Positions 1-64,000 of a DNA stretch of 64,000 bases are shown here, piece by piece. The translations under genes were made by a program, and so were the position numbers. The notes under the pieces were generated by a model. The model saw nothing but the letters and a program-made list of their open reading frames with translations, did not search any database and had not been told where the DNA came from. Origin of the DNA: an uncultured Porphyromonadaceae bacterium. GTDB taxonomy: Bacteria > Bacteroidota > Bacteroidia > Bacteroidales > Muribaculaceae. The stretch covers positions 1-64,000 of the forward strand of contig CAMWSM010000004.1 in assembly GCA_947176915.1 (NCBI GenBank), in the 5' to 3' direction. Numbering within the stretch: the first letter of the stretch is position 1; each line of letters starts with the position of its first letter.

Positions 1-51
1 TGAGGGGGTAGTGGCCGGTAGGCTGTGTGAGTTCGAGTCTCATCTTGGACA
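1..51 (+). tRNA. 3' part of a class II tRNA (Leu-like; possible GAG anticodon at the window edge), truncated by window start
   Basis: T-arm gtgag-ttcgagt-ctcat at 27-43 followed by acceptor strand cttggac and discriminator A at 51; long variable arm upstream; 5' half outside window, so isotype is tentative. Confidence 0.7.
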
Positions 52-56
52 CTTTG

Positions 57-101
57 AAGGGTCCGAAAGAAAAGTAACTTTTCTTTCGGACCCTTATTTT
101 T
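57..101 (+). terminator. Intrinsic terminator after tRNA
   Basis: Perfect 18-bp stem aagggtccgaaagaaaag-taa-cttttctttcggaccctt followed by attttttg. Confidence 0.9.
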
Positions 102-176
102 TGTTTAAACCTATATTTTATTTCATGTGTTATACCAGTATATTCCACTTCAACTAACAATATTAAATTTTATTTT

Positions 177-1877
177 ATGGAATGGCTTTATGATATATTA
201 CGCCAAAATCCGGTTATTCCAATTTTCTTGACAATAGGACTTGGATTTTGGTTAGGAAACCTTAAATTTAAATCATTTTCACTCGGACCGGTAACTGCCA
301 CACTGCTTGTTGGCGTTTTAATAGGTCAGATTGGCGTTCCTATAGCAGAACCATTGAAATCGGTAGCCTTTATGCTGTTTCTTTTCGCAATCGGTTATAG
401 CGTCGGGCCTCAATTCTTCCGATCGCTTAAAGGCGATGGTTTAAAGCAGATGGGATTTGCCTGTGTAGAAGGTCTGATATGTGTAGGTGTCTGCATAGGA
501 GTCGCTAAGATAATGGGATATAATGTGGGAACTGCCATCGGAATTTTCTCAGGGTCGCAAACTATATCGGCTGTATTAGGAGTTGGAGGAGACACTCTTC
601 GCTCTCTGAATATTCCGAAGGATAAGGTGGACTATTTCATAGGGATGATGCCCTCGGCATACGCGGTAACATATATATTCGGTACCATCGGAACAGCCTG
701 GATAATTGCAAATCTTGGTCCTAAACTTCTTGGTGGATTAGATAAAGTCAAGGCGGAGACGGCAAAAATAGAAGCTGAACTCGACAGTGGTGAATTTGAA
801 CCTGAGCCGGGGATGATTGTTGCAAATCGTCCGGTTTCATTCAGGTCTTTTAGGGCAGACTCATCTTTTTTCCGCACTCCTAAAAGAGTGGAGGAGATAG
901 AAAGATTCCTCAAGGAGAAAAGAATCAGACTTTTTATAGAACGTCTTAGAATAGGGGGTGAGATTGTTGATCCGGCTCCGGATGTGCTTGTGAAGAAGGG
1001 AGATGTTTTAGTGCTTGCAGGACGTAGGGAAATGATGGTAAATGAAAGCGATGCCATAGGTCCGGAGATAGTTGACCACGAATTGATGAATTTCAGCACA
1101 GAAAATCTTCCGGTAACAGTTGCTAAGAAAGGTGCTGATGGAAAGACACTGGGAGAACTGCGCCGTATGGCTTGCATGAAAGGCGTTATGGTGAGAGGAA
1201 TCTTGCGTAACAATGTATCCTTGCCAGTAAGGGCACGTACACAACTGCTGAGCGGAGATGTTGTAACGCTTGTCGGACTTCCTGAAGATGTTGCGAATGC
1301 TGTGGATGAAATAGGCTATTCTGATCGTCATACGGTTGAGACAGACATGTCTTTTGTCGGGCTTGCGCTTGCAATCGGCTGTTTTATTGGAGCACTCACC
1401 ATAAAAATGGATGGAATTCCAATTTCATTAAGTACAAGCGGGGGAGCCTTGATTTCAGGTTTGTTCTTTGGTTGGCTCCGCAATCAGCGTCCTACTTTCG
1501 GGAGAATCCCAAGCTCCGTTGTATGGGTAATGGACAACGTGGGATTGAATATGTTCATTGCAGTGGTGGGTCTATCTGCAGGACCTTCTTTCATAAGTGG
1601 TTTAAAAGAGGTTGGTGTAGGTCTATTTTTTGTTGGAATTGTCTGCACAACAATTCCACTCATTTTATCTATATTTATAGGAAGAAAGTTATTTAAGTTT
1701 TCTGCAGCCGAGACATTAGGATGTGTTGCAGGGAGCAGAAACGCTGTGGCTGCATTAGGCGCGATTCAGGATAACCTTGAAAGTACGCTTCCAGCAATGG
1801 GATATACCGTAACATACGCAGTCGGAAATTTCGTGTTAATTTTTTCCGGAATAGCTGTAGCCCTTCTTGTTTCGTAA
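177..1877 (+). CDS. Putative transporter of the aspartate:alanine exchanger (AspT/YidE) family with central TrkA-C (RCK_C) domains
   Basis: Two membrane halves flanking two RCK_C-like segments; GSRNAVAALGAI motif; paralogous to 35438..37099. Confidence 0.85.
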   Translation: MEWLYDILRQNPVIPIFLTIGLGFWLGNLKFKSFSLGPVTATLLVGVLIGQIGVPIAEPLKSVAFMLFLFAIGYSVGPQFFRSLKGDGLKQMGFACVEGLICVGVCIGVAKIMGYNVGTAIGIFSGSQTISAVLGVGGDTLRSLNIPKDKVDYFIGMMPSAYAVTYIFGTIGTAWIIANLGPKLLGGLDKVKAETAKIEAELDSGEFEPEPGMIVANRPVSFRSFRADSSFFRTPKRVEEIERFLKEKRIRLFIERLRIGGEIVDPAPDVLVKKGDVLVLAGRREMMVNESDAIGPEIVDHELMNFSTENLPVTVAKKGADGKTLGELRRMACMKGVMVRGILRNNVSLPVRARTQLLSGDVVTLVGLPEDVANAVDEIGYSDRHTVETDMSFVGLALAIGCFIGALTIKMDGIPISLSTSGGALISGLFFGWLRNQRPTFGRIPSSVVWVMDNVGLNMFIAVVGLSAGPSFISGLKEVGVGLFFVGIVCTTIPLILSIFIGRKLFKFSAAETLGCVAGSRNAVAALGAIQDNLESTLPAMGYTVTYAVGNFVLIFSGIAVALLVS

Positions 1878-1980
1878 GTTTATTAATGAAAATAATGAAA
1901 AAGTATCATTATGGCTGGAAAATAAAAATTTTTTACTTATTTTTGCAAAAATTCTTACATAAAAAATTTAATACCTTATC

Positions 1981-4900
1981 ATGAATTTTGCAAAAAGTGC
2001 ATTGTGCGGCACCATTCTGCTTTCAGCTTCTTTGGCAGGATATGCCGGCACATTCGTGGGAGACAGAACTGATTTCCGCGATGAGACTATCTATTTCGCG
2101 ATGACAACGCGTTTCTATGATGGTGACCCTAATAATAATGTTTACTGTTGGGATGGAGTCAATAATATCAATGATCCGGAATGGCGAGGCGATTTCCAAG
2201 GATTAATTGATAAGCTGGATTATATCAAGGCTCTCGGGTTTACGGCTATATGGATCACCCCTATAGTTGAGAATGCCTCCGGTTTGGATTACCACGGTTA
2301 TCATGCAATGGATTTTTCTAAAGTTGATCACCGTTATGTAAATAAAGATGCAACAGCAGAACAAGCGGATGTTGCTTTCAAGGATCTTGTTAAAGCTGTT
2401 CATGATAAGGGGATGAAAATAATTCTTGATATAGTGGTGCAGCATACGGGCAACTTCGGGGAAGCACATCTTGCTCCTATGTTCAAAAAGGATTATACTA
2501 AAAATCTTGCCGATATCAATGAGTCAATGATTCCTTTGACGGTAAGCAATGGTGGAGTGCTCCCTGATAATTATGAAAGCATGAAGCCCGCCGATCAATA
2601 TGGCAATCGACTCGCAATTATGAAGAACAGTGATTTTACAAATCGTGATATTCATAATTACTATCACCACAAAGCCTGGTTTGACTGGGATGATCCTTCC
2701 CGGTGGTGGGGTCAGATTGCCGGTGATTGTGTGGATCTTAATACCGAGCATCCTGCGGTAACTAATTATCTTGTGGAATGTTACTCCCGTTTCATAAAGA
2801 TGGGCATTGACGGATTCAGAATTGATACTGCAGGTCATATCCCACGTCTTGCATTCAACAAGATGTTCATTCCTCAATTTATTGCAGCATCCGAGACTGA
2901 AGAGGCTAAGAAAAATCGAGGCAATGCTCCTTTCTTCATGTATGGTGAAGTCTGTGCTCGTTCAATGGAGGTGATTTATCGTGGGGATAATTATAATTGC
3001 TCGCCGTGCTATTATACTTGGAAAGAGAATAAGGATTATCCTTGGGATATGGATCCGGCATCATGGGACTCTATTGTGAAAATTCCGACAAAGGATGAGG
3101 GATCACAAGATTATTTTACGGTTGACGGCCATACTAACTGGGATTCCGTTCTTCAGTCGGCTACTGACGACAAGGGACATTCGGATGCCATTCTTAGAAA
3201 GAGTGATAATGCTAAGTTGAACGGCAATGATTATCACACCCCGGACCACTCTCAGCATTCCGGACTGAATGTCATTGACTTTGCGATGCACTGGAATTTC
3301 AATTCAGCACAAGGCGCCTACGGAGTCCGTAATCAGGATTATCTCTATAATGATGCCACCTATAATGTGGTCTATGTAGATTCTCATGACTACGCTCCTG
3401 ATAGCAATTACCGCTTTGCAGGAACTCAGGATACATGGGCTGAAAATCTTTCACTGATGTTTACTTTCCGAGGCATCCCATGTTTATATTATGGCTCGGA
3501 GGTAGAATTTCAAAAGGGTAAGGACATAGATAAAGGTGCTATTCTTGCTCTAAAAGATACAGGACGTGCTTATTTCGGCGGTTATCTGGAAGGAAGTGTT
3601 GATGTAAAGGATTTTGCAGACTATTCTAATGCAAAAGGAAACATGAAGTCTACTCTTGAATATCCGCTTGCCCGTCATATTCAGCGCCTCAATAAGATTC
3701 GTGCCGCCGTTCCCGCACTGCGCAAAGGGCAGTACAGCAATGAGGGGTGCTCAGGCAAAATGGCATTCAAGCGTCGATATACTGATGATAAGGTTGATTC
3801 GTATGTTCTGGTGACTATTTCCGGTGATGCTACGTTCACGGGTGTTCTTAACGGACGATATGTTGATGCCGTTACCGGTGATATACAGAATGTTACCGAT
3901 GGAAAACTGACAGCCAAATGTTCAGGAAAAGGAAACCTTCGGGTGTACGTACTTGATACGGAAAAGACCAAGGCTCCCGGAAAGATTGGAGAAGATGGCA
4001 AATATCTCTTTGCAGCTGCTTCTGTTGATCAACCTTGGGAAACATGGCCAGATGAAACAATGCCTGAAGAGACGTGGACTGTGAAACCTAATGGTGGCGG
4101 TGGAGGCAACGTCAGCTCCAATCGTGAGGAACCGGATCCTGTGGTTGCTCCTGCAATGGCTGAGGGAGAACAGGCAATCTTCTTCGAGCATGAGTCTTGG
4201 TGGCCTGTAACTTGCTGGGTATGGTCAAACTCAAAGAATTTCACCGGTGGCAGTTGGCCCGGTCAGAATCTGTCTTACCTGGGCAATAATGTTTATAAAT
4301 GGACATATACCGGTGATGGTAAGATACCGGCTGAAGCAAAAGTAATTTTCTCATGCAATGGCGGAGATCAGACTTCTAAGGATGGCTGGGACTATGTCAA
4401 TGGCGGCTACTATAATGCAAACGGTTATGTTAAGACTATCGAAGGAGCGGGAGAGATAGCTGATGATCCCAATCCACCGGTCAATCCGACAGAATCAAAG
4501 GAATGGATTGCATATTTCGATAATTCCAAGTCAAACTGGAATAAGGTTTATGCTTGGGTTTGGGATGTTAATCATGGGGATAAGAATTATTCAGGAGGCA
4601 CCTGGCCCGGTAAGGAATTGACAGAGAAAAATGCCGCCGGTCATTATGTTTTCAAATGTCAGGTTGAGGATGCAGATCCGAAGATGATGATTATTTTTAA
4701 TGATGGTAGCACTCAGACAAAGAATTTGGATTTTATACACACCGGCATTTACACGAGTGAAGGATACACCAACACCACCACGGGAGTCAAGACTGTATCA
4801 GCATTAGAAAATGTCAAGCTGTATGTAAAAACCGGACAGTTGTATGTGGAGACATCCGATGCAATGCTTCTTCCCGTCGCACGTCTGGATGGTGTCGTAT

Positions 4901-4986
4901 TCCACATTGTGCTCCATGTGGGGGTTAACGAGATTGATCTTCCGAAAGGTATGTATATCATTAATGGAAAGAAGATAGTTCTTTAA
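1981..4986 (+). CDS. Secreted GH13 alpha-amylase family protein with two C-terminal starch-binding (CBM26-like) modules
   Basis: N-terminal signal peptide; GH13 motifs (DIVVQHTG, GIDGFRIDTAGH, FMYGEV, YVDSHD); tandem W-rich modules (VTCWVWSN..GGSWPGQ and VYAWVWD..GGTWPGKE). Confidence 0.9.
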   Translation: MNFAKSALCGTILLSASLAGYAGTFVGDRTDFRDETIYFAMTTRFYDGDPNNNVYCWDGVNNINDPEWRGDFQGLIDKLDYIKALGFTAIWITPIVENASGLDYHGYHAMDFSKVDHRYVNKDATAEQADVAFKDLVKAVHDKGMKIILDIVVQHTGNFGEAHLAPMFKKDYTKNLADINESMIPLTVSNGGVLPDNYESMKPADQYGNRLAIMKNSDFTNRDIHNYYHHKAWFDWDDPSRWWGQIAGDCVDLNTEHPAVTNYLVECYSRFIKMGIDGFRIDTAGHIPRLAFNKMFIPQFIAASETEEAKKNRGNAPFFMYGEVCARSMEVIYRGDNYNCSPCYYTWKENKDYPWDMDPASWDSIVKIPTKDEGSQDYFTVDGHTNWDSVLQSATDDKGHSDAILRKSDNAKLNGNDYHTPDHSQHSGLNVIDFAMHWNFNSAQGAYGVRNQDYLYNDATYNVVYVDSHDYAPDSNYRFAGTQDTWAENLSLMFTFRGIPCLYYGSEVEFQKGKDIDKGAILALKDTGRAYFGGYLEGSVDVKDFADYSNAKGNMKSTLEYPLARHIQRLNKIRAAVPALRKGQYSNEGCSGKMAFKRRYTDDKVDSYVLVTISGDATFTGVLNGRYVDAVTGDIQNVTDGKLTAKCSGKGNLRVYVLDTEKTKAPGKIGEDGKYLFAAASVDQPWETWPDETMPEETWTVKPNGGGGGNVSSNREEPDPVVAPAMAEGEQAIFFEHESWWPVTCWVWSNSKNFTGGSWPGQNLSYLGNNVYKWTYTGDGKIPAEAKVIFSCNGGDQTSKDGWDYVNGGYYNANGYVKTIEGAGEIADDPNPPVNPTESKEWIAYFDNSKSNWNKVYAWVWDVNHGDKNYSGGTWPGKELTEKNAAGHYVFKCQVEDADPKMMIIFNDGSTQTKNLDFIHTGIYTSEGYTNTTTGVKTVSALENVKLYVKTGQLYVETSDAMLLPVARLDGVVFHIVLHVGVNEIDLPKGMYIINGKKIVL

Positions 4987-5010
4987 TTCAGAAGGTAGTA
5001 AAAAAGAAAG

Positions 5011-5045
5011 TAGGGTGTATTAGAAATTTCTGATACACCCTATCT
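5011..5045 (+). terminator. Terminator hairpin after amylase gene
   Basis: tagggtgtattagaaa/tttctgatacacccta stem followed by tctctttt. Confidence 0.75.
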
Positions 5046-5139
5046 CTTTTATGACAATTCTTGTTAGTATGATTTATTTTCTCAAAACTATAAGGAAGGC
5101 ATTATGATCATACATCCCTAATTTCATCGGATATGGATA

Positions 5140-6072
5140 TTATAATCTCTCCCAAATCCAGGGATTGGAAAAGCGAGATGTAATTTCTTTTGAATTAAGC
5201 CGAGATTGAAGTTCCTCTTTATTATCTGAAGTAGCTGCAACAACTCTTGACACTTTACGGGAAGTAACCGTTGAAAGTGGAAATTCTGAAGATGAGAATT
5301 GTTCAGCATATTTCTCAGCATCGGCTTTACTTTTGAAAGTAGCCACAATGAGATAATATGATGGAAGATTCGTCTGTTGCTCTTTTGTAATTGTGTCTTT
5401 AATTGCAATAGTAGGTATAGAATCTTTTTTTAATTCTGCTGAAACTTCATTTGAGATTTTATTGTTTAAGAATGCTTCTACCGGAACAACAGATGCCTTT
5501 TGCTCACGATTGTCAGAAGGGAGAGGATAAAGAAAACCTGCCAATGTTACCGTAGCGACAGCAGCTATGGCAGCAGCGATTTTTCCAATTCTGCGAATGA
5601 AACCTTTCCTTTTTTTAACCTGGAAACCTCTTTCAGATGTAAGGTTTTGTTCGATATTATTAGAAATATTCAATGGTTTTAAACCGGGGCACACAGAAAG
5701 AGCACCAGCAGCGTCGGATGGAGAGAAAAGGATAGTGTTTTCTTCTCCCACTAAAAATGATCCTATTTTCCCAAGCTGGCAGGAACCTTCCGAATATAAG
5801 TGATTCTTAAGATTGGTTACTTCATGGAAAAGAGCCTGTCGAGCTTCCTCAAAAGAGATGCCGTTTTTTCGAGCTATTGAATTTGTGAGAAGTCCATCAT
5901 CAGTTGTAACGGCTTGATTAAACATTACCGAACGTCGGGGAGGGAGCATCTGTCCCTTTACCACATCAATTAGAGCGGGAGAGGCAGTTGCAATAAAGGC
6001 TCCCAGACCGGGCACAATAACACAATCATGGCGGAGAAGGAGGTATTCTATATGGAGGATGAGATGATTCAT
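5140..6072 (-). CDS. HU-like (CCDC81-type prokaryotic HU) domain protein with TM helix and C-terminal SPOR domain
   Basis: N-terminal HDCVIVPGLGAFIA and NGISFEEARQAL pattern; TM segment KIAAAIAAVATVTLAGFLYPL; SPOR-like SYYLIVATFKSKADAEKYAEQF. Confidence 0.75.
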   Translation of the reverse strand: MNHLILHIEYLLLRHDCVIVPGLGAFIATASPALIDVVKGQMLPPRRSVMFNQAVTTDDGLLTNSIARKNGISFEEARQALFHEVTNLKNHLYSEGSCQLGKIGSFLVGEENTILFSPSDAAGALSVCPGLKPLNISNNIEQNLTSERGFQVKKRKGFIRRIGKIAAAIAAVATVTLAGFLYPLPSDNREQKASVVPVEAFLNNKISNEVSAELKKDSIPTIAIKDTITKEQQTNLPSYYLIVATFKSKADAEKYAEQFSSSEFPLSTVTSRKVSRVVAATSDNKEELQSRLNSKEITSRFSNPWIWERL

Positions 6073-6192
6073 GTTTGTTCGGTGTTTATGTATTTTTTCA
6101 GCGTAAGAGGAACAAAACCTCTCTTTGAGTCTGCAAAGTTAGCGATAAAAAAGATAAAAACCTATTATGGAGTTAAGAAAAAACACTTTCAG

Positions 6193-7008
6193 TTAAGGGA
6201 TGAATTGTTCAATAAATTGTTTATCAGCTCCTTTCGAAAGTGCTATTTTCTTATCTGCAAGTGCCTCTTCGCGTCGGTAGTTAAGTCTGTGAAGATAGCC
6301 GCGCCATATATAGAAATAAGGATTTTCCGGATATTTTTCAATGCTCTCACGAATATCGGAAGATGCTTCCGAATATTTTTCCATGGATATTTTAAGTAAG
6401 ATACGCCAGGATCGCGTTTCCGGTTCATCAGATAGCCGTAGGGCTTCGTCATAATACTTTAAAGCAGCTTCCTTATCCCCTTCCAATTCTGAAATACGCC
6501 CCAATGCAGACATTCCCACATCGTTATAAGGATAATGACGACATAAGAGATTTAAAGTGGATTGTGCTTCATCAAGTCGATTTTCCCCCAGCAAAATCAA
6601 TCCTTTCATTTGCAGGGGCCATTCCTGAATTGAATCCATGCTTAAGGACTCTTCGATATCTTCCAGTGCCTCTTTATTTCTTTTTAAATAAAGAAGCGTG
6701 CGAGCCCTATTATTATAAAGAGTGGAGGATCGGGGGGAAAGGGTTAGGCCTAAACGAAAAGATTCAAGAGCCTCTTCATAGTGTCCCTGATTTGTCTGGG
6801 CTACCCCCAGATTGGAAAGAAGAAGGGAATTAGTGAAATTTGCGGGTTCAAGTCTTAAGGCTTTAACTATTGTTTGCTCGGCAGCCTCCCAACGTTCCCG
6901 TTTCATATACATGTCTGCAGAATCAACGAGTGCCAAATATTTGGGTGAGGAGGCAGATAAAGATGCAGAAGCGATCAATAGGGTTGCGGCGGCAAAAAAT
7001 TTATACAT
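6193..7008 (-). CDS. Secreted tetratricopeptide repeat protein
   Basis: Repeated TPR units (AEQTIVKALRLEPANFTNSLLLSNLGVAQTNQGHYEEALESFRLGL); start reassigned from 7155 to 7008 (MYKFFAAATLLIASASLSA signal peptide). Confidence 0.8.
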   Translation of the reverse strand: MYKFFAAATLLIASASLSASSPKYLALVDSADMYMKRERWEAAEQTIVKALRLEPANFTNSLLLSNLGVAQTNQGHYEEALESFRLGLTLSPRSSTLYNNRARTLLYLKRNKEALEDIEESLSMDSIQEWPLQMKGLILLGENRLDEAQSTLNLLCRHYPYNDVGMSALGRISELEGDKEAALKYYDEALRLSDEPETRSWRILLKISMEKYSEASSDIRESIEKYPENPYFYIWRGYLHRLNYRREEALADKKIALSKGADKQFIEQFIP

Positions 7009-7052
7009 AACTGAAATCGGAAGTTTTTGAATAATCAAGTAGTTATCCTTTG

Positions 7053-7060
7053 CAAAGTTA
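7053..7060 (-). promoter_or_regulatory. Bacteroidetes-type -7 box for the TPR gene
   Basis: caaagtta on + strand = TAACTTTG on - strand, ~45 nt upstream of the 7008 start. Confidence 0.5.
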
Positions 7061-7416
7061 ATAAAAATAATAATATAACCCGAATCCTCCGTCAATAGTG
7101 AAATCCTTAGATATAAACCATGATTATAGTGCAGAAGTAGGAAATTGGTATACATCTCCCTACTATACTGCTCCGGTCTTTCTATTTATTCCTAAGTTAT
7201 TACGGAAGTCCTAATTTCATCATCATCCATATTTATCATACTGAAAAAACATAATTGGAATTTGGGTTTTACTAATTTCCAAGACAAATTTATTCAAATT
7301 ATTTAACAAAACTTATTAATTTTGCAGTGTCTCCTGTCTCTCTATCCGGCTATGGATTTAATCAGCTGAATCATGTGGCAGGAGATTATTGATAATAACT
7401 GTTTATAAAAAATATA

Positions 7417-8028
7417 ATGACAGAGAAAGAGAAGTGCAGAGCAGGAGAGTTATACAATCCTAATTATGATGATGAGCTTCAAAGGGAGATGTTGGAAAGT
7501 GCTGAAAGATGTTTTCAATACAATTCTGTTCCCCCAACAAAAGTAGAGGAACGTGATGCCTTGCTCTCAGAAATATTAGGAAGCAAAGGGGAGAATTGTT
7601 GCATACGCTCTCCATTTCAATGTGATTACGGATATAATATTCATGTTGGCAACAATTTCTTTGCCAACTACAATTTTATTGTCCTTGATGGAGGAGAGGT
7701 CAGAATAGGGGACAATGTGTTTATTGCTCCTAATGTTGGTTTACACACAGCCGGGCATCCTCTTGACAGTAAAAGACGTAATGAAGGACTGGAATATGCA
7801 GGACAAATTACCATCGAAGATGATGTCTGGATTGGAGCCGGGGTACAGGTCTGTCCTGGTGTAACCATACACAGTGGAGCAGTGATAGCAGCGGGAGCTG
7901 TGGTAACCAAGGATGTGCCTGCCAATACTGTGGTGGCAGGCGTACCGGCAAAGGTTATTAAAAAATTAATCAATAAAGGAGATCATGGCAAAGGAAGAAT
8001 ATATAAAGAAAAACAGGGACTGGATTAA
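7417..8028 (+). CDS. maa: Maltose/galactoside-type sugar O-acetyltransferase (hexapeptide repeat)
   Basis: [22 protein letters not shown]-terminus, [24 protein letters not shown], left-handed beta-helix hexapeptides, [10 protein letters not shown]. Confidence 0.9.
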
Positions 8029-8383
8029 GAAAAAAAGTGAAGAGTCAGGAGTTAGAGTGCTTGATAAGGGGATCTTTTATAAAATTATTAAATCCGGTGA
8101 TGGAAAGTCTGTTCAACCTAATAGAGGAAGTGTTGTAACGGTCCATTATGTAGGTAAAACTATTAATGGAAAAATATTTGACAGCAGCCGTGGGGGCACG
8201 GCACCTGCGTTCAGACTTCGTGATTTAATTCCCGGTTGGATAATAGCTTTACAGAAGATGCATGTCGGGGATAGATGGGAAATCTATATCCCTTCTGAAC
8301 AGGGTTACGGTAAAATAAATCAGCCCGGCATCCCCGGTGGATCAACTTTGGTGTTTGATGTTGAGCTTTTGGCTGTAAATTGA
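7985..8383 (+). CDS. FKBP-type peptidyl-prolyl cis-trans isomerase
   Basis: [18 protein letters not shown]...[33 protein letters not shown]-like RBS; overlaps previous CDS by 44 nt. Confidence 0.9.
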
Positions 8384-8509
8384 ACTTATATCCTGCATAA
8401 TGTGTTTATAATAAGGTAAGTGAGTGTTGAATATTAATAGGCTGCTCTTACTTACATAATTCAAGAATAAGCCATTATTATCTGTTATCAAAAAATATTA
8501 GAAAGAACT

Positions 8510-10207
8510 ATGAATGACACAAAACACTCCATGACGGTAGCTGAGCAGGTTGTGGATCAATTGGCAAACTCGGGAGTTGAGCATATTTATGCGATTACCG
8601 GCGACAGCCTCAATGCCCTTACAGACGCTATTACCAAAGATGGAAGAATAAAGTTTATCCATGTGAGAAATGAGGAGGCTGCTGCTTTTGCCGCCAGTGC
8701 AGAGGCTCAATTGACCGGCAGGCTGGCGGCTTGTGCCGGGAGCAGCGGACCGGGTCATGTCCATCTTATAAATGGTCTGTATGATGCACAACGTTCAAAT
8801 GCACCTGTTCTTGCAATTGCTTCCACATGTGCCTCTTCGATGTTTGGAACAGGATATTTTCAAGAGACAAACCCAACACTTTTGTTCTCTAACTGTACTG
8901 TTTATAATGAAATGGCAGTTACGCCTCAGCAGGTGCCCAGCATGCTTCATGGAGCGATGCAGACAGCCGTGGCAAGAGGAGGGGTTGGAGTTGTCGGTCT
9001 GCCGGCTGACGTAATAACTCAAACCGCTGCCAAAGATGGCGCCTCTATTGTACCTTCCTATACTGAAAGGCTCCCTCGGCCTTCAGAAGAAGAAATTGAG
9101 GAAGCCGCGCGGTTATTGAACGATGCCAGTACGGTGGCTATTTTTGCCGGACATGGTGCCACTGACGCAGCCGAACTTGTAAAAGAGTTGGCTGACGTTC
9201 TGAAGGCACCGGTGGTTACGTCCTATAAATCTCAGATGGAGATGACCCGTGACATGCCTAACTATGTCGGCCACATGGGTTATCTTGGAATGTGGTCGGC
9301 AGAAAAGGCAATAGCAAATGCGGATGTTGTGCTCATCCTTGGGACTAACTTCCCATATCCCGGATTTTTCCCTACTGAAAAAAGAAGCATTCAGGTTGAC
9401 GTCAGGGCTGAAAGACTTGGAAAACGAGCCAATCTGCAACTGGGAGTCCGCTCTGATTCCAAACTATTTATTGAGGCATTATTGCCGAAATTACAGAAGA
9501 AGGTGAATGATTCTTTCTTGAAAACCGCACTGGATGATTGGTCAGCCATCAAGGTCAAAATGCAAGAACCGGTATTAAATCCGGGCAAGAATTATTGTAT
9601 TCGTCCGGAATATATGCTTTCTCTTCTGGACAAACTTGCTTCAGAGGACTGCATTGTAGCTGTGGATACAGGAATGAATAATGTATGGACAAGCCATTAT
9701 CTCACCCCTTCAAAGGGTAGAAAGATGATAGGTTCGTTCACTCACGGGTCAATGGCAAATGCATTGCCAATGGCTATTGGCGCAGCAGTGTCAAATCCCG
9801 GGAAACAAATAATATCCTTATCCGGAGACGGAGGACTTGCAATGCTGATGGGAGAGATGCTTACTGTGATCCAATACCAATTGCCTGTAAAAATATTGGT
9901 AGCCGATAATAGGGCTTTGGCATTCGTAAAATGGGAGATGGAACTTGCAGATTATTCTCCAAGTGAAGTAAATCTTGTTAATCCAGATTTTGCGGCTGTA
10001 GCTCAAGCCATGGGTTATCAGGCAGAGACGGTCAGTGATCCCTCCGAGCTTGAACCTGCCATGAAGCGCTGGTTGTCAGCTGAGGGACCCGCACTACTTT
10101 CCGTTACTACTGATACTGACGCAGCATCGTTCACATTCAGCCAAGAATTGATGGAGAAAGGAGCACCGGGAAATGTACTTTCCAATTTTATGGCACCGGG
10201 AATATAA
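8510..10207 (+). CDS. poxB: Thiamine pyrophosphate-dependent pyruvate oxidase/dehydrogenase (quinone), PoxB-like
   Basis: VEHIYAITGDSLNALTDAI, NEEAAAFAASAEAQLTG, TPP-binding SGDGGLAMLMGEMLTVIQYQLPVKILVADN. Confidence 0.88.
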   Translation: MNDTKHSMTVAEQVVDQLANSGVEHIYAITGDSLNALTDAITKDGRIKFIHVRNEEAAAFAASAEAQLTGRLAACAGSSGPGHVHLINGLYDAQRSNAPVLAIASTCASSMFGTGYFQETNPTLLFSNCTVYNEMAVTPQQVPSMLHGAMQTAVARGGVGVVGLPADVITQTAAKDGASIVPSYTERLPRPSEEEIEEAARLLNDASTVAIFAGHGATDAAELVKELADVLKAPVVTSYKSQMEMTRDMPNYVGHMGYLGMWSAEKAIANADVVLILGTNFPYPGFFPTEKRSIQVDVRAERLGKRANLQLGVRSDSKLFIEALLPKLQKKVNDSFLKTALDDWSAIKVKMQEPVLNPGKNYCIRPEYMLSLLDKLASEDCIVAVDTGMNNVWTSHYLTPSKGRKMIGSFTHGSMANALPMAIGAAVSNPGKQIISLSGDGGLAMLMGEMLTVIQYQLPVKILVADNRALAFVKWEMELADYSPSEVNLVNPDFAAVAQAMGYQAETVSDPSELEPAMKRWLSAEGPALLSVTTDTDAASFTFSQELMEKGAPGNVLSNFMAPGI

Positions 10208-10222
10208 GAAAGTGCTGGAAAT

Positions 10223-10270
10223 AATAAATCCGGGCTGCTGGAATATTTATTCCAGCAGCCCGGATTTATT
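10223..10270. terminator. Bidirectional intrinsic terminator between poxB and dsbD
   Basis: Perfect 23-bp stem aataaatccgggctgctggaata-tt-tattccagcagcccggatttatt. Confidence 0.9.
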
Positions 10271-10287
10271 ATGAATGTTTTATTGAT

Positions 10288-12315
10288 TTATTTCTTATAG
10301 TTTTCGACTCCTTGACGGAGGAATGATCGGTAAGCGGGAATATCCTCTTTATAAACGAATGCCGGTGCTAACGGACGTGCATTCTCATCTACGATAACAT
10401 GAAAAGGCTGAGCGTTAGCTCCAAATTTTGAGCGCTGAAGATAACTCCATTTATCCCCGTAAGTACGAAGAGTTCTTTCAGTGCCATCCTTTTCTTTCAC
10501 CTTAATTGTCTCCGGAAGAGGCTTTTTGTCATCCACCATCAGTGTTACAAGAACAAAATCATTATCAATGGATTTTTTTACTTCTGAGTCTGTCCATACT
10601 GCGGCTTCCATTTTGCGGCAGTTCACGCAGCCATAGCCGGAGAAGTCAAGAAGCACCGGTTTGCCGAGACGTCGGGCAAGTTTCATGCCCTCCTCGAAAT
10701 CGTCTACTTGTGCGGTAACATCTCCCTCATAGAGTGAAAAATCCTGAGTTGACAAAGGAGGGGAGAATGCACTGATGCTTTTGAGCGGTGCTCCCCAAAG
10801 ACCGGGAAGCATGTAGACTGCAAAAGCAAGAGAGATGCATGCGAGCATGAAACGGGGCACACCGACTTTCTCAACCTCATCATCATGCGGGAAGCGAAGT
10901 TTCCCGAGAAGATACACACCCAGCAGAGCAAAGATTACAATCCACAAAGACAAGAAGACTTCACGATCCAGTATTCTCCATCCATAAGCCAGATCTGCAA
11001 CAGAAAGGAATTTGAGAGCAAGAGCGAGTTCAAGGAACCCAAGAACGACCTTAACTGTATTCATCCATCCTCCACTTTTTGGCATTGCCTTCAGCATAGT
11101 GGGGAACATGGCAAAAATTGAAAAAGGGAGAGCAAGAGCAATTGCAAATCCTAACATACCGATTGCTGGAGAAATAAAATTGGATGTAGCAGCAGCTTCG
11201 ACCAATAGTGTGCCTATAATCGGACCTGTACATGAGAATGAAACAAGACAAAGGGTGAATGCCATAAAAAATATGGAGAGATAGCCTGTGGTGCTGTCCA
11301 CCTTGGAATCCATCTTATTAGTCCAGGAAGAGGGCAGAGTGAGTTCAAAGCCTCCCATGAATGAGACTGCAAAAATGACAAGAAGAATGAAGAATGCGAT
11401 ATTGAAACCTGCACTTGTGGCAAGTTCGTTCAATGCTGAGGCTCCGAAAAGAGCTGTAACTATAAGTCCAAGTCCGACATATATCACTATTATGGATAAA
11501 CCATACATCGCAGCTGTGGCTACGGATTTCTTTTTTGTCTTATTCTGCTTAAGGAAGAAACTTACAGTCATTGGAATCATAGGCCAAACGCAAGGAGTAA
11601 CCAAAGCGATCAGACCTCCAATAAAACCGGCAAGAAAGATGTAGAGAAGCGAGCGTGTCTGTTGAGAAGGATCGTCAGAAAAAACTTTCAATTCCGCTTC
11701 CACGTTTTCCCACCATGAATCATCTGCAGGGGATATGCCTGAATTGTTGACTGCCGGCAGCAGTGGGTCTTCGGAAGATTGGAGAGAATCGGTCATTTCT
11801 GCCAACTTTTGAGAAGCGGCTTCTTCAAGAGATTCAGGCTTATTATCCTCCGGGAGGGGAGATGTTTCTACTACAGGAGCTTTCCCGGAAAAAGAATGAG
11901 AAGCAAACACGGGAATGCACCCCATGTCATTACACGTCTGCCCTTTTATTTCCCAATCAATAGAAAAAGTCGGATCAATTGCCTTAAGCGGCTGGGTAAA
12001 GGATACAGTACCGGTGTAAAAATGCTGGTCAACCTCAAAAATTTCGTCATACTCCTTTATATAAGGTTTATTAACTTTGGGCTGTCCGTCTAATTTACAT
12101 CCTTTTAGTTCAAAATGAAACTCCAGAGGATTTGATCCTCCGGCAGGGTTATCAAGACTGAAGAGATGATAGCCTGACTCAATTCTGGCAGTTGCTTCCA
12201 CAGAAGGGTGAGGGGTATTGTCTCCAATGAGTCTGAAAGACCATGTAACCCCATCTTGAGCCCATATCATAAAGGCTGATAGGAGCAAAGAAAGAGTAAT
12301 GAGATATTTTTTCAT
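10288..12315 (-). CDS. dsbD: Thiol:disulfide interchange protein DsbD-like
   Basis: N-terminal DsbD alpha domain, membrane domain GLIALVTPCVWPMIPMTVSFF, C-terminal thioredoxin-like GYGCVNCRKME. Confidence 0.92.
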   Translation of the reverse strand: MKKYLITLSLLLSAFMIWAQDGVTWSFRLIGDNTPHPSVEATARIESGYHLFSLDNPAGGSNPLEFHFELKGCKLDGQPKVNKPYIKEYDEIFEVDQHFYTGTVSFTQPLKAIDPTFSIDWEIKGQTCNDMGCIPVFASHSFSGKAPVVETSPLPEDNKPESLEEAASQKLAEMTDSLQSSEDPLLPAVNNSGISPADDSWWENVEAELKVFSDDPSQQTRSLLYIFLAGFIGGLIALVTPCVWPMIPMTVSFFLKQNKTKKKSVATAAMYGLSIIVIYVGLGLIVTALFGASALNELATSAGFNIAFFILLVIFAVSFMGGFELTLPSSWTNKMDSKVDSTTGYLSIFFMAFTLCLVSFSCTGPIIGTLLVEAAATSNFISPAIGMLGFAIALALPFSIFAMFPTMLKAMPKSGGWMNTVKVVLGFLELALALKFLSVADLAYGWRILDREVFLSLWIVIFALLGVYLLGKLRFPHDDEVEKVGVPRFMLACISLAFAVYMLPGLWGAPLKSISAFSPPLSTQDFSLYEGDVTAQVDDFEEGMKLARRLGKPVLLDFSGYGCVNCRKMEAAVWTDSEVKKSIDNDFVLVTLMVDDKKPLPETIKVKEKDGTERTLRTYGDKWSYLQRSKFGANAQPFHVIVDENARPLAPAFVYKEDIPAYRSFLRQGVENYKK

Positions 12316-12571
12316 TGCTGATGAAAGGTAATAGATATATTAAAGATTACTGATTTATTAATTTTTTGCTAAATTACAAAATCTTGGAGTAGTTTCCAAA
12401 CTTGTTACGAATAAAAAGAGAATAAAAAAGGCATATCAGAAAGGAGCAAAGAATTAATCAGAGCCATAAAATATGAAAAAATTTTCAAAATGATGTTGAG
12501 TTTTTAAGAAGATATGTGTCTATATTGTGTATGAATAAAAGAAACGACATAGAATTGAGAGAAAAATGGAA

Positions 12572-12602
12572 TTTGTCGTTTTAAGTATATTTACTAATTT
12601 TG
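12572..12602 (+). promoter_or_regulatory. Bacteroidetes-type promoter upstream of lipA
   Basis: TTTG (12572-12575) - N19 - TAATTTTG (12595-12602). Confidence 0.65.
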
Positions 12603-12661
12603 CAGTGAATAGGAGTGCTTCGCACTATCGTTGCGCCTCATTTTTTCTCTAATCATTCTTT

Positions 12662-13546
12662 ATGAAACCTATAGATAAGATGACCGAAAATAATACCAAA
12701 GCTGATTACAGAAGAAAACCTGATTGGCTGAAGATAAAACTCCCACGCGGATTCAAAACCAGTCAAGTGATAGGTCTTCTTAATGAGAAGAATCTTCATA
12801 CAATTTGCAGTAGCGGAATGTGTCCGAACAGGGCAGAATGTTGGGGAAACGGCACGGCTACATTTATGATTGGTGGAAATATATGTACACGCAATTGTCG
12901 TTTCTGCAATGTGCCGCATGGCAAACCTTTGCCTCTTGAAGAAAAAGAGTTGGATGATATAGTGGAGTCCATTATTCAACTCAAATTAAGACATGTCGTG
13001 ATAACTTCGGTTGATCGCGATGATCTTCCTGATTTAGGAGCGGCACATTGGGCGAAAATGATCCGAAAAATAAAGGAATTTTGTCCGGGTGTAACTATGG
13101 AGGTTCTAATCCCGGATTTTCAGGGAAGATTGGAGTTAATTGATAGAATTATTGCAGAAAAGCCGGATGTCATATCGCATAATCTTGAAACTGTAAGACG
13201 ACTGACTCCTGAAGTCAGAACTTTTGCAACATACGATAATTCTTTGAAGGTGATCGAAAGAATTGCCCAAAGCGGCATTCGCAGCAAATCTGGAATAATG
13301 TTAGGATTAGGGGAAACACGCGATGAAATATTTCAGACAATGGAGGATTTGCTGAGTGCAGGATGTGAAGTGATGACTATCGGACAGTATCTCCAACCCG
13401 CAAAGACCAATTATCCTCTTCAGGAATATATCCATCCTGATACATTTGCTGAATACGGGAGAATCGGGAAGGAGATGGGCTTCAGGCATATTGAGAGCAG
13501 TCCTATGGTTAGATCCAGTTATCATGCCGAACGCCATGTCTACTAA
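12662..13546 (+). CDS. lipA: Lipoyl synthase
   Basis: CSSGMCPNRAECWGNGTATFMIGGNICTRNCRFCNVPHGKP radical-SAM/auxiliary cluster motifs. Confidence 0.97.
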   Translation: MKPIDKMTENNTKADYRRKPDWLKIKLPRGFKTSQVIGLLNEKNLHTICSSGMCPNRAECWGNGTATFMIGGNICTRNCRFCNVPHGKPLPLEEKELDDIVESIIQLKLRHVVITSVDRDDLPDLGAAHWAKMIRKIKEFCPGVTMEVLIPDFQGRLELIDRIIAEKPDVISHNLETVRRLTPEVRTFATYDNSLKVIERIAQSGIRSKSGIMLGLGETRDEIFQTMEDLLSAGCEVMTIGQYLQPAKTNYPLQEYIHPDTFAEYGRIGKEMGFRHIESSPMVRSSYHAERHVY

Positions 13547-14243
13547 CAATAGCGGCTGCCTTAAGGTGATAGATCTTGGGTTGCTTGATTATAGAGAGGC
13601 GTGGACTTTTCAACATACTCTATTTGATGGGATGGTGGAAAAGAAGAAAGGTGGGATAAAGCCGGAGAAGGAATATCTAATAATAGTAGAACATCCTCCG
13701 GTGATTACTCTCGGACGACATGCACACCAAGAAAATGTGCTATTGTCTTCTGATGCTTTACGAGAGAGAGGAATCGAAGTTTTTGAAATTGAGCGAGGGG
13801 GGGATGTAACCTTTCATGCCCCCGGTCAACTTGTGGCATATCCGATTTTAGATCTTGAGCAGCATCATCTCGGTGTGAAAGATTATGTGTGGCATCTTGA
13901 AGAGGCGGTGATCCTAACAATAGCGCATTACGGAATAAAAGGGGAGAGGATAGAGGGAGCATCCGGAGTATGGATTGGAAAGGGTGGAGACAAGGAGAGA
14001 AAGATTTGCGCTTTGGGTGTAAAATGCAGCAGGTTCTGCACTATGCACGGCCTGGCTTTGAATGTCAATACGGATTTGAGTGGATTCAATGCAATAAATC
14101 CTTGCGGGTTTATTGACCGAGGAGTAACTTCCATCGCTAAAGAAACCGGCAAGGATATGGATTTTGAAGAGGTAAAAAGTATTTTTATCAAGGAATTCAG
14201 TGCTCTTTTCCAGCCTCATACTCTCTTTCAAGGAAGACCTTGA
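13536..14243 (+). CDS. lipB: Lipoyl(octanoyl) transferase
   Basis: GGDVTFHAPGQLVAYPILDLEQH, GVKCSRFCTMHGLALNV; start reassigned from 13446 to 13536 or 13524. Confidence 0.95.
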   Translation: MSTNNSGCLKVIDLGLLDYREAWTFQHTLFDGMVEKKKGGIKPEKEYLIIVEHPPVITLGRHAHQENVLLSSDALRERGIEVFEIERGGDVTFHAPGQLVAYPILDLEQHHLGVKDYVWHLEEAVILTIAHYGIKGERIEGASGVWIGKGGDKERKICALGVKCSRFCTMHGLALNVNTDLSGFNAINPCGFIDRGVTSIAKETGKDMDFEEVKSIFIKEFSALFQPHTLFQGRP

Positions 14244-14979
14244 CTTCCTGAAATAGTTTGGAAGCGAAAACAAAATCGTTAAGCGACTGACTTGTGCTTC
14301 TGAAAATTGTTCTGTCGTTGCCAATCCAGTCGCAATGTCCTTTATTGATAAAAACAATTTTCTCGCCAATACCCAAGACAGAGTTCATGTCATGGGTATT
14401 GATAATTGTTGTCATGCCATATTCATGAGTAATGTCGCTGAGAAGCTCATCTATAAGAATTGATGTTCGTGGATCAAGACCGGAGTTCGGTTCATCACAG
14501 AATAAGTATTTGGGGTTGAGTGCTATGGCACGAGCGATAGCAACACGTTTCTGCATACCTCCCGAAATTTCAGAAGGATATTTGGCATCAGCATTCACCA
14601 GCCCAACCCTATTGATGCAAAAATGTGCTCGTTCAAGTTGTTCTTCATGAGAAAGCGGGCTGAACATCTTAAGAGGAAACATGACATTGCCGAGCACAGT
14701 TTCATTATCAAAGAGGGCGGACCCTTGAAAAAGCATCCCTATTTCCATTCTCAGTTTTTTCTTTTCCTGAGCATTCATGTTACGGAATTTTCTTCCATCA
14801 TAAAGGATTTCCCCCACCTCGGGACTGAGAAGTCCTATCAGGCATTTCATGAAAACAGTTTTTCCGGAGCCGCTTTGTCCGATTATGAGATTGGTCTTTC
14901 CTGTGTCAAAGGTTGCTGATATATCATATAATACCTGTTGACCGTCAAACCATTTGGATACGTTTTTAGCTTCAATCAT
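14197..14979 (-). CDS. ABC transporter ATP-binding protein, MlaF-like
   Basis: Walker A IGQSGSGKTVFMKCLIG, ISGGMQKRVAIARAIALNPKYLFCDEPNSGLDP. Confidence 0.9.
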   Translation of the reverse strand: MIEAKNVSKWFDGQQVLYDISATFDTGKTNLIIGQSGSGKTVFMKCLIGLLSPEVGEILYDGRKFRNMNAQEKKKLRMEIGMLFQGSALFDNETVLGNVMFPLKMFSPLSHEEQLERAHFCINRVGLVNADAKYPSEISGGMQKRVAIARAIALNPKYLFCDEPNSGLDPRTSILIDELLSDITHEYGMTTIINTHDMNSVLGIGEKIVFINKGHCDWIGNDRTIFRSTSQSLNDFVFASKLFQEVKVFLEREYEAGKEH

Positions 14980-15025
14980 CTTTGTTAAGGGAATAGAATG
15001 ATTTAAAATTATCTTAAGCTCCGGA

Positions 15026-15772
15026 TTATTGCAAGAGCATTTTAGTGAGTATTACGTCGGCCAGAAGAATAAGGATTGAACTGGAGACCACAGCCTTCGT
15101 GCTTGCCTGACCAACTTCAAGGGCTCCTCCTTTAACATAATAGCCATAATAGGCAGCCACACTTGCTATGATATATGCAAAAACGACTGTCTTAATAATG
15201 CCATACCACACGTACCATTCGTTGAAAAAGGATTGGATTCCGAATACATAATTCTCAACAGAAATCATAGATGTAAACTCGGCTATGAACCAGCCTCCCA
15301 CCAAGCCCATGAACATTGATAGCACACAAAGTACGGGGACAAAGAGCACAAAGCCTATGACTTTTGGCAACACAATAAAGTTTGCCGAATTTATACCCAT
15401 GATGTCGAGTGCATCGATCTGTTCAGTTACTCTCATAGTGCCAATCTCGGAGGCTATGTTACTGCCAACTTTGCCGGCAAGGATAAGAGACATCATTGAA
15501 GATGAAAATTCCAATAGAAGAATTTCACGGGTAGCGAGACCGGTGGAGTAGGATGGAATCAGGGGAGAGACGATATTGATGGTCATCTGAATAGTGATTA
15601 CGGCTCCAATAAAGAGCGAAATGATAATGACCAAAGGTATGGAGTCAACTCCGAGTTTGCTTATCTCCAGGACAAGGCGTTGAAAAAAAACTTTCCACTT
15701 GTCGGGAGACCGGAACACCTGGGTCATGAATAGGCAGTATTTGCCAAAGGATTTTATTGAAGATACTAACAT
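15026..15772 (-). CDS. MlaE family ABC transporter permease
   Basis: PLVIIISLFIGAVITIQ, AGKVGSNIASEIGTMRVTEQIDAL. Confidence 0.92.
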   Translation of the reverse strand: MLVSSIKSFGKYCLFMTQVFRSPDKWKVFFQRLVLEISKLGVDSIPLVIIISLFIGAVITIQMTINIVSPLIPSYSTGLATREILLLEFSSSMMSLILAGKVGSNIASEIGTMRVTEQIDALDIMGINSANFIVLPKVIGFVLFVPVLCVLSMFMGLVGGWFIAEFTSMISVENYVFGIQSFFNEWYVWYGIIKTVVFAYIIASVAAYYGYYVKGGALEVGQASTKAVVSSSILILLADVILTKMLLQ

Positions 15773-15965
15773 CTTATGAATTTTAATTAATTCAGAAATG
15801 GAAATTTAATTCCTTAGACTGAAAAGATAGTGCAAAATTAATAAAAAAACAATAAAAAAACTTTTTGAGAGAAGAGATAAGGTGGAAGTAATGGATTTTT
15901 CTTTCGATAGAGTCAATCGAAACCATGACATCATATATATTATTATCGGATAAAGGGAAATAAAG

Positions 15966-15997
15966 TTTGCTTGCAAAGCGAATTTTTATTAATTTTA
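15966..15997 (+). promoter_or_regulatory. Promoter upstream of udk operon
   Basis: TTTG (15966-15969) - N20 - TAATTTTA (15990-15997). Confidence 0.5.
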
Positions 15998-16025
15998 CCA
16001 AAAAATAATCCAATAGCGATAAAAT

Positions 16026-16634
16026 ATGCTTGTAATCGGAATTGCCGGGGGAACCGGCTCGGGTAAGACTACGGTTGTGAGGAAGATTATCGAATCTCTT
16101 CCCAAGGATGAAGTAACAGTGATTCCACAGGACTGTTACTACAAGGATAATGCGCATATACCTCTTGAAGAACGTCTCAAAATGAATTATGATGAGCCGG
16201 CTTCAATTGAATGGAGTCTTCTTTGCAAGCAGTTGATGGAACTTAAGGAGGGAAAGTCAGTGGAGATGCCCACTTATGATTTTCTCACTTGCTCACGTTT
16301 AAAGGAAACCACTGCTCTACGTCCAAGAGATGTGGTGGTTGTGGAAGGTATCCTTGTCCTTACGGATAAAGAACTTCGTGATATGATGGATGTGAAGGTT
16401 TTTGTTGATGCGGATGCCGATGAGAGGCTCATAAGGGTAATATCTCGAGATTGTATCGAAAGAGGGAGAACGCCTCAAATGGTTATTGACCGTTATCAGG
16501 AAACCCTTAAACCGATGCATGAGTTATATATAGAGCCAAGTAAACGTTATGCCGACCTTATTATTCCACAAGGAGGGAATAATAAGGTTGCAATAAAATT
16601 GCTGACAGATTATATTCGTTCTTTATTAAGATGA
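16026..16634 (+). CDS. udk: Uridine kinase
   Basis: [57 protein letters not shown]. Confidence 0.93.
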
Positions 16635-17560
16635 AAATATTCCCTTTATTCCGAAAGAACAATAAGGAGGAATTAACTCCGGAGGAGCAAGCTGTATCCA
16701 AAGAGATGCAGACAGCTCCTGAACCTGATATGCAAGAAGAGATTATTACTACTGAAACAGAAACGGAAGAGGATAACCATCCGGAAATAGAGGCGGTCTC
16801 TGTGGCTGTTCCGGAAAAGGGAATTCTCCGCACGGATAATCTTGTCAAGAAGTATGGCAAGCGTACAGTAGCCAATCATGTTTCAATAAATGTAACTCAA
16901 GGGGAGATTGTTGGGTTGCTTGGTCCTAATGGTGCCGGAAAAACAACAACTTTCTACATGACCACCGGCTTGATAACTCCTAATGAGGGGAGAATTTTTC
17001 TTGATGATAAGGATATTACAGGTTTCCCTGTATATAAGAGAGCTCAGCTTGGAATCGGCTATCTTGCTCAGGAGGCATCGGTTTTCAGAAAATTGAGTGT
17101 TGAGAACAATATAATGGCAGTGCTTGAAATGACTCCTACTACAAAAGAATATCAAAAAGAGAAACTTGAAAGCCTTATTGCTGAGTTCAGGCTCCAGAAA
17201 GTTAGAAAAAATCTTGGAGATCAGTTATCAGGAGGTGAGCGTAGGCGCACGGAAATAGCCAGATGTCTTGCAATCAATCCTAAATTTATAATGCTTGACG
17301 AGCCTTTTGCCGGAGTCGATCCGATTGCTGTTGAAGATATTCAAGAAATAGTATATAAATTAAAAGAGAAGAATATAGGCATTTTGATTACTGATCATAA
17401 TGCCCCTGAAACTTTGAGTATTACTGATAGGGCTTATCTTCTCTTTGAAGGGAAAATATTATTCCAAGGCACGAGTGAGGAATTGGCTGATAATCCGGTG
17501 GTAAGAGAGAAATATTTAGGACGTAATTTTGTGTTCCGCCGAAAAAAATTTAATATTTGA
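16631..17560 (+). CDS. lptB: LPS export ABC transporter ATP-binding protein with ~65-aa acidic N-terminal extension
   Basis: [62 protein letters not shown]. Confidence 0.92.
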
Positions 17561-18450
17561 TGAGTGCTACAGAAATTAGAGAAATACCGGCTGTAAGACT
17601 CTTTGTCCTGTTTATTACCTTTTTTATTTCCTTGGTATTGACAGGATTTATAGCTATTGGCATAGGAGAGATAGGATGGATTGGAGAGCGGGAGAAAGTC
17701 TTGATTACATCTGCCATACAATGTTTATTGGCGTTCTGTTTTCCGGCATGGTTTACAGCGCGCTTTTGCACACCACATCCTGATAAATGGCTTTATTTAA
17801 ACAGGGTTCCATCTTTTTGGTCATTTCTTGGAGTTGTCATTGCGTTCATAATTGTTCTTCCGGCATTGAATTGGTTAGTTGACTGGAATCAGAACCTACA
17901 TCTTCCGGAGTCAATGAAGAGTGTGGAGGAAACTTTACGCGGGTGGGAAGATGCAAACAGCGGTATTGTAGAGAAGATGCTTTCCGGAGCTTCTCCTTTA
18001 ATACTGACTTTTGCCGTGCTGATTGTCGGATTGCTGACAGGTTTTTCGGAAGAACTTTTTTTTAGAGGCGGCTTACAGAATATTCTGATAAGAAGTAAGG
18101 TTGCACCCTGGGTTGCTGTCTGGCTTACAGCTTTTGTATTCAGTGCCCTCCATTTTCAGTTTTTTGGTTTTATTCCAAGATTGTTTATGGGTGCATTTTT
18201 TGGATATTTGCTGATATGGTCGCGTAATCTTTGGTTGCCAATTTTCGCTCATGCCTTCAATAATTCGATAGTCGTGCTCACTTTTAATTCCAATATGTTT
18301 GAGCAGAAAGAAATTTTCGAGAATGTGGGAATCGCTCAAAGCGACAGTTTTCCCTGGATCGCACTTTCAAGTTTTGTGCTTTTCCTTGTGTTCATATATT
18401 TTTTCCGTACATATCTGACAAGTCGGAAAGGGAAGCAAAAGTATGGCTAA
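17557..18450 (+). CDS. CPBP family intramembrane metalloprotease
   Basis: [54 protein letters not shown]. Confidence 0.9.
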
Positions 18451-19486
18451 GAAACAGACGGGCGTTCAATTTCGAGAAATAATGACCTCAGTCAAGCATG
18501 GTGATTTCGCTAAAGTTTATCTTCTCATGGGCGACGAGAGTTATTATCTTGATCGTATTGTCAAGGCGCTGGAGAATAATGTAGTAAAGGAGGAGGATCG
18601 TGATTTTAACTCAATAGTATTTTACGGAGCCGAGGCAGACATGGCATCTGTCATAGGCTCCGCGCAGCAATATCCGGTTATGTCTGAACGTCAGCTTGTG
18701 ATATTGAAAGAGGCTCAGGCAATGACTAATGCTAAGGCGCAGCTTGATAAATTGTCAAGCTATCTTGCTCATCCTAATGATACAACTGTATTAGTGATTG
18801 TATATAAGGGAGGAAGCCTTAATGCCACTTCCTCTCTTTTGAAATCTGCCAAAACACCTTCCACTGTTGTATTTAAAAGTGAGAAGCTTCGTGACTATGA
18901 ATTAAAAGGTCCGATAAAAGATTACTGTAATGAAAAGGGGATAGGGATAGATGAGAAAGCAATCGGTTTATTGTGTGACTATATAGGGAATCCCCTCAGC
19001 AAACTTTTTGGAGAAATAGACAAGTTAATTGTTGCCGGAGGGAGAGAGAATAAGAGAATTTCTCCTGAGCTTATAGAACGTAATATTGGCATTTCAAAGG
19101 ACTATAATACCTTTGAACTGGTAAAAGCTCTTGCAAAGAAAGATTACCTCAAATCAATGAAGATAGTTGACTATTTCTCTCGTAATCCCAAACAGAACCC
19201 GGGGATAATGATTGCGGCAACAATCTTTAATTATTTTGCTAAACTTTTTGTTGCAAGTGTAGCCAGAGACAAGAGCGATGCTTCACTCATGCAGCTTCTT
19301 GAAGTTAAAAGTGTTTATGCGCTCCCCGATTATAGGGAGGGATTGAGTAAATATAATGCCCGTATGGTTCTCGGAGCGGTTCATGCTGTGAGAGAATATG
19401 ATGCGAAAATCAAAGGCATAGGTTCTACCCAGAATGAGTATGAACTATTAAAGGAATTGATATTTAAGATCTTTACGGTACAATAA
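18443..19486 (+). CDS. holA: DNA polymerase III subunit delta
   Basis: VYLLMGDESYYLDRIVKALE; LLCDYIGNPLSKLFGEIDKL; full-length HolA layout. Confidence 0.88.
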   Translation: MAKKQTGVQFREIMTSVKHGDFAKVYLLMGDESYYLDRIVKALENNVVKEEDRDFNSIVFYGAEADMASVIGSAQQYPVMSERQLVILKEAQAMTNAKAQLDKLSSYLAHPNDTTVLVIVYKGGSLNATSSLLKSAKTPSTVVFKSEKLRDYELKGPIKDYCNEKGIGIDEKAIGLLCDYIGNPLSKLFGEIDKLIVAGGRENKRISPELIERNIGISKDYNTFELVKALAKKDYLKSMKIVDYFSRNPKQNPGIMIAATIFNYFAKLFVASVARDKSDASLMQLLEVKSVYALPDYREGLSKYNARMVLGAVHAVREYDAKIKGIGSTQNEYELLKELIFKIFTVQ

Positions 19487-19489
19487 ATT

Positions 19490-20278
19490 ATGATATACTA
19501 TTTTTCGGGGACAGGAAACTCCAGAGCCGCCGCTAAATCGATTGGAGAAAGGCTGGGGGAGCAAATAGGCCTTATCTCACAAATAAATCCCAATGAGGAA
19601 GTTTTTAGAGGAGAAATGTTAGGATTCATTTTCCCGGTATATGCATGGGGTGTCCCTCCACTTGTACTTAATTTTATTTCCCATTTTTCCCAGGAATTTA
19701 TTGATGTCATTAAGGATAAAAGTATTCCTGTATGGGTTGTTATGACATGTGGAGATGAAGTGGCGCTTGCTCCAGAAATGATTCAAAGGACTTGTGATAT
19801 AAAAGGAATAAAAATCAAGTCAATCTGGAGTGTTATCATGCCAAATGATTATGTACTACTTCCCGGTTTTGATGTTGATTCACGAGAAGTTGAAAAGGAG
19901 AAGCTTGACAAGGCTCCGGCACGAATATCCGAGATTGTTACAGGACTATGTGAAGGTAAAGAGGGTGTTTTTGTTGTCAGGGGGTCTATGGCATGGATAA
20001 AGACAAAACTTGTTTATCCTCTTTTTAAACGCTGGGGAGTTTTTCCAAAAAAGTGGCATCATACGGATGCATGTGTAGGTTGCGGAATTTGTGTGAAAAA
20101 TTGTCCGTTGAAAAATATAAGGCTTTCTGATTCCGGGTTCCCCTTGTGGGGTGAGAATTGTTGTTCATGCGTTGCTTGTTATCATTCTTGTCCGCGACAC
20201 GCAGTGGAGTATGGAAAGGCTACGAAAGGTAAGGGACAATATATGTATCCTGAAATAAGAAAAGGTTCCGTGAAATGA
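19490..20278 (+). CDS. EFR1 family ferredoxin-flavodoxin fusion protein
   Basis: YYFSGTGNSRAAAKSI flavodoxin loop; two 4Fe-4S motifs CVGCGICVKNCP and CCSCVACYHSCP. Confidence 0.9.
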   Translation: MIYYFSGTGNSRAAAKSIGERLGEQIGLISQINPNEEVFRGEMLGFIFPVYAWGVPPLVLNFISHFSQEFIDVIKDKSIPVWVVMTCGDEVALAPEMIQRTCDIKGIKIKSIWSVIMPNDYVLLPGFDVDSREVEKEKLDKAPARISEIVTGLCEGKEGVFVVRGSMAWIKTKLVYPLFKRWGVFPKKWHHTDACVGCGICVKNCPLKNIRLSDSGFPLWGENCCSCVACYHSCPRHAVEYGKATKGKGQYMYPEIRKGSVK

Positions 20279-20293
20279 CGGAGCCTTTTCTAT
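20260..20293 (+). terminator. Terminator at the end of the udk-EFR1 operon
   Basis: aaaaggttccg-tgaaatga-cggagcctttt stem overlapping the EFR1 stop codon, T-rich tail. Confidence 0.75.
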
Positions 20294-20305
20294 TTAAATG
20301 AGGAT

Positions 20306-20824
20306 TTAAAAAAACTTGGTTATGGAATTGTCGTAACTCATGGCTATGACCTTTCCTTCTAAATTGACCAAAGAATAAGCCGGCTGGTTGTCTGAGTTAA
20401 AGAATACCACAATATTATCAAATGCTTTACCTTGGAATGTTTTTCCCGACGCTTCTGCTGACCATATTCCATTTTTAAAGGAAATTGCTATTTTGCTCCC
20501 CGGCTGATTTGTAACGGGATAAATCCCTGCGTTAGGCACACTTTCAGGAGAACAAGTGTATTGCTGAGAAAGGTAACCTTTTAATCCCGGAGAATATTCC
20601 ACAAGATACCATCCTTTATTATTCTCAAGAATTTTAAAAACCATTCCGGATTGGGGAGTCACTTCTTGATTTTGAGTGTTGAGAGTAACATATCCCTTAA
20701 CATTTGGCTCATCAAATATTTTAGCATCTTTGTTAACCACTGCAAATGATTGAGCAAAAGATTGCGATGAGAGAAAAAAGCTTGAGAGAATAATTACTAA
20801 TTTAAAAATGCTGATATTTTTCAT
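20306..20824 (-). CDS. Secreted protein with SH3-like N-terminal region
   Basis: Signal peptide MKNISIFKLVIILSSFFLSSQSFAQ; SH3-like GMVFKILENNKGWYLVEYSPGLKGYLSQQY. Confidence 0.6.
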   Translation of the reverse strand: MKNISIFKLVIILSSFFLSSQSFAQSFAVVNKDAKIFDEPNVKGYVTLNTQNQEVTPQSGMVFKILENNKGWYLVEYSPGLKGYLSQQYTCSPESVPNAGIYPVTNQPGSKIAISFKNGIWSAEASGKTFQGKAFDNIVVFFNSDNQPAYSLVNLEGKVIAMSYDNSITKFF

Positions 20825-20910
20825 AGAATTATTTTTTTAATCCGGGGGAAAAATTCCCCCGGACTTATGATTAAGAACCACATGAATTATTGGTTTATGT
20901 TGAAAAATTT

Positions 20911-23529
20911 TTACAGAGCGAGCAACTCCATAATTTTATCGATAGCGGCAGAGAGACCATCGATATCCTTGCCTCCTGCTTGAGCAAAGAAGGGTTGTCC
21001 GCCTCCACCTCCCTTGATCAATTTAGCAGCCTGACGAACGATGTTGGAGGCATTTTTACCTGATTTAACAATATCATCAGTAAGCAATAATGTTAAAAGA
21101 GGTTTATTACCGGTATATGTTCCTCCTACAAAAACGGTATGCTCCGGAGAAAGTTTCTTAATTGTAAAAGCCACATTCTTTACTACTTCCGGAAGACGAG
21201 GACCGGAAAGGCGACATACGGACACACCATTTATGTTTTTAGCATTGGCGAGAATTTCGGAAGCAATATTTCTAACTCTTTCCTCCATATAGTCTTCTAC
21301 TTGCTTACGGAGTTCAGAATTTTCTTTGATAGCCTTCTCTACGGCTGCTTTGACATTAGATGCATTGCCAAGGAATGATGACACATCTTTCATGGTGTCT
21401 TGCATATCATCAAGAATCTCTTCTACTCCGGCTGCAGAAACAGCCTCGATTCTTCGTATTCCGGCGGCTATTGAGCTTTCCGATAAGATTCTGATCATAC
21501 CGATATTTCCGGAATTGGCTACGTGAGTGCCTCCACAAAGCTCAACTGAGGTGCCATACTTCACGACTCTAACCTTATCGCCATATTTTTCACCGAAAAG
21601 AGCCATCGCCCCCATTTTGCGTGCCTCTTCAATTGGCATTTCCCGCGCCTCCTCTAATGGCATTGCCTTACGGATGCGAGCATTGACAAGGTGTTCGACT
21701 TTGCGAAGTTCTTCCGGAGTAACTTTCTGAAAATGAGAAAAGTCAAAACGAAGAACTTCAGGAGATACGAAAGAACCCTTTTGTTCCACATGATTTCCTA
21801 AAACTTCGCGAAGTGCTTCATGGATGAGATGAGTTGCGGAATGATTAGCGGAAGTAGCGGCTCTTGAATTTTCGTCAATACGCGCCACAAAGTCGGCAGC
21901 GGGATTGGTTGGCAATTTATGAGTGAGATGCACTCCGATATTATTCTCGCGCTTAGTATCGAATATCTCAATAACCTCACCATCATCAGCTGTCAGAGTT
22001 CCTATGTCGCCCACCTGACCACCCATTTCAGCGTAGAAAGGAGTCTCCGAGAGAATTATTTGATAAAATTCTTTTCCCTTTTGCTTGACTTTACGATAAC
22101 GGAGAATGTTTGTGTTAGATTCAGTCTTATCGTAACCTACGAATTTCTGATCACCGTTGTTTATGATAGTCCAGTCTCCGGTTTCAACAGCAGCAGCGTT
22201 GCGGGCACGCTCTTTCTGTTTGGTCATTTCTGTGTCAAACTCTTCCTGATTAAGAGTCATCCCGTTTTCTCGCAGGATAAGTTCGGTGAGATCAAGGGGA
22301 AAGCCGTATGTGTCGTACAATGTAAATGCGTCTTTACCGGAAATAACAGATTTTCCCTCTTTTTTTGCTTTTTCAATCAAGGAATCCAAGAGCTTAATGC
22401 CATTATCAAGAGTGCGTAGGAAAGATTCCTCTTCCTCTTTTATCACTTTTTTAATCAAGTCTTTTTGCGCTCTCAATTCAGGATATGAGTCTCCCATTTG
22501 CTCTACGAGTTTATCCACAAGCTTATATAAGAAGGCATCTTTTCGATTGAGGAATGTATAGGCGTATCTTACAGCACGACGTAAAATACGACGAATTACA
22601 TATCCGGCTTTGGCATTGGAAGGTAATTGAGAATCCGCAATTGAGAATGCGATAGTGCGCAAGTGGTCGGCTACCACACGCATTGCCACATCTACTTTTT
22701 CATCTTCACCATATTTCAGGCCTGTTATATCAGAAATTACCTCAATAATTGGAGTGAAAACGTCAGTGTCATAATTTGATTTTTTGCCCTGAAGTGCCAT
22801 ACAAAGACGTTCGAATCCCATGCCGGTGTCAATAACCTTTGCGGGGAGTGGTTCGAGGGAACCATCAGCCTTACGATTGTACTGCATGAAGACGAGGTTC
22901 CAAATCTCAATTACTTGAGGATTATCTTTATTTACAAGGGAAGCTCCGTCGACAGCAGCTCTTTCTTCATCCGAACGAAGATCGATATGAATTTCGCTAC
23001 AAGGCCCGCATGGACCCGTATCACCCATTTCCCAGAAGTTATCGTGACGGTTTCCATTAATGATGTGAGAGGAGGGCAGATGCTTCTCCCAATATCCGGC
23101 AGCTTCATTATCTCTTTCAAGACCTTCCGGTGCGTATCCTTCAAAAACGGTGGCGTATAGTCGGTCAGGATTTAGTTTCAGGACGTCGACAAGATATTCC
23201 CAAGCCCAATCGATAGCTTCTTTTTTAAAATAATCACCAAACGACCAGTTGCCAAGCATTTCGAACATGGTGTGATGGTAAGTATCATGTCCTACCTCTT
23301 CGAGATCGTTATGCTTTCCTGAAACACGCAAACATTTTTGGCTGTCCGCCACTCTTTTGTGGGTGGCAGGTCGGTTGCCAAGAATAATGTCTTTAAACTG
23401 ATTCATGCCGGCATTGGTAAACATAAGTGTCGGGTCGTCTTTGATTACCATGGGCGCGGAAGGAACAATCTGATGTCCTCTTTCACGAAAGAAATTCTTA
23501 AAAGATTCTCTGATTTCGTTTGATGTCAT
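20911..23529 (-). CDS. alaS: Alanyl-tRNA synthetase
   Basis: [59 protein letters not shown]. Confidence 0.98.
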
Positions 23530-23590
23530 ATTATCTAATTATTAAGATAGTCTAAAATAAAGGAGGATAATTTTTACTTAACCATAATAA

Positions 23591-23626
23591 TTTGCAAAAT
23601 TAAGGGAATTCCCTTAATTTTGCAAA
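23591..23626. promoter_or_regulatory. Perfect 36-nt palindrome encoding overlapping divergent promoters for alaS (-) and the M23 gene (+)
   Basis: tttgcaaaattaagggaattcccttaattttgcaaa; TTTG-N20-TAATTTTG reads identically on both strands. Confidence 0.75.
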
Positions 23627-23726
23627 CAATATGCCCCTCTTCCGAAGAGAGAATTAATTTAATCCCGTTTTCAAGAAGGACAAAACGTTACATTTCTCCA
23701 TTTCTTCAATAGGATATTATTAAAGG

Positions 23727-24698
23727 ATGGCAAAAGAGATTCTTTACAAGTATAATCCCGAAACGGATAATTTTGAGCGAGTCTATAAAACGGTTGGCTC
23801 AAGGATAACTTTATGGGCAAAAATAGGGGGACTCTCTTTTTTTTTCGGTATCATTATATTTCTCCTTGTATTTTATTGTTTTGATTCCCCTACGGAAGAA
23901 AATCTTAGAGAGGAGAATCGTGAATTAAGGACACAATATAAGATATTGAACAGAAGAATAGAGAATTCCCAAAAAGTGTTGGAAAGGCTTATTGAACGCG
24001 ATGATAATTTCTATCGCGTTATGATGCAGATGGAGCCTATGAGCCAATCTCAACGTCTGGCCGGACTTGAAAAGGAGACACGTTACAGTGGGGGTGTTGA
24101 CAAATTGAATGATGCTGCGCTTGTCAGTGAACTTGATCGTAGAATGAATCTTATGGAGAAGCAGATCTTTTCACAAGTTCAGAGTTATGAGCAGCTAAGG
24201 GAGAGAATGGGGAAGGAGAGGGAAAAAATGAGCCATATCCCCTCAATTATGCCAATCAACCCTTCATCTTTTTCTCTTGCTTCAGGCTATGGATACAGGC
24301 GGGATCCTATCTCGGGACATTCCAAATATCATGAAGGAATTGACATCGCGGCGTCAACAGGAACTCCCGTTATTTCCACAGGAGATGGTATTGTTGAATT
24401 GGCAGAAAGAAAAGCGGGTGCAGGTAATTGTATAGAAATTAATCATGATTATAATTATAAGTCGACATATTCCCACCTTTCAGAAATATTAGTGGCACCG
24501 GGACAGGTAATCAAGAGAGGACAAATTATCGGAAAGGTTGGAAGTTCGGGCGTGTCTACCGGTCCGCATCTTCATTATGAAGTTAGATTTAAGGGAGAAG
24601 CCCAGAATCCTGTAAACTATTTTTTTAAGGATTTAGGTCCTAAGGAATTTGCAGAGATGATGCAGAAGGCGGACAATGCCGGCCATCTAATGGATTAA
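23727..24698 (+). CDS. M23 family metallopeptidase (membrane-anchored, coiled coil)
   Basis: GYGYRRDPISGHSKYHEGIDIAASTGTPV, YSHLSEILVAPGQVIKRGQIIGKVGSSGVSTGPHLHYEV. Confidence 0.95.
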   Translation: MAKEILYKYNPETDNFERVYKTVGSRITLWAKIGGLSFFFGIIIFLLVFYCFDSPTEENLREENRELRTQYKILNRRIENSQKVLERLIERDDNFYRVMMQMEPMSQSQRLAGLEKETRYSGGVDKLNDAALVSELDRRMNLMEKQIFSQVQSYEQLRERMGKEREKMSHIPSIMPINPSSFSLASGYGYRRDPISGHSKYHEGIDIAASTGTPVISTGDGIVELAERKAGAGNCIEINHDYNYKSTYSHLSEILVAPGQVIKRGQIIGKVGSSGVSTGPHLHYEVRFKGEAQNPVNYFFKDLGPKEFAEMMQKADNAGHLMD

Positions 24699-24723
24699 CC
24701 ATTCTACAGTTTTTAATATTGCC

Positions 24724-25059
24724 ATGCACGATTTAACAAAAAAATATTACAAAATCAGTGAGGTTTCAGAAATTCTCGGCATACCGACATCTACCATAAG
24801 ATTTTGGGAAAATGAATTTCCGGAGGTTAGTCCTATGAGAAGTATCGGAAATCAGCGATATTATACACCTGAAGATATAGAGGCATTGAAAATAATTTAT
24901 TTTCTTCTCAAAATTAAAGGTCTAAAAGTTGAGGCAGCCAAGGAGCAGATGCGACTTAACCGCACCAACATTTCAAAGAAAGCGGAAATAGTAGAGCGGC
25001 TGCAGGATGTAAGAGATGAACTCTCCATGATGCTGAAAGCTTTGGAGAAAAGGAAATAA
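24724..25059 (+). CDS. MerR family transcriptional regulator
   Basis: YYKISEVSEILGIPTSTIRFWENEFPEVSPMRSIGNQRYYTPEDIEALK. Confidence 0.92.
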   Translation: MHDLTKKYYKISEVSEILGIPTSTIRFWENEFPEVSPMRSIGNQRYYTPEDIEALKIIYFLLKIKGLKVEAAKEQMRLNRTNISKKAEIVERLQDVRDELSMMLKALEKRK

Positions 25060-25168
25060 ACTTTTTCAAGTTGGCTTTATTAGAGGCTATGAATTATGTT
25101 TGATTTCCTTTTCCCTTGGGTTTCAAAAATATTTCACAGAACTCAGGTAAAAATTAACGGAATCAAAT

Positions 25169-25609
25169 TTAGAGATTGGAATTATAATATTTGGAATTTC
25201 CGGTTATATTATCACCAACAAATGATGGAAGGGGATAAACTGTATCAGATGAGGGCAATTCTATCTCTGCTGTAATTAATCCTAAACGATTGCCGAAAAA
25301 TTCGTCGATTTCCCATCGGAATCCTTTGAAAATGACAATATGCCTTTTCTTTTCTATCACGCCCGGCAAACACATATCAAGCATCTTTTCTGCATCCGAC
25401 AAAGGAATTTCATATTCGAATTCATGGCGTTTGTCCCCTTTATTTTTCCCCTTTACAGTGATGTAGCCTTTCTCATCAAGAATCCTTATTCTTACAGTTC
25501 TTTCCGGAGTCCTATTGAGGTAGCCTTGACGAATTAAATGCACTTCTGAGGCTTCTTCCCTAAAAGATTCATCCGACACAAGATATTTATGTTCTATTTC
25601 TAAAGCCAT
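25169..25609 (-). CDS. CYTH domain protein
   Basis: MALEIEHKYLVSDESF, QGYLNRTPERTVRIRI, KGYITVKGK, FRWEIDEFFG; start reassigned from 25633. Confidence 0.9.
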   Translation of the reverse strand: MALEIEHKYLVSDESFREEASEVHLIRQGYLNRTPERTVRIRILDEKGYITVKGKNKGDKRHEFEYEIPLSDAEKMLDMCLPGVIEKKRHIVIFKGFRWEIDEFFGNRLGLITAEIELPSSDTVYPLPSFVGDNITGNSKYYNSNL

Positions 25610-25734
25610 AATAATATTGTTTTTCAATGACAAAAATAATAAAAAGAATAGATATCATAAAGATAAAATATAAATTTTTGGAATATAATTACGTTATATA
25701 AAAAATATCTTTCAGAGATCAGCTAATCCTAAAA

Positions 25735-28320
25735 ATGAAACAGATAATAAGAGATAGGAATTTATTAATCAGATATACTTTTCTTTCGATATTTCTTTTG
25801 CTTCTAAGCATCAAAACATTTCCTGTTTTATCACAGAATAACGTTGGAAGAATTTTTAAAGGAATCGTTATTGATGCAGAAACGGAGGAGCCTTTGCCTA
25901 ATGCGAATATTATTTCACGTCTTACTCCCAAAAGAAATGCTGTTGCTGATGAAAATGGTTTCTTTAGTCTTAAAGGGATAGTAGAAGGGGAGGAATGGAT
26001 AATTTATGTTGCGGGTTTTGAAGAGGCTAAATTAGATATTAATAAATCAGATTCTATTCAGATAATAAAATTATCACCATTTCAAACACAACTAAAGGAA
26101 GTTGAGATTCGCCCGGGCAAACAGAAATATTCAAAGAGAAATAATCCTGCTGTAGAATTTGTAAAAAGATTAAGAAGAGAATCAAAAGATCATGATCCTA
26201 CAGAAGCAGACTATTACAGTTATGATAAATATGAAAAGACATTGATTGGTCTTAACGATTTTAAGGGTGATTTTACCTCCGGCTATCTCTCAAAAGGTGG
26301 AAAGTTTCTCAAAGATTATATTGACAAATCTCCCGTGACGGGCAGGGATATCCTTAATCTTATGTTAAAGGAGAAAAAATCTACATGTCTGAGTGGAAAA
26401 AAAGTTGAAGGCAGTAAGGAGATTATTACCGGATACAGAAGCTGTGGCGTGGATGAGTTCATTAATGAAGATAATATGCGAATTATTCTTGAGGATGCAG
26501 TTCGGGAAATAGATCCTTTTAAAGATAATATTACCTTGCTTCAGAACAGGTTTGTCAGCCCTTTATCAAAAATCGGACCTGACGTATATAAGTATTATCT
26601 TACGGATACAGTGGAATTGGGTAATCAACGTTGCATAGAACTTTCATTTGTTCCACATAATCCACAGACGATGGGATTCAATGGAAAGATTTATGTCCCT
26701 CTGGGAGATACTACTATGTTTGTTAAGAAAATAATTATGCGAACTCCAAGCGACATCAATATGAATTTGATTGATAATATCTTTATTAATCTATCATACG
26801 AAAAAGATAGCGTTGGAAACAGAATTAAAGTATATGATGATGTCTGTATAGAGATGTCGCTTTTATCAAAATTGCCTAAAATCTATGGAAGAAAGACTAC
26901 TATATATGATAACTTCAGTTATGAAAAGCATTCCTTATTGAAATCATATTATTCTGAGATGGGTTCATTATTTATTTCGGAGGAATCCGGGAAAAAGGAC
27001 CTGTCTTTTTGGAATGAGGTACGTAAAATTCCTTTGAGTGTATCTGAAGAAAGGATGGGTGGGTTAATGAAACAGATTCGGAGAAATCCAATACTATATT
27101 GGGGGGAGAAAGGGCTGAAGCTTTTGGTAGAAGGTTATATAAAAACCGGCAATCCAAGTAAGTTTGAGATAGGTCCGATAAATACTTTCATAAGCGGCAA
27201 CACGGTTGAAGGCGTACGTTTGCGTTTTGGAGGAATGACTTTGGCTGCCTTGAATCCTCATTTTTTTGCAAGCGGATATGTTGCATACGGAACAAGAGAC
27301 AGGAAGTGGAAATATGAAGGTTTGCTGGAATATTCATTCCCCTCAAAGCGGAATTTTTTTAATGAGTGGCCTCGACATGGCTTTTCTTTGAAATACAAAT
27401 ATGATATTGATATGCTTGGGCAGCATTATCTTTTTGCAAATGCTGATAACGTTTTTCTTTCTTTTAAAAGAATGGAGAGTGTTCTGGCAACTTATCAGCG
27501 ACAAGGTTCATTGAGCTACATATTTGAACTTCCGAACAACTTTTCTTTAGAAACAGGAATTAAATTATGGAAACAGGAAGCTACCGGGTGGGTACCATTC
27601 AAATTCTCTGATGGAAGAATCTTGACCCATTACAGAGAAAACTCTATTTCTGTATCCTTGCGATGGGCTCCCGGCGAGAAGTTCATTCAGGGAAGAACAA
27701 AAAGGAGTCCGGTCAATATGGATTCATGGATTTTTCAGCTTACCCATGAATTTGGACCAAAAGGTTTATTTAATTCTGCATTTACGATAAATAACACCGA
27801 GTTGTCTGTTCGTAAAAGATTTTGGTTCTCTGCATTTGGATATACAGATATGATTCTAAAAGGGGGAATAATATGGAGTTCTGTCTTTTTCCCTGCTTTA
27901 ATGTGGCCGAATGCCAATCTGACCTATACCATACAGCCTGAAAGTTATTCTTTAATGAATCCTATGGAGTTTGCCAATGATAAATATGCATCCGTTGATT
28001 TAAGTTACTTCGGATTGGGAGTTCTATTTAACCGGATTCCTTTACTAAAGCGATTAAAGTTAAGAGAGGTTGTAACTTTCAAAGCTCTGACAGGGGGCCT
28101 GTCGGATAGAAATAATCCATCTAAAAACGAGGATTTATTATTATTTCCCTCTCAAGCTCAGACTCAGACCCTCTCTTCTGTACCATATATGGAAGCAGGG
28201 GTCGGTATTGATAATATTTTTATGTTTTTGCGTGTGGATTATGTATGGCGACTTACATATCGAAACACTCCGGGGTGTGATAAAAGCGGGGTAAGAATAT
28301 CCCTCCATTTCTCTTTTTAA
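25735..28320 (+). CDS. DUF5686/carboxypeptidase-regulatory-like domain outer-membrane protein
   Basis: N-terminal GIVIDAETEEPLPNANI carboxypeptidase-D regulatory-like fold, followed by a long beta-rich region ending in an aromatic residue (SLHFSF). Confidence 0.75.
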   Translation: MKQIIRDRNLLIRYTFLSIFLLLLSIKTFPVLSQNNVGRIFKGIVIDAETEEPLPNANIISRLTPKRNAVADENGFFSLKGIVEGEEWIIYVAGFEEAKLDINKSDSIQIIKLSPFQTQLKEVEIRPGKQKYSKRNNPAVEFVKRLRRESKDHDPTEADYYSYDKYEKTLIGLNDFKGDFTSGYLSKGGKFLKDYIDKSPVTGRDILNLMLKEKKSTCLSGKKVEGSKEIITGYRSCGVDEFINEDNMRIILEDAVREIDPFKDNITLLQNRFVSPLSKIGPDVYKYYLTDTVELGNQRCIELSFVPHNPQTMGFNGKIYVPLGDTTMFVKKIIMRTPSDINMNLIDNIFINLSYEKDSVGNRIKVYDDVCIEMSLLSKLPKIYGRKTTIYDNFSYEKHSLLKSYYSEMGSLFISEESGKKDLSFWNEVRKIPLSVSEERMGGLMKQIRRNPILYWGEKGLKLLVEGYIKTGNPSKFEIGPINTFISGNTVEGVRLRFGGMTLAALNPHFFASGYVAYGTRDRKWKYEGLLEYSFPSKRNFFNEWPRHGFSLKYKYDIDMLGQHYLFANADNVFLSFKRMESVLATYQRQGSLSYIFELPNNFSLETGIKLWKQEATGWVPFKFSDGRILTHYRENSISVSLRWAPGEKFIQGRTKRSPVNMDSWIFQLTHEFGPKGLFNSAFTINNTELSVRKRFWFSAFGYTDMILKGGIIWSSVFFPALMWPNANLTYTIQPESYSLMNPMEFANDKYASVDLSYFGLGVLFNRIPLLKRLKLREVVTFKALTGGLSDRNNPSKNEDLLLFPSQAQTQTLSSVPYMEAGVGIDNIFMFLRVDYVWRLTYRNTPGCDKSGVRISLHFSF

Positions 28321-28422
28321 GTAAGTAGGTAAGGGAGTTGGCTCTCATATTTTGTGGTAGGTGATATGAGGGAAAAAAGAAGAAATGCTTTTTTATTTAT
28401 TCTCAACTATATTTAATAAAAA

Positions 28423-28452
28423 AAGGGTTCGTCTGAATAAAGACGAACCCTT
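28423..28452. terminator. Bidirectional terminator hairpin
   Basis: aagggttcgtct-gaataa-agacgaaccctt between convergent genes. Confidence 0.8.
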
Positions 28453-28488
28453 GAAACTGACTCATGCAATAAACTCTATATCTTAATC

Positions 28489-28995
28489 TTATCTGAAATC
28501 TTTGAGTGATTCACGCAATTTCTGGCGAGCAACAAAGATTCTTGTTTTTACAGTCCCAACAGGGAGATTCATTTTTTCTGCGATCTCACTGTATTTATAG
28601 CCGGCAACATACATATTGAATGGAATTCTGTATTCGTCGGCAAATTCATTGAGAACAGCAGAAATCTCTTTTACTGCGTAGGAGCCTTCCGGAGTAGATA
28701 AGCCGGAATCTTGCGATAGGTTAAGATGATAGAGATCTTCAGTCTGGTCAATTACCGTTGCTTTCTTTACATTTTGACGGTAATTGTTGATGAAGATGTT
28801 ACGCATGATGGTGAATACCCACCCTTTAAGATTCACATTGTCAACAAACTTTTCTTCGTTGTCAAGTGCCTTGAGGGTAGTGTCCTGAAGGAGGTCTTGT
28901 GCTTCTTCGCGATTGGCGGTGAGCTGATAAGCAAAACTGAGAAGGTTTGCTTGTAGACCCAGAATCTTTTTTTGGAACGAATTGTTCGTTTTCAT
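28489..28995 (-). CDS. ECF-type RNA polymerase sigma factor
   Basis: ANREEAQDLLQDTTLKAL, KGWVFTIMRNIFINNYRQ, YSEIAEKMNLPVGTVKTRIFVARQKLRE. Confidence 0.95.
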   Translation of the reverse strand: MKTNNSFQKKILGLQANLLSFAYQLTANREEAQDLLQDTTLKALDNEEKFVDNVNLKGWVFTIMRNIFINNYRQNVKKATVIDQTEDLYHLNLSQDSGLSTPEGSYAVKEISAVLNEFADEYRIPFNMYVAGYKYSEIAEKMNLPVGTVKTRIFVARQKLRESLKDFR

Positions 28996-29092
28996 GTTGT
29001 TGGTAAGTAAAGTCGTTTCAATAGTATAACTGATAGTAGATGGATATTATTGTATTTAAAAACAAAAATTTTTCCAAAATTATTAAAATTAT

Positions 29093-29100
29093 TAATTTTG
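29093..29100 (+). promoter_or_regulatory. -7 box of helicase promoter
   Basis: TAATTTTG; mirrored by CAAAATTA (29075-29082) for the divergent sigma gene. Confidence 0.5.
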
Positions 29101-29239
29101 CATCAAATTTAGAGTTTAGCCTTACCTTTTCTTTCTATTTTTATTAAAATTTATAGAAAGAGATTTGATTTTCATTTTATGGGTTATGCTTAAGTTGTTT
29201 ATCATATAATAAGGTGAGACCCTATTAAACATTGTAAAA

Positions 29240-30559
29240 ATGCGATTTGAAGATATCCTTACAAACGACGATTTGCTGGATGCACTCTATGACATGCACT
29301 TCGACGAGTGTACTCCGATACAGGAACTATCCATCCCTCCAGTTTTAGAAGGGAGAGATTTATTGGCAGTGGCACAGACCGGAACCGGAAAGACAGCGGC
29401 TTATCTTTTGCCTATCATAGAAAGATTGGTAAATGATAATTTCCCACAAGATAACGTAAATTGTGTCGTAATGGCTCCTACAAGAGAGTTAGCTCAGCAA
29501 ATAGACCGTCAGATGCAAGGGTTTTCTTATTTCATGCCTGTTAGCAGTATGGCAATCTATGGAGGAACCGACGGACATACATACGAGCAGCAACGTAAGG
29601 GATTGAAAAATGGGGCAGATGTTGTCATTGCTACTCCCGGGAGGCTGCTGGCTCATCTTAGCATGGGATATGTAGATCTATCAAAAGTATCTTTCTTTGT
29701 TCTTGATGAAGCTGATCGGATGCTCGATATGGGATTTTTCGATGATATTATGCAGATTGTCGCTCATCTTCCCAAACAACGTCAGACTCTTCTGTTTTCA
29801 GCCACCATGCCTCCTAAAATTCAGCAAATGGCTAAACAGATATTAAACAACCCTTCCGAGGTAAAGATAGCGGTGTCAAAACCTGCTGAAAAAATAAAGC
29901 AGAGCGCGGTGGTATGCTATGAATTTCAAAAGATGCCTATTCTCGAAAGAATTTTTCGGGATAATCCTCCTCAAAGGGTAATCATTTTTTCATCTTCCAA
30001 GCAGAAAGTGAAGGATTTATCGAGGTCTTTAAAGAAGATGTCGATAAAAGTTGCGGAAATGCATTCCGATCTTGAACAAAATGAGCGAGAGGAGGTAATG
30101 TTGAACTTTAAAGCCTCAAGAGTCAATGTTCTTGTTGCGACTGACATAATTGCACGCGGAATTGATATAGATAACATTGAGACGGTGATAAATTATGATG
30201 TCCCGCATGAGGGCGAAGATTATGTCCATAGAATAGGAAGAACTGCCCGAGCCGATAAGGAGGGGAATGCAATAACCTTTATAAGTGAGAAAGAGAGGGG
30301 AAAGTTTCGTAGTATTGAGAGAATGCTTGGGAAGGAGGTGGAGAAGATTCCGGTTGATCCTGATCTGGGGGAAACACCTGGATATGATAATAAGAGGAGG
30401 GAAAGTTTTTCGCGTGGTAAGGGAGAGGGTAGGACGGGTCAGAAAATAAGTAGGGCAGAAAAAAATACCTCCGAAGAGAAAAGAAGTCCTCGGAGGCATA
30501 AAAGATGGGAAGTAGGGAAGAAGAGCAAAAAAGGTTCTAATCCTTCTCAGGAACCGTAG
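29240..30559 (+). CDS. DEAD/DEAH box RNA helicase
   Basis: AQTGTGKTAAYLLPI, PTRELAQQ, VLDEADRML, SATMP, HRIGRTAR; basic C-terminal tail. Confidence 0.96.
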   Translation: MRFEDILTNDDLLDALYDMHFDECTPIQELSIPPVLEGRDLLAVAQTGTGKTAAYLLPIIERLVNDNFPQDNVNCVVMAPTRELAQQIDRQMQGFSYFMPVSSMAIYGGTDGHTYEQQRKGLKNGADVVIATPGRLLAHLSMGYVDLSKVSFFVLDEADRMLDMGFFDDIMQIVAHLPKQRQTLLFSATMPPKIQQMAKQILNNPSEVKIAVSKPAEKIKQSAVVCYEFQKMPILERIFRDNPPQRVIIFSSSKQKVKDLSRSLKKMSIKVAEMHSDLEQNEREEVMLNFKASRVNVLVATDIIARGIDIDNIETVINYDVPHEGEDYVHRIGRTARADKEGNAITFISEKERGKFRSIERMLGKEVEKIPVDPDLGETPGYDNKRRESFSRGKGEGRTGQKISRAEKNTSEEKRSPRRHKRWEVGKKSKKGSNPSQEP

Positions 30560-31478
30560 AATCCAACTTTTTAACATTTGATTGATGGCGCATTAATTGC
30601 CATGAATTAATAATATTCTGCCATGCAACGTATGATGCAGGGGCAAGTGATGCAAGCGGATTAAGGTATGCAAGGGCGAGCCACACGGCGAGAACAGTAT
30701 TTTTTTGTCCTAATCCTTGTCCTCCGGCTACTTTGTCTCCGAATCTTTTTCCTATAATTCTGCCAAGCTTAAATTGAATAAGACAGGCTAAAAGGGCTCC
30801 GAAAGCAAGAAGAATCATTGTAGTGGTTGCTTCCGGGGTCCAGTTTTTTATTGTGAAACTTACACAACTGCCAACAACGATTAAAAGAGATACTGACCAA
30901 AGATAAAAGGATAACTGCTGCATGCCGACGATACGTGAATGAACTGCGGGGATGGCGTATCGGAGTAGGAGAGCTAATGCAAGGGGTGCCAGAATGAGAG
31001 GGAATACCTGCATTAAAATCATATAAAAAGATTGTAAAAAAGTAATCTCAGGATGCTCTCCGATAGCAGCAAACATAAGTGGACCGGCAACTGCGACAAA
31101 CGCATTGCATATCAAACTATAGGTTGCCACTTTAGAAATGCTCCCACCCAGCATGGAGGTTATGACGGGGGCAGCTGTGGCAGTAGGGATTATGAAGCAG
31201 ATAAATATCCCCTCAGCCAAAGTTCTGTTCCAGAAAAAAGTAAGGAAATAGGATGCAGCTGCAAGAATTATTTGTGTAAGTAAAAGGGATAGTTCAAATT
31301 TATTAGGCCGGAAATCACTTATTTTTAGTTTGCAGTAAGTAATGAAAAGCATTGTAAAAATAAGATAGGGAGAAAGGAATGTAAGATAGCCCATCCATTT
31401 ATAGAATACCGCCCCTGCCACCATAGCAATCGGAAGCATGAGGGTTTTAATGGTGGAACGGTTTATTGCCCCCTTCAT
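30537..31478 (-). CDS. Bile acid:sodium symporter (BASS)-like transporter
   Basis: Multi-TM protein with AEGIFICFIIPTATAAPVITSMLGG and GGQGLGQKNTVLAVWLALAYLNP. Confidence 0.7.
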   Translation of the reverse strand: MKGAINRSTIKTLMLPIAMVAGAVFYKWMGYLTFLSPYLIFTMLFITYCKLKISDFRPNKFELSLLLTQIILAAASYFLTFFWNRTLAEGIFICFIIPTATAAPVITSMLGGSISKVATYSLICNAFVAVAGPLMFAAIGEHPEITFLQSFYMILMQVFPLILAPLALALLLRYAIPAVHSRIVGMQQLSFYLWSVSLLIVVGSCVSFTIKNWTPEATTTMILLAFGALLACLIQFKLGRIIGKRFGDKVAGGQGLGQKNTVLAVWLALAYLNPLASLAPASYVAWQNIINSWQLMRHQSNVKKLDSTVPEKD

Positions 31479-32170
31479 TCAACACTCTCCTTCCCAATTT
31501 TTGTGATGATATTTCTTACTGCCTCAAAAGTTTTCTTTGGAGCATCTTCCCAGAAATTTTTATATTGGAGTATATTTTCCCCCTCTCCGGGAGTATCGCT
31601 CACTACACGTATGATGTTAAAGGGAATGGAATTAAGAAAACATGTCTGAGCTATGGCTGCTGATTCCATATCCACAGCTTTGACATCGGGGAAATGATTT
31701 CTAATGATAGCTATCTCCTCAGCTGAAGAAATGAATTTGTCTCCGGTGCAGATCAGACCATAACATAAAGGAAATTCATTTTCACTCTCTTTAGATACGT
31801 CAATAACCATTTGAGAGGGAGTGAAATATAACGGACATCCGTCAGCTTCGCCATATTTCGTGCCTGGTCCGCACCAAACGTCATCAAACGCCACCTTATC
31901 GGCAATCAAGATTGTACCAATCGGAAGACCTGCCCCTCCGGCAACCCCTGTATTGATTATCAAATCAGGATTTTCCTCTTTAATGAGAGTAAGGGTTCTT
32001 ATAGCTGCATTAACTTTACCAATGCCACATTTTGCCACGGTTACATTATTATTTCCTATTTTCCCCTTTATAGCAGCGATATGGCCATACGTTACCTTGT
32101 GAGGATTGTTAAGCAAAGATATGACAAGGTTCATCTCCTTATCCATTGCAGTCAGGATGATTATATTCAT
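31475..32170 (-). CDS. 5'-methylthioadenosine/S-adenosylhomocysteine nucleosidase-like phosphorylase family protein
   Basis: TAMDKEMNLV, KCGIGKVNAAI, NTGVAGGAG, AVDMESAAIAQTCFLNSIPFNIIRVVSD. Confidence 0.82.
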   Translation of the reverse strand: MNIIILTAMDKEMNLVISLLNNPHKVTYGHIAAIKGKIGNNNVTVAKCGIGKVNAAIRTLTLIKEENPDLIINTGVAGGAGLPIGTILIADKVAFDDVWCGPGTKYGEADGCPLYFTPSQMVIDVSKESENEFPLCYGLICTGDKFISSAEEIAIIRNHFPDVKAVDMESAAIAQTCFLNSIPFNIIRVVSDTPGEGENILQYKNFWEDAPKKTFEAVRNIITKIGKESVE

Positions 32171-32186
32171 GTTTTGACGTTTTAAA

Positions 32187-33110
32187 TTATTTTATAGATG
32201 CTACCGCAGAATGATATTTTGCAATGTTAGTTGCCTTTTTAATTGATTTCCAGGATTTCCTGCCTATTTCCTCTTCCGCATATTCCCAGAAAGGCTTTAT
32301 CTTTGATATGATCTGACTTTCTCCACAAAGATTTTCTGTATAGTAATCGAGAAGCCTTCTGTGGAAAAGAAGCATTTTTTCAATACGCTTATCATGAGTC
32401 CACTCAGAGCCTTCTTTCCATTCAGAAAGGAGTGATGGTCTGCCGAGGACACCTCTTCCGGACATTATGCCTGCAACTGTAGGGAATTTTGAAAAAATAA
32501 GGTCTATATCCGATGGTTTCCGTATGTCTCCATTAAAAATCACCGGATTTAAACTTTGTTCAAGTATCTGCTCAAACTGATCGAGAAATAAATCTCCGCT
32601 ATATTGTTGGCGAGCAATTCTCGGATGAACAGTAATATGAGAAACATTTACCTTATTAAGCAATGGCAGGAGACTTTTCCATTCATCAGGTTGGGATAAT
32701 CCAAGCCTCATTTTTACTGAAAAAGAGATGTCTGGATTCTTCTTTATGAGTTCTGCCACAGACTCGGCAAGTTGATGATTGGCGATTGTTGCAGCTCCTC
32801 TTCCATGACCTGTCTGAAGGGGGAAGGGGCAACCCATATTTAGATCAATTCTTGATATTTTCTCTTTTTTTAATTTTTCTACCAAGACATTTAACTCCTC
32901 TTTGTCTCGAAAAATTATTTGTGGTATAATGCTGGTGTTATCATTGAGAGGGGAAAGGAGGTCCTTCAAATCGCGTTGACGGATGGAGTCGTTTTCAAGT
33001 CGGATAAAAGGGGTATAAAATTTAGATGATGTTCCATATATTAAGTTGTGAAAGTGTCTATATGGCGCATCAGTATGCCCTTGTACGGGAGCAAAATGAA
33101 CAGATTTCAT
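32187..33110 (-). CDS. tRNA-dihydrouridine synthase family protein
   Basis: APVQGHTDAPYRHFH, RIDLNMGCPFPLQTGHGRGAAT, FSVKMRLGL, ITVHPRIARQQYSG, IFNGDI. Confidence 0.9.
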   Translation of the reverse strand: MKSVHFAPVQGHTDAPYRHFHNLIYGTSSKFYTPFIRLENDSIRQRDLKDLLSPLNDNTSIIPQIIFRDKEELNVLVEKLKKEKISRIDLNMGCPFPLQTGHGRGAATIANHQLAESVAELIKKNPDISFSVKMRLGLSQPDEWKSLLPLLNKVNVSHITVHPRIARQQYSGDLFLDQFEQILEQSLNPVIFNGDIRKPSDIDLIFSKFPTVAGIMSGRGVLGRPSLLSEWKEGSEWTHDKRIEKMLLFHRRLLDYYTENLCGESQIISKIKPFWEYAEEEIGRKSWKSIKKATNIAKYHSAVASIK

Positions 33111-33116
33111 ATAATA

Positions 33117-33494
33117 TTATTTTGAAGGGAGAAAGGTGAAACATACAGCGGCAACAAGACAAATGAAAGCAGCGATATGATTCCAATGAAGTTTTTCACC
33201 GGAAAAAAAGAACATTGCCAGAATAGTGAATACAGTGAGAGAAATCACTTCCTGGATAATCTTGAGTTGGAAGAGAGAGAATGGTCCTCCATTATCCTGA
33301 AATCCTATTCTATTGGCGGGAATCATGAAGCAATACTCCACTAATGCAATTCCCCATGAAACCACAATTACCAGGAATAAGGGCCAATCTTTGGAAATGC
33401 CTGAAGTCTGGAGCTTGAGATGACCATACCAGGCTACAGTCATAAATACATTGGAAATGATCAAAAGAAGGATTGTTATTAAAGATGCTTTCAT
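33117..33494 (-). CDS. DMT/DUF486 family small membrane protein
   Basis: TILLLIISNVFMTVAWYGHLK, GIALVEYCFMIPANRIG, QLKIIQEVISLTVF. Confidence 0.85.
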   Translation of the reverse strand: MKASLITILLLIISNVFMTVAWYGHLKLQTSGISKDWPLFLVIVVSWGIALVEYCFMIPANRIGFQDNGGPFSLFQLKIIQEVISLTVFTILAMFFFSGEKLHWNHIAAFICLVAAVCFTFLPSK

Positions 33495-33530
33495 CTGATG
33501 ATGTTTTCTAAATATATTATTATTTCAGAG

Positions 33531-33602
33531 TGCAAAATTACTTAAAAAAGGTCAATCATACATCTATACTTTGTATTAAAGTTATTTTTAAGTAATTTTG
33601 CA
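33531..33602. promoter_or_regulatory. 18-bp inverted repeat carrying divergent -7 boxes (DUF486 gene / flavodiiron gene)
   Basis: tgcaaaattacttaaaaa (33531-33548) and tttttaagtaattttgca (33585-33602) are exact reverse complements; + promoter TTTG (33570-33573)-N19-TAATTTTG (33593-33600). Confidence 0.65.
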
Positions 33603-33672
33603 TTTGAAATTGTTAATATAACAAAGGGATTCCACAAAGTAATATGCTTTCCCAAAAATAAAGATAAAGACT

Positions 33673-34869
33673 ATGAATATTCGCAAAATCACCGATGGTA
33701 TATATTATGTCGGAGTCAATGATCGTGTAACCGACCGTTTTGAAGGATTATGGCCGCTCCCGCAGGGAGTGAGTTATAATTCCTATATAGTTAAGGGTAA
33801 GACCAAGACTGCACTTATTGATACTGTTGAAATCGGGTCAGTACGTAATTTTATCAGATCAATATATTCGGAAATTGGCGACTCTCGCATTGATTATCTC
33901 GTGATTAATCACATGGAGCCTGATCATTCCGGAGGTATTCCTATGGTGTTGTCTCATTTCCCGGAACTGAAGATTGTAGGAAATAAGCAAACAATTGCCA
34001 TGATAAAGGGTTTTTTCCATATTGAGGATGAGTCGCGTTTTATGGAAATTGCCGATGGAGCAACTATTGATTTAGGAGAAAAAAGTCTAAGGTTTATTAT
34101 GACTCCTATGGTTCATTGGCCGGAGACGATGATGACTTATGTTGAAGAGAATGGTGTAATATTCTCCGGAGATGCTTTCGGATGTTTTGGCGCTTTGAAT
34201 GGCGGAATAGTTGATGATGAAATGAATGTAGAGTGGTATTGGGATGAGATGTATCGTTACTATTCCAATATTGTCGGCAAATACGGACGTTTTGTTCAAA
34301 AGGCATTGGAGAAGACCTCCACTCTCAAAATTGATTTTCTATGTCCTACTCATGGACCCGTCTGGCATGAACATATCAATCGTGTTGTGGATATTTATAA
34401 CAGGCTTAGTAAATACGAGAGTGAACCTGGCGTAACTATTATATTCGGATCAATGTATGGAAATACCGGAGAGATAGCTGAGGCTATAGCACGTCAGCTT
34501 GCAGCAAAAGGTGTTAAAAATATTAAGATTCATAATGCAGCCAAAGAGAATCTTAGTTCCATGATTTCCGATGCCTTCAGATATGAAGGTCTGATTGTAG
34601 GTGGGCCAACCTATTCAATGCATCTTTTCCCTCCTGTAGAGGAGTTTATGATAGCAATGGAGACCAGAGAATTAAAGAATAAAGTAGTGGCAACCTTCGG
34701 TTCCTTTACATGGGCTTCAGCGGCTGCCAAAACATTAAAGGAGTATCTCCAGAAGATGAAAATAGAGCCTGTTGCCAGTCTTGAAATGAAACATGCCGCT
34801 TCTTCAGATACTTATGCCGAGATTGAAAAATTGGCTGAAAAATTGGTCGAAGCATTAAAGTTAAAATGA
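33673..34869 (+). CDS. FprA family A-type flavoprotein (flavodiiron protein)
   Basis: NHMEPDHSGGIP metal motif, SGDAFGCFGALNGG, PTHGPVW, C-terminal flavodoxin FGSMYGNTGEIAEAIA. Confidence 0.95.
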   Translation: MNIRKITDGIYYVGVNDRVTDRFEGLWPLPQGVSYNSYIVKGKTKTALIDTVEIGSVRNFIRSIYSEIGDSRIDYLVINHMEPDHSGGIPMVLSHFPELKIVGNKQTIAMIKGFFHIEDESRFMEIADGATIDLGEKSLRFIMTPMVHWPETMMTYVEENGVIFSGDAFGCFGALNGGIVDDEMNVEWYWDEMYRYYSNIVGKYGRFVQKALEKTSTLKIDFLCPTHGPVWHEHINRVVDIYNRLSKYESEPGVTIIFGSMYGNTGEIAEAIARQLAAKGVKNIKIHNAAKENLSSMISDAFRYEGLIVGGPTYSMHLFPPVEEFMIAMETRELKNKVVATFGSFTWASAAAKTLKEYLQKMKIEPVASLEMKHAASSDTYAEIEKLAEKLVEALKLK

Positions 34870-35435
34870 TGGAGACAGAAGTTCATCCCTGGCCTCCTTT
34901 CATTCCTCCCGGGGCTAAGATTCTTATAATGGGAACTTTTCCTCCTCAGCCTAAACGCTGGTCGATGGATTTTTATTACCCGAACCGCACCAATGACTTC
35001 TGGTATATGATGGGGTTGATTTTCCTTGGAGACCGCTATGCTTTATGTAATGAAGATAGTAAAAGTTTCAATCTCCCTGCCATTAAGAGATTGCTAAATG
35101 AGAAAGGAATCGCCCTTAATGACACCGCTCGTCGAGTAGAAAGGCTCCAGGGGAATGCGTCAGATAAATTCTTAAATATTCTGGAGCCTGTTCCACTGAA
35201 GGAATTATTACATCAGATGCCTGAATGTCGTACACTCTGCACGACAGGCGAAAAAGCAGCAGGAGTGATATCCGGACTTACTGATACGAGTGTGCCAAAG
35301 ATGGGGGAGATGGTTAAATCCGCCGACGGTTTATCAATTTGGCGAATGCCATCTACAAGCAGAGCATACCCGCTGAAATTGGAGAAAAAGGCAGAGTATT
35401 ATGAAAAGATGTTTCGTGAGTGTGGAATATTGTAA
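34866..35435 (+). CDS. Uracil-DNA glycosylase family protein
   Basis: AKILIMGTFPPQPKRWSMDFYYPNRTNDFWYMM, MPSTSRAYPLKLEKKAEYY. Confidence 0.82.
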   Translation: MMETEVHPWPPFIPPGAKILIMGTFPPQPKRWSMDFYYPNRTNDFWYMMGLIFLGDRYALCNEDSKSFNLPAIKRLLNEKGIALNDTARRVERLQGNASDKFLNILEPVPLKELLHQMPECRTLCTTGEKAAGVISGLTDTSVPKMGEMVKSADGLSIWRMPSTSRAYPLKLEKKAEYYEKMFRECGIL

Positions 35436-35437
35436 AT

Positions 35438-37099
35438 ATGGATTGGCTCACTAATGTTTTTATAACTCATTCTCCTTTGCAGGCTGTTATAGTGTTGGCT
35501 GTGATTATTGCTGTTGGACTGGGATTGGGAAAAATCCAGGTCTTCGGTATATCATTGGGAGTTACATGGGTATTTTTTGCCGGTATCCTTGCCGGTCATC
35601 TTGGCTTGTCGATTGATAATGCCATGTTGGAGTATGCAGAAAGTTTTGGTCTGGTACTTTTTGTATATGAGCTCGGTTTGAAAGTTGGTCCGGGTTTTTT
35701 CAGTTCTTTTCGAAAAGGGGGCGTGAAACTTAATCTTTTAGGTTTGGCGACTGTCTTGGTGGGCACCGGATTGGCTGTAGGACTTTCCTATTTAATTAAG
35801 ATTCCGATGCAGGATATGGTTGGAATTATCAGTGGAGCTACGACAAACACTCCCTCTTTGGGAGCTGCTCAACAAGCTCTTAATCAGGTGGGCATTTCAG
35901 CCAATGGCGCAGCATTAAGTTGTGCGGTAACATACCCTTTGGGAGTAGTGGGTGTCATACTCGCAATTGTTGTGATGAGAAAATGTTTTGTCCGTCCGAG
36001 GGATATTAGGACCAAGGATTCGGAGGATGAGAACCAGACATTTATTGCTACTTTTAGAGTAAAGAATCCGGGTATTTTCGGAAAGACGGTTGAAGAAATT
36101 GCAAAGGTATCAAAAACTCCGTTTGTAATATCCCGTTTATGGCATGGAGGAGATGTAATGATACCGACTTCCACCAGTGTGATTCATGAAGGCGACCGAA
36201 TGATGATTATAACAACCGAGCGTGAAGTTGATGCACTGACGGCTTTTTTTGGAGAGCATGAAAGCCGGGACTGGAACACCGGAAATATTGACTGGAATAA
36301 AATTGACAGTAGTCTGACATCCCGCCACATTGTGATCAGCAAACCTGAAATTAACGGTCATAAACTTGGATCGCTTAAATTGCGAAATAATTACGGAATT
36401 AATATAACAAGAGTATCAAGAAGCGGGGTTAGCCTTCTTGCTACACCCGGTTTGTTGCTTCAACTTGGGGACAGATTGACGGTCGTAGGGAAGGAGAAAC
36501 AGATTGAGGAAGTAGCGCGAGTCCTTGGCAATACCGAAGCTAAATTGAAAGATCCTAATCTTGCTGTCATATTCATAGGTATGGTATTAGGATTGCTTTT
36601 AGGTTCTATACCTATCGTGATTCCCGGCATTTCAGTACCTGTTAAACTTGGTCTTGCCGGGGGGCCAATAGTGGTTGGGATATTGCTCGGCAGATTCGGT
36701 CCATACCTGCACCTGGTTACTTACACTACGCGTAGTGCAAATTTGATGTTGCGAGGAATAGGCTTGTCGCTTTACCTTGCATGTCTCGGTTTGGATGCCG
36801 GAGCTCATTTTGTAGAGACAATCCTCCGGGGGGATGGCGTTGTCTGGATAGGTTCGGGATTCATGATTACCGTTATTCCGGTATTAATCGTAGGCATTCT
36901 CGCTATGAGGTTTTGGAAACTTGACTTTGGTTCTACGTGTGGAATGGCTTGTGGAGCCATGGCAAATCCGATGGCACTTAATTATGCAAATGAAACTTTG
37001 CCCGGAGACGTTGCAGCCGTCAGTTACGCAACAGTTTATCCAATGGCAATGTTCTCAAGAGTGGTAATTGCTCAACTTCTCGTAATTTTATTTTTATAA
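35438..37099 (+). CDS. AspT/YidE family putative transporter with TrkA-C domains
   Basis: VFVYELGLKVGPGFFSSFRKGG, SGATTNTPSLGAAQQAL; start moved from 35420 to ATG 35438, just after the preceding stop. Confidence 0.88.
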   Translation: MDWLTNVFITHSPLQAVIVLAVIIAVGLGLGKIQVFGISLGVTWVFFAGILAGHLGLSIDNAMLEYAESFGLVLFVYELGLKVGPGFFSSFRKGGVKLNLLGLATVLVGTGLAVGLSYLIKIPMQDMVGIISGATTNTPSLGAAQQALNQVGISANGAALSCAVTYPLGVVGVILAIVVMRKCFVRPRDIRTKDSEDENQTFIATFRVKNPGIFGKTVEEIAKVSKTPFVISRLWHGGDVMIPTSTSVIHEGDRMMIITTEREVDALTAFFGEHESRDWNTGNIDWNKIDSSLTSRHIVISKPEINGHKLGSLKLRNNYGINITRVSRSGVSLLATPGLLLQLGDRLTVVGKEKQIEEVARVLGNTEAKLKDPNLAVIFIGMVLGLLLGSIPIVIPGISVPVKLGLAGGPIVVGILLGRFGPYLHLVTYTTRSANLMLRGIGLSLYLACLGLDAGAHFVETILRGDGVVWIGSGFMITVIPVLIVGILAMRFWKLDFGSTCGMACGAMANPMALNYANETLPGDVAAVSYATVYPMAMFSRVVIAQLLVILFL

Positions 37100-37123
37100 A
37101 ACAAAGAAAAACTAATTTAAAAG

Positions 37124-37828
37124 ATGATATTAGATTTGATACCATTGGCTCTTTTTGATGCCAGTCAGTTCTTCCAATGGTTTGTGGATAATGCAAATTA
37201 TATGTTTGTATTTGTCTTCATGGTTATTGAGAGTTCATTCATTCCTTTTCCGTCGGAAGTAGTGGTGCCTCCGGCTGCTTATCTTGCCTGTACGAATACG
37301 GGTGCAGGCTCTGATATGAATATATTTTTGGTTGTTATTATAGCAACCCTCGGGGCACTTGTAGGGGCGTTTATAAATTATTATCTTGCTTTATGGATCG
37401 GCAGGCCTGTTGTCTATTCTTTTGCAGAGAGTCGGTTGGGTCATATATTTATGATTAATAAGGAGAAGGTTGAGAAAGCAGAGGCATATTTTGATAAACA
37501 TGGGGCTGTCTCAACATTTGTAGGACGTTTGATTCCAGCGATCAGACAATTAATATCCATCCCGGCCGGAATTGCTCGTATGAATGTTGGCCAATTTGCC
37601 ATTTTTACATTCTTGGGAGCATTGGTGTGGAATGGGGTTCTGGGAGTATTAGGATATTGGCTTGCTCAGACAGTGAGCCCTGATCAGCTTTTTGAAAAAG
37701 TGGAAGAATATAATTCTTATCTCACTTGGATAGGTTATGGCATTGCAGCAGTATGTCTTATATTTATCCTTTGGAATGCTTTCAAACCTAAAAAGGGGGA
37801 GAGCGTAGAAATAAATAATCAAAAATGA
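37124..37828 (+). CDS. DedA family membrane protein
   Basis: FVFMVIESSFIPFPSEVVVPPAAYLA, FVGRLIPAIRQLISIPAGIARM. Confidence 0.95.
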   Translation: MILDLIPLALFDASQFFQWFVDNANYMFVFVFMVIESSFIPFPSEVVVPPAAYLACTNTGAGSDMNIFLVVIIATLGALVGAFINYYLALWIGRPVVYSFAESRLGHIFMINKEKVEKAEAYFDKHGAVSTFVGRLIPAIRQLISIPAGIARMNVGQFAIFTFLGALVWNGVLGVLGYWLAQTVSPDQLFEKVEEYNSYLTWIGYGIAAVCLIFILWNAFKPKKGESVEINNQK

Positions 37829-37850
37829 ATAATCATATAACCTGGATATT

Positions 37851-38501
37851 ATGAAAGTTTCACCCTCATTATTGTCAGCAAATTTCGCTAATCTCACTCC
37901 GGAGATAGAGATGATAAATAAATCTTCGGCTGATTATCTTCATATTGATGTGATGGACGGTGTGTTTGTTCCAAATATTTCTTTTGGATTCCCGGTGATA
38001 AAGGCGGTAGAGAAAGTTTGTGAAAAGCCTTTGGATGTTCATCTCATGATTGTTGAACCTGATAAATGGATCAGTCAAGTGAGAGATTGCGGAGCATGGC
38101 TGATGAACGTTCATTATGAAGCTTGCACTCACTTAAACAGCACTGTTTCACGTATACATCAGGCTGGAATGAAGGCTGGTGTTACTCTTAACCCTTCTAC
38201 ACCTGTGGCAATGCTTGAAGATATCATAGAAGATGTTGATCTTGTTCTCCTAATGTCGGTTAATCCGGGGTTTGGGGGTCAGGCGTTTATTCCTAACTCA
38301 ATTAAAAAAACACGTCAGTTGCGTCATTTGATAGAATCAACAGGTTCTAAAGCTCTAATTGAAGTGGATGGGGGTGTGAATGAAAGCACAGGCAAGGAGC
38401 TTGCCTCAGCCGGTGCGGATATTTTGGTAGCAGGAAGTTATGTTTTTGGTGCTCCGGATCCGATTGAAAGAATTAATATATTGAAAAGCCTCTGTAAATA
38501 G
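37851..38501 (+). CDS. rpe: Ribulose-phosphate 3-epimerase
   Basis: VSPSLLSANFANL, HIDVMDGVFVPNISFGFPV, LMSVNPGFGGQAFI, EVDGGVN. Confidence 0.98.
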   Translation: MKVSPSLLSANFANLTPEIEMINKSSADYLHIDVMDGVFVPNISFGFPVIKAVEKVCEKPLDVHLMIVEPDKWISQVRDCGAWLMNVHYEACTHLNSTVSRIHQAGMKAGVTLNPSTPVAMLEDIIEDVDLVLLMSVNPGFGGQAFIPNSIKKTRQLRHLIESTGSKALIEVDGGVNESTGKELASAGADILVAGSYVFGAPDPIERINILKSLCK

Positions 38502-38538
38502 ACGTGATAATCTTTTTATCTTTTATAATTGTTAAATA

Positions 38539-38567
38539 AGAGGAGATGAAATTGTTTCATCTCCTCT
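38539..38567. repeat. Perfect 13-bp inverted repeat in the rpe-downstream intergenic
   Basis: agaggagatgaaa-ttg-tttcatctcctct; no strong T tail so terminator role uncertain. Confidence 0.7.
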
Positions 38568-38589
38568 GCGATTTATAAAAAAGATAGAT

Positions 38590-39132
38590 ATGACTGATTT
38601 TGAAAACAAACTTTCAAAGGATCTCCATCATTATTTAATGAGTGAGAAATTGGTGGATGAGAAATTGCCTGAATGTCCGGATCTTGAGAATCTTTGGCAT
38701 TCTCTGGAGGAGGCGTATCTTCCGGATGGTATTAGAGAGTTTAATGATTATCCGAACGTTTCCCTTGGATGGATGATGTTCATTGGAATGGCTTTTGCTT
38801 TTTATTGGGATATTGATTGGGAGAAATATTCCAAAGAAACCGTTGACCAGCTCTATAAGGGACTCCGAGATGCGAAAGGATATGACAATATGGACGATTA
38901 TATCCTTAAGGATTTATTGAACCTTCCCGAAGAGGAGGCGGATAAAATGTCAGCAGTGGTGGGTGAGTGTGCTGCGAGAACATATCATGCCCTCCATCAT
39001 TCCAATCTTGAACCCGGAACTAAGGAGGCTGCTCTTGCCTACGTAGATGCCCTTCATCAACTTTATCTCATGGGAATGGCACTTGAACTTAATAATCTGG
39101 GTTATCACATGACAATGCTCGGACAAAATTGA
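38590..39132 (+). CDS. Conserved hypothetical cytosolic protein
   Basis: 180-aa ORF with Bacteroidales-like codon usage, no motif recognised. Confidence 0.65.
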   Translation: MTDFENKLSKDLHHYLMSEKLVDEKLPECPDLENLWHSLEEAYLPDGIREFNDYPNVSLGWMMFIGMAFAFYWDIDWEKYSKETVDQLYKGLRDAKGYDNMDDYILKDLLNLPEEEADKMSAVVGECAARTYHALHHSNLEPGTKEAALAYVDALHQLYLMGMALELNNLGYHMTMLGQN

Positions 39133-39157
39133 TAAAAGTTTTTAATAAGAAAAAAAG

Positions 39158-39187
39158 AGAGGGTCAATTATTGACCCTCTTTTTCTT
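39158..39187. terminator. Terminator hairpin overlapping the DUF4491 stop codon
   Basis: agagggtcaa-tta-ttgaccctct followed by tttttctt on + strand. Confidence 0.75.
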
Positions 39188-39463
39188 ATTGGGATTTGAA
39201 GGAAACCATCCTTTATTGACTCTCTCCACTTGTTCATCCACTTCTTTTATACTCCAGAAAGAACTGAAGGAGGCCACGCCGAAAACAGTAGAAATCAATG
39301 TGTTGCTAAAAAGAAGAGAGAGTATCAGAAAAATTATGCCGGCAATGAGGAACCACCATTTGATTTTACGACCAAAATAATATTCTCCCTTTATCACGAG
39401 AGGATGATATAGGCCTATAATGAGAAAGGTGAAGATTCCTATAAGGATTCCTTCGAAATTCAT
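39164..39463 (-). CDS. DUF4491-like small membrane protein
   Basis: MNFEGILIGIFTFLIIGLYHPLVIKGEYYFG...SFSSFWSIKEVDEQVERVNKGWFPSNP; start reassigned from 39487. Confidence 0.75.
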   Translation of the reverse strand: MNFEGILIGIFTFLIIGLYHPLVIKGEYYFGRKIKWWFLIAGIIFLILSLLFSNTLISTVFGVASFSSFWSIKEVDEQVERVNKGWFPSNPNKKKRVNN

Positions 39464-39720
39464 GTCGCAAACAAACCCGCTATTCATAAACTTATATGTT
39501 ATTTAATTGAGCTAAATTAGAGTGCGAATTTAATAATAATCGAAGTTTTTTCAAAATTGATTATTTTTATAATCTTTCCCAACAATTTTTATTACCTTTG
39601 CAAAATGGTAAGTAAGTTTGAAATATGAAAATATCAGGCAATTATGAAAGCATAAACCTAAATTTCATATTTTGGTCTGGTATATAGGAGTGATTATTAT
39701 ATTAACATATTTTTAAAGAA

Positions 39721-40083
39721 ATGAGAAATCGATTTATTAATTTTGGTAATAGCTCTACAACTTTGTTGTGCGTTCTTACAATTCTTATAAGTCTTATAAT
39801 GGGAAAATTCTTAGGTAGATCCAATTTATATAATTTTGAAACTGGTTTTTATATCATTGCCGGCATTTCAACTCTTGTATGGATCGTATGTCTTATGTTT
39901 GTTCTTTGGGGAAATAAGGATATTAAGGCAATGTCTAAAAGACCAAGAATATTATTGGAAACAGTGTGTAGCGCATTATTTTTAGTCTGGACCTTAATTG
40001 CTCTGGGTCCAATAGAGACCCTGATTTGGCTTCCTTTCGTTATATGGAACCTATTTAGAAGTTATAAGAGGATTTATATTTAA
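39721..40083 (+). CDS. Small membrane protein upstream of SPFH protein
   Basis: 120-aa ORF with hydrophobic TM stretches, directly upstream of the SPFH gene. Confidence 0.6.
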   Translation: MRNRFINFGNSSTTLLCVLTILISLIMGKFLGRSNLYNFETGFYIIAGISTLVWIVCLMFVLWGNKDIKAMSKRPRILLETVCSALFLVWTLIALGPIETLIWLPFVIWNLFRSYKRIYI

Positions 40084-40110
40084 AGATATTCATAAAATCA
40101 GTTTCAAAAA

Positions 40111-41049
40111 ATGGAAATTACTCAGAATCATGAATACGAATATGGTGGACTATGCGTAAATGGGTTTGCCATGATTTTCTTTACATTTATACTGATACCT
40201 CTCTTGATTGTAGCCACTCTTCTCTTGGGTGGAGAAGATAATCTGATTTGGACTATACCGATCAGTGTTCTGCTTTTCATTATTTTCATATTGGGTTGTG
40301 TAGGCTATTTTGTTCAGGAACCGAATGAGGCGCGTGTGATGATTTTTTTCGGCAAGTATGCCGGAACCTGTAAAAAGATAGGATACTACTGGGTAAATCC
40401 CTTCCTTAACCGTAGCAAACTGTCTCTAAGAATAAGGAATATGGACATTGAGCCTATTAAGGTCAATGATAAGGTAGGAAACCCTGTGCTTATCGGAATG
40501 GTGTTGGTATGGAGAATTAAAGATACATACAAGGTTGTATTTGATCTTGACTCGAAATCTTTAGGGAGCACCGGGAGTACAATCAATCAGGGAGCTCTTG
40601 AAAAATTTGTAAGAATTCAAAGTGATGCCGCATTAAGAGAAGTTACGGGACATTTCGCCTATGATCAATCAGATGCGAATAATCCTGATGAAATAACCTT
40701 AAGAGATGGCGGCACCACTATCAATGAACTCCTTGAGAGAAAGATCAATGAGCGTCTTGCAATGGCAGGACTTGAGGTTATCGAGGCTCGACTTAACTAT
40801 CTTGCGTATGCCCCGGAAATTGCTGCAGTGATGCTCCGACGCCAGCAGGCTTCAGCAATTATTACAGCACGAGAGAAGATTGTTGAAGGAGCGGTTTCTA
40901 TGGTGGAAATGGCACTTGAAAGAATTGAAAAAAGTGAAATTGTTAAACTTGATAACGAGAAAAAGGCAGCTATGGTAAGTAATCTTCTGGTTGTTCTTTG
41001 CACTGACGAACCTGTTACTCCTACTCTTAACACAACTTCCGCGAGCTAA
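40111..41049 (+). CDS. SPFH (stomatin/prohibitin/flotillin) domain protein
   Basis: VQEPNEARVMIFFGKYAGTCKKIGYYWVNPF, GLEVIEARLNYLAYAPEIAAVMLRRQQASAIITAREKIVEGAV. Confidence 0.93.
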   Translation: MEITQNHEYEYGGLCVNGFAMIFFTFILIPLLIVATLLLGGEDNLIWTIPISVLLFIIFILGCVGYFVQEPNEARVMIFFGKYAGTCKKIGYYWVNPFLNRSKLSLRIRNMDIEPIKVNDKVGNPVLIGMVLVWRIKDTYKVVFDLDSKSLGSTGSTINQGALEKFVRIQSDAALREVTGHFAYDQSDANNPDEITLRDGGTTINELLERKINERLAMAGLEVIEARLNYLAYAPEIAAVMLRRQQASAIITAREKIVEGAVSMVEMALERIEKSEIVKLDNEKKAAMVSNLLVVLCTDEPVTPTLNTTSAS

Positions 41050-41114
41050 ATTTTCTTTTTAAGATAAATACAAGAGGATAAAAATGCATTAATAGAAAAT
41101 TATTCAAAAATAAT

Positions 41115-41145
41115 TTTGATAATTTAGAAAAAAGATGTAATTTTG
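41115..41145 (+). promoter_or_regulatory. Promoter of tRNA-Ala
   Basis: TTTG (41115-41118)-N19-TAATTTTG (41138-41145), 10 nt before the tRNA. Confidence 0.6.
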
Positions 41146-41155
41146 TCCTTGTAAA

Positions 41156-41229
41156 GGGGCATTAGCTCATCTGGCTAGAGCGTTTGACTGGCAGTCAAGA
41201 GGTGACGAGTTCGAGTCTCGTATGCTCCA
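41156..41229 (+). tRNA. tRNA-Ala(GGC)
   Basis: Cloverleaf: acceptor GGGGCAT/ATGCTCC with G3:U70, anticodon stem TTTGA/TCAAG with loop CTGGCAG, T-loop TTCGAGT, discriminator A. Confidence 0.97.
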
Positions 41230-41386
41230 CGGAAGTCAACTTGTTTAAAGATAGATAATTATGATGTCTTTGAGCAAGTTGTCTTTATTTTATCTAAATC
41301 CTTCTTCCTATGAATGGTGGAGGAAATTGAGGATTTGAGATTGTATTCTACAAGATAATTTGTTAAACTTCTAATTATAATTTATC

Positions 41387-41839
41387 ATGGATAATTCATT
41401 TACCCGTTCACGTCGAAGTGTCAATATAGACAAAGCCGGGGAAGATTTGCGACCTCATTTTGCGGCAGTAGCAAGAGCCGGTTTTATGGATGATGTCGCG
41501 GAGGGTGAATATGGTGATGATATGAGACCAAAAATTTCTTTTCTAAGCGACTATGATTTTACTATAGAGGTAATGGGGGAGTCAATGCTTCCAAAATATA
41601 AAGAGGGAGATGTGCTTGCTTGCAGAATTGCTAATGACCGGTTTAACCCTCCAATTGGCAAAGTATGTGTCATAGATAGTAAGAATGGTGCTGCCGTGAA
41701 AGAGATCAGTGGAATAACAGAGAACACCATAATCTGCCATTCTTTAAATCCTGAGCCCAGATTCAGGGATTATGAGGTAGAGTTTTCCGACATACATAAG
41801 ATAGCGATTGTTATAGGGGCATTGAGATTAGTTGAATAA
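41387..41839 (+). CDS. S24/LexA-like peptidase without recognisable HTH domain
   Basis: VMGESMLPKYKEGDVLAC (catalytic Ser) and GKVCVIDSKNGAAVKEI (catalytic Lys region). Confidence 0.85.
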   Translation: MDNSFTRSRRSVNIDKAGEDLRPHFAAVARAGFMDDVAEGEYGDDMRPKISFLSDYDFTIEVMGESMLPKYKEGDVLACRIANDRFNPPIGKVCVIDSKNGAAVKEISGITENTIICHSLNPEPRFRDYEVEFSDIHKIAIVIGALRLVE

Positions 41840-41863
41840 AAATACTTGATTATAATAATTAAT

Positions 41864-43834
41864 TTGGATTCAGCATTCAATAATATAGACCTGGATAATC
41901 CTGAATTCCAACAAGCATATCGCTTATTGGAACAAACTAATGCGAATGTATTTTTAACAGGAAAAGCCGGTACTGGCAAATCGACCTTTTTAAAATATAT
42001 CTGTAAAAAACTTGCAAAAAAATATGTTGTTTTGGCTCCTACAGGAGTTGCAGCTATAAATGTGGGCGGTGTTACAATCCATTCATTTTTTCAGATGCCA
42101 TTACGGCCTGTGCCTCCTGATGATCCCGATTATTCTATATCAATTTTTAAAAGTCCAAAGAAATTTTCACGTAAAAAAAGAAAATTAATTAAGGAGCTTG
42201 AATTGATCATCATTGATGAGGTGTCGATGGTAAGACCGGATATGATTGATTTTATCGATAGGGTACTCAGGGGGGTAACGGGAAGACGTGGCAAGCCATT
42301 TGGGGGTATTCAGTTACTTCTTGTGGGAGATATATTTCAATTAGAGCCTGTGGTAAATGCCGACACCCGCCTTATATTATCGAAGTATTATACAAATTTT
42401 TTCTTTTTTAATGCATTGGTCTATAACTCCGCAAATCTAATTTCTATAGAGTTAAAGAAGATCTACCGGCAAAGTGATCCTGTATTTATTGGGATTCTTG
42501 ATCGTCTAAGAATAAATCATACAACTGTTGATGATATAAGAAAACTGAATTCTGAAGTTAGGGAAAATAAATGCATTAATGATGAATTTGGAATTACATT
42601 GACAACAAGGAGAGATTTGGCTTCCGTGATTAACAAGGAGAAAATGGATTCATTGCCGGAAGAGGAATTTGTCTTTAAAGGAGAAATCATAGATGATTTT
42701 CCTGAGAAGCTGCTTCCTACTGATTTAAACCTGATATTGAAAAAAGATGCCCAGGTGATGCTGATAAGGAACGACAAAGATCGGCGTTGGGTAAATGGGA
42801 GCTTGGCAAAAATTACAGAAATCAATTCTACATCTATATCCATTCGGCTTGAGAACGGTATGGAAGAGAAGTTGGAGAGAGAGATTTGGAATAATATCAC
42901 CTATTCTTACGCTGAAAAAGAAAAGAAGGTTAAGGAGGAGATATTAGGTCAATTTATTCAATATCCCGTAAGGGCAGCTTGGGCTCTTACTATTCATAAA
43001 AGTCAGGGATTGACTTTCAATAATGTCGCAATAGATATGAGTGGGGGTGCTTTTTCCGCCGGACAAACTTATGTGGCATTAAGCAGATGCAGATCGCTGG
43101 AGGGAATAACATTTTTAAATCCGATTAGCAGAAGGGATATTATTGTAAGCAGGGGAGCTAAAATGTTTAGTGAGGAATTTAATGATAAAAGAAAAATCGA
43201 TGATGCTTTAAAGGAATCTTTGGCACGCCAACATTCTTTAGATGCTGTGCATGAATTTGACCAGGAAAATTATAGGGCGGCAATTGACTCATTATGGAAT
43301 GTTCATGAAAATGCCGGTGTTCTTGAAAAGAGCTCCGTAAGAAGATTTATAGCCCACAAATTGAATATTATTTCCCGCCTAAAGAATGACAACAAAAGAA
43401 TGGAAGCTAAGTTAAAGGAGTTGTCGAAGGAATATGTTATATTGGGCAACATATCTCTTCATGAAGGAAATGATGTAATATCTGCCCAAAAGAATTTCAT
43501 AAAGGCTTGTGATTTAGATGCGGGAAATATGGATGCTAAAATGGGAGAAGCGGAATGCTTTACTATTAATGGAGATTATGAAGAGGCATTCTCGGTTCTG
43601 CGGGAAGTGCAGAAAAAAGATAGGAAGATGACCTATAGGGTATTAATGTGTAGGGGAAGGATTTATGAGAAAACGGGAGATTTACCGGCGGCTTTATTGG
43701 CTTATACTTCTGCCTTTAAAAAGAATAGGACAGACAAAGAGCCGGTAGAAAAAATAATTTCCATCTATGAAAAAATGGGGATGGAGGGGGAGGCAGATAA
43801 TTTTAGAGATTGGCTTCGAGAAAATTTGTCATAA
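41864..43834 (+). CDS. Pif1-like superfamily 1 helicase with C-terminal TPR-like region
   Basis: VFLTGKAGTGKSTFLKYI, VLAPTGVAAINVGGVTIHSFF, IIDEVSMVRPDMID, ALTIHKSQGLTFNNV, YVALSRCRSLEGI; no ATG before Walker A so a TTG start at 41864 or 41846 is required. Confidence 0.88.
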   Translation: MDSAFNNIDLDNPEFQQAYRLLEQTNANVFLTGKAGTGKSTFLKYICKKLAKKYVVLAPTGVAAINVGGVTIHSFFQMPLRPVPPDDPDYSISIFKSPKKFSRKKRKLIKELELIIIDEVSMVRPDMIDFIDRVLRGVTGRRGKPFGGIQLLLVGDIFQLEPVVNADTRLILSKYYTNFFFFNALVYNSANLISIELKKIYRQSDPVFIGILDRLRINHTTVDDIRKLNSEVRENKCINDEFGITLTTRRDLASVINKEKMDSLPEEEFVFKGEIIDDFPEKLLPTDLNLILKKDAQVMLIRNDKDRRWVNGSLAKITEINSTSISIRLENGMEEKLEREIWNNITYSYAEKEKKVKEEILGQFIQYPVRAAWALTIHKSQGLTFNNVAIDMSGGAFSAGQTYVALSRCRSLEGITFLNPISRRDIIVSRGAKMFSEEFNDKRKIDDALKESLARQHSLDAVHEFDQENYRAAIDSLWNVHENAGVLEKSSVRRFIAHKLNIISRLKNDNKRMEAKLKELSKEYVILGNISLHEGNDVISAQKNFIKACDLDAGNMDAKMGEAECFTINGDYEEAFSVLREVQKKDRKMTYRVLMCRGRIYEKTGDLPAALLAYTSAFKKNRTDKEPVEKIISIYEKMGMEGEADNFRDWLRENLS

Positions 43835-43858
43835 AGCCAATCTCTATAAGATGTGTCA

Positions 43859-44824
43859 TTAATCAAGGAATCTGGATGATAAACCGCCGTAAGCATCTAT
43901 TCTTCTATCGCGTAAGAAAGGCCACCAGTTACGGACATTTTGGGTCTTTTCCCTATTGACGTTGACAATAAATTCTTCAGGTTGCTCCTCCGGGGCCATG
44001 TGGAGAATTTCTCCTTGAGGTCCTGCAATAAAACTTGAGCCCCAGAAATCAATACCCGAGGTTTGACCTGACAAGTCCTCTTCGAAACCGCACCGGTTGA
44101 CACTTACTACAGGTAATCCGTTAGCAACAGCATGAGCACGTTGGATAATCAGCCATGCGTCTCTTTGACGCTCTTTCTCATCAGATGAATCATCAGGATT
44201 CCATCCAATTGCAGTGGGGTAGATTAGTATTTCTGCTCCGCGGAGTGTCATTAATCTTGCAGCTTCCGGATACCATTGATCCCAACAAACAAGTACTCCA
44301 AGTCGACCGACTGAAGTATTAATAGGTTCAAAGCCTGTATCACCCGGAGTAAAGTAAAATTTCTCATAAAATCCCGGGTCGTCAGGGATATGCATTTTCC
44401 TATATTTTCCGGCTACTGACCCATCAGAATCAAAGACAACCGCTGTATTATGATATAATCCGGGTGCTCTACGTTCAAAAGCGCTTGTAACAATTACTAC
44501 TTTGTTTTCGGCAGCCGCCTCCGAATAGAACTTAATGAAATCATCAAGTTTGACAGCAAACTTGAAATTTGCCACATCTTCACACTGGCAGAAATAGAGT
44601 GAATCATGAAGTTCGGAAAGCACGATGATCTGAGCGCCCTCGGCTGCAAGATTCTCGATAGCACTCAAGTTGCGCTGACGATTTGCACTTATATCTTCTG
44701 TAAAGGCGTGTTGTACAACTCCAATCCTGAGAATCTGATCATTATCTAAGACTTCGGATGATAAATTCTCGTAGTTCGGATTTATTTTCTCTTGAGAGGA
44801 GAGATTATCATTATCATTTATCAT
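43859..44824 (-). CDS. aguB: N-carbamoylputrescine amidase (carbon-nitrogen hydrolase)
   Basis: RIGVVQHAFTEDISANRQRNL, LSELHDSLYFCQCED, YRKMHIPDDPGFYEKFYFTPGD, VCWDQWYPEAARL. Confidence 0.93.
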   Translation of the reverse strand: MINDNDNLSSQEKINPNYENLSSEVLDNDQILRIGVVQHAFTEDISANRQRNLSAIENLAAEGAQIIVLSELHDSLYFCQCEDVANFKFAVKLDDFIKFYSEAAAENKVVIVTSAFERRAPGLYHNTAVVFDSDGSVAGKYRKMHIPDDPGFYEKFYFTPGDTGFEPINTSVGRLGVLVCWDQWYPEAARLMTLRGAEILIYPTAIGWNPDDSSDEKERQRDAWLIIQRAHAVANGLPVVSVNRCGFEEDLSGQTSGIDFWGSSFIAGPQGEILHMAPEEQPEEFIVNVNREKTQNVRNWWPFLRDRRIDAYGGLSSRFLD

Positions 44825-45857
44825 ATATAGCTGAATTAAAGAGATTTTGAGGTATTTGCATTGTCGCGCAGTGGAGTGAACCATGCTGTTTAATCAGAGT
44901 AGTACAATCAATGCCAACTACTCTATGGGAGGGAAATGCAATTTTTAAAGTCTGCATCGCAAGGTAATCATTATCCGGTTGATTATATGTAGGCATAAAG
45001 ATTATCTTGTCAGTTATCAGATAATTGGAATATGTAGCCGGTAATCTTTGTCCGTTTTCATCAAAAATTGCTTCCGGTAAGGGTAATTCCACAAGATTAA
45101 AAGCATTGCCATCTATTGTACGAAACATGGTCAATTGAGCTCTCATTTTGAGGAGTTCTTCAAATTGCGAATCCTCTGTATTCCTGCATCCGGTGAAAAT
45201 GATTGTATTTCCCGGTGCCAAACGTGCGAGAGTGTCAATATGTGAATCTGTATCATCCCCTTCCAGTGCTCCATAGTCCAGAAATAGAATATGACTCACT
45301 CCAAGTCTTCTTTCCAAGACATCATGAAGTTCCTTTTTTGATAAACCTCCATTTCGATTTGGTGAACAGAGGCATCGGGAAGTTGTCAAGAGGGTTCCTT
45401 CTCCATCAGTTTCCACTGATCCACCTTCAAGAGTAAAGGACCGTTCATTACTATAGACTAAGGGTGGGATAATTAAACTTTTTTTAAGATTCAGATTCAC
45501 AAGGTTATCTTTATCGCTTGCGAATTTTAAACCCCATCCATTAAATCCAAAGTCTAAAGCGCGAAGCCTCTCATCTTTAATGACCGAGATTGGACCATAA
45601 TCTCTGGTCCACGTATCATTATAATCAGTCTCGATAAGAGTGATATAATTCATATTACACCCTGAGAGAACAGATTCTGTCTCCGTCTTATCATGACATA
45701 AAAGCACAACATGAATCTTTTCGTCACTAAATGTCTTAATGATACGATAATATTGAGCTCTTGCCTCAGGGAGAATATATGCCCAATCGGTTTCTTCAGT
45801 AGGCATTGCCATTAAAATAGCCTCTTGTGCCGCCCACTCCGGTAGGAATGATATCAT
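44814..45857 (-). CDS. aguA: Agmatine deiminase
   Basis: PEWAAQEAILMAMPTEETDW, TWTRDYGPISV, DFGFNGWG, LEGGSVETDGEGTLLTT, GDDTDSHIDTLARL. Confidence 0.95.
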   Translation of the reverse strand: MISFLPEWAAQEAILMAMPTEETDWAYILPEARAQYYRIIKTFSDEKIHVVLLCHDKTETESVLSGCNMNYITLIETDYNDTWTRDYGPISVIKDERLRALDFGFNGWGLKFASDKDNLVNLNLKKSLIIPPLVYSNERSFTLEGGSVETDGEGTLLTTSRCLCSPNRNGGLSKKELHDVLERRLGVSHILFLDYGALEGDDTDSHIDTLARLAPGNTIIFTGCRNTEDSQFEELLKMRAQLTMFRTIDGNAFNLVELPLPEAIFDENGQRLPATYSNYLITDKIIFMPTYNQPDNDYLAMQTLKIAFPSHRVVGIDCTTLIKQHGSLHCATMQIPQNLFNSAIYDK

Positions 45858-46038
45858 TTATTAATGTGAGGAGGAGAAAAAGATTTAACAATAATGCAAA
45901 ATTAAGAATTATAAGGTAAAAATCATAGTTTGCAAAAGAAATTTTATAGTATAAAAATAAAAATAAAGTTTTAAACTAAAAAATGAATAAGAGATTTCTA
46001 TGAATTGATTAATTTTGCATCATAAAGTTGATTAAAAA

Positions 46039-46593
46039 ATGGAAAACAAAAAACACGACACAATAACAGAGTTTACAGCCATGATTGAGCTGTGTAAAGG
46101 GGTTTTTGAAAAGAAACTTGAAGACTATGGAACTTCGTGGAGGGTTATGCGTCCTTCAAGCCTCACGGATCAGATTTATATTAAAGCAAGGAGAATAAGA
46201 TCAATTGAGGAGAAGGGTGAAAACGCAGTAAAGGTAAATGAGGGAATCGAACCTGAATTTATCGGGATTGTAAACTATTCCGCTATTGCTCTGATCCAGC
46301 TGAAACTCGGACCCGGAGGAAGGATAGATAAAGGGGAGGCTCTGCAGGAATATGAAGACGCTCTAAAAACATCCACCTCTCTAATGCTAAATAAGAATCA
46401 TGATTATGATGAAGCATGGAGACAAATGAGGGTTTCCAGTTTCACAGATATAATTCTGCAGAAACTTTTGCGTACACGTGAAATCGAAGAGCATAATGGC
46501 AAAACATTAATAAGCGAAGGGGTAGAGGCAAACTATATGGATATGATAAATTATGCCCTCTTTGCTCTTATCAAACTTAATTATGGGGAATGA
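46039..46593 (+). CDS. DUF1599 domain protein (duplicated domain)
   Basis: Internal repeat: KLEDYGTSWRVMRPSSLTDQIYIKARRIRSIEE vs KNHDYDEAWRQMRVSSFTDIILQKLLRTREIEE. Confidence 0.85.
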   Translation: MENKKHDTITEFTAMIELCKGVFEKKLEDYGTSWRVMRPSSLTDQIYIKARRIRSIEEKGENAVKVNEGIEPEFIGIVNYSAIALIQLKLGPGGRIDKGEALQEYEDALKTSTSLMLNKNHDYDEAWRQMRVSSFTDIILQKLLRTREIEEHNGKTLISEGVEANYMDMINYALFALIKLNYGE

Positions 46594-47878
46594 TAAAAAA
46601 AGCTTATTGAGAAATTGCCTGACATGGATTTTGCGCTTGGGAGTCGGAGGTGTTTTTATTTTTTCCGGTTTTGTCAAAGCGATTGATCCTTGGGGAACAT
46701 TGTATAAATTTCAAGAATATTTATCAGTTATAGGATGGTCAATTTGGCCTAATCTTGTTTTAGTTGGTGTTTTTTCATTATGCGCATTTGAGTTTCTCAT
46801 TGGCATATTTCTATTCTTAGGGTCCTTCCGACGTTCTGCACCTGTTTTGGCAGCGATAATAATGTCATTTATGTTGCCACTTACATTATGGATTGCTATA
46901 ATGAATCCGGTGGCTGACTGTGGTTGTTTCGGAGATGCTTTTTTATTGTCAAATTGGGCAACTTTTTGGAAGAACGTAATATTATCTGCCGGAATAATAT
47001 GGCTGATTTGTTATAATCTGAAGTGCAGTTGGGTAGTAACTCCTGCATTGCAATGGCTCCTTTTTATAATTTCAGGTGTTTTTATAGTTATAATTGAACT
47101 GTATGGATACATAGCTCAACCTCTTATTGATTTCAGAGAATACAAAGTTGGAGAATCTTTACTTGCCGAGGATTCTCAAGAGGAGGAATCTTCATTCTTG
47201 TTTATTTATGAGCGAGACGGCATACAAATTGAGGTCAGTAATGCGGACTCCATACCCTCGGAGGATGAAGGCTGGCGATTTGTGGATAGAAAGGAAATTG
47301 CAAGGCAAGAGAGAAAGAATGGTAATGATAAGGAAAAAACATTTAGAATCTGGGATGTAAAAGGGGAAGGGGATGTAACTGAAGAGGTCATTGACAAGGA
47401 AGGGGAGGAATTGCTTGTTTTAATTCCCGATTTGAGAATTGTATCTCCCGCCACAACATGGAAATTAAATTCTCTTTATGAGTGGGCGGGAAAGAACAAT
47501 GTGGAAATGATAGGCATCGTAGCAGGCTCCGAGGAGGAGATATCCGAATGGGAGGATCTATCAATGGCAAGCTATCCTATTTATCTCGCTGATGACACTC
47601 AAATAAAAGAAGTGGCAAGAGGCAATCCCTCCATAGTATTTCTTGTTGATGGAATAATTGAATGGAAGAGCACACTCGCTGCTATGAATATAGACGATTT
47701 CCTTTCTCCTGAAACTTCTTCGGATGCAAGAAGTTTTGGTAGGGACAACAAAAGCATACTGTTTAATTGTATAAGTCTGTATTTGGTTTGTGTTTGTGTC
47801 TTGATTTTCTTATCATTCACTCCTAAGATAGGGAATTTATTCTTTAATAGAAAAGGGAAAATTACAGAGAAAGAGTAA
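46583..47878 (+). CDS. DoxX/MauE-like membrane protein with C-terminal thioredoxin-like region (BT_3928-like)
   Basis: LRLGVGGVFIFSGFVKAIDPWGTLYKFQEYL, PVADCGCFGDAFLLSNWATFWKN; start at MGNDKK rather than 46553. Confidence 0.82.
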   Translation: MGNDKKSLLRNCLTWILRLGVGGVFIFSGFVKAIDPWGTLYKFQEYLSVIGWSIWPNLVLVGVFSLCAFEFLIGIFLFLGSFRRSAPVLAAIIMSFMLPLTLWIAIMNPVADCGCFGDAFLLSNWATFWKNVILSAGIIWLICYNLKCSWVVTPALQWLLFIISGVFIVIIELYGYIAQPLIDFREYKVGESLLAEDSQEEESSFLFIYERDGIQIEVSNADSIPSEDEGWRFVDRKEIARQERKNGNDKEKTFRIWDVKGEGDVTEEVIDKEGEELLVLIPDLRIVSPATTWKLNSLYEWAGKNNVEMIGIVAGSEEEISEWEDLSMASYPIYLADDTQIKEVARGNPSIVFLVDGIIEWKSTLAAMNIDDFLSPETSSDARSFGRDNKSILFNCISLYLVCVCVLIFLSFTPKIGNLFFNRKGKITEKE

Positions 47879-47888
47879 TAATTTATTT

Positions 47889-48362
47889 TTATTGATGATG
47901 ATATGGTTCACCTTTCATTATTGTAAAAGCCCGGTAAAGCTGTTCAATAAAAAAGAGCCTAACCATTTCATGTGTAAATGTCATTTTGGAAAGTGAAAGC
48001 TTGTCATCGGCTCTTCTATACACATCATTTGAAAAACCATAAGGCCCTCCTACGACAAAGACAGCCCGTTTCCTACCTGAATTTAATACTTTGCCAAGTC
48101 GGGAGGAGAATTCCAAGGAGGTGTATTCTTTTCCATTTTCATCAAGAAGGATGCAGAAATCAGAGGGGGAGAGGTAACTTAAGATTGCCTCTCCCTCTTT
48201 CTCTTTTTGCAGAGCAGGAGGGGTGGATTTGGCAATCCTTATGTCAGGAATAGCTTCATTCTTAAATGTTATATAATGGCTCAGACGCTTTTGAAAATCC
48301 TCAAATCCGGTTTTAACATAGCTTTGGCTTGTTTTGCCAACTGTTAGAAGTATTATTTCCAT
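47889..48362 (-). CDS. rlmH: 23S rRNA (pseudouridine1915-N3)-methyltransferase
   Basis: FCILLDENGKEYTSLEFSSRLG, VFVVGGPYGFSNDVYRRADDKLSLSKMTFTHEMVRLFFIEQLYRAFTIMKGEPYHH. Confidence 0.97.
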   Translation of the reverse strand: MEIILLTVGKTSQSYVKTGFEDFQKRLSHYITFKNEAIPDIRIAKSTPPALQKEKEGEAILSYLSPSDFCILLDENGKEYTSLEFSSRLGKVLNSGRKRAVFVVGGPYGFSNDVYRRADDKLSLSKMTFTHEMVRLFFIEQLYRAFTIMKGEPYHHQ

Positions 48363-48371
48363 AAAATTTAT

Positions 48372-48412
48372 TAACTTTGCGCAAATTTATAAAAAATAAT
48401 TATGGAAACAAA
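48372..48412. promoter_or_regulatory. Overlapping face-to-face promoters for nadC (+) and rlmH (-)
   Basis: + strand TAACTTTG 48372-48379; - strand TAAATTTG (caaattta 48382-48389) with TTTG (caaa 48409-48412) at 19-nt spacing. Confidence 0.6.
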
Positions 48413-49250
48413 AGACAAATTGATTGACCAGCTGCTTGATCTGGCTTTTGCCGAGGATATCGGAGATGGTGATCACACTACTCTTTCAACCATACCGGCA
48501 GATGCCATGGGACGTTCGAAACTAATCATAAAGGAATCAGGAGTCTTAGCCGGTGTTGAAGAGGCTGAAAAGGTCTTGCACAAAGTTGATCCTTCAATCA
48601 AAATTACTGTTTATCTCAAGGACGGGGAACGAGTAAATCCGGGAGATATTGCATTTATTGCAGAAGGTCCGGTACGCTCACTTCTCATCGCAGAAAGAAC
48701 CATGCTGAATATCATGCAAAGAATGAGCGGCGTGGCTACAATGACTGCAAAGTATCAGGATAAACTTGAGGGATTGCATACTAAGGTGCTTGACACAAGA
48801 AAAACTACCCCGGGGATGAGAATTATGGAGAAAGAGGCTGTGAAAATTGGAGGAGGAACCAATCATAGAATCGGTCTTTTTGATATGATCCTAATAAAGG
48901 ATAATCATATTGATTTTGCGGGAGGTATTGAAAAGGCTATTGAGAGGGCAAGACAATACTGTAAAGAGAAAGGGAAGGATTTAAAGATTGAAGTGGAAGT
49001 CCGGTCTCTTGATGATATCAGAAGAGTGATGGCTATTGGAGGAGTTGACAGAATTATGTTTGATAACTTTACTCCTGAGCTTACAAAAGAGGCTGTCGCT
49101 CTTGTAGATGGAAAGATGGAGACAGAATCATCGGGAGGAATCACCATTGACAATCTTCGTGAATATGGAGAAGCGGGAGTTGATTATATTTCTGTGGGGG
49201 CGCTTACCCATAGTGTAAAGGGACTTGACATGTCATTCAAGGCCTTTTAA
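48402..49250 (+). CDS. nadC: Nicotinate-nucleotide pyrophosphorylase (carboxylating)
   Basis: FAEDIGDGDHTTLSTIP, SGVATMTAKY, VLDTRKTTPGMR, GGGTNHRIGLFDMILIKDNH. Confidence 0.97.
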   Translation: METKDKLIDQLLDLAFAEDIGDGDHTTLSTIPADAMGRSKLIIKESGVLAGVEEAEKVLHKVDPSIKITVYLKDGERVNPGDIAFIAEGPVRSLLIAERTMLNIMQRMSGVATMTAKYQDKLEGLHTKVLDTRKTTPGMRIMEKEAVKIGGGTNHRIGLFDMILIKDNHIDFAGGIEKAIERARQYCKEKGKDLKIEVEVRSLDDIRRVMAIGGVDRIMFDNFTPELTKEAVALVDGKMETESSGGITIDNLREYGEAGVDYISVGALTHSVKGLDMSFKAF

Positions 49251-49252
49251 AT

Positions 49253-49630
49253 ATGAGTCATGAACAGAAGATAAGAAATCTTGAATTCGGGAAATTTGCC
49301 GAACAAGTCGCTGTAGATTTTTATATTTCTCAGGGATATGCCGTAAGGGAAAGAAACTGGCGACTTAATAAGATTGAAATAGACATAATAGCCCAAACCG
49401 GGAATACTATTGTTTTTGTAGAGGTGAAAGCTCGAAGCGGCCGGGATGAAGATCCTGTGGATGCTGTAACTCGTGAAAAGATGCGGTTTATGGCAAAGGG
49501 AGCTGATCACTATCTGCGAAATATGAAAGGAAGATATGAATATCGATTTGATATTTTTACGCTGACCGGAAATATGCGATCATATAAAACCGAGCATTAT
49601 CCTGACGCATTCCTTTCGCCTCTTCGCTAA
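49253..49630 (+). CDS. YraN family (UPF0102) endonuclease-like protein
   Basis: GKFAEQVAVDFYISQGYAVRERNWRLNKIEIDIIAQTGNTIVFVEVKARSG. Confidence 0.93.
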   Translation: MSHEQKIRNLEFGKFAEQVAVDFYISQGYAVRERNWRLNKIEIDIIAQTGNTIVFVEVKARSGRDEDPVDAVTREKMRFMAKGADHYLRNMKGRYEYRFDIFTLTGNMRSYKTEHYPDAFLSPLR

Positions 49631-49644
49631 GAAAAAGTAATAAC

Positions 49645-49746
49645 ATTTAGGGGTGTTTTCTTATCCGATTTATAGAGTTAAACTGATAGGAATTCTGAGA
49701 ATATACCCTTTGAACCTGATCCGGGTAATACCGGCGTAGTGAAAAA
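49645..49746 (+). promoter_or_regulatory. TPP riboswitch (THI element)
   Basis: ggggtg...ctgagaatatacccttTGAACCTGATCCGGGTAATACCGGCGTAG matches the THI-box core. Confidence 0.95.
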
Positions 49747-49747
49747 T

Positions 49748-51988
49748 ATGAATAAAATTATGTTTGCGGCAGCTGTCTTCTCTATGTTGGGGACAGTGAG
49801 CCTTTATGGAGAAAACGGTGCTGAACCGTTTGGAGTTGACACATTGTCTTCCGACCTCAAAGAGGTGGAAATAGTTGCTAACCGAGCCACATCAAAAACA
49901 CCTGTGGCATTTTCCAATATTTCCAAGAAAGAACTTGTGAAAAGGAATGATGGAAGAGACTTGACCTACCTTATGCAGGTTACCCCCTCTGTAACAGTAA
50001 CCTCTGATGCCGGAGCCGGAATGGGTTACACTGCTATGAGGATAAGGGGTACTGACGGCTCAAGAATTAATGTTACGGCAAACGGTATTCCTATAAATAA
50101 TCCTGAAAGCCATAATGTATATTGGGTAAACATGCCTGATTTTGTCTCATCATTAAGGGATGTGCAAATTCAACGTGGTGCAGGAACTTCAACTAATGGT
50201 GCAGGAGCATTTGGAGGAAGCATCAATATGATAACGGATGCGCCCTCAGTTGATCCTTATGCCGAAGTTTCAGGAGCATTCGGTTTCTATAACTCGTATA
50301 GGGCAACCGTAAGAGTTGGAACCGGAATCATGTATGATCACTGGAGTTTTGATGCAAAGATAAGCCATCTTGGTTCGGACGGCTATATAGAAAGGGCATC
50401 CTCAAATTTGTGGAGTTATTTCACTCAGGCAGCCTATAGAAACCAGAATACAATGTTACGCCTACTTGTATTCGGAGGTAAAGAGAAGACCTATATGGCA
50501 TGGGATTATGCTTCTATAGAGGATATGGAGAAATATGGCAGACGTTATAACCCATGTGGAAAATATATTGATGATGATGGAAATATAGCGTACTATTCGG
50601 ATCAGAATGATAATTATATTCAACATCATTTTCAATTGTTGCTTTCTCAGCATCTTGGAGAAAAATTTAACCTGTCGGCTGCTCTACATTATACTAATGA
50701 CAGGGGGTATTATGAACAATACAAACAGAATCGAACTTTAATTGAATATGGCCTGTTGCCGTATTTCGACCCAGACGGAAAGAAAGTGGAGAAATCGGAC
50801 CTGATCAGATTAAAAAATAATCGGAATCATTTCTACGGAGCAACCACACATATTTCATACGCTGCTGATAAGATGAACATAATGTGTGGTGTTTCAGCCA
50901 CGAATTTTAAGGGCATGCATTTCGGACAAATAGAGTGGGTAAGGAATTACATTGGCAAAATAGATCCTCTTCAACAGTATTACAATAATATAGGTCATAA
51001 ATATGATTTCAATACTTTTATAAGAGGAAATTATGACTTCAATGACTACTTATCCGTTTTTGTAGATCTTCAGTATCGTTTTATCCATTATACCATAAAT
51101 GGAGAATCAGATAACTATGACTGGAATACGGGTGCGCCTGCTTTGTTGGATATAAAACGACACTGGAATTTTCTTAATCCTAAGTTTGGCATAAATTTCA
51201 ACAAAGGATTTCATCGTGCTTTTGCTTCTTGGTCAGTGGCTCAAAAGGAGCCTACGAGAGATAATTTTACGGATGGTGATCCCAACAGGCAGCCTAATTC
51301 AGAAAGGTTGAATGATTTTGAGTTAGGATATGTTTTTAATAATAATATTCTTACTGCAGGCGTGAATCTATATTATATGCTGTATAAAGATCAATTAGTT
51401 GCTACAGGTGAATTGTCAGATACGGGAAATGCCATAAGTGTTAATGTTCCTGATTCCTATAGGACCGGGATGGAACTTCAAGTTGGATATGTCCCTTTGG
51501 AATGGTTCAGATGGAATTTTTCCTTGACTCTTTCTCGAAACAGAATTAAAAATTTCATAGAGTATATATATGAGGATGAATGGACAAATCCGATCACATT
51601 CAATCTTGGCTCAACTCCCATAGCATTTTCTCCTGATTTAACATTCAACAATGAGTTCAGTTTCAACTGGAAGGCTTTTGAAGCATCGTTGCAAAGCAGA
51701 TACGTTGGAAAACAGTATATGAATAATGCCGGGAGTGCAGATGCTTTGCTGAAAGCATATTTTGTTTCTGATCTAAGTTTTAATTATACATTTAAAAATA
51801 TTAAAAGTATAAAAGAACTTTCCCTCGGCTTAACCGTATATAATATCTTTAATAGTCATTATTTCAGCAACGGTTATGCTGGTGCCGGCTATTATGTTGA
51901 GAATGGAGAAAATATTATTTATCGCTATTCAGGTTATGCAGCCCAAGCGCCTGCTCACGTTATGGGAACAGTATCCATTAGATTCTAA
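49748..51988 (+). CDS. TonB-dependent outer-membrane receptor (probable thiamine-type uptake)
   Basis: LKEVEIVANRATSKTPVAFSNISKKEL, plug and barrel motifs, C-terminal MGTVSIRF; downstream of TPP riboswitch; start at ATG 49748 rather than GTG 49739. Confidence 0.93.
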   Translation: MNKIMFAAAVFSMLGTVSLYGENGAEPFGVDTLSSDLKEVEIVANRATSKTPVAFSNISKKELVKRNDGRDLTYLMQVTPSVTVTSDAGAGMGYTAMRIRGTDGSRINVTANGIPINNPESHNVYWVNMPDFVSSLRDVQIQRGAGTSTNGAGAFGGSINMITDAPSVDPYAEVSGAFGFYNSYRATVRVGTGIMYDHWSFDAKISHLGSDGYIERASSNLWSYFTQAAYRNQNTMLRLLVFGGKEKTYMAWDYASIEDMEKYGRRYNPCGKYIDDDGNIAYYSDQNDNYIQHHFQLLLSQHLGEKFNLSAALHYTNDRGYYEQYKQNRTLIEYGLLPYFDPDGKKVEKSDLIRLKNNRNHFYGATTHISYAADKMNIMCGVSATNFKGMHFGQIEWVRNYIGKIDPLQQYYNNIGHKYDFNTFIRGNYDFNDYLSVFVDLQYRFIHYTINGESDNYDWNTGAPALLDIKRHWNFLNPKFGINFNKGFHRAFASWSVAQKEPTRDNFTDGDPNRQPNSERLNDFELGYVFNNNILTAGVNLYYMLYKDQLVATGELSDTGNAISVNVPDSYRTGMELQVGYVPLEWFRWNFSLTLSRNRIKNFIEYIYEDEWTNPITFNLGSTPIAFSPDLTFNNEFSFNWKAFEASLQSRYVGKQYMNNAGSADALLKAYFVSDLSFNYTFKNIKSIKELSLGLTVYNIFNSHYFSNGYAGAGYYVENGENIIYRYSGYAAQAPAHVMGTVSIRF

Positions 51989-51993
51989 GTGTT

Positions 51994-52572
51994 ATGACAT
52001 TTGATTTAATTCGTGAAATACTCGGTTTCGTTATTGGTTTGTTATATCTTTGGTGGGAGTATCATGCTAATCCCAAAGTGTGGTTGGCTGCCTTGGTGAT
52101 GCCGGCAATCTCAATGTGGATTTATTATTCTAAAGGATTATATGCAGATTTTGCCATCAATATTTATTATCTTTTGATAGCCGTATATGGTTTTATCGTT
52201 TGGACCCGGGGCGGAGAAAAAAAAAATAAGACAAAGAAGAGGATCACGCGGATCACGATGGCACAGTTGGCAGGATGCTCTTTAGTAAGCGTAGCATTAT
52301 GGGTATTAATATGGTGGATACTTATAACTTTTACCGATTCGACTGTTCCTGTAGCAGATGCTTTTACAACGGCATTATCCATTGTTGGTCTGTGGATGAT
52401 GGCTCAAAAAATCGCAGAGCAGTGGCTCGTATGGCTGGTTGTTGACATTGTATGTACCGGACTATATTTTTACAAAGACATACCTTTTTACGCAATCTTG
52501 TATTTTATTTACTCCGTAATATCGGTGGTAGGCTATAGGAAGTGGCTGCAGATTATGAAAGGCGCAGATTAA
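51994..52572 (+). CDS. pnuT: PnuC-family transporter, probably thiamine (PnuT)
   Basis: LYLWWEYHANPKVWLAALVMPAISMWIYYSKGLYADFAINIYYLLIAVYGFIVW; co-operonic with riboswitch-controlled receptor. Confidence 0.88.
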   Translation: MTFDLIREILGFVIGLLYLWWEYHANPKVWLAALVMPAISMWIYYSKGLYADFAINIYYLLIAVYGFIVWTRGGEKKNKTKKRITRITMAQLAGCSLVSVALWVLIWWILITFTDSTVPVADAFTTALSIVGLWMMAQKIAEQWLVWLVVDIVCTGLYFYKDIPFYAILYFIYSVISVVGYRKWLQIMKGAD

Positions 52573-52581
52573 ATGTAGTAA

Positions 52582-52645
52582 AATTTCTCCAAATAAAAAT
52601 CGGGATTCCCTTCGAAGGGAATCCCGATTTTTATTTGGAGAAATT
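52582..52645. terminator. 64-nt perfect palindrome, bidirectional terminator between pnuT and MFS gene
   Basis: aatttctccaaataaaaatcgggattcccttc|gaagggaatcccgatttttatttggagaaatt (32-bp arms). Confidence 0.9.
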
Positions 52646-52650
52646 CATTC

Positions 52651-54477
52651 TTAAATGTTTTCACTAATTGCAGGTGTTTCTTGCACCTTTTCATCTGCGG
52701 GAATATTTTCTTTTATGAAGAATACGCAAACCGAACCAATAATAATTGCGATACCTGCAATCATCATCATCATATATTCCGGAGCGAGTTCTCCAGGAGT
52801 GCTCATAAGGCTGAGAATCCATCCACCGGCAAGTGCTGCTATGATCTGAGGAACGCATATTGTACAGTTAAACAGACCAAGATAAGCTCCGATATTTCCA
52901 CTCTTGAGTGAGTTTGTAAGGATTGTAAACGGCCAAGCCAACATAGCCGCCCATCCACAGCCAATGAGAAGGAATGCAATGAACAGAATCCACTGATTAG
53001 TCATAAATGACATCAATATGAAGCCTATGCCTGCGAGAAGAAGTGAAAGAGAATATGAGAATTTTCTACTTTTGAATTTAGGAAGAACAACAGCCCAGAT
53101 AACTGAACCAATTGCCTGAATGGCGTAGAGAAGTCCTACCCAGTTGCCGGCATTATTATATTGTGGAGTAGCAGAATTCAATACTGTCTTGGTTTCGTAT
53201 GAGCAGTCTGCGGCATTAGCTATGTTAACAGTTGAAGCATCCTCTACAGACAATTTTCCGTTTGCGCTTTTTGCCACAATTGCAGCTTCTGTTAACTGTA
53301 CCGGACCTTGGAGACGAGAAAGATAGTCGGAAATAACCACGTTTCTGCAATCCTCGATATTTTTTCCATCGACAGAGAGGGATCTAACATCAGATAAAGT
53401 TTTTCCGAAAGTTGCCTTTGCCAGACCATCTTCAGTGTTAAGAATGTAGTGATCTGAAACTATTGTATCGTTGCCGTTGACAACGATCTGAGAAGCAGGA
53501 TAGAAAACTCCACCGGCTGTTACGCCTTCGGCAAGTGCTTGTCCGTGACTTACAATAAGAATAGAATCTTGAATCAGAAGATTTTTGGCTTCATAAAGAT
53601 TCTTACCGTCTCGAATGCCTACGACACTTTGGGTAGTCGGAGTGTCGAATGCCTTAAATGCGACGGTATTGGTTGCATAAGTCCATAAGAAAAGGAAAGC
53701 AAACCAGCAGAAGAATTGAACCAGACCGACAGTCCAGAAAGTGGATGGAGCATTTTTCAGAAGTTTGACAACGCCCGGATTTTCTTGTTTGGCTCCTTTA
53801 TCCTCAACGCCATTATATTCATTATAAATATGAGGAGGCCACTCCTTGATTTTAATAAGAGAATATATTACGCAAAGAAGTAGGATAGCCGCACCAATAT
53901 AGAAAGACCAAATTACTGTAGGAGGAACAACTCCGGAAGGAGCGGTATTCTTCAAGCCAATCCATCCAAGACAAATCGGGAAAATATAACCTACTACAGA
54001 ACCGGAGTTGCAAAGGAAACTTTGGATGGAGTAAGCAAGACCTTTCTGTTTTTCATTAACCATGTCGCCAACCAACATTTTGAACGGCTGCATTGCCATG
54101 TTGATTGAAGTGTCCAAAAGCATCAGTGCGATTAATCCGAACAATATTGCACTTGATACGGTAAATTGAAAGCTTCCGGCATTTGGAAGAAGGCACATTA
54201 CGATAACAGCAATAGTAGCACCTAAAATAAGATAGGGAAGACGACGACCAAATCTGTTCCAGGTTCTGTCGCTCATCATGCCTACGATGGGCTGGACAAG
54301 AAGACCCATGAGAGGGGGAAGAATCCAGAAGTAACTCAGGTCATGTGGGTCGGCACCAATAGTAGTAAAGATACGCGACACGTTGGCGCTCTGTAGCGCA
54401 TAGGCTATCTGAACACCAAAGAATCCAAAGCTTAGATTCCATAGTTTCCAGAAGCCTAAATCCGGTTTTGTTTTCAT
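52651..54477 (-). CDS. SLC45-like MFS sugar transporter with large soluble insertion
   Basis: LWNLSFGFFGVQIAYALQSANVSRIFTTIGADPHDLSYFWILPPLMGLLVQPIVGMMSDRTWNRFGRRLPYLILGA; insertion about aa 281-438. Confidence 0.9.
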   Translation of the reverse strand: MKTKPDLGFWKLWNLSFGFFGVQIAYALQSANVSRIFTTIGADPHDLSYFWILPPLMGLLVQPIVGMMSDRTWNRFGRRLPYLILGATIAVIVMCLLPNAGSFQFTVSSAILFGLIALMLLDTSINMAMQPFKMLVGDMVNEKQKGLAYSIQSFLCNSGSVVGYIFPICLGWIGLKNTAPSGVVPPTVIWSFYIGAAILLLCVIYSLIKIKEWPPHIYNEYNGVEDKGAKQENPGVVKLLKNAPSTFWTVGLVQFFCWFAFLFLWTYATNTVAFKAFDTPTTQSVVGIRDGKNLYEAKNLLIQDSILIVSHGQALAEGVTAGGVFYPASQIVVNGNDTIVSDHYILNTEDGLAKATFGKTLSDVRSLSVDGKNIEDCRNVVISDYLSRLQGPVQLTEAAIVAKSANGKLSVEDASTVNIANAADCSYETKTVLNSATPQYNNAGNWVGLLYAIQAIGSVIWAVVLPKFKSRKFSYSLSLLLAGIGFILMSFMTNQWILFIAFLLIGCGWAAMLAWPFTILTNSLKSGNIGAYLGLFNCTICVPQIIAALAGGWILSLMSTPGELAPEYMMMMIAGIAIIIGSVCVFFIKENIPADEKVQETPAISENI

Positions 54478-54540
54478 TGTGGTATTAATATTATTAATTT
54501 TAAAAAATTCATGATATTATGTTGAAGAGAATTATGGAGG

Positions 54541-55383
54541 CTATTTTATCTGCCTATATAACCATTCTATTTCCTCTTTCCATATCTCTTCGTTGGGCGT
54601 TTCAAGTATCAACGGTATTCCGTCAAAACGTGGATCTTTCATCAGGCGTATGAAGAACGATTCTCCAAGAGTTCCTTTCCCAATGCTTTCATGGCGGTCG
54701 ATTCTTGAACCAAGTTCTCGTTTATCATCGTTCAAGTGCATTCCTTTCAGAAAGTTGAAACCGATTATATTATCAAACAATCGCCACACTTCCTGATAGC
54801 CCTCTTCAGATTTAAGATCATATCCGGCGGAATAGGCGTGGCAAGTATCAATGCATACTCCGATTCTGGATTTGTCTTCGATCTTGTTGATAATATATGC
54901 CAATTGTTCAAAAGAATGGCCTATATTAGAGCCTTGCCCGGCAACATTCTCAAGAACAGCAGTAACCCCGGCACTCTTATCTAAAGCCAAGTTAATAGAT
55001 TCACTGATTCTATCAAGACATTCTTCTTCATTTATTTGATTCAGATGACTCCCGGGATGGAAATTAAGAAGAGTTAGACCTAATTGTTCGCAACGCTTGA
55101 GTTCTTCAAGAAATGATTTCCTTGATTTCTCAAGTTTTTCAGGTTCAGGACTTCCAAGGTTGATTAAGAAATTGTCATGAGGAAGAATTACATTTGGTGT
55201 AAAACCACACACATCACAGTTCTCCTTAAATTTTTCAGCTTCTTTATCCGGTATTTTTTTTGAACTCCACCGTGAGCTGCTTCCTGTAAATAGGGCGAAA
55301 GCTTTCGCACCAATAGCGTCAGCTGCAAGCGGTGCATTAGACACACCCCCTGCTACGCTAACATGAGCGCCTATATATTTCAT
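54541..55383 (-). CDS. nfo: Endonuclease IV
   Basis: MKYIGAHVSVAGGVSNAPLAADAIGAKAFALFT, LPHDNFLINLGSP, FHPGSHLNQI, CIDTCHAYSAGYD, HLNDDKRELGSRIDRHESIGKG. Confidence 0.97.
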   Translation of the reverse strand: MKYIGAHVSVAGGVSNAPLAADAIGAKAFALFTGSSSRWSSKKIPDKEAEKFKENCDVCGFTPNVILPHDNFLINLGSPEPEKLEKSRKSFLEELKRCEQLGLTLLNFHPGSHLNQINEEECLDRISESINLALDKSAGVTAVLENVAGQGSNIGHSFEQLAYIINKIEDKSRIGVCIDTCHAYSAGYDLKSEEGYQEVWRLFDNIIGFNFLKGMHLNDDKRELGSRIDRHESIGKGTLGESFFIRLMKDPRFDGIPLILETPNEEIWKEEIEWLYRQIK

Positions 55384-55409
55384 GCAGAATTTATTTCAAA
55401 AGATTTCTA

Positions 55410-55458
55410 CAAAATTAGAAAAAAACTATTGAAATGCAAAAAAAATCATTTAACTTTG
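55410..55458. promoter_or_regulatory. Divergent promoters nfo (-) / rRNA methyltransferase (+)
   Basis: - strand: CAAAATTA 55410-55417 with CAAA 55437-55440 (N19); + strand: TTG 55429-55431 with TAACTTTG 55451-55458 (N19). Confidence 0.6.
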
Positions 55459-55477
55459 GAAAATAATAAGAAATGAA

Positions 55478-56230
55478 ATGGAATTATCTAAAAACAAAGC
55501 TTCGGTCATTGCAACTCTCTCCTCAAAAAAAATGAGGACGAAACATGGTCTCTTTGTCGCGGAAGGGGAGAAATGTGTTTTTGACATGTTAGGAAGCTTC
55601 GAGCTTGATTCTCTTATTGTAAGCAAGGAATGGCTTACTAATAACGAATTTAAGCAGGAGTCATTGAGAGATAAAATTTTTATAACAGATAATTCTATCA
55701 TAAAGAAAATTTCTTCACTTTCCACACCCTCTTCGATCATTGGAGTGTTTAAACTTCCTGAGGAAAAGAAAGTTGAGGTGTTAAGACAAGAGTTATATCT
55801 GGTCCTTGACGGCATTCAGGATCCTGGCAATCTCGGCACAATCATCAGGACAGCAGACTGGTTCGGAATCCATCAGATTTTTGCCTCTCATAATACCGCG
55901 GATGTCTTTAATCCGAAAACGATACAATCCACTATGGGTTCTTTAAAAAGGGTTCGGGTTAACTATACTTCTTTAAGCTCCCTCTTTGAAGCATATTCCG
56001 AGATGCCTGTTTATGGCTTAATGCTTGATGGAAGAGATATTTATAAGTCCTCACTAAAAAATTATGGATTTATAGTTATGGGGAATGAGGGAAATGGAAT
56101 CTCAGATGAAATAAGGAAATATATTACAGCTCCCTTATTGATTCCTCCATATAAGGTATCTTCCCATGGGGAATCTTTGAATGTAGCTATTGCTACTGCA
56201 ATAACTTTATCAAGGTTCAGATTCGGATGA
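55478..56230 (+). CDS. TrmH/SpoU family RNA methyltransferase
   Basis: LVLDGIQDPGNLGTIIRTADWFGI, FIVMGNEGNGISDEI, ESLNVAIATAITLSRFRF. Confidence 0.95.
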   Translation: MELSKNKASVIATLSSKKMRTKHGLFVAEGEKCVFDMLGSFELDSLIVSKEWLTNNEFKQESLRDKIFITDNSIIKKISSLSTPSSIIGVFKLPEEKKVEVLRQELYLVLDGIQDPGNLGTIIRTADWFGIHQIFASHNTADVFNPKTIQSTMGSLKRVRVNYTSLSSLFEAYSEMPVYGLMLDGRDIYKSSLKNYGFIVMGNEGNGISDEIRKYITAPLLIPPYKVSSHGESLNVAIATAITLSRFRFG

Positions 56231-56263
56231 AAATAGACAGGATAAATAAATCATACTTTTATA

Positions 56264-57628
56264 ATGGCTACTAAAACAAAAACGGTTTATTTCTGTGGGT
56301 CATGTGGATATGAATCACCGAAATGGTTGGGTAAATGTCCGGCTTGCGGTGAATGGAATACATTTACGGAGGAGAAGATTACGGTAAATAAGAATTCTCC
56401 CCATAGTCCTCGTGCAGCAAAAGGAAATTCTCCAGTCAAGCTGTCAGAAATAAAAACACTTGATGAGCCACGTATCAATATGCCTTCCACTGAATTGAAC
56501 AGAGTTCTGGGAGGGGGATTGGTAGTTGGTAGTTTAACTTTAATAGGTGGAGAGCCGGGAATAGGTAAATCTACGTTGCTTCTTCAAAATATATTGTCTA
56601 TTCGTAATAAAAAAATATTGTACGTCTCCGGTGAAGAAAGTGCGAGTCAATTGAAATTAAGGGCTGATCGCTTGGGAAAAATTTCAGATAATACCTATAT
56701 TTTATGTGAAACCCGCTTAGAACAAATTTTTACACAAATAGAAAATATAGAGCCTCAAATTATAGTTGTTGATTCAATCCAGACGATAGCATCCGATCAG
56801 GTTGAGTCGGCTGCCGGCAGTGTCAGTCAAGTACGAGAGTGTGCGGCAGCCTTTTTGAGATATGCCAAAGAGTCGTCAGTACCGGTGATACTTGTTGGCC
56901 ATATTAATAAGGACGGAGCAATTGCAGGTCCGAAAGTTCTTGAACATATTGTTGACACAGTCCTTCAGTTTGAAGGAGACAGACAGTATCTTTACCGGAT
57001 ATTGCGAGCCATAAAGAATCGGTTTGGTTCCACATCTGAAATTGGCATATATGAAATGGTTCAAAGAGGTTTGAGAGAGGTGAAGAATCCATCTGAAATG
57101 CTTTTGTCAGAGAACAGGAATGAAGAGATGAGCGGCATAGCTATAGGAGTAACCATTGAGGGCGCCCGACCTTTTATGGTTGAAGTTCAGTCCTTGGTTT
57201 CCACTGCTGCTTACGGCACTCCCCAACGAGCTGTTACAGGATTTGATCAGCGGCGCTTGAATATGCTCCTCGCAGTCTTGGAGAAGCGTGCCCGATTTAA
57301 ATTAGGGCAGAAGGATGTCTTTCTGAATATGGCGGGAGGATTGAAAGTGGTTGACCCCGCTATAGATATGGCCGTAGTGGCGGCAATAATGTCATCCAAT
57401 TTTGATGTAACGGTTTCTCGAAAAACAGCATTTATAGGTGAAGTAGGTCTATCGGGTGAAATAAGGACCGTAACAAGAATTGAGCAAAGGGTGGCAGAAG
57501 CAGAAAAGCTTGGGTTCGAAACGGTAGTAATACCCAAAGGAAATCTTAAAGGAGTCAAAGATAAATTTTCTATAGAGATTATAGAAGTAGGTAAAATAGA
57601 GGAACTATTGAGATACTTGTTTGAGTAG
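56264..57628 (+). CDS. radA: DNA repair protein RadA
   Basis: Zinc finger CGSCGYESPKWLGKCPACGEWNT, GGEPGIGKSTLLLQ, KNRFGSTSEIGIYEM. Confidence 0.97.
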   Translation: MATKTKTVYFCGSCGYESPKWLGKCPACGEWNTFTEEKITVNKNSPHSPRAAKGNSPVKLSEIKTLDEPRINMPSTELNRVLGGGLVVGSLTLIGGEPGIGKSTLLLQNILSIRNKKILYVSGEESASQLKLRADRLGKISDNTYILCETRLEQIFTQIENIEPQIIVVDSIQTIASDQVESAAGSVSQVRECAAAFLRYAKESSVPVILVGHINKDGAIAGPKVLEHIVDTVLQFEGDRQYLYRILRAIKNRFGSTSEIGIYEMVQRGLREVKNPSEMLLSENRNEEMSGIAIGVTIEGARPFMVEVQSLVSTAAYGTPQRAVTGFDQRRLNMLLAVLEKRARFKLGQKDVFLNMAGGLKVVDPAIDMAVVAAIMSSNFDVTVSRKTAFIGEVGLSGEIRTVTRIEQRVAEAEKLGFETVVIPKGNLKGVKDKFSIEIIEVGKIEELLRYLFE

Positions 57629-57771
57629 TGAGTTGCTGCCCCCACTCTGTGGAATGTATATGGTTCTTTGATGATTCTGTAAAGAATGACTCGGTTTTAA
57701 AATGAACCTAAATATTTAAAAAATGTTATGATAATATAAATGATTTGAAATTTAATGATATTACTAAGTAT

Positions 57772-59142
57772 ATGATAAAAATTAATTCAAGCTCACTAAA
57801 ATATCATAGAATTATTAGGAATAGAGTTATGGCAGTTATCCTGACCTTAGGATGTTTTCATGTTGAGGCGCAGGATATAAAGAAAGACTCTCTATCTTGC
57901 AAAGATCCGGAGAATCAGAGAATAGAGAATATGATTAAATCTACAAATGTGGTGAATTTTTCGGGCGGAGATTTCGGCAATGACTCAATTAATCGAATCC
58001 TTAACCGATTTTATTATGACCAATTCAGACATTTTCAAGATCCGAGAGCACCATATTTTATGTTCATGAGCAGAAGTGGAAATCTTGCTCTTGGCGTAGG
58101 GGGCGTAATCAGGATGAGAGGATATTTTGATTGGAACGGTTCAATTCCAACAAGCGGTTTTTCTCCCTATTTCATTCCAATTCCTAAAAGTCCTACTTCC
58201 GACAAAGAATTGGCAGCGACTCCGGCAGGAACGGCTCTTTATTTCACCCTAATTGGACATAATTCAATATTTGGGGATTTTATGGGGTATATCGAGGCTG
58301 GTTTCTCAGGGTATAACAATAGGGATTTCAAACTTAAGAAAGCTTATATTCAGGCAGGAAATTGGACAGCGGGATATGCAACGACTACATTTGAGGATAC
58401 TAAGGCAGAGCCTTCAACCATTGACGGATCGGGCCCGAACGGAATTAACTCCCGTACTAACGTTTTGCTACGCTATATGCATACTTTTAAAAATAACCAT
58501 TGGACAATAGCTGGCTCTTTTGAGTTTCCATCATCCTCAATATCTGCTGACGGAGAGACAACAAAAGCCTGTAAAGATTATATTCCTGATGGAGCGGCAT
58601 TCATACAATACCAATGGCTGGATGGGGCAAGCCACGTCCGCTTATCAGGTTTAGCCCGTGGCTTGACCTATAGGGATATGATAAATGAGAAAAATAGAAC
58701 TATTATGGGATGGGCTGCCCAGTTGTCTGGCATCATCAAGGTTACAAAAGGATTAAATATAAATGGCATAGTTTCAATCGGACAGGGCCATGAATCATAT
58801 ACCACTGACTTGGCAGGCGGAAGTTTTGATTTGATTCCCACTCCAGGGTTGCCCGGGCATTTATATGCTCCTACAGCTGTTGGTTATGTTTTCGGAGCTA
58901 CTTACTTTTTCTCCTCTAAAGTTTTTTCAAACTTGGCATTATCACAGCAGCGATACTATCCTAAGCAGAATCCGGGAGACAGCCAATATAAGTATGGACT
59001 TTATGGGGCAGTGAATCTCTTTTGGGATATAACTCCCAGATTTGAGATTGGAGCTGAATACTTGGCAGGGAAAAGAATGAACTTCAATGGAGATCATGGA
59101 AATGCTAATAGATTGACGGCAATGATGATGCTCAGTTTCTGA
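57772..59142 (+). CDS. DcaP-like outer-membrane porin
   Basis: Signal peptide ending FHVEAQ, FGDFMGYIEAGFSGYNNRDFKLKKAYIQAGNWTAGYATTTFED, C-terminal aromatic MLSF; start reassigned from TTG 57745. Confidence 0.75.
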   Translation: MIKINSSSLKYHRIIRNRVMAVILTLGCFHVEAQDIKKDSLSCKDPENQRIENMIKSTNVVNFSGGDFGNDSINRILNRFYYDQFRHFQDPRAPYFMFMSRSGNLALGVGGVIRMRGYFDWNGSIPTSGFSPYFIPIPKSPTSDKELAATPAGTALYFTLIGHNSIFGDFMGYIEAGFSGYNNRDFKLKKAYIQAGNWTAGYATTTFEDTKAEPSTIDGSGPNGINSRTNVLLRYMHTFKNNHWTIAGSFEFPSSSISADGETTKACKDYIPDGAAFIQYQWLDGASHVRLSGLARGLTYRDMINEKNRTIMGWAAQLSGIIKVTKGLNINGIVSIGQGHESYTTDLAGGSFDLIPTPGLPGHLYAPTAVGYVFGATYFFSSKVFSNLALSQQRYYPKQNPGDSQYKYGLYGAVNLFWDITPRFEIGAEYLAGKRMNFNGDHGNANRLTAMMMLSF

Positions 59143-59181
59143 TGTCTTAATTATCTAAAATCTGAATCCTCGGGACTGCTG

Positions 59182-59213
59182 TTTGCAAATTCCGGGGATT
59201 ATTTTTAAATTTG
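59182..59213 (+). promoter_or_regulatory. Promoter upstream of the FtsE-like ABC gene
   Basis: TTTG (59182-59185)-N20-TAAATTTG (59206-59213). Confidence 0.6.
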
Positions 59214-59234
59214 CAGGGGTTATACTTTTAAAAG

Positions 59235-59906
59235 ATGAGTGTTATTGTAAGTTATAAAGATGTAGAGATTGAAAGAGCTGAAAAAAGTGTGCTCAAAGGA
59301 GTCAACTTCACTCTTTCAAAAGGGGAATTTTATTATCTTGTAGGAAAGGTAGGGAGTGGGAAAAGTAGTCTGCTGAAAAGCATGTATGCTGACGTAGGAG
59401 TTGATACAGGGACGGAAGCGAAAGTGCTTGATTATGATCTGTTGACTCTTAAAAGAAAGAAAATTCCTTATTTGCGGAGAAAAATAGGCATTGTTTTTCA
59501 AGATTTTCAACTTCTGCAAGACAGATCGGTAAATAGTAATCTCCGATTTGTTTTAAGAGCAACAGGGTGGAAAAACAAAGGTGAGATAGAAGATCGGATT
59601 GAGGAGGTGTTAAAAATGGTCGGTATGGCTAACAAAAGTTATAAGATGCCACATGAGTTAAGTGGGGGAGAGCAGCAGAGGGTTGTAATCGCTCGCGCGC
59701 TGCTCAACCAGCCTGATTTGATACTCGCAGATGAGCCAACGGGAAATCTTGATCCTCAAACCGGCTATCAGATAGTTTCTCTTTTACATGAATTGACAAA
59801 AAAGGGGCACTGCATTGTGATGGCTACTCATAATCTTCAATTGGTTGAATATTTTCCCGGGCATGTGCTGAAATGTGAAGGAAAGAGCCTGATGAATGCT
59901 GAATAA
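59235..59906 (+). CDS. ftsE: FtsE-like ABC transporter ATP-binding protein
   Basis: [88 protein letters not shown]. Confidence 0.85.
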
Positions 59907-60006
59907 CACTGCTTATTTGAACATAATGTAAAATAAAAAGGGGAGAAAAGGGCAAAACTAAAAAAAATCATAAAGAAATTGACAAAAAATTTCCTTGTTT
60001 AAAAAC

Positions 60007-60048
60007 AAATGGCTAAATTTGCATCACAAGAGACAAGTTTAGCCATTT
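60007..60048. repeat. 11-bp inverted repeat overlapping the mutA promoter
   Basis: aaatggctaaa (60007-60017) / tttagccattt (60038-60048); left arm overlaps -7 box TAAATTTG 60014-60021. Confidence 0.75.
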
Positions 60049-60179
60049 ATCAATTATGAATGTCGAACCTAAAATAGAAATAAATAATAATAGGTTTCAG
60101 ACGTTGAACAGGATAAATTTTTCTCATAAAAATACCAGGAAAAAAAGACCCAACATCTATATCAAAAGCTATAAAACTT

Positions 60180-62033
60180 ATGGCAAACAACGAAAAATTA
60201 TTTGACATGTTCTCACCCACCTCAACAGAGGACTGGGTAGCCAAGATCAATGTCGACCTCAAGGGCGCCGATTTTAATAAAAAACTTGTATGGCGCACAA
60301 ATGAGGGCTTTAATGTACAGCCTTTCTATCGCCGTGACGACTTGAAGGAGATTTCCCACATGGGAACTCTTCCCGGGCAATTCCCTTACGTGAGAGGAAC
60401 AAAAGATAACAATGATTGGCTGATCAGACAACAGATACAGGGTGAAACACCCGAAGAGGTAAACAAAGAAGCAATCCATGCTATTGATCGAGGTGTTGAC
60501 TCGATAGGGATTCATCTTAGCAGAGAAGTTACTCTTGAAGATCTGAAAGTAATTTTCAAGGATATTGATCTTAAAAAAATAGAAGTCAATATCAGTTGTT
60601 GCATGGGAAAGGCTGTTGAAGTTGCTAAACTTCTTGTAGAATTCCTGAAAGCCAATAATCTTGAAAATGAATTTAAAGGCTCAATAGATTATAATCCCTT
60701 TAAAAGACTCTTGCGCCATGGTCTGCCATTCCCAAAAGAGATAAAGGCTGATGCAAAGGCAATGTATGAGGCTGTGAAAGAGGTTAAAAATCTTCGTTGT
60801 TACGCAGTTGACAGTTACATGCTCAATAATGCGGGAGCTTATATAACACAAGAACTCGGCTATGCCTTGGCTTGGGGCGCAGAATGGATGACCCTTCTTA
60901 CTAATGAGGGCATTTCAGTATGTGAGGCAGCTTCAAGAATAAAATTCAATATGGGCATCTCCTCCAATTATTTTATGGAGCTTGCCAAATTTAGAGCTGC
61001 ACGAATGCTGTGGGCTGAGATTGTCAAAGCTTATGGAGCAGAAGAGGAATGTTGCAAAATGATGGTTCACGCTATTACGAGTCAGTTTAATCAAACTATT
61101 TATGATGCACATGTGAACTTGTTGCGCTCTCAGACAGAAACTATGAGTGCAGCGTTAGCAGGCGTTGATTCGATTGAAACCCTCCCATTTGATCTTCAAT
61201 ATAAACAACCTGACGAATTTAGTGAGAGAATAGCACGCAATCAGCAACTTCTCCTGAGAGAGGAAAGTCATCTCAATAAAGTTGTCGATCCCGCAGGTGG
61301 TTCTTACTATATCGAGACTCTAACAGCCTCTATTGCCAAAGTGGCATGGGAGTTGTTCTGTAAAGTTGAAGAGGAGGGTGGTTTCCTTTCGCTCCTTGAG
61401 AAGGGCGAGGTTCAGAAGAGTGTGAATGAATCCGGTGTAAAGCGTCATAATGATGTCGCACGTCGTAAAGAGATTCTCCTTGGCACAAACCAGTATCCTA
61501 ATTTTAACGAGAAAGCACTCGATAAGATTGAGAAAAACAACTGTGGATGTGGTTGCGGCTGTGGAGAAGAAATAACAGACGGTGCGGTTGAATCTCTAAT
61601 ATTTGATAGAGCTGCCAGTCAGTTTGAGCATTTGCGCCTTGACACTGAAAGAAGCGGTAAACGTCCAAAGGTATTTATGCTGACAATTGGCAATCTCGCA
61701 ATGAGATTGGCACGAGCTCAGTTCTCTGCAAACTTCTTCGGATGTGCAGGTTATGAAATAATTGATAACATTGGCTTTAATACCATAAAAGAGGGTGTTG
61801 ACGCTGCCGTTGAAAAAGGTGCAGATGTTGTTGTGCTTTGCTCAAGCGACGATGAATATGCTGTATATGCTCCTGAAGCATTCAAGGAATTAAATGGAAG
61901 GGCTATGTTTGTGGTGGCAGGTGCTCCGGCATGTATGGAAGAGCTCAAGGCCCAGGGCATAGAAGACTTTATCCATGTAAGGGTAAACGTGCTTGACACA
62001 CTCGTAAAATTCAACGCAAAACTTCTTAACTGA
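60180..62033 (+). CDS. mutA: Methylmalonyl-CoA mutase small subunit
   Basis: [49 protein letters not shown]; degenerate B12-like domain without DxHxxG. Confidence 0.96.
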
Positions 62034-62034
62034 C

Positions 62035-64000
62035 ATGAGACCTAATTTCAAAGAAATAGATATAAATGCTGTGGTGGCAGAACGTCCCTCGGCTCCGGTG
62101 TCTGAAAAGAGAGAGGCAGACTGGATTACAGCAGAACTTATACCGGTAAAGCCGGTATATACAGAGGAGGACCTCGAAGGGTTAGAACACCTTGATTTTG
62201 TATCCGGCTTACCCCCGTTCTTGAGAGGTCCGTATAGCGCAATGTATCCTTTGCGTCCTTGGACTATTCGTCAATATGCAGGTTTTTCAACTGCAGCTGA
62301 ATCTAATGCTTTCTATAGAAGGAATCTTGCTTCAGGTCAGAAGGGTCTTTCTGTGGCATTTGATCTTCCGACTCATCGTGGCTATGATGCAAATCATGAA
62401 AGAGTTGTTGGTGATGTGGGTAAGGCAGGAGTTTCAATCTGTTCACTTGAAGATATGAAAGTATTGTTTGATGGTATTCCATTAAACAAGATGTCAGTCT
62501 CAATGACTATGAATGGTGCTGTCCTTCCTGTCCTCGCATTTTATATTAATGCCGGATTGGAGCAGGGTGCAAAACTTGAGGAGATGGCAGGAACAATCCA
62601 GAATGATATTCTTAAGGAGTTTATGGTGCGTAACACATACATTTATCCACCTGCTTTCTCAATGAAGATTATTGCAGATATCTTTGAGTATACTTCAAAG
62701 AATATGCCTAAGTTCAATTCAATCTCAATTTCCGGTTATCACATGCAGGAAGCCGGAGCGACTGCCGACATCGAGCTTGCGTATACCCTTGCTGATGGCC
62801 TTGAATATCTTAGAGCAGGTGTAAATGCAGGTATGGATATAGACTCATTCGCACCACGCCTCTCATTCTTCTGGGCAATATCAATGAATTATTTCATGGA
62901 GATTGCAAAAATGCGTGCTGCACGAATGCTTTGGGCAAAGATTGTGAAGCAATTTAATCCTAAGAATCCTAAATCTCTTGCATTGCGTACGCATAGCCAG
63001 ACTTCCGGCTGGAGCTTGACGGAACAGGATCCATTTAATAATGTAGGACGTACATGTGTGGAAGCGATGGGTGCAGTTTTAGGTCACACGCAATCTCTAC
63101 ATACCAATGCTTTGGATGAGGCAATTGCTTTGCCAACAGATTTCTCCGCACGTATTGCCCGTAATACTCAGATTTATATCCAGGAAGAGACTTATGTAAC
63201 AAAACAGGTTGATCCATGGGGAGGAAGTTATTATGTTGAAGCATTGACTAACGAGATTGCTCATAAAGCTTGGGAGCACATTCAGGAGATTGAGAAACTT
63301 GGTGGAATGGCAAAAGCAATTGAGACCGGACTTCCTAAGTTGAAAATCGAAGAGGCGGCAGCCCGTACTCAGGCTCGCATTGACTCAGGCAAACAGACGA
63401 TAGTCGGCATTAACAAGTATCGTCTTGATCATGAGGATCCGATCGACATTCTTGAGGTAGATAACACAGAGGTGCGTAAAGAACAATGTGCACGTCTTGA
63501 ACAATTAAAAGGAGAGCGTGATGAGGAGGCTGTTAAGAAGGCTTTGGACGCAATCACCGAATGTGTTAAAGATCCTTCTAAAGGAAATCTATTGGATCTC
63601 GCAGTAAAAGCTGCCGGTCTGAGAGCAACTTTGGGTGAGATTTCTGATGCTTGTGAGGCAGTTGTTGGAAGATATAAGGCTGTAATTAAAACAATATCCG
63701 GCGTGTACAGTAGTGAAGAGAAGGGAGATCCTGAATTTGAGGAAGCACGTGCAGCAGTTGCTGATTTTGCTGCTCGTGAAGGTCGTCAACCACGAATTAT
63801 GATAGCAAAAATGGGTCAGGATGGTCATGACCGTGGTGCAAAAGTTGTTGCAACAGGCTATGCGGATTGTGGATTTGATGTCGACATGGGTCCTCTTTTC
63901 CAAACTCCTGCTGAGGCAGCCCGTCAGGCTGTAGAGAATGATGTCCATATTCTTGGTGTTTCTTCTTTGGCAGCAGGGCATAAAACTCTTATACCTCAAG
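62035..64000 (+). CDS. mutB: Methylmalonyl-CoA mutase large subunit (truncated by window end)
   Basis: Open frame from ATG 62035 to window end: [31 protein letters not shown]..., [46 protein letters not shown]12-binding [14 protein letters not shown]; absent from ORF track because no stop in window. Confidence 0.98.

Follow-up and report, generated by a model that had tools for sequence, protein, structure and literature searches.

A perfect 36-nt palindrome lies between alaS (start at 23529, − strand) and a divergently oriented M23 peptidase gene (start at 23727, + strand) in the window, the whole 64,000-nucleotide stretch of Muribaculaceae DNA analysed here. We conclude, with a probability of roughly 85%, that the element combines two complete, interlocking promoters of the sigma-ABfr type into a bidirectional promoter, that the symmetry of its 12-bp core is mostly incidental, and that the 12-bp spacing belongs to a helical series. 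RNA polymerase would load in one orientation at a time and transcribe either alaS or the M23-merR operon, from starts predicted to lie about 36-40 bp apart, just outside the palindrome or at its edge.

A palindrome composed of two opposed promoter motifs

Direct inspection of window positions 23591-23626, which read TTTGCAAAATTAAGGGAATTCCCTTAATTTTGCAAA, bears out the description of the site in an earlier note made from the sequence, including its coordinates: the 36 nt are identical to their own reverse complement. Both strands read TTTG-N20-TAATTTTG, as that note had said, and its comparison with a Bacteroides -33/-7 pattern can be made more definite, since TAnnTTTG with TTTG about 20 bp upstream matches, exactly and on both strands, the consensus of the Bacteroides primary sigma factor, sigma-ABfr (TTTG at -33 and TAnnTTTG at -7), as cited in PMC7366714. 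In B. thetaiotaomicron this motif, supported by dRNA-seq, precedes 81% of the primary start sites (PMC7366714). The boxes, their order and their gap are the same as in the sigma-ABfr promoters described there; the difference is that here two copies are superimposed in opposite directions. The -33 TTTG of one promoter directly adjoins the -7 box of the opposite promoter (CAAAnnTA on that strand), which is why each end of the palindrome reads TTTGCAAA; both -33/-7 gaps are 20 bp. The core had been called 12 bp, and this length is right for the true 12-mer between the boxes, AGGGAATTCCCT, while the sequence then given, taagggaattccctta, runs to 16 nt, taking in the TA of both -7 boxes. The features are collected in Table 1.

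Table 1 Features of the alaS/M23 region (window coordinates)
Feature	Position	Strand	Basis or remark
Perfect 36-nt palindrome, putatively two interlocked divergent promoters	23591..23626	.	sequence, genome pattern search
-33 box TTTG, predicted M23-direction promoter	23591..23594	+	20 nt upstream of -7 box; TG precedes CAAA in 95-97% of N12 homologs
-7 box TAATTTTG, predicted alaS-direction promoter	23595..23602	-	sequence, homolog conservation
Core AGGGAATTCCCT, 12 nt between the -7 boxes	23603..23614	.	symmetry lost in homologs except L002
-7 box TAATTTTG, predicted M23-direction promoter	23615..23622	+	sequence, homolog conservation
-33 box TTTG, predicted alaS-direction promoter	23623..23626	-	CAA after TTTG in 91-97% of N12 homologs
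alaS, alanyl-tRNA synthetase	20911..23529	-	Pfam tRNA-synt_2c, tRNA_SAD, DHHA1; predicted 5' UTR ~60 nt
M23 family metallopeptidase	23727..24698	+	Peptidase_M23; predicted 5' UTR ~100 nt
MerR-type small HTH protein gene	24724..25059	+	25-nt gap after M23 gene; neighbour conserved

Genome-wide counts in this study come from pattern searches and the sites that they listed. With up to three mismatches tolerated, the palindrome was found as a single copy in the 2.99-Mb genome. Under independent base composition about 2e-6 perfect 36-mer palindromes are expected per 64 kb, a figure that overstates the surprise, both because 12 of the 18 pairs are set by the two copies of one promoter motif and because other long perfect palindromes (38-64 nt) are present in 487 kb of the genome. 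More perfect palindromes of opposed boxes were seen at G027:C54:19340-19369 and G003:C11:47184-47223, with cores of 12 bp and 22 bp, respectively. Elsewhere in the window, two convergent genes, which end at 52572 and 52651, flank a perfect 64-nt palindrome (52582-52645); this is presumably a bidirectional terminator, and a perfect 64-mer is unusual.

It is very improbable that the 36-nt inverted repeat is itself a terminator or a structured RNA element forming a hairpin in a transcript, although it is a perfect repeat with a predicted fold of -15.8 kcal/mol as single-stranded DNA and is flagged on the − strand by a terminator scan. The site lies between two divergent start codons, where there is no upstream transcript to end, whereas an intrinsic terminator has its hairpin and following T-run where a transcription unit finishes (3' end). 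Moreover, the stem is already lost in homologs that keep the boxes, and the repeat has no match in Rfam. We rejected this explanation on the basis of the position between divergent starts, the unconserved stem and the Rfam result.

Conservation of the boxes and their spacing across Bacteroidales

Intergenic regions between alaS and M23 genes were taken from relatives of the same genus and the same family and from many Bacteroidales families (Muribaculaceae and others), and were searched for CAAAnnTA-N-TAnnTTTG with N of 0-30 allowed. The double box was found in 83 of the 108 distinct divergently adjacent pairs, with N = 12 in 67, N = 11 in 14, and one pair each with N = 10 and N = 6; the strict pattern was missing from 25 pairs, some of which had degenerate boxes and some separated promoters. 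In sixteen further Bacteroidales families the boxes were present with N = 10-13 in 13 and absent from three. Among the homologs having both outward -7 boxes, N was 10-13 in 95/96 and 11-12 in 92/96. Since the intergenic length varied from 69 to 599 nt and the flanks were largely unalignable, such a constant box spacing implies selection. Outside the -7 boxes, the TG and CAA of the -33 boxes were the sole strongly conserved positions in the N12 homologs. In more distant families, where N is 11, the TTTG on the M23 side was retained and that on the alaS side was weaker.

These comparisons indicate that the promoter arms and their spacing are under selection. The claim that alaS and the M23 gene are served by two fully overlapping divergent -33/-7 promoters thus gains from both the exact consensus match and the conservation of arms and spacing across Bacteroidales, and two completely overlapping divergent promoters of the sigma-ABfr type are well supported by sequence comparison.

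The MerR-type gene probably shares an operon with the M23 gene, from which it is separated by a 25-nt gap. A MerR-type homolog was found in 95 of the 106 related loci examined, accompanying the M23 gene opposite alaS across Bacteroidales. In the relatives L004, L008, L013 and L015, alaS was not found beside the M23 gene in the stretches examined; the M23 side of L004 still has TAATTTTGC just upstream.

Symmetry of the core

The earlier note had named retention of the boxes together with loss of the symmetry in homologs as the outcome that would speak against a role of the core symmetry, and this is what the alaS upstream regions of Bacteroidales show. Averaged over 62 distinct N12 cores, 1.85 of 6 pairs were mirrored, compared with 2.28 (sd 0.14) when the halves were re-dealt, and N12 sites genome-wide showed no covariation within the core. 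In general, then, the core symmetry is not under selection. In the interlocked arrangement, the core would be a spacer whose A/T patch matters and whose symmetry is mostly incidental.

One relative, L002, does not fit easily with a pure spacer. Its 36-mer is identical to that of the window, even though the two loci are saturated at 4-fold sites (35% identical in alaS and 33% in the M23 gene), and of the 918 pairs whose M23 identity is below 75%, no other has a 12/12 core match. L003, which is about as distant as L002, does not have the identical core. Two possible reasons can be considered for this one pair: either a function of the core arose in this lineage, or the core was kept with the help of palindrome correction.

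As for the exactness of the symmetry only, we give an even chance to the idea that a quasi-palindrome of two promoters was made perfect by chance or by hairpin-templated replication correction, leaving a core symmetry that has no function, and such an origin is compatible with the explanation by interlocked promoters. Perfect cores were indeed observed twice among the homologs against 0.28 expected by shuffling (p ~0.03), the genome has further perfect long palindromes, and templated correction would leave only six bases of the L002 match to be explained. These six matches at neutral saturation are, however, still demanded by the identity of the L002 core, which weighs against this origin.

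The earlier note had also considered the core as an operator. In its fuller form, the palindrome, notably the core AAGGGAATTCCCTT, would be the binding site of a dimeric regulator acting on both genes, for which the product of the downstream MerR-type gene is a candidate. A conserved MerR-type gene directly downstream of the M23 gene and the known location of MerR-family operators between -35 and -10 (PMC12825309) are in its favor, as is the L002 core, kept identical at saturated divergence. Symmetry of the core was nevertheless below the shuffle mean in the distinct cores and, among the orthologs, was kept only in L002; no second copy of the 18-mer, with two mismatches allowed, was found in 487 kb out of the 2.99 Mb of the genome; and the 20-bp gap is ordinary, whereas MerR promoters typically have a lengthened gap. 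In addition, the recognition region of the MerR-type protein is nearly constant while the core changes completely, and therefore the core is not a conserved site of this protein. Since the core symmetry is lost in homologs whose boxes are kept, we consider an operator unlikely and, on the symmetry and the MerR comparison, rejected it as a general explanation; with L002 as the exception, a lineage-specific operator is a possibility. The element resembles spacer operators of the MerR family, e.g. PsoxS/soxR (PMC12825309), in having a dyad in the -35/-10 gap near a MerR-type gene and divergent transcription, but differs in its normal gap, its unconserved dyad and a constant HTH beside a changing core, and shows no sign of regulation.

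Relation to known bidirectional promoters

The bidirectional promoters described in E. coli and other prokaryotes are pseudo-symmetric DNA on which polymerase binds in either of two mutually exclusive orientations (PMC12825309, PMC10268837), and the interlocked promoters at alaS are alike in this respect. The described promoters have a shared or overlapping -10 element and starts 7-25 bp apart, most often 18 (PMC10268837, PMC12825309), and make mostly mRNAs (PMC12825309, PMC10268837). In contrast, the -7 boxes at alaS are separate, lying 12 bp apart, and each is interlocked with the opposite -33 box, with the predicted starts ~36-40 bp from each other, so that the element falls outside the definition of Warman et al. 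(divergent starts 7-25 bp apart and a shared -10). Neither PMC12825309 nor PMC10268837 was found to describe spacings in a helical series. By analogy, the alaS element may work on the same principle as the known bidirectional promoters, with a new geometry. In 58 genomes, the overlapping form with a shared box, CAAAnnTAnnTTTG, which comes closest to the shared -10 promoters of E. coli, was at most slightly more frequent than the reversed control, and E. coli-type sigma-70 promoters were not found above chance.

The two -33 to -7 intervals overlap completely, from which we infer that simultaneous binding of two polymerases would be impossible, in line with the work in E. coli. In five bidirectional promoters tested in E. 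coli, basal firing was too rare for competition (PMC12825309). A -7 mutation on one strand therefore need not raise the opposite promoter, and the proposed coupling of alaS to the peptidase would be likely to appear only where transcription in one direction is driven strongly. Kept in dozens of Bacteroidales families, the alaS / M23-merR pair would be a conserved case in which to test promoter competition in bacteria other than proteobacteria.

Opposed boxes at helical spacings

The opposed arrangement is not confined to alaS and recurs at loci unrelated to it. GCAAAnnTA-N-TAnnTTTGC with N of 2-22 was present in 59/59 genomes of the family (12 in the window's genome), compared with 0-2 per genome for the reversed control. 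Among the matches listed, the spacings cluster sharply at N = 12 and 22, and longer spacers lie at about 33, 43 and 53. For N from 12 to 56, the spacing of outward -7 boxes showed a period of 10.5 bp in the window's family (R = 0.60, n = 134 pooled, among the matches listed), and a separate set of six genomes replicated it at the same phase (R = 0.57, n = 75, again among the matches listed). In other Bacteroidales families the phase was the same and the periodicity weaker (R = 0.41, n = 61, likewise among the matches listed). The spacings were read by hand from the listed matches, and the histogram counts a few repeated elements more than once. Sites lay between divergent genes in 16/27 cases for N11-14 and 16/23 for N20-24, compared with 1/10 for other spacings, orientations being called with a simple ORF caller. 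The TT of the -33 box was present at 26% of N12 sites genome-wide, only slightly above the generic rate of 16%; interlocked -33 boxes are thus strong at alaS without being required of the class.

The 12-bp spacing at alaS would therefore be one member of the series 12, 22, 33, 43 and 53. We tentatively suggest, at a little under even odds, that opposed -7 boxes at N = 12 + ~10.5k bp are a class of bidirectional promoter that Bacteroidales have of their own, in which the two promoters lie on one helix face and share phased A/T patches, and in which competition or coupling is general and encoded in the geometry. The spacing rule itself places divergent promoters of these gut bacteria whole helical turns apart, with the period also seen in the A/T patches of ordinary promoters. 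The literature searched, mostly papers available without subscription, yielded no description of divergent promoters being helically phased.

A/T periodicity of ordinary promoters

Ordinary promoters were sampled as 158 intergenic -7 boxes from 864 kb, comprising stretches of two related genomes (L329-L368) and the window. Upstream of these boxes, A/T-rich patches recur about every 10.5 bp out to about -60. The periodicity persists, also beyond the -33 box, in the 122 boxes that have no opposing box within 100 nt, where 0/1000 jittered controls were as strong. Convergent and same-strand pairs, the controls for periodicity, were few in the 864 kb. An opposing -7 box, which is itself A/T rich, coincides with the patches at N = 12, 22, 33, 43 and 53. 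The phased A/T patches of ordinary promoters are thus likely to be the cause of the helical spacing: each promoter would use phased A/T DNA, as a bend or a polymerase contact, and the opposing -7 box would have to land on a patch.

Periodic A-tracts are known from prokaryotic genomes generally (PMC3940949); the literature searched gave no instance of their being anchored to this promoter or to divergent pairs. The pattern suggests that, beyond the -33/-7 boxes, phased A/T DNA is also read by the polymerase of Bacteroidota; existing start-site maps would allow a direct test of this, and it could aid the design of Bacteroides promoters. In the same 158 boxes, TTTG is enriched at -24 to -20, counted from the TA of that box; generic promoters of the related genomes thus carry TTTG at the same offset from the -7 box as the palindrome does.
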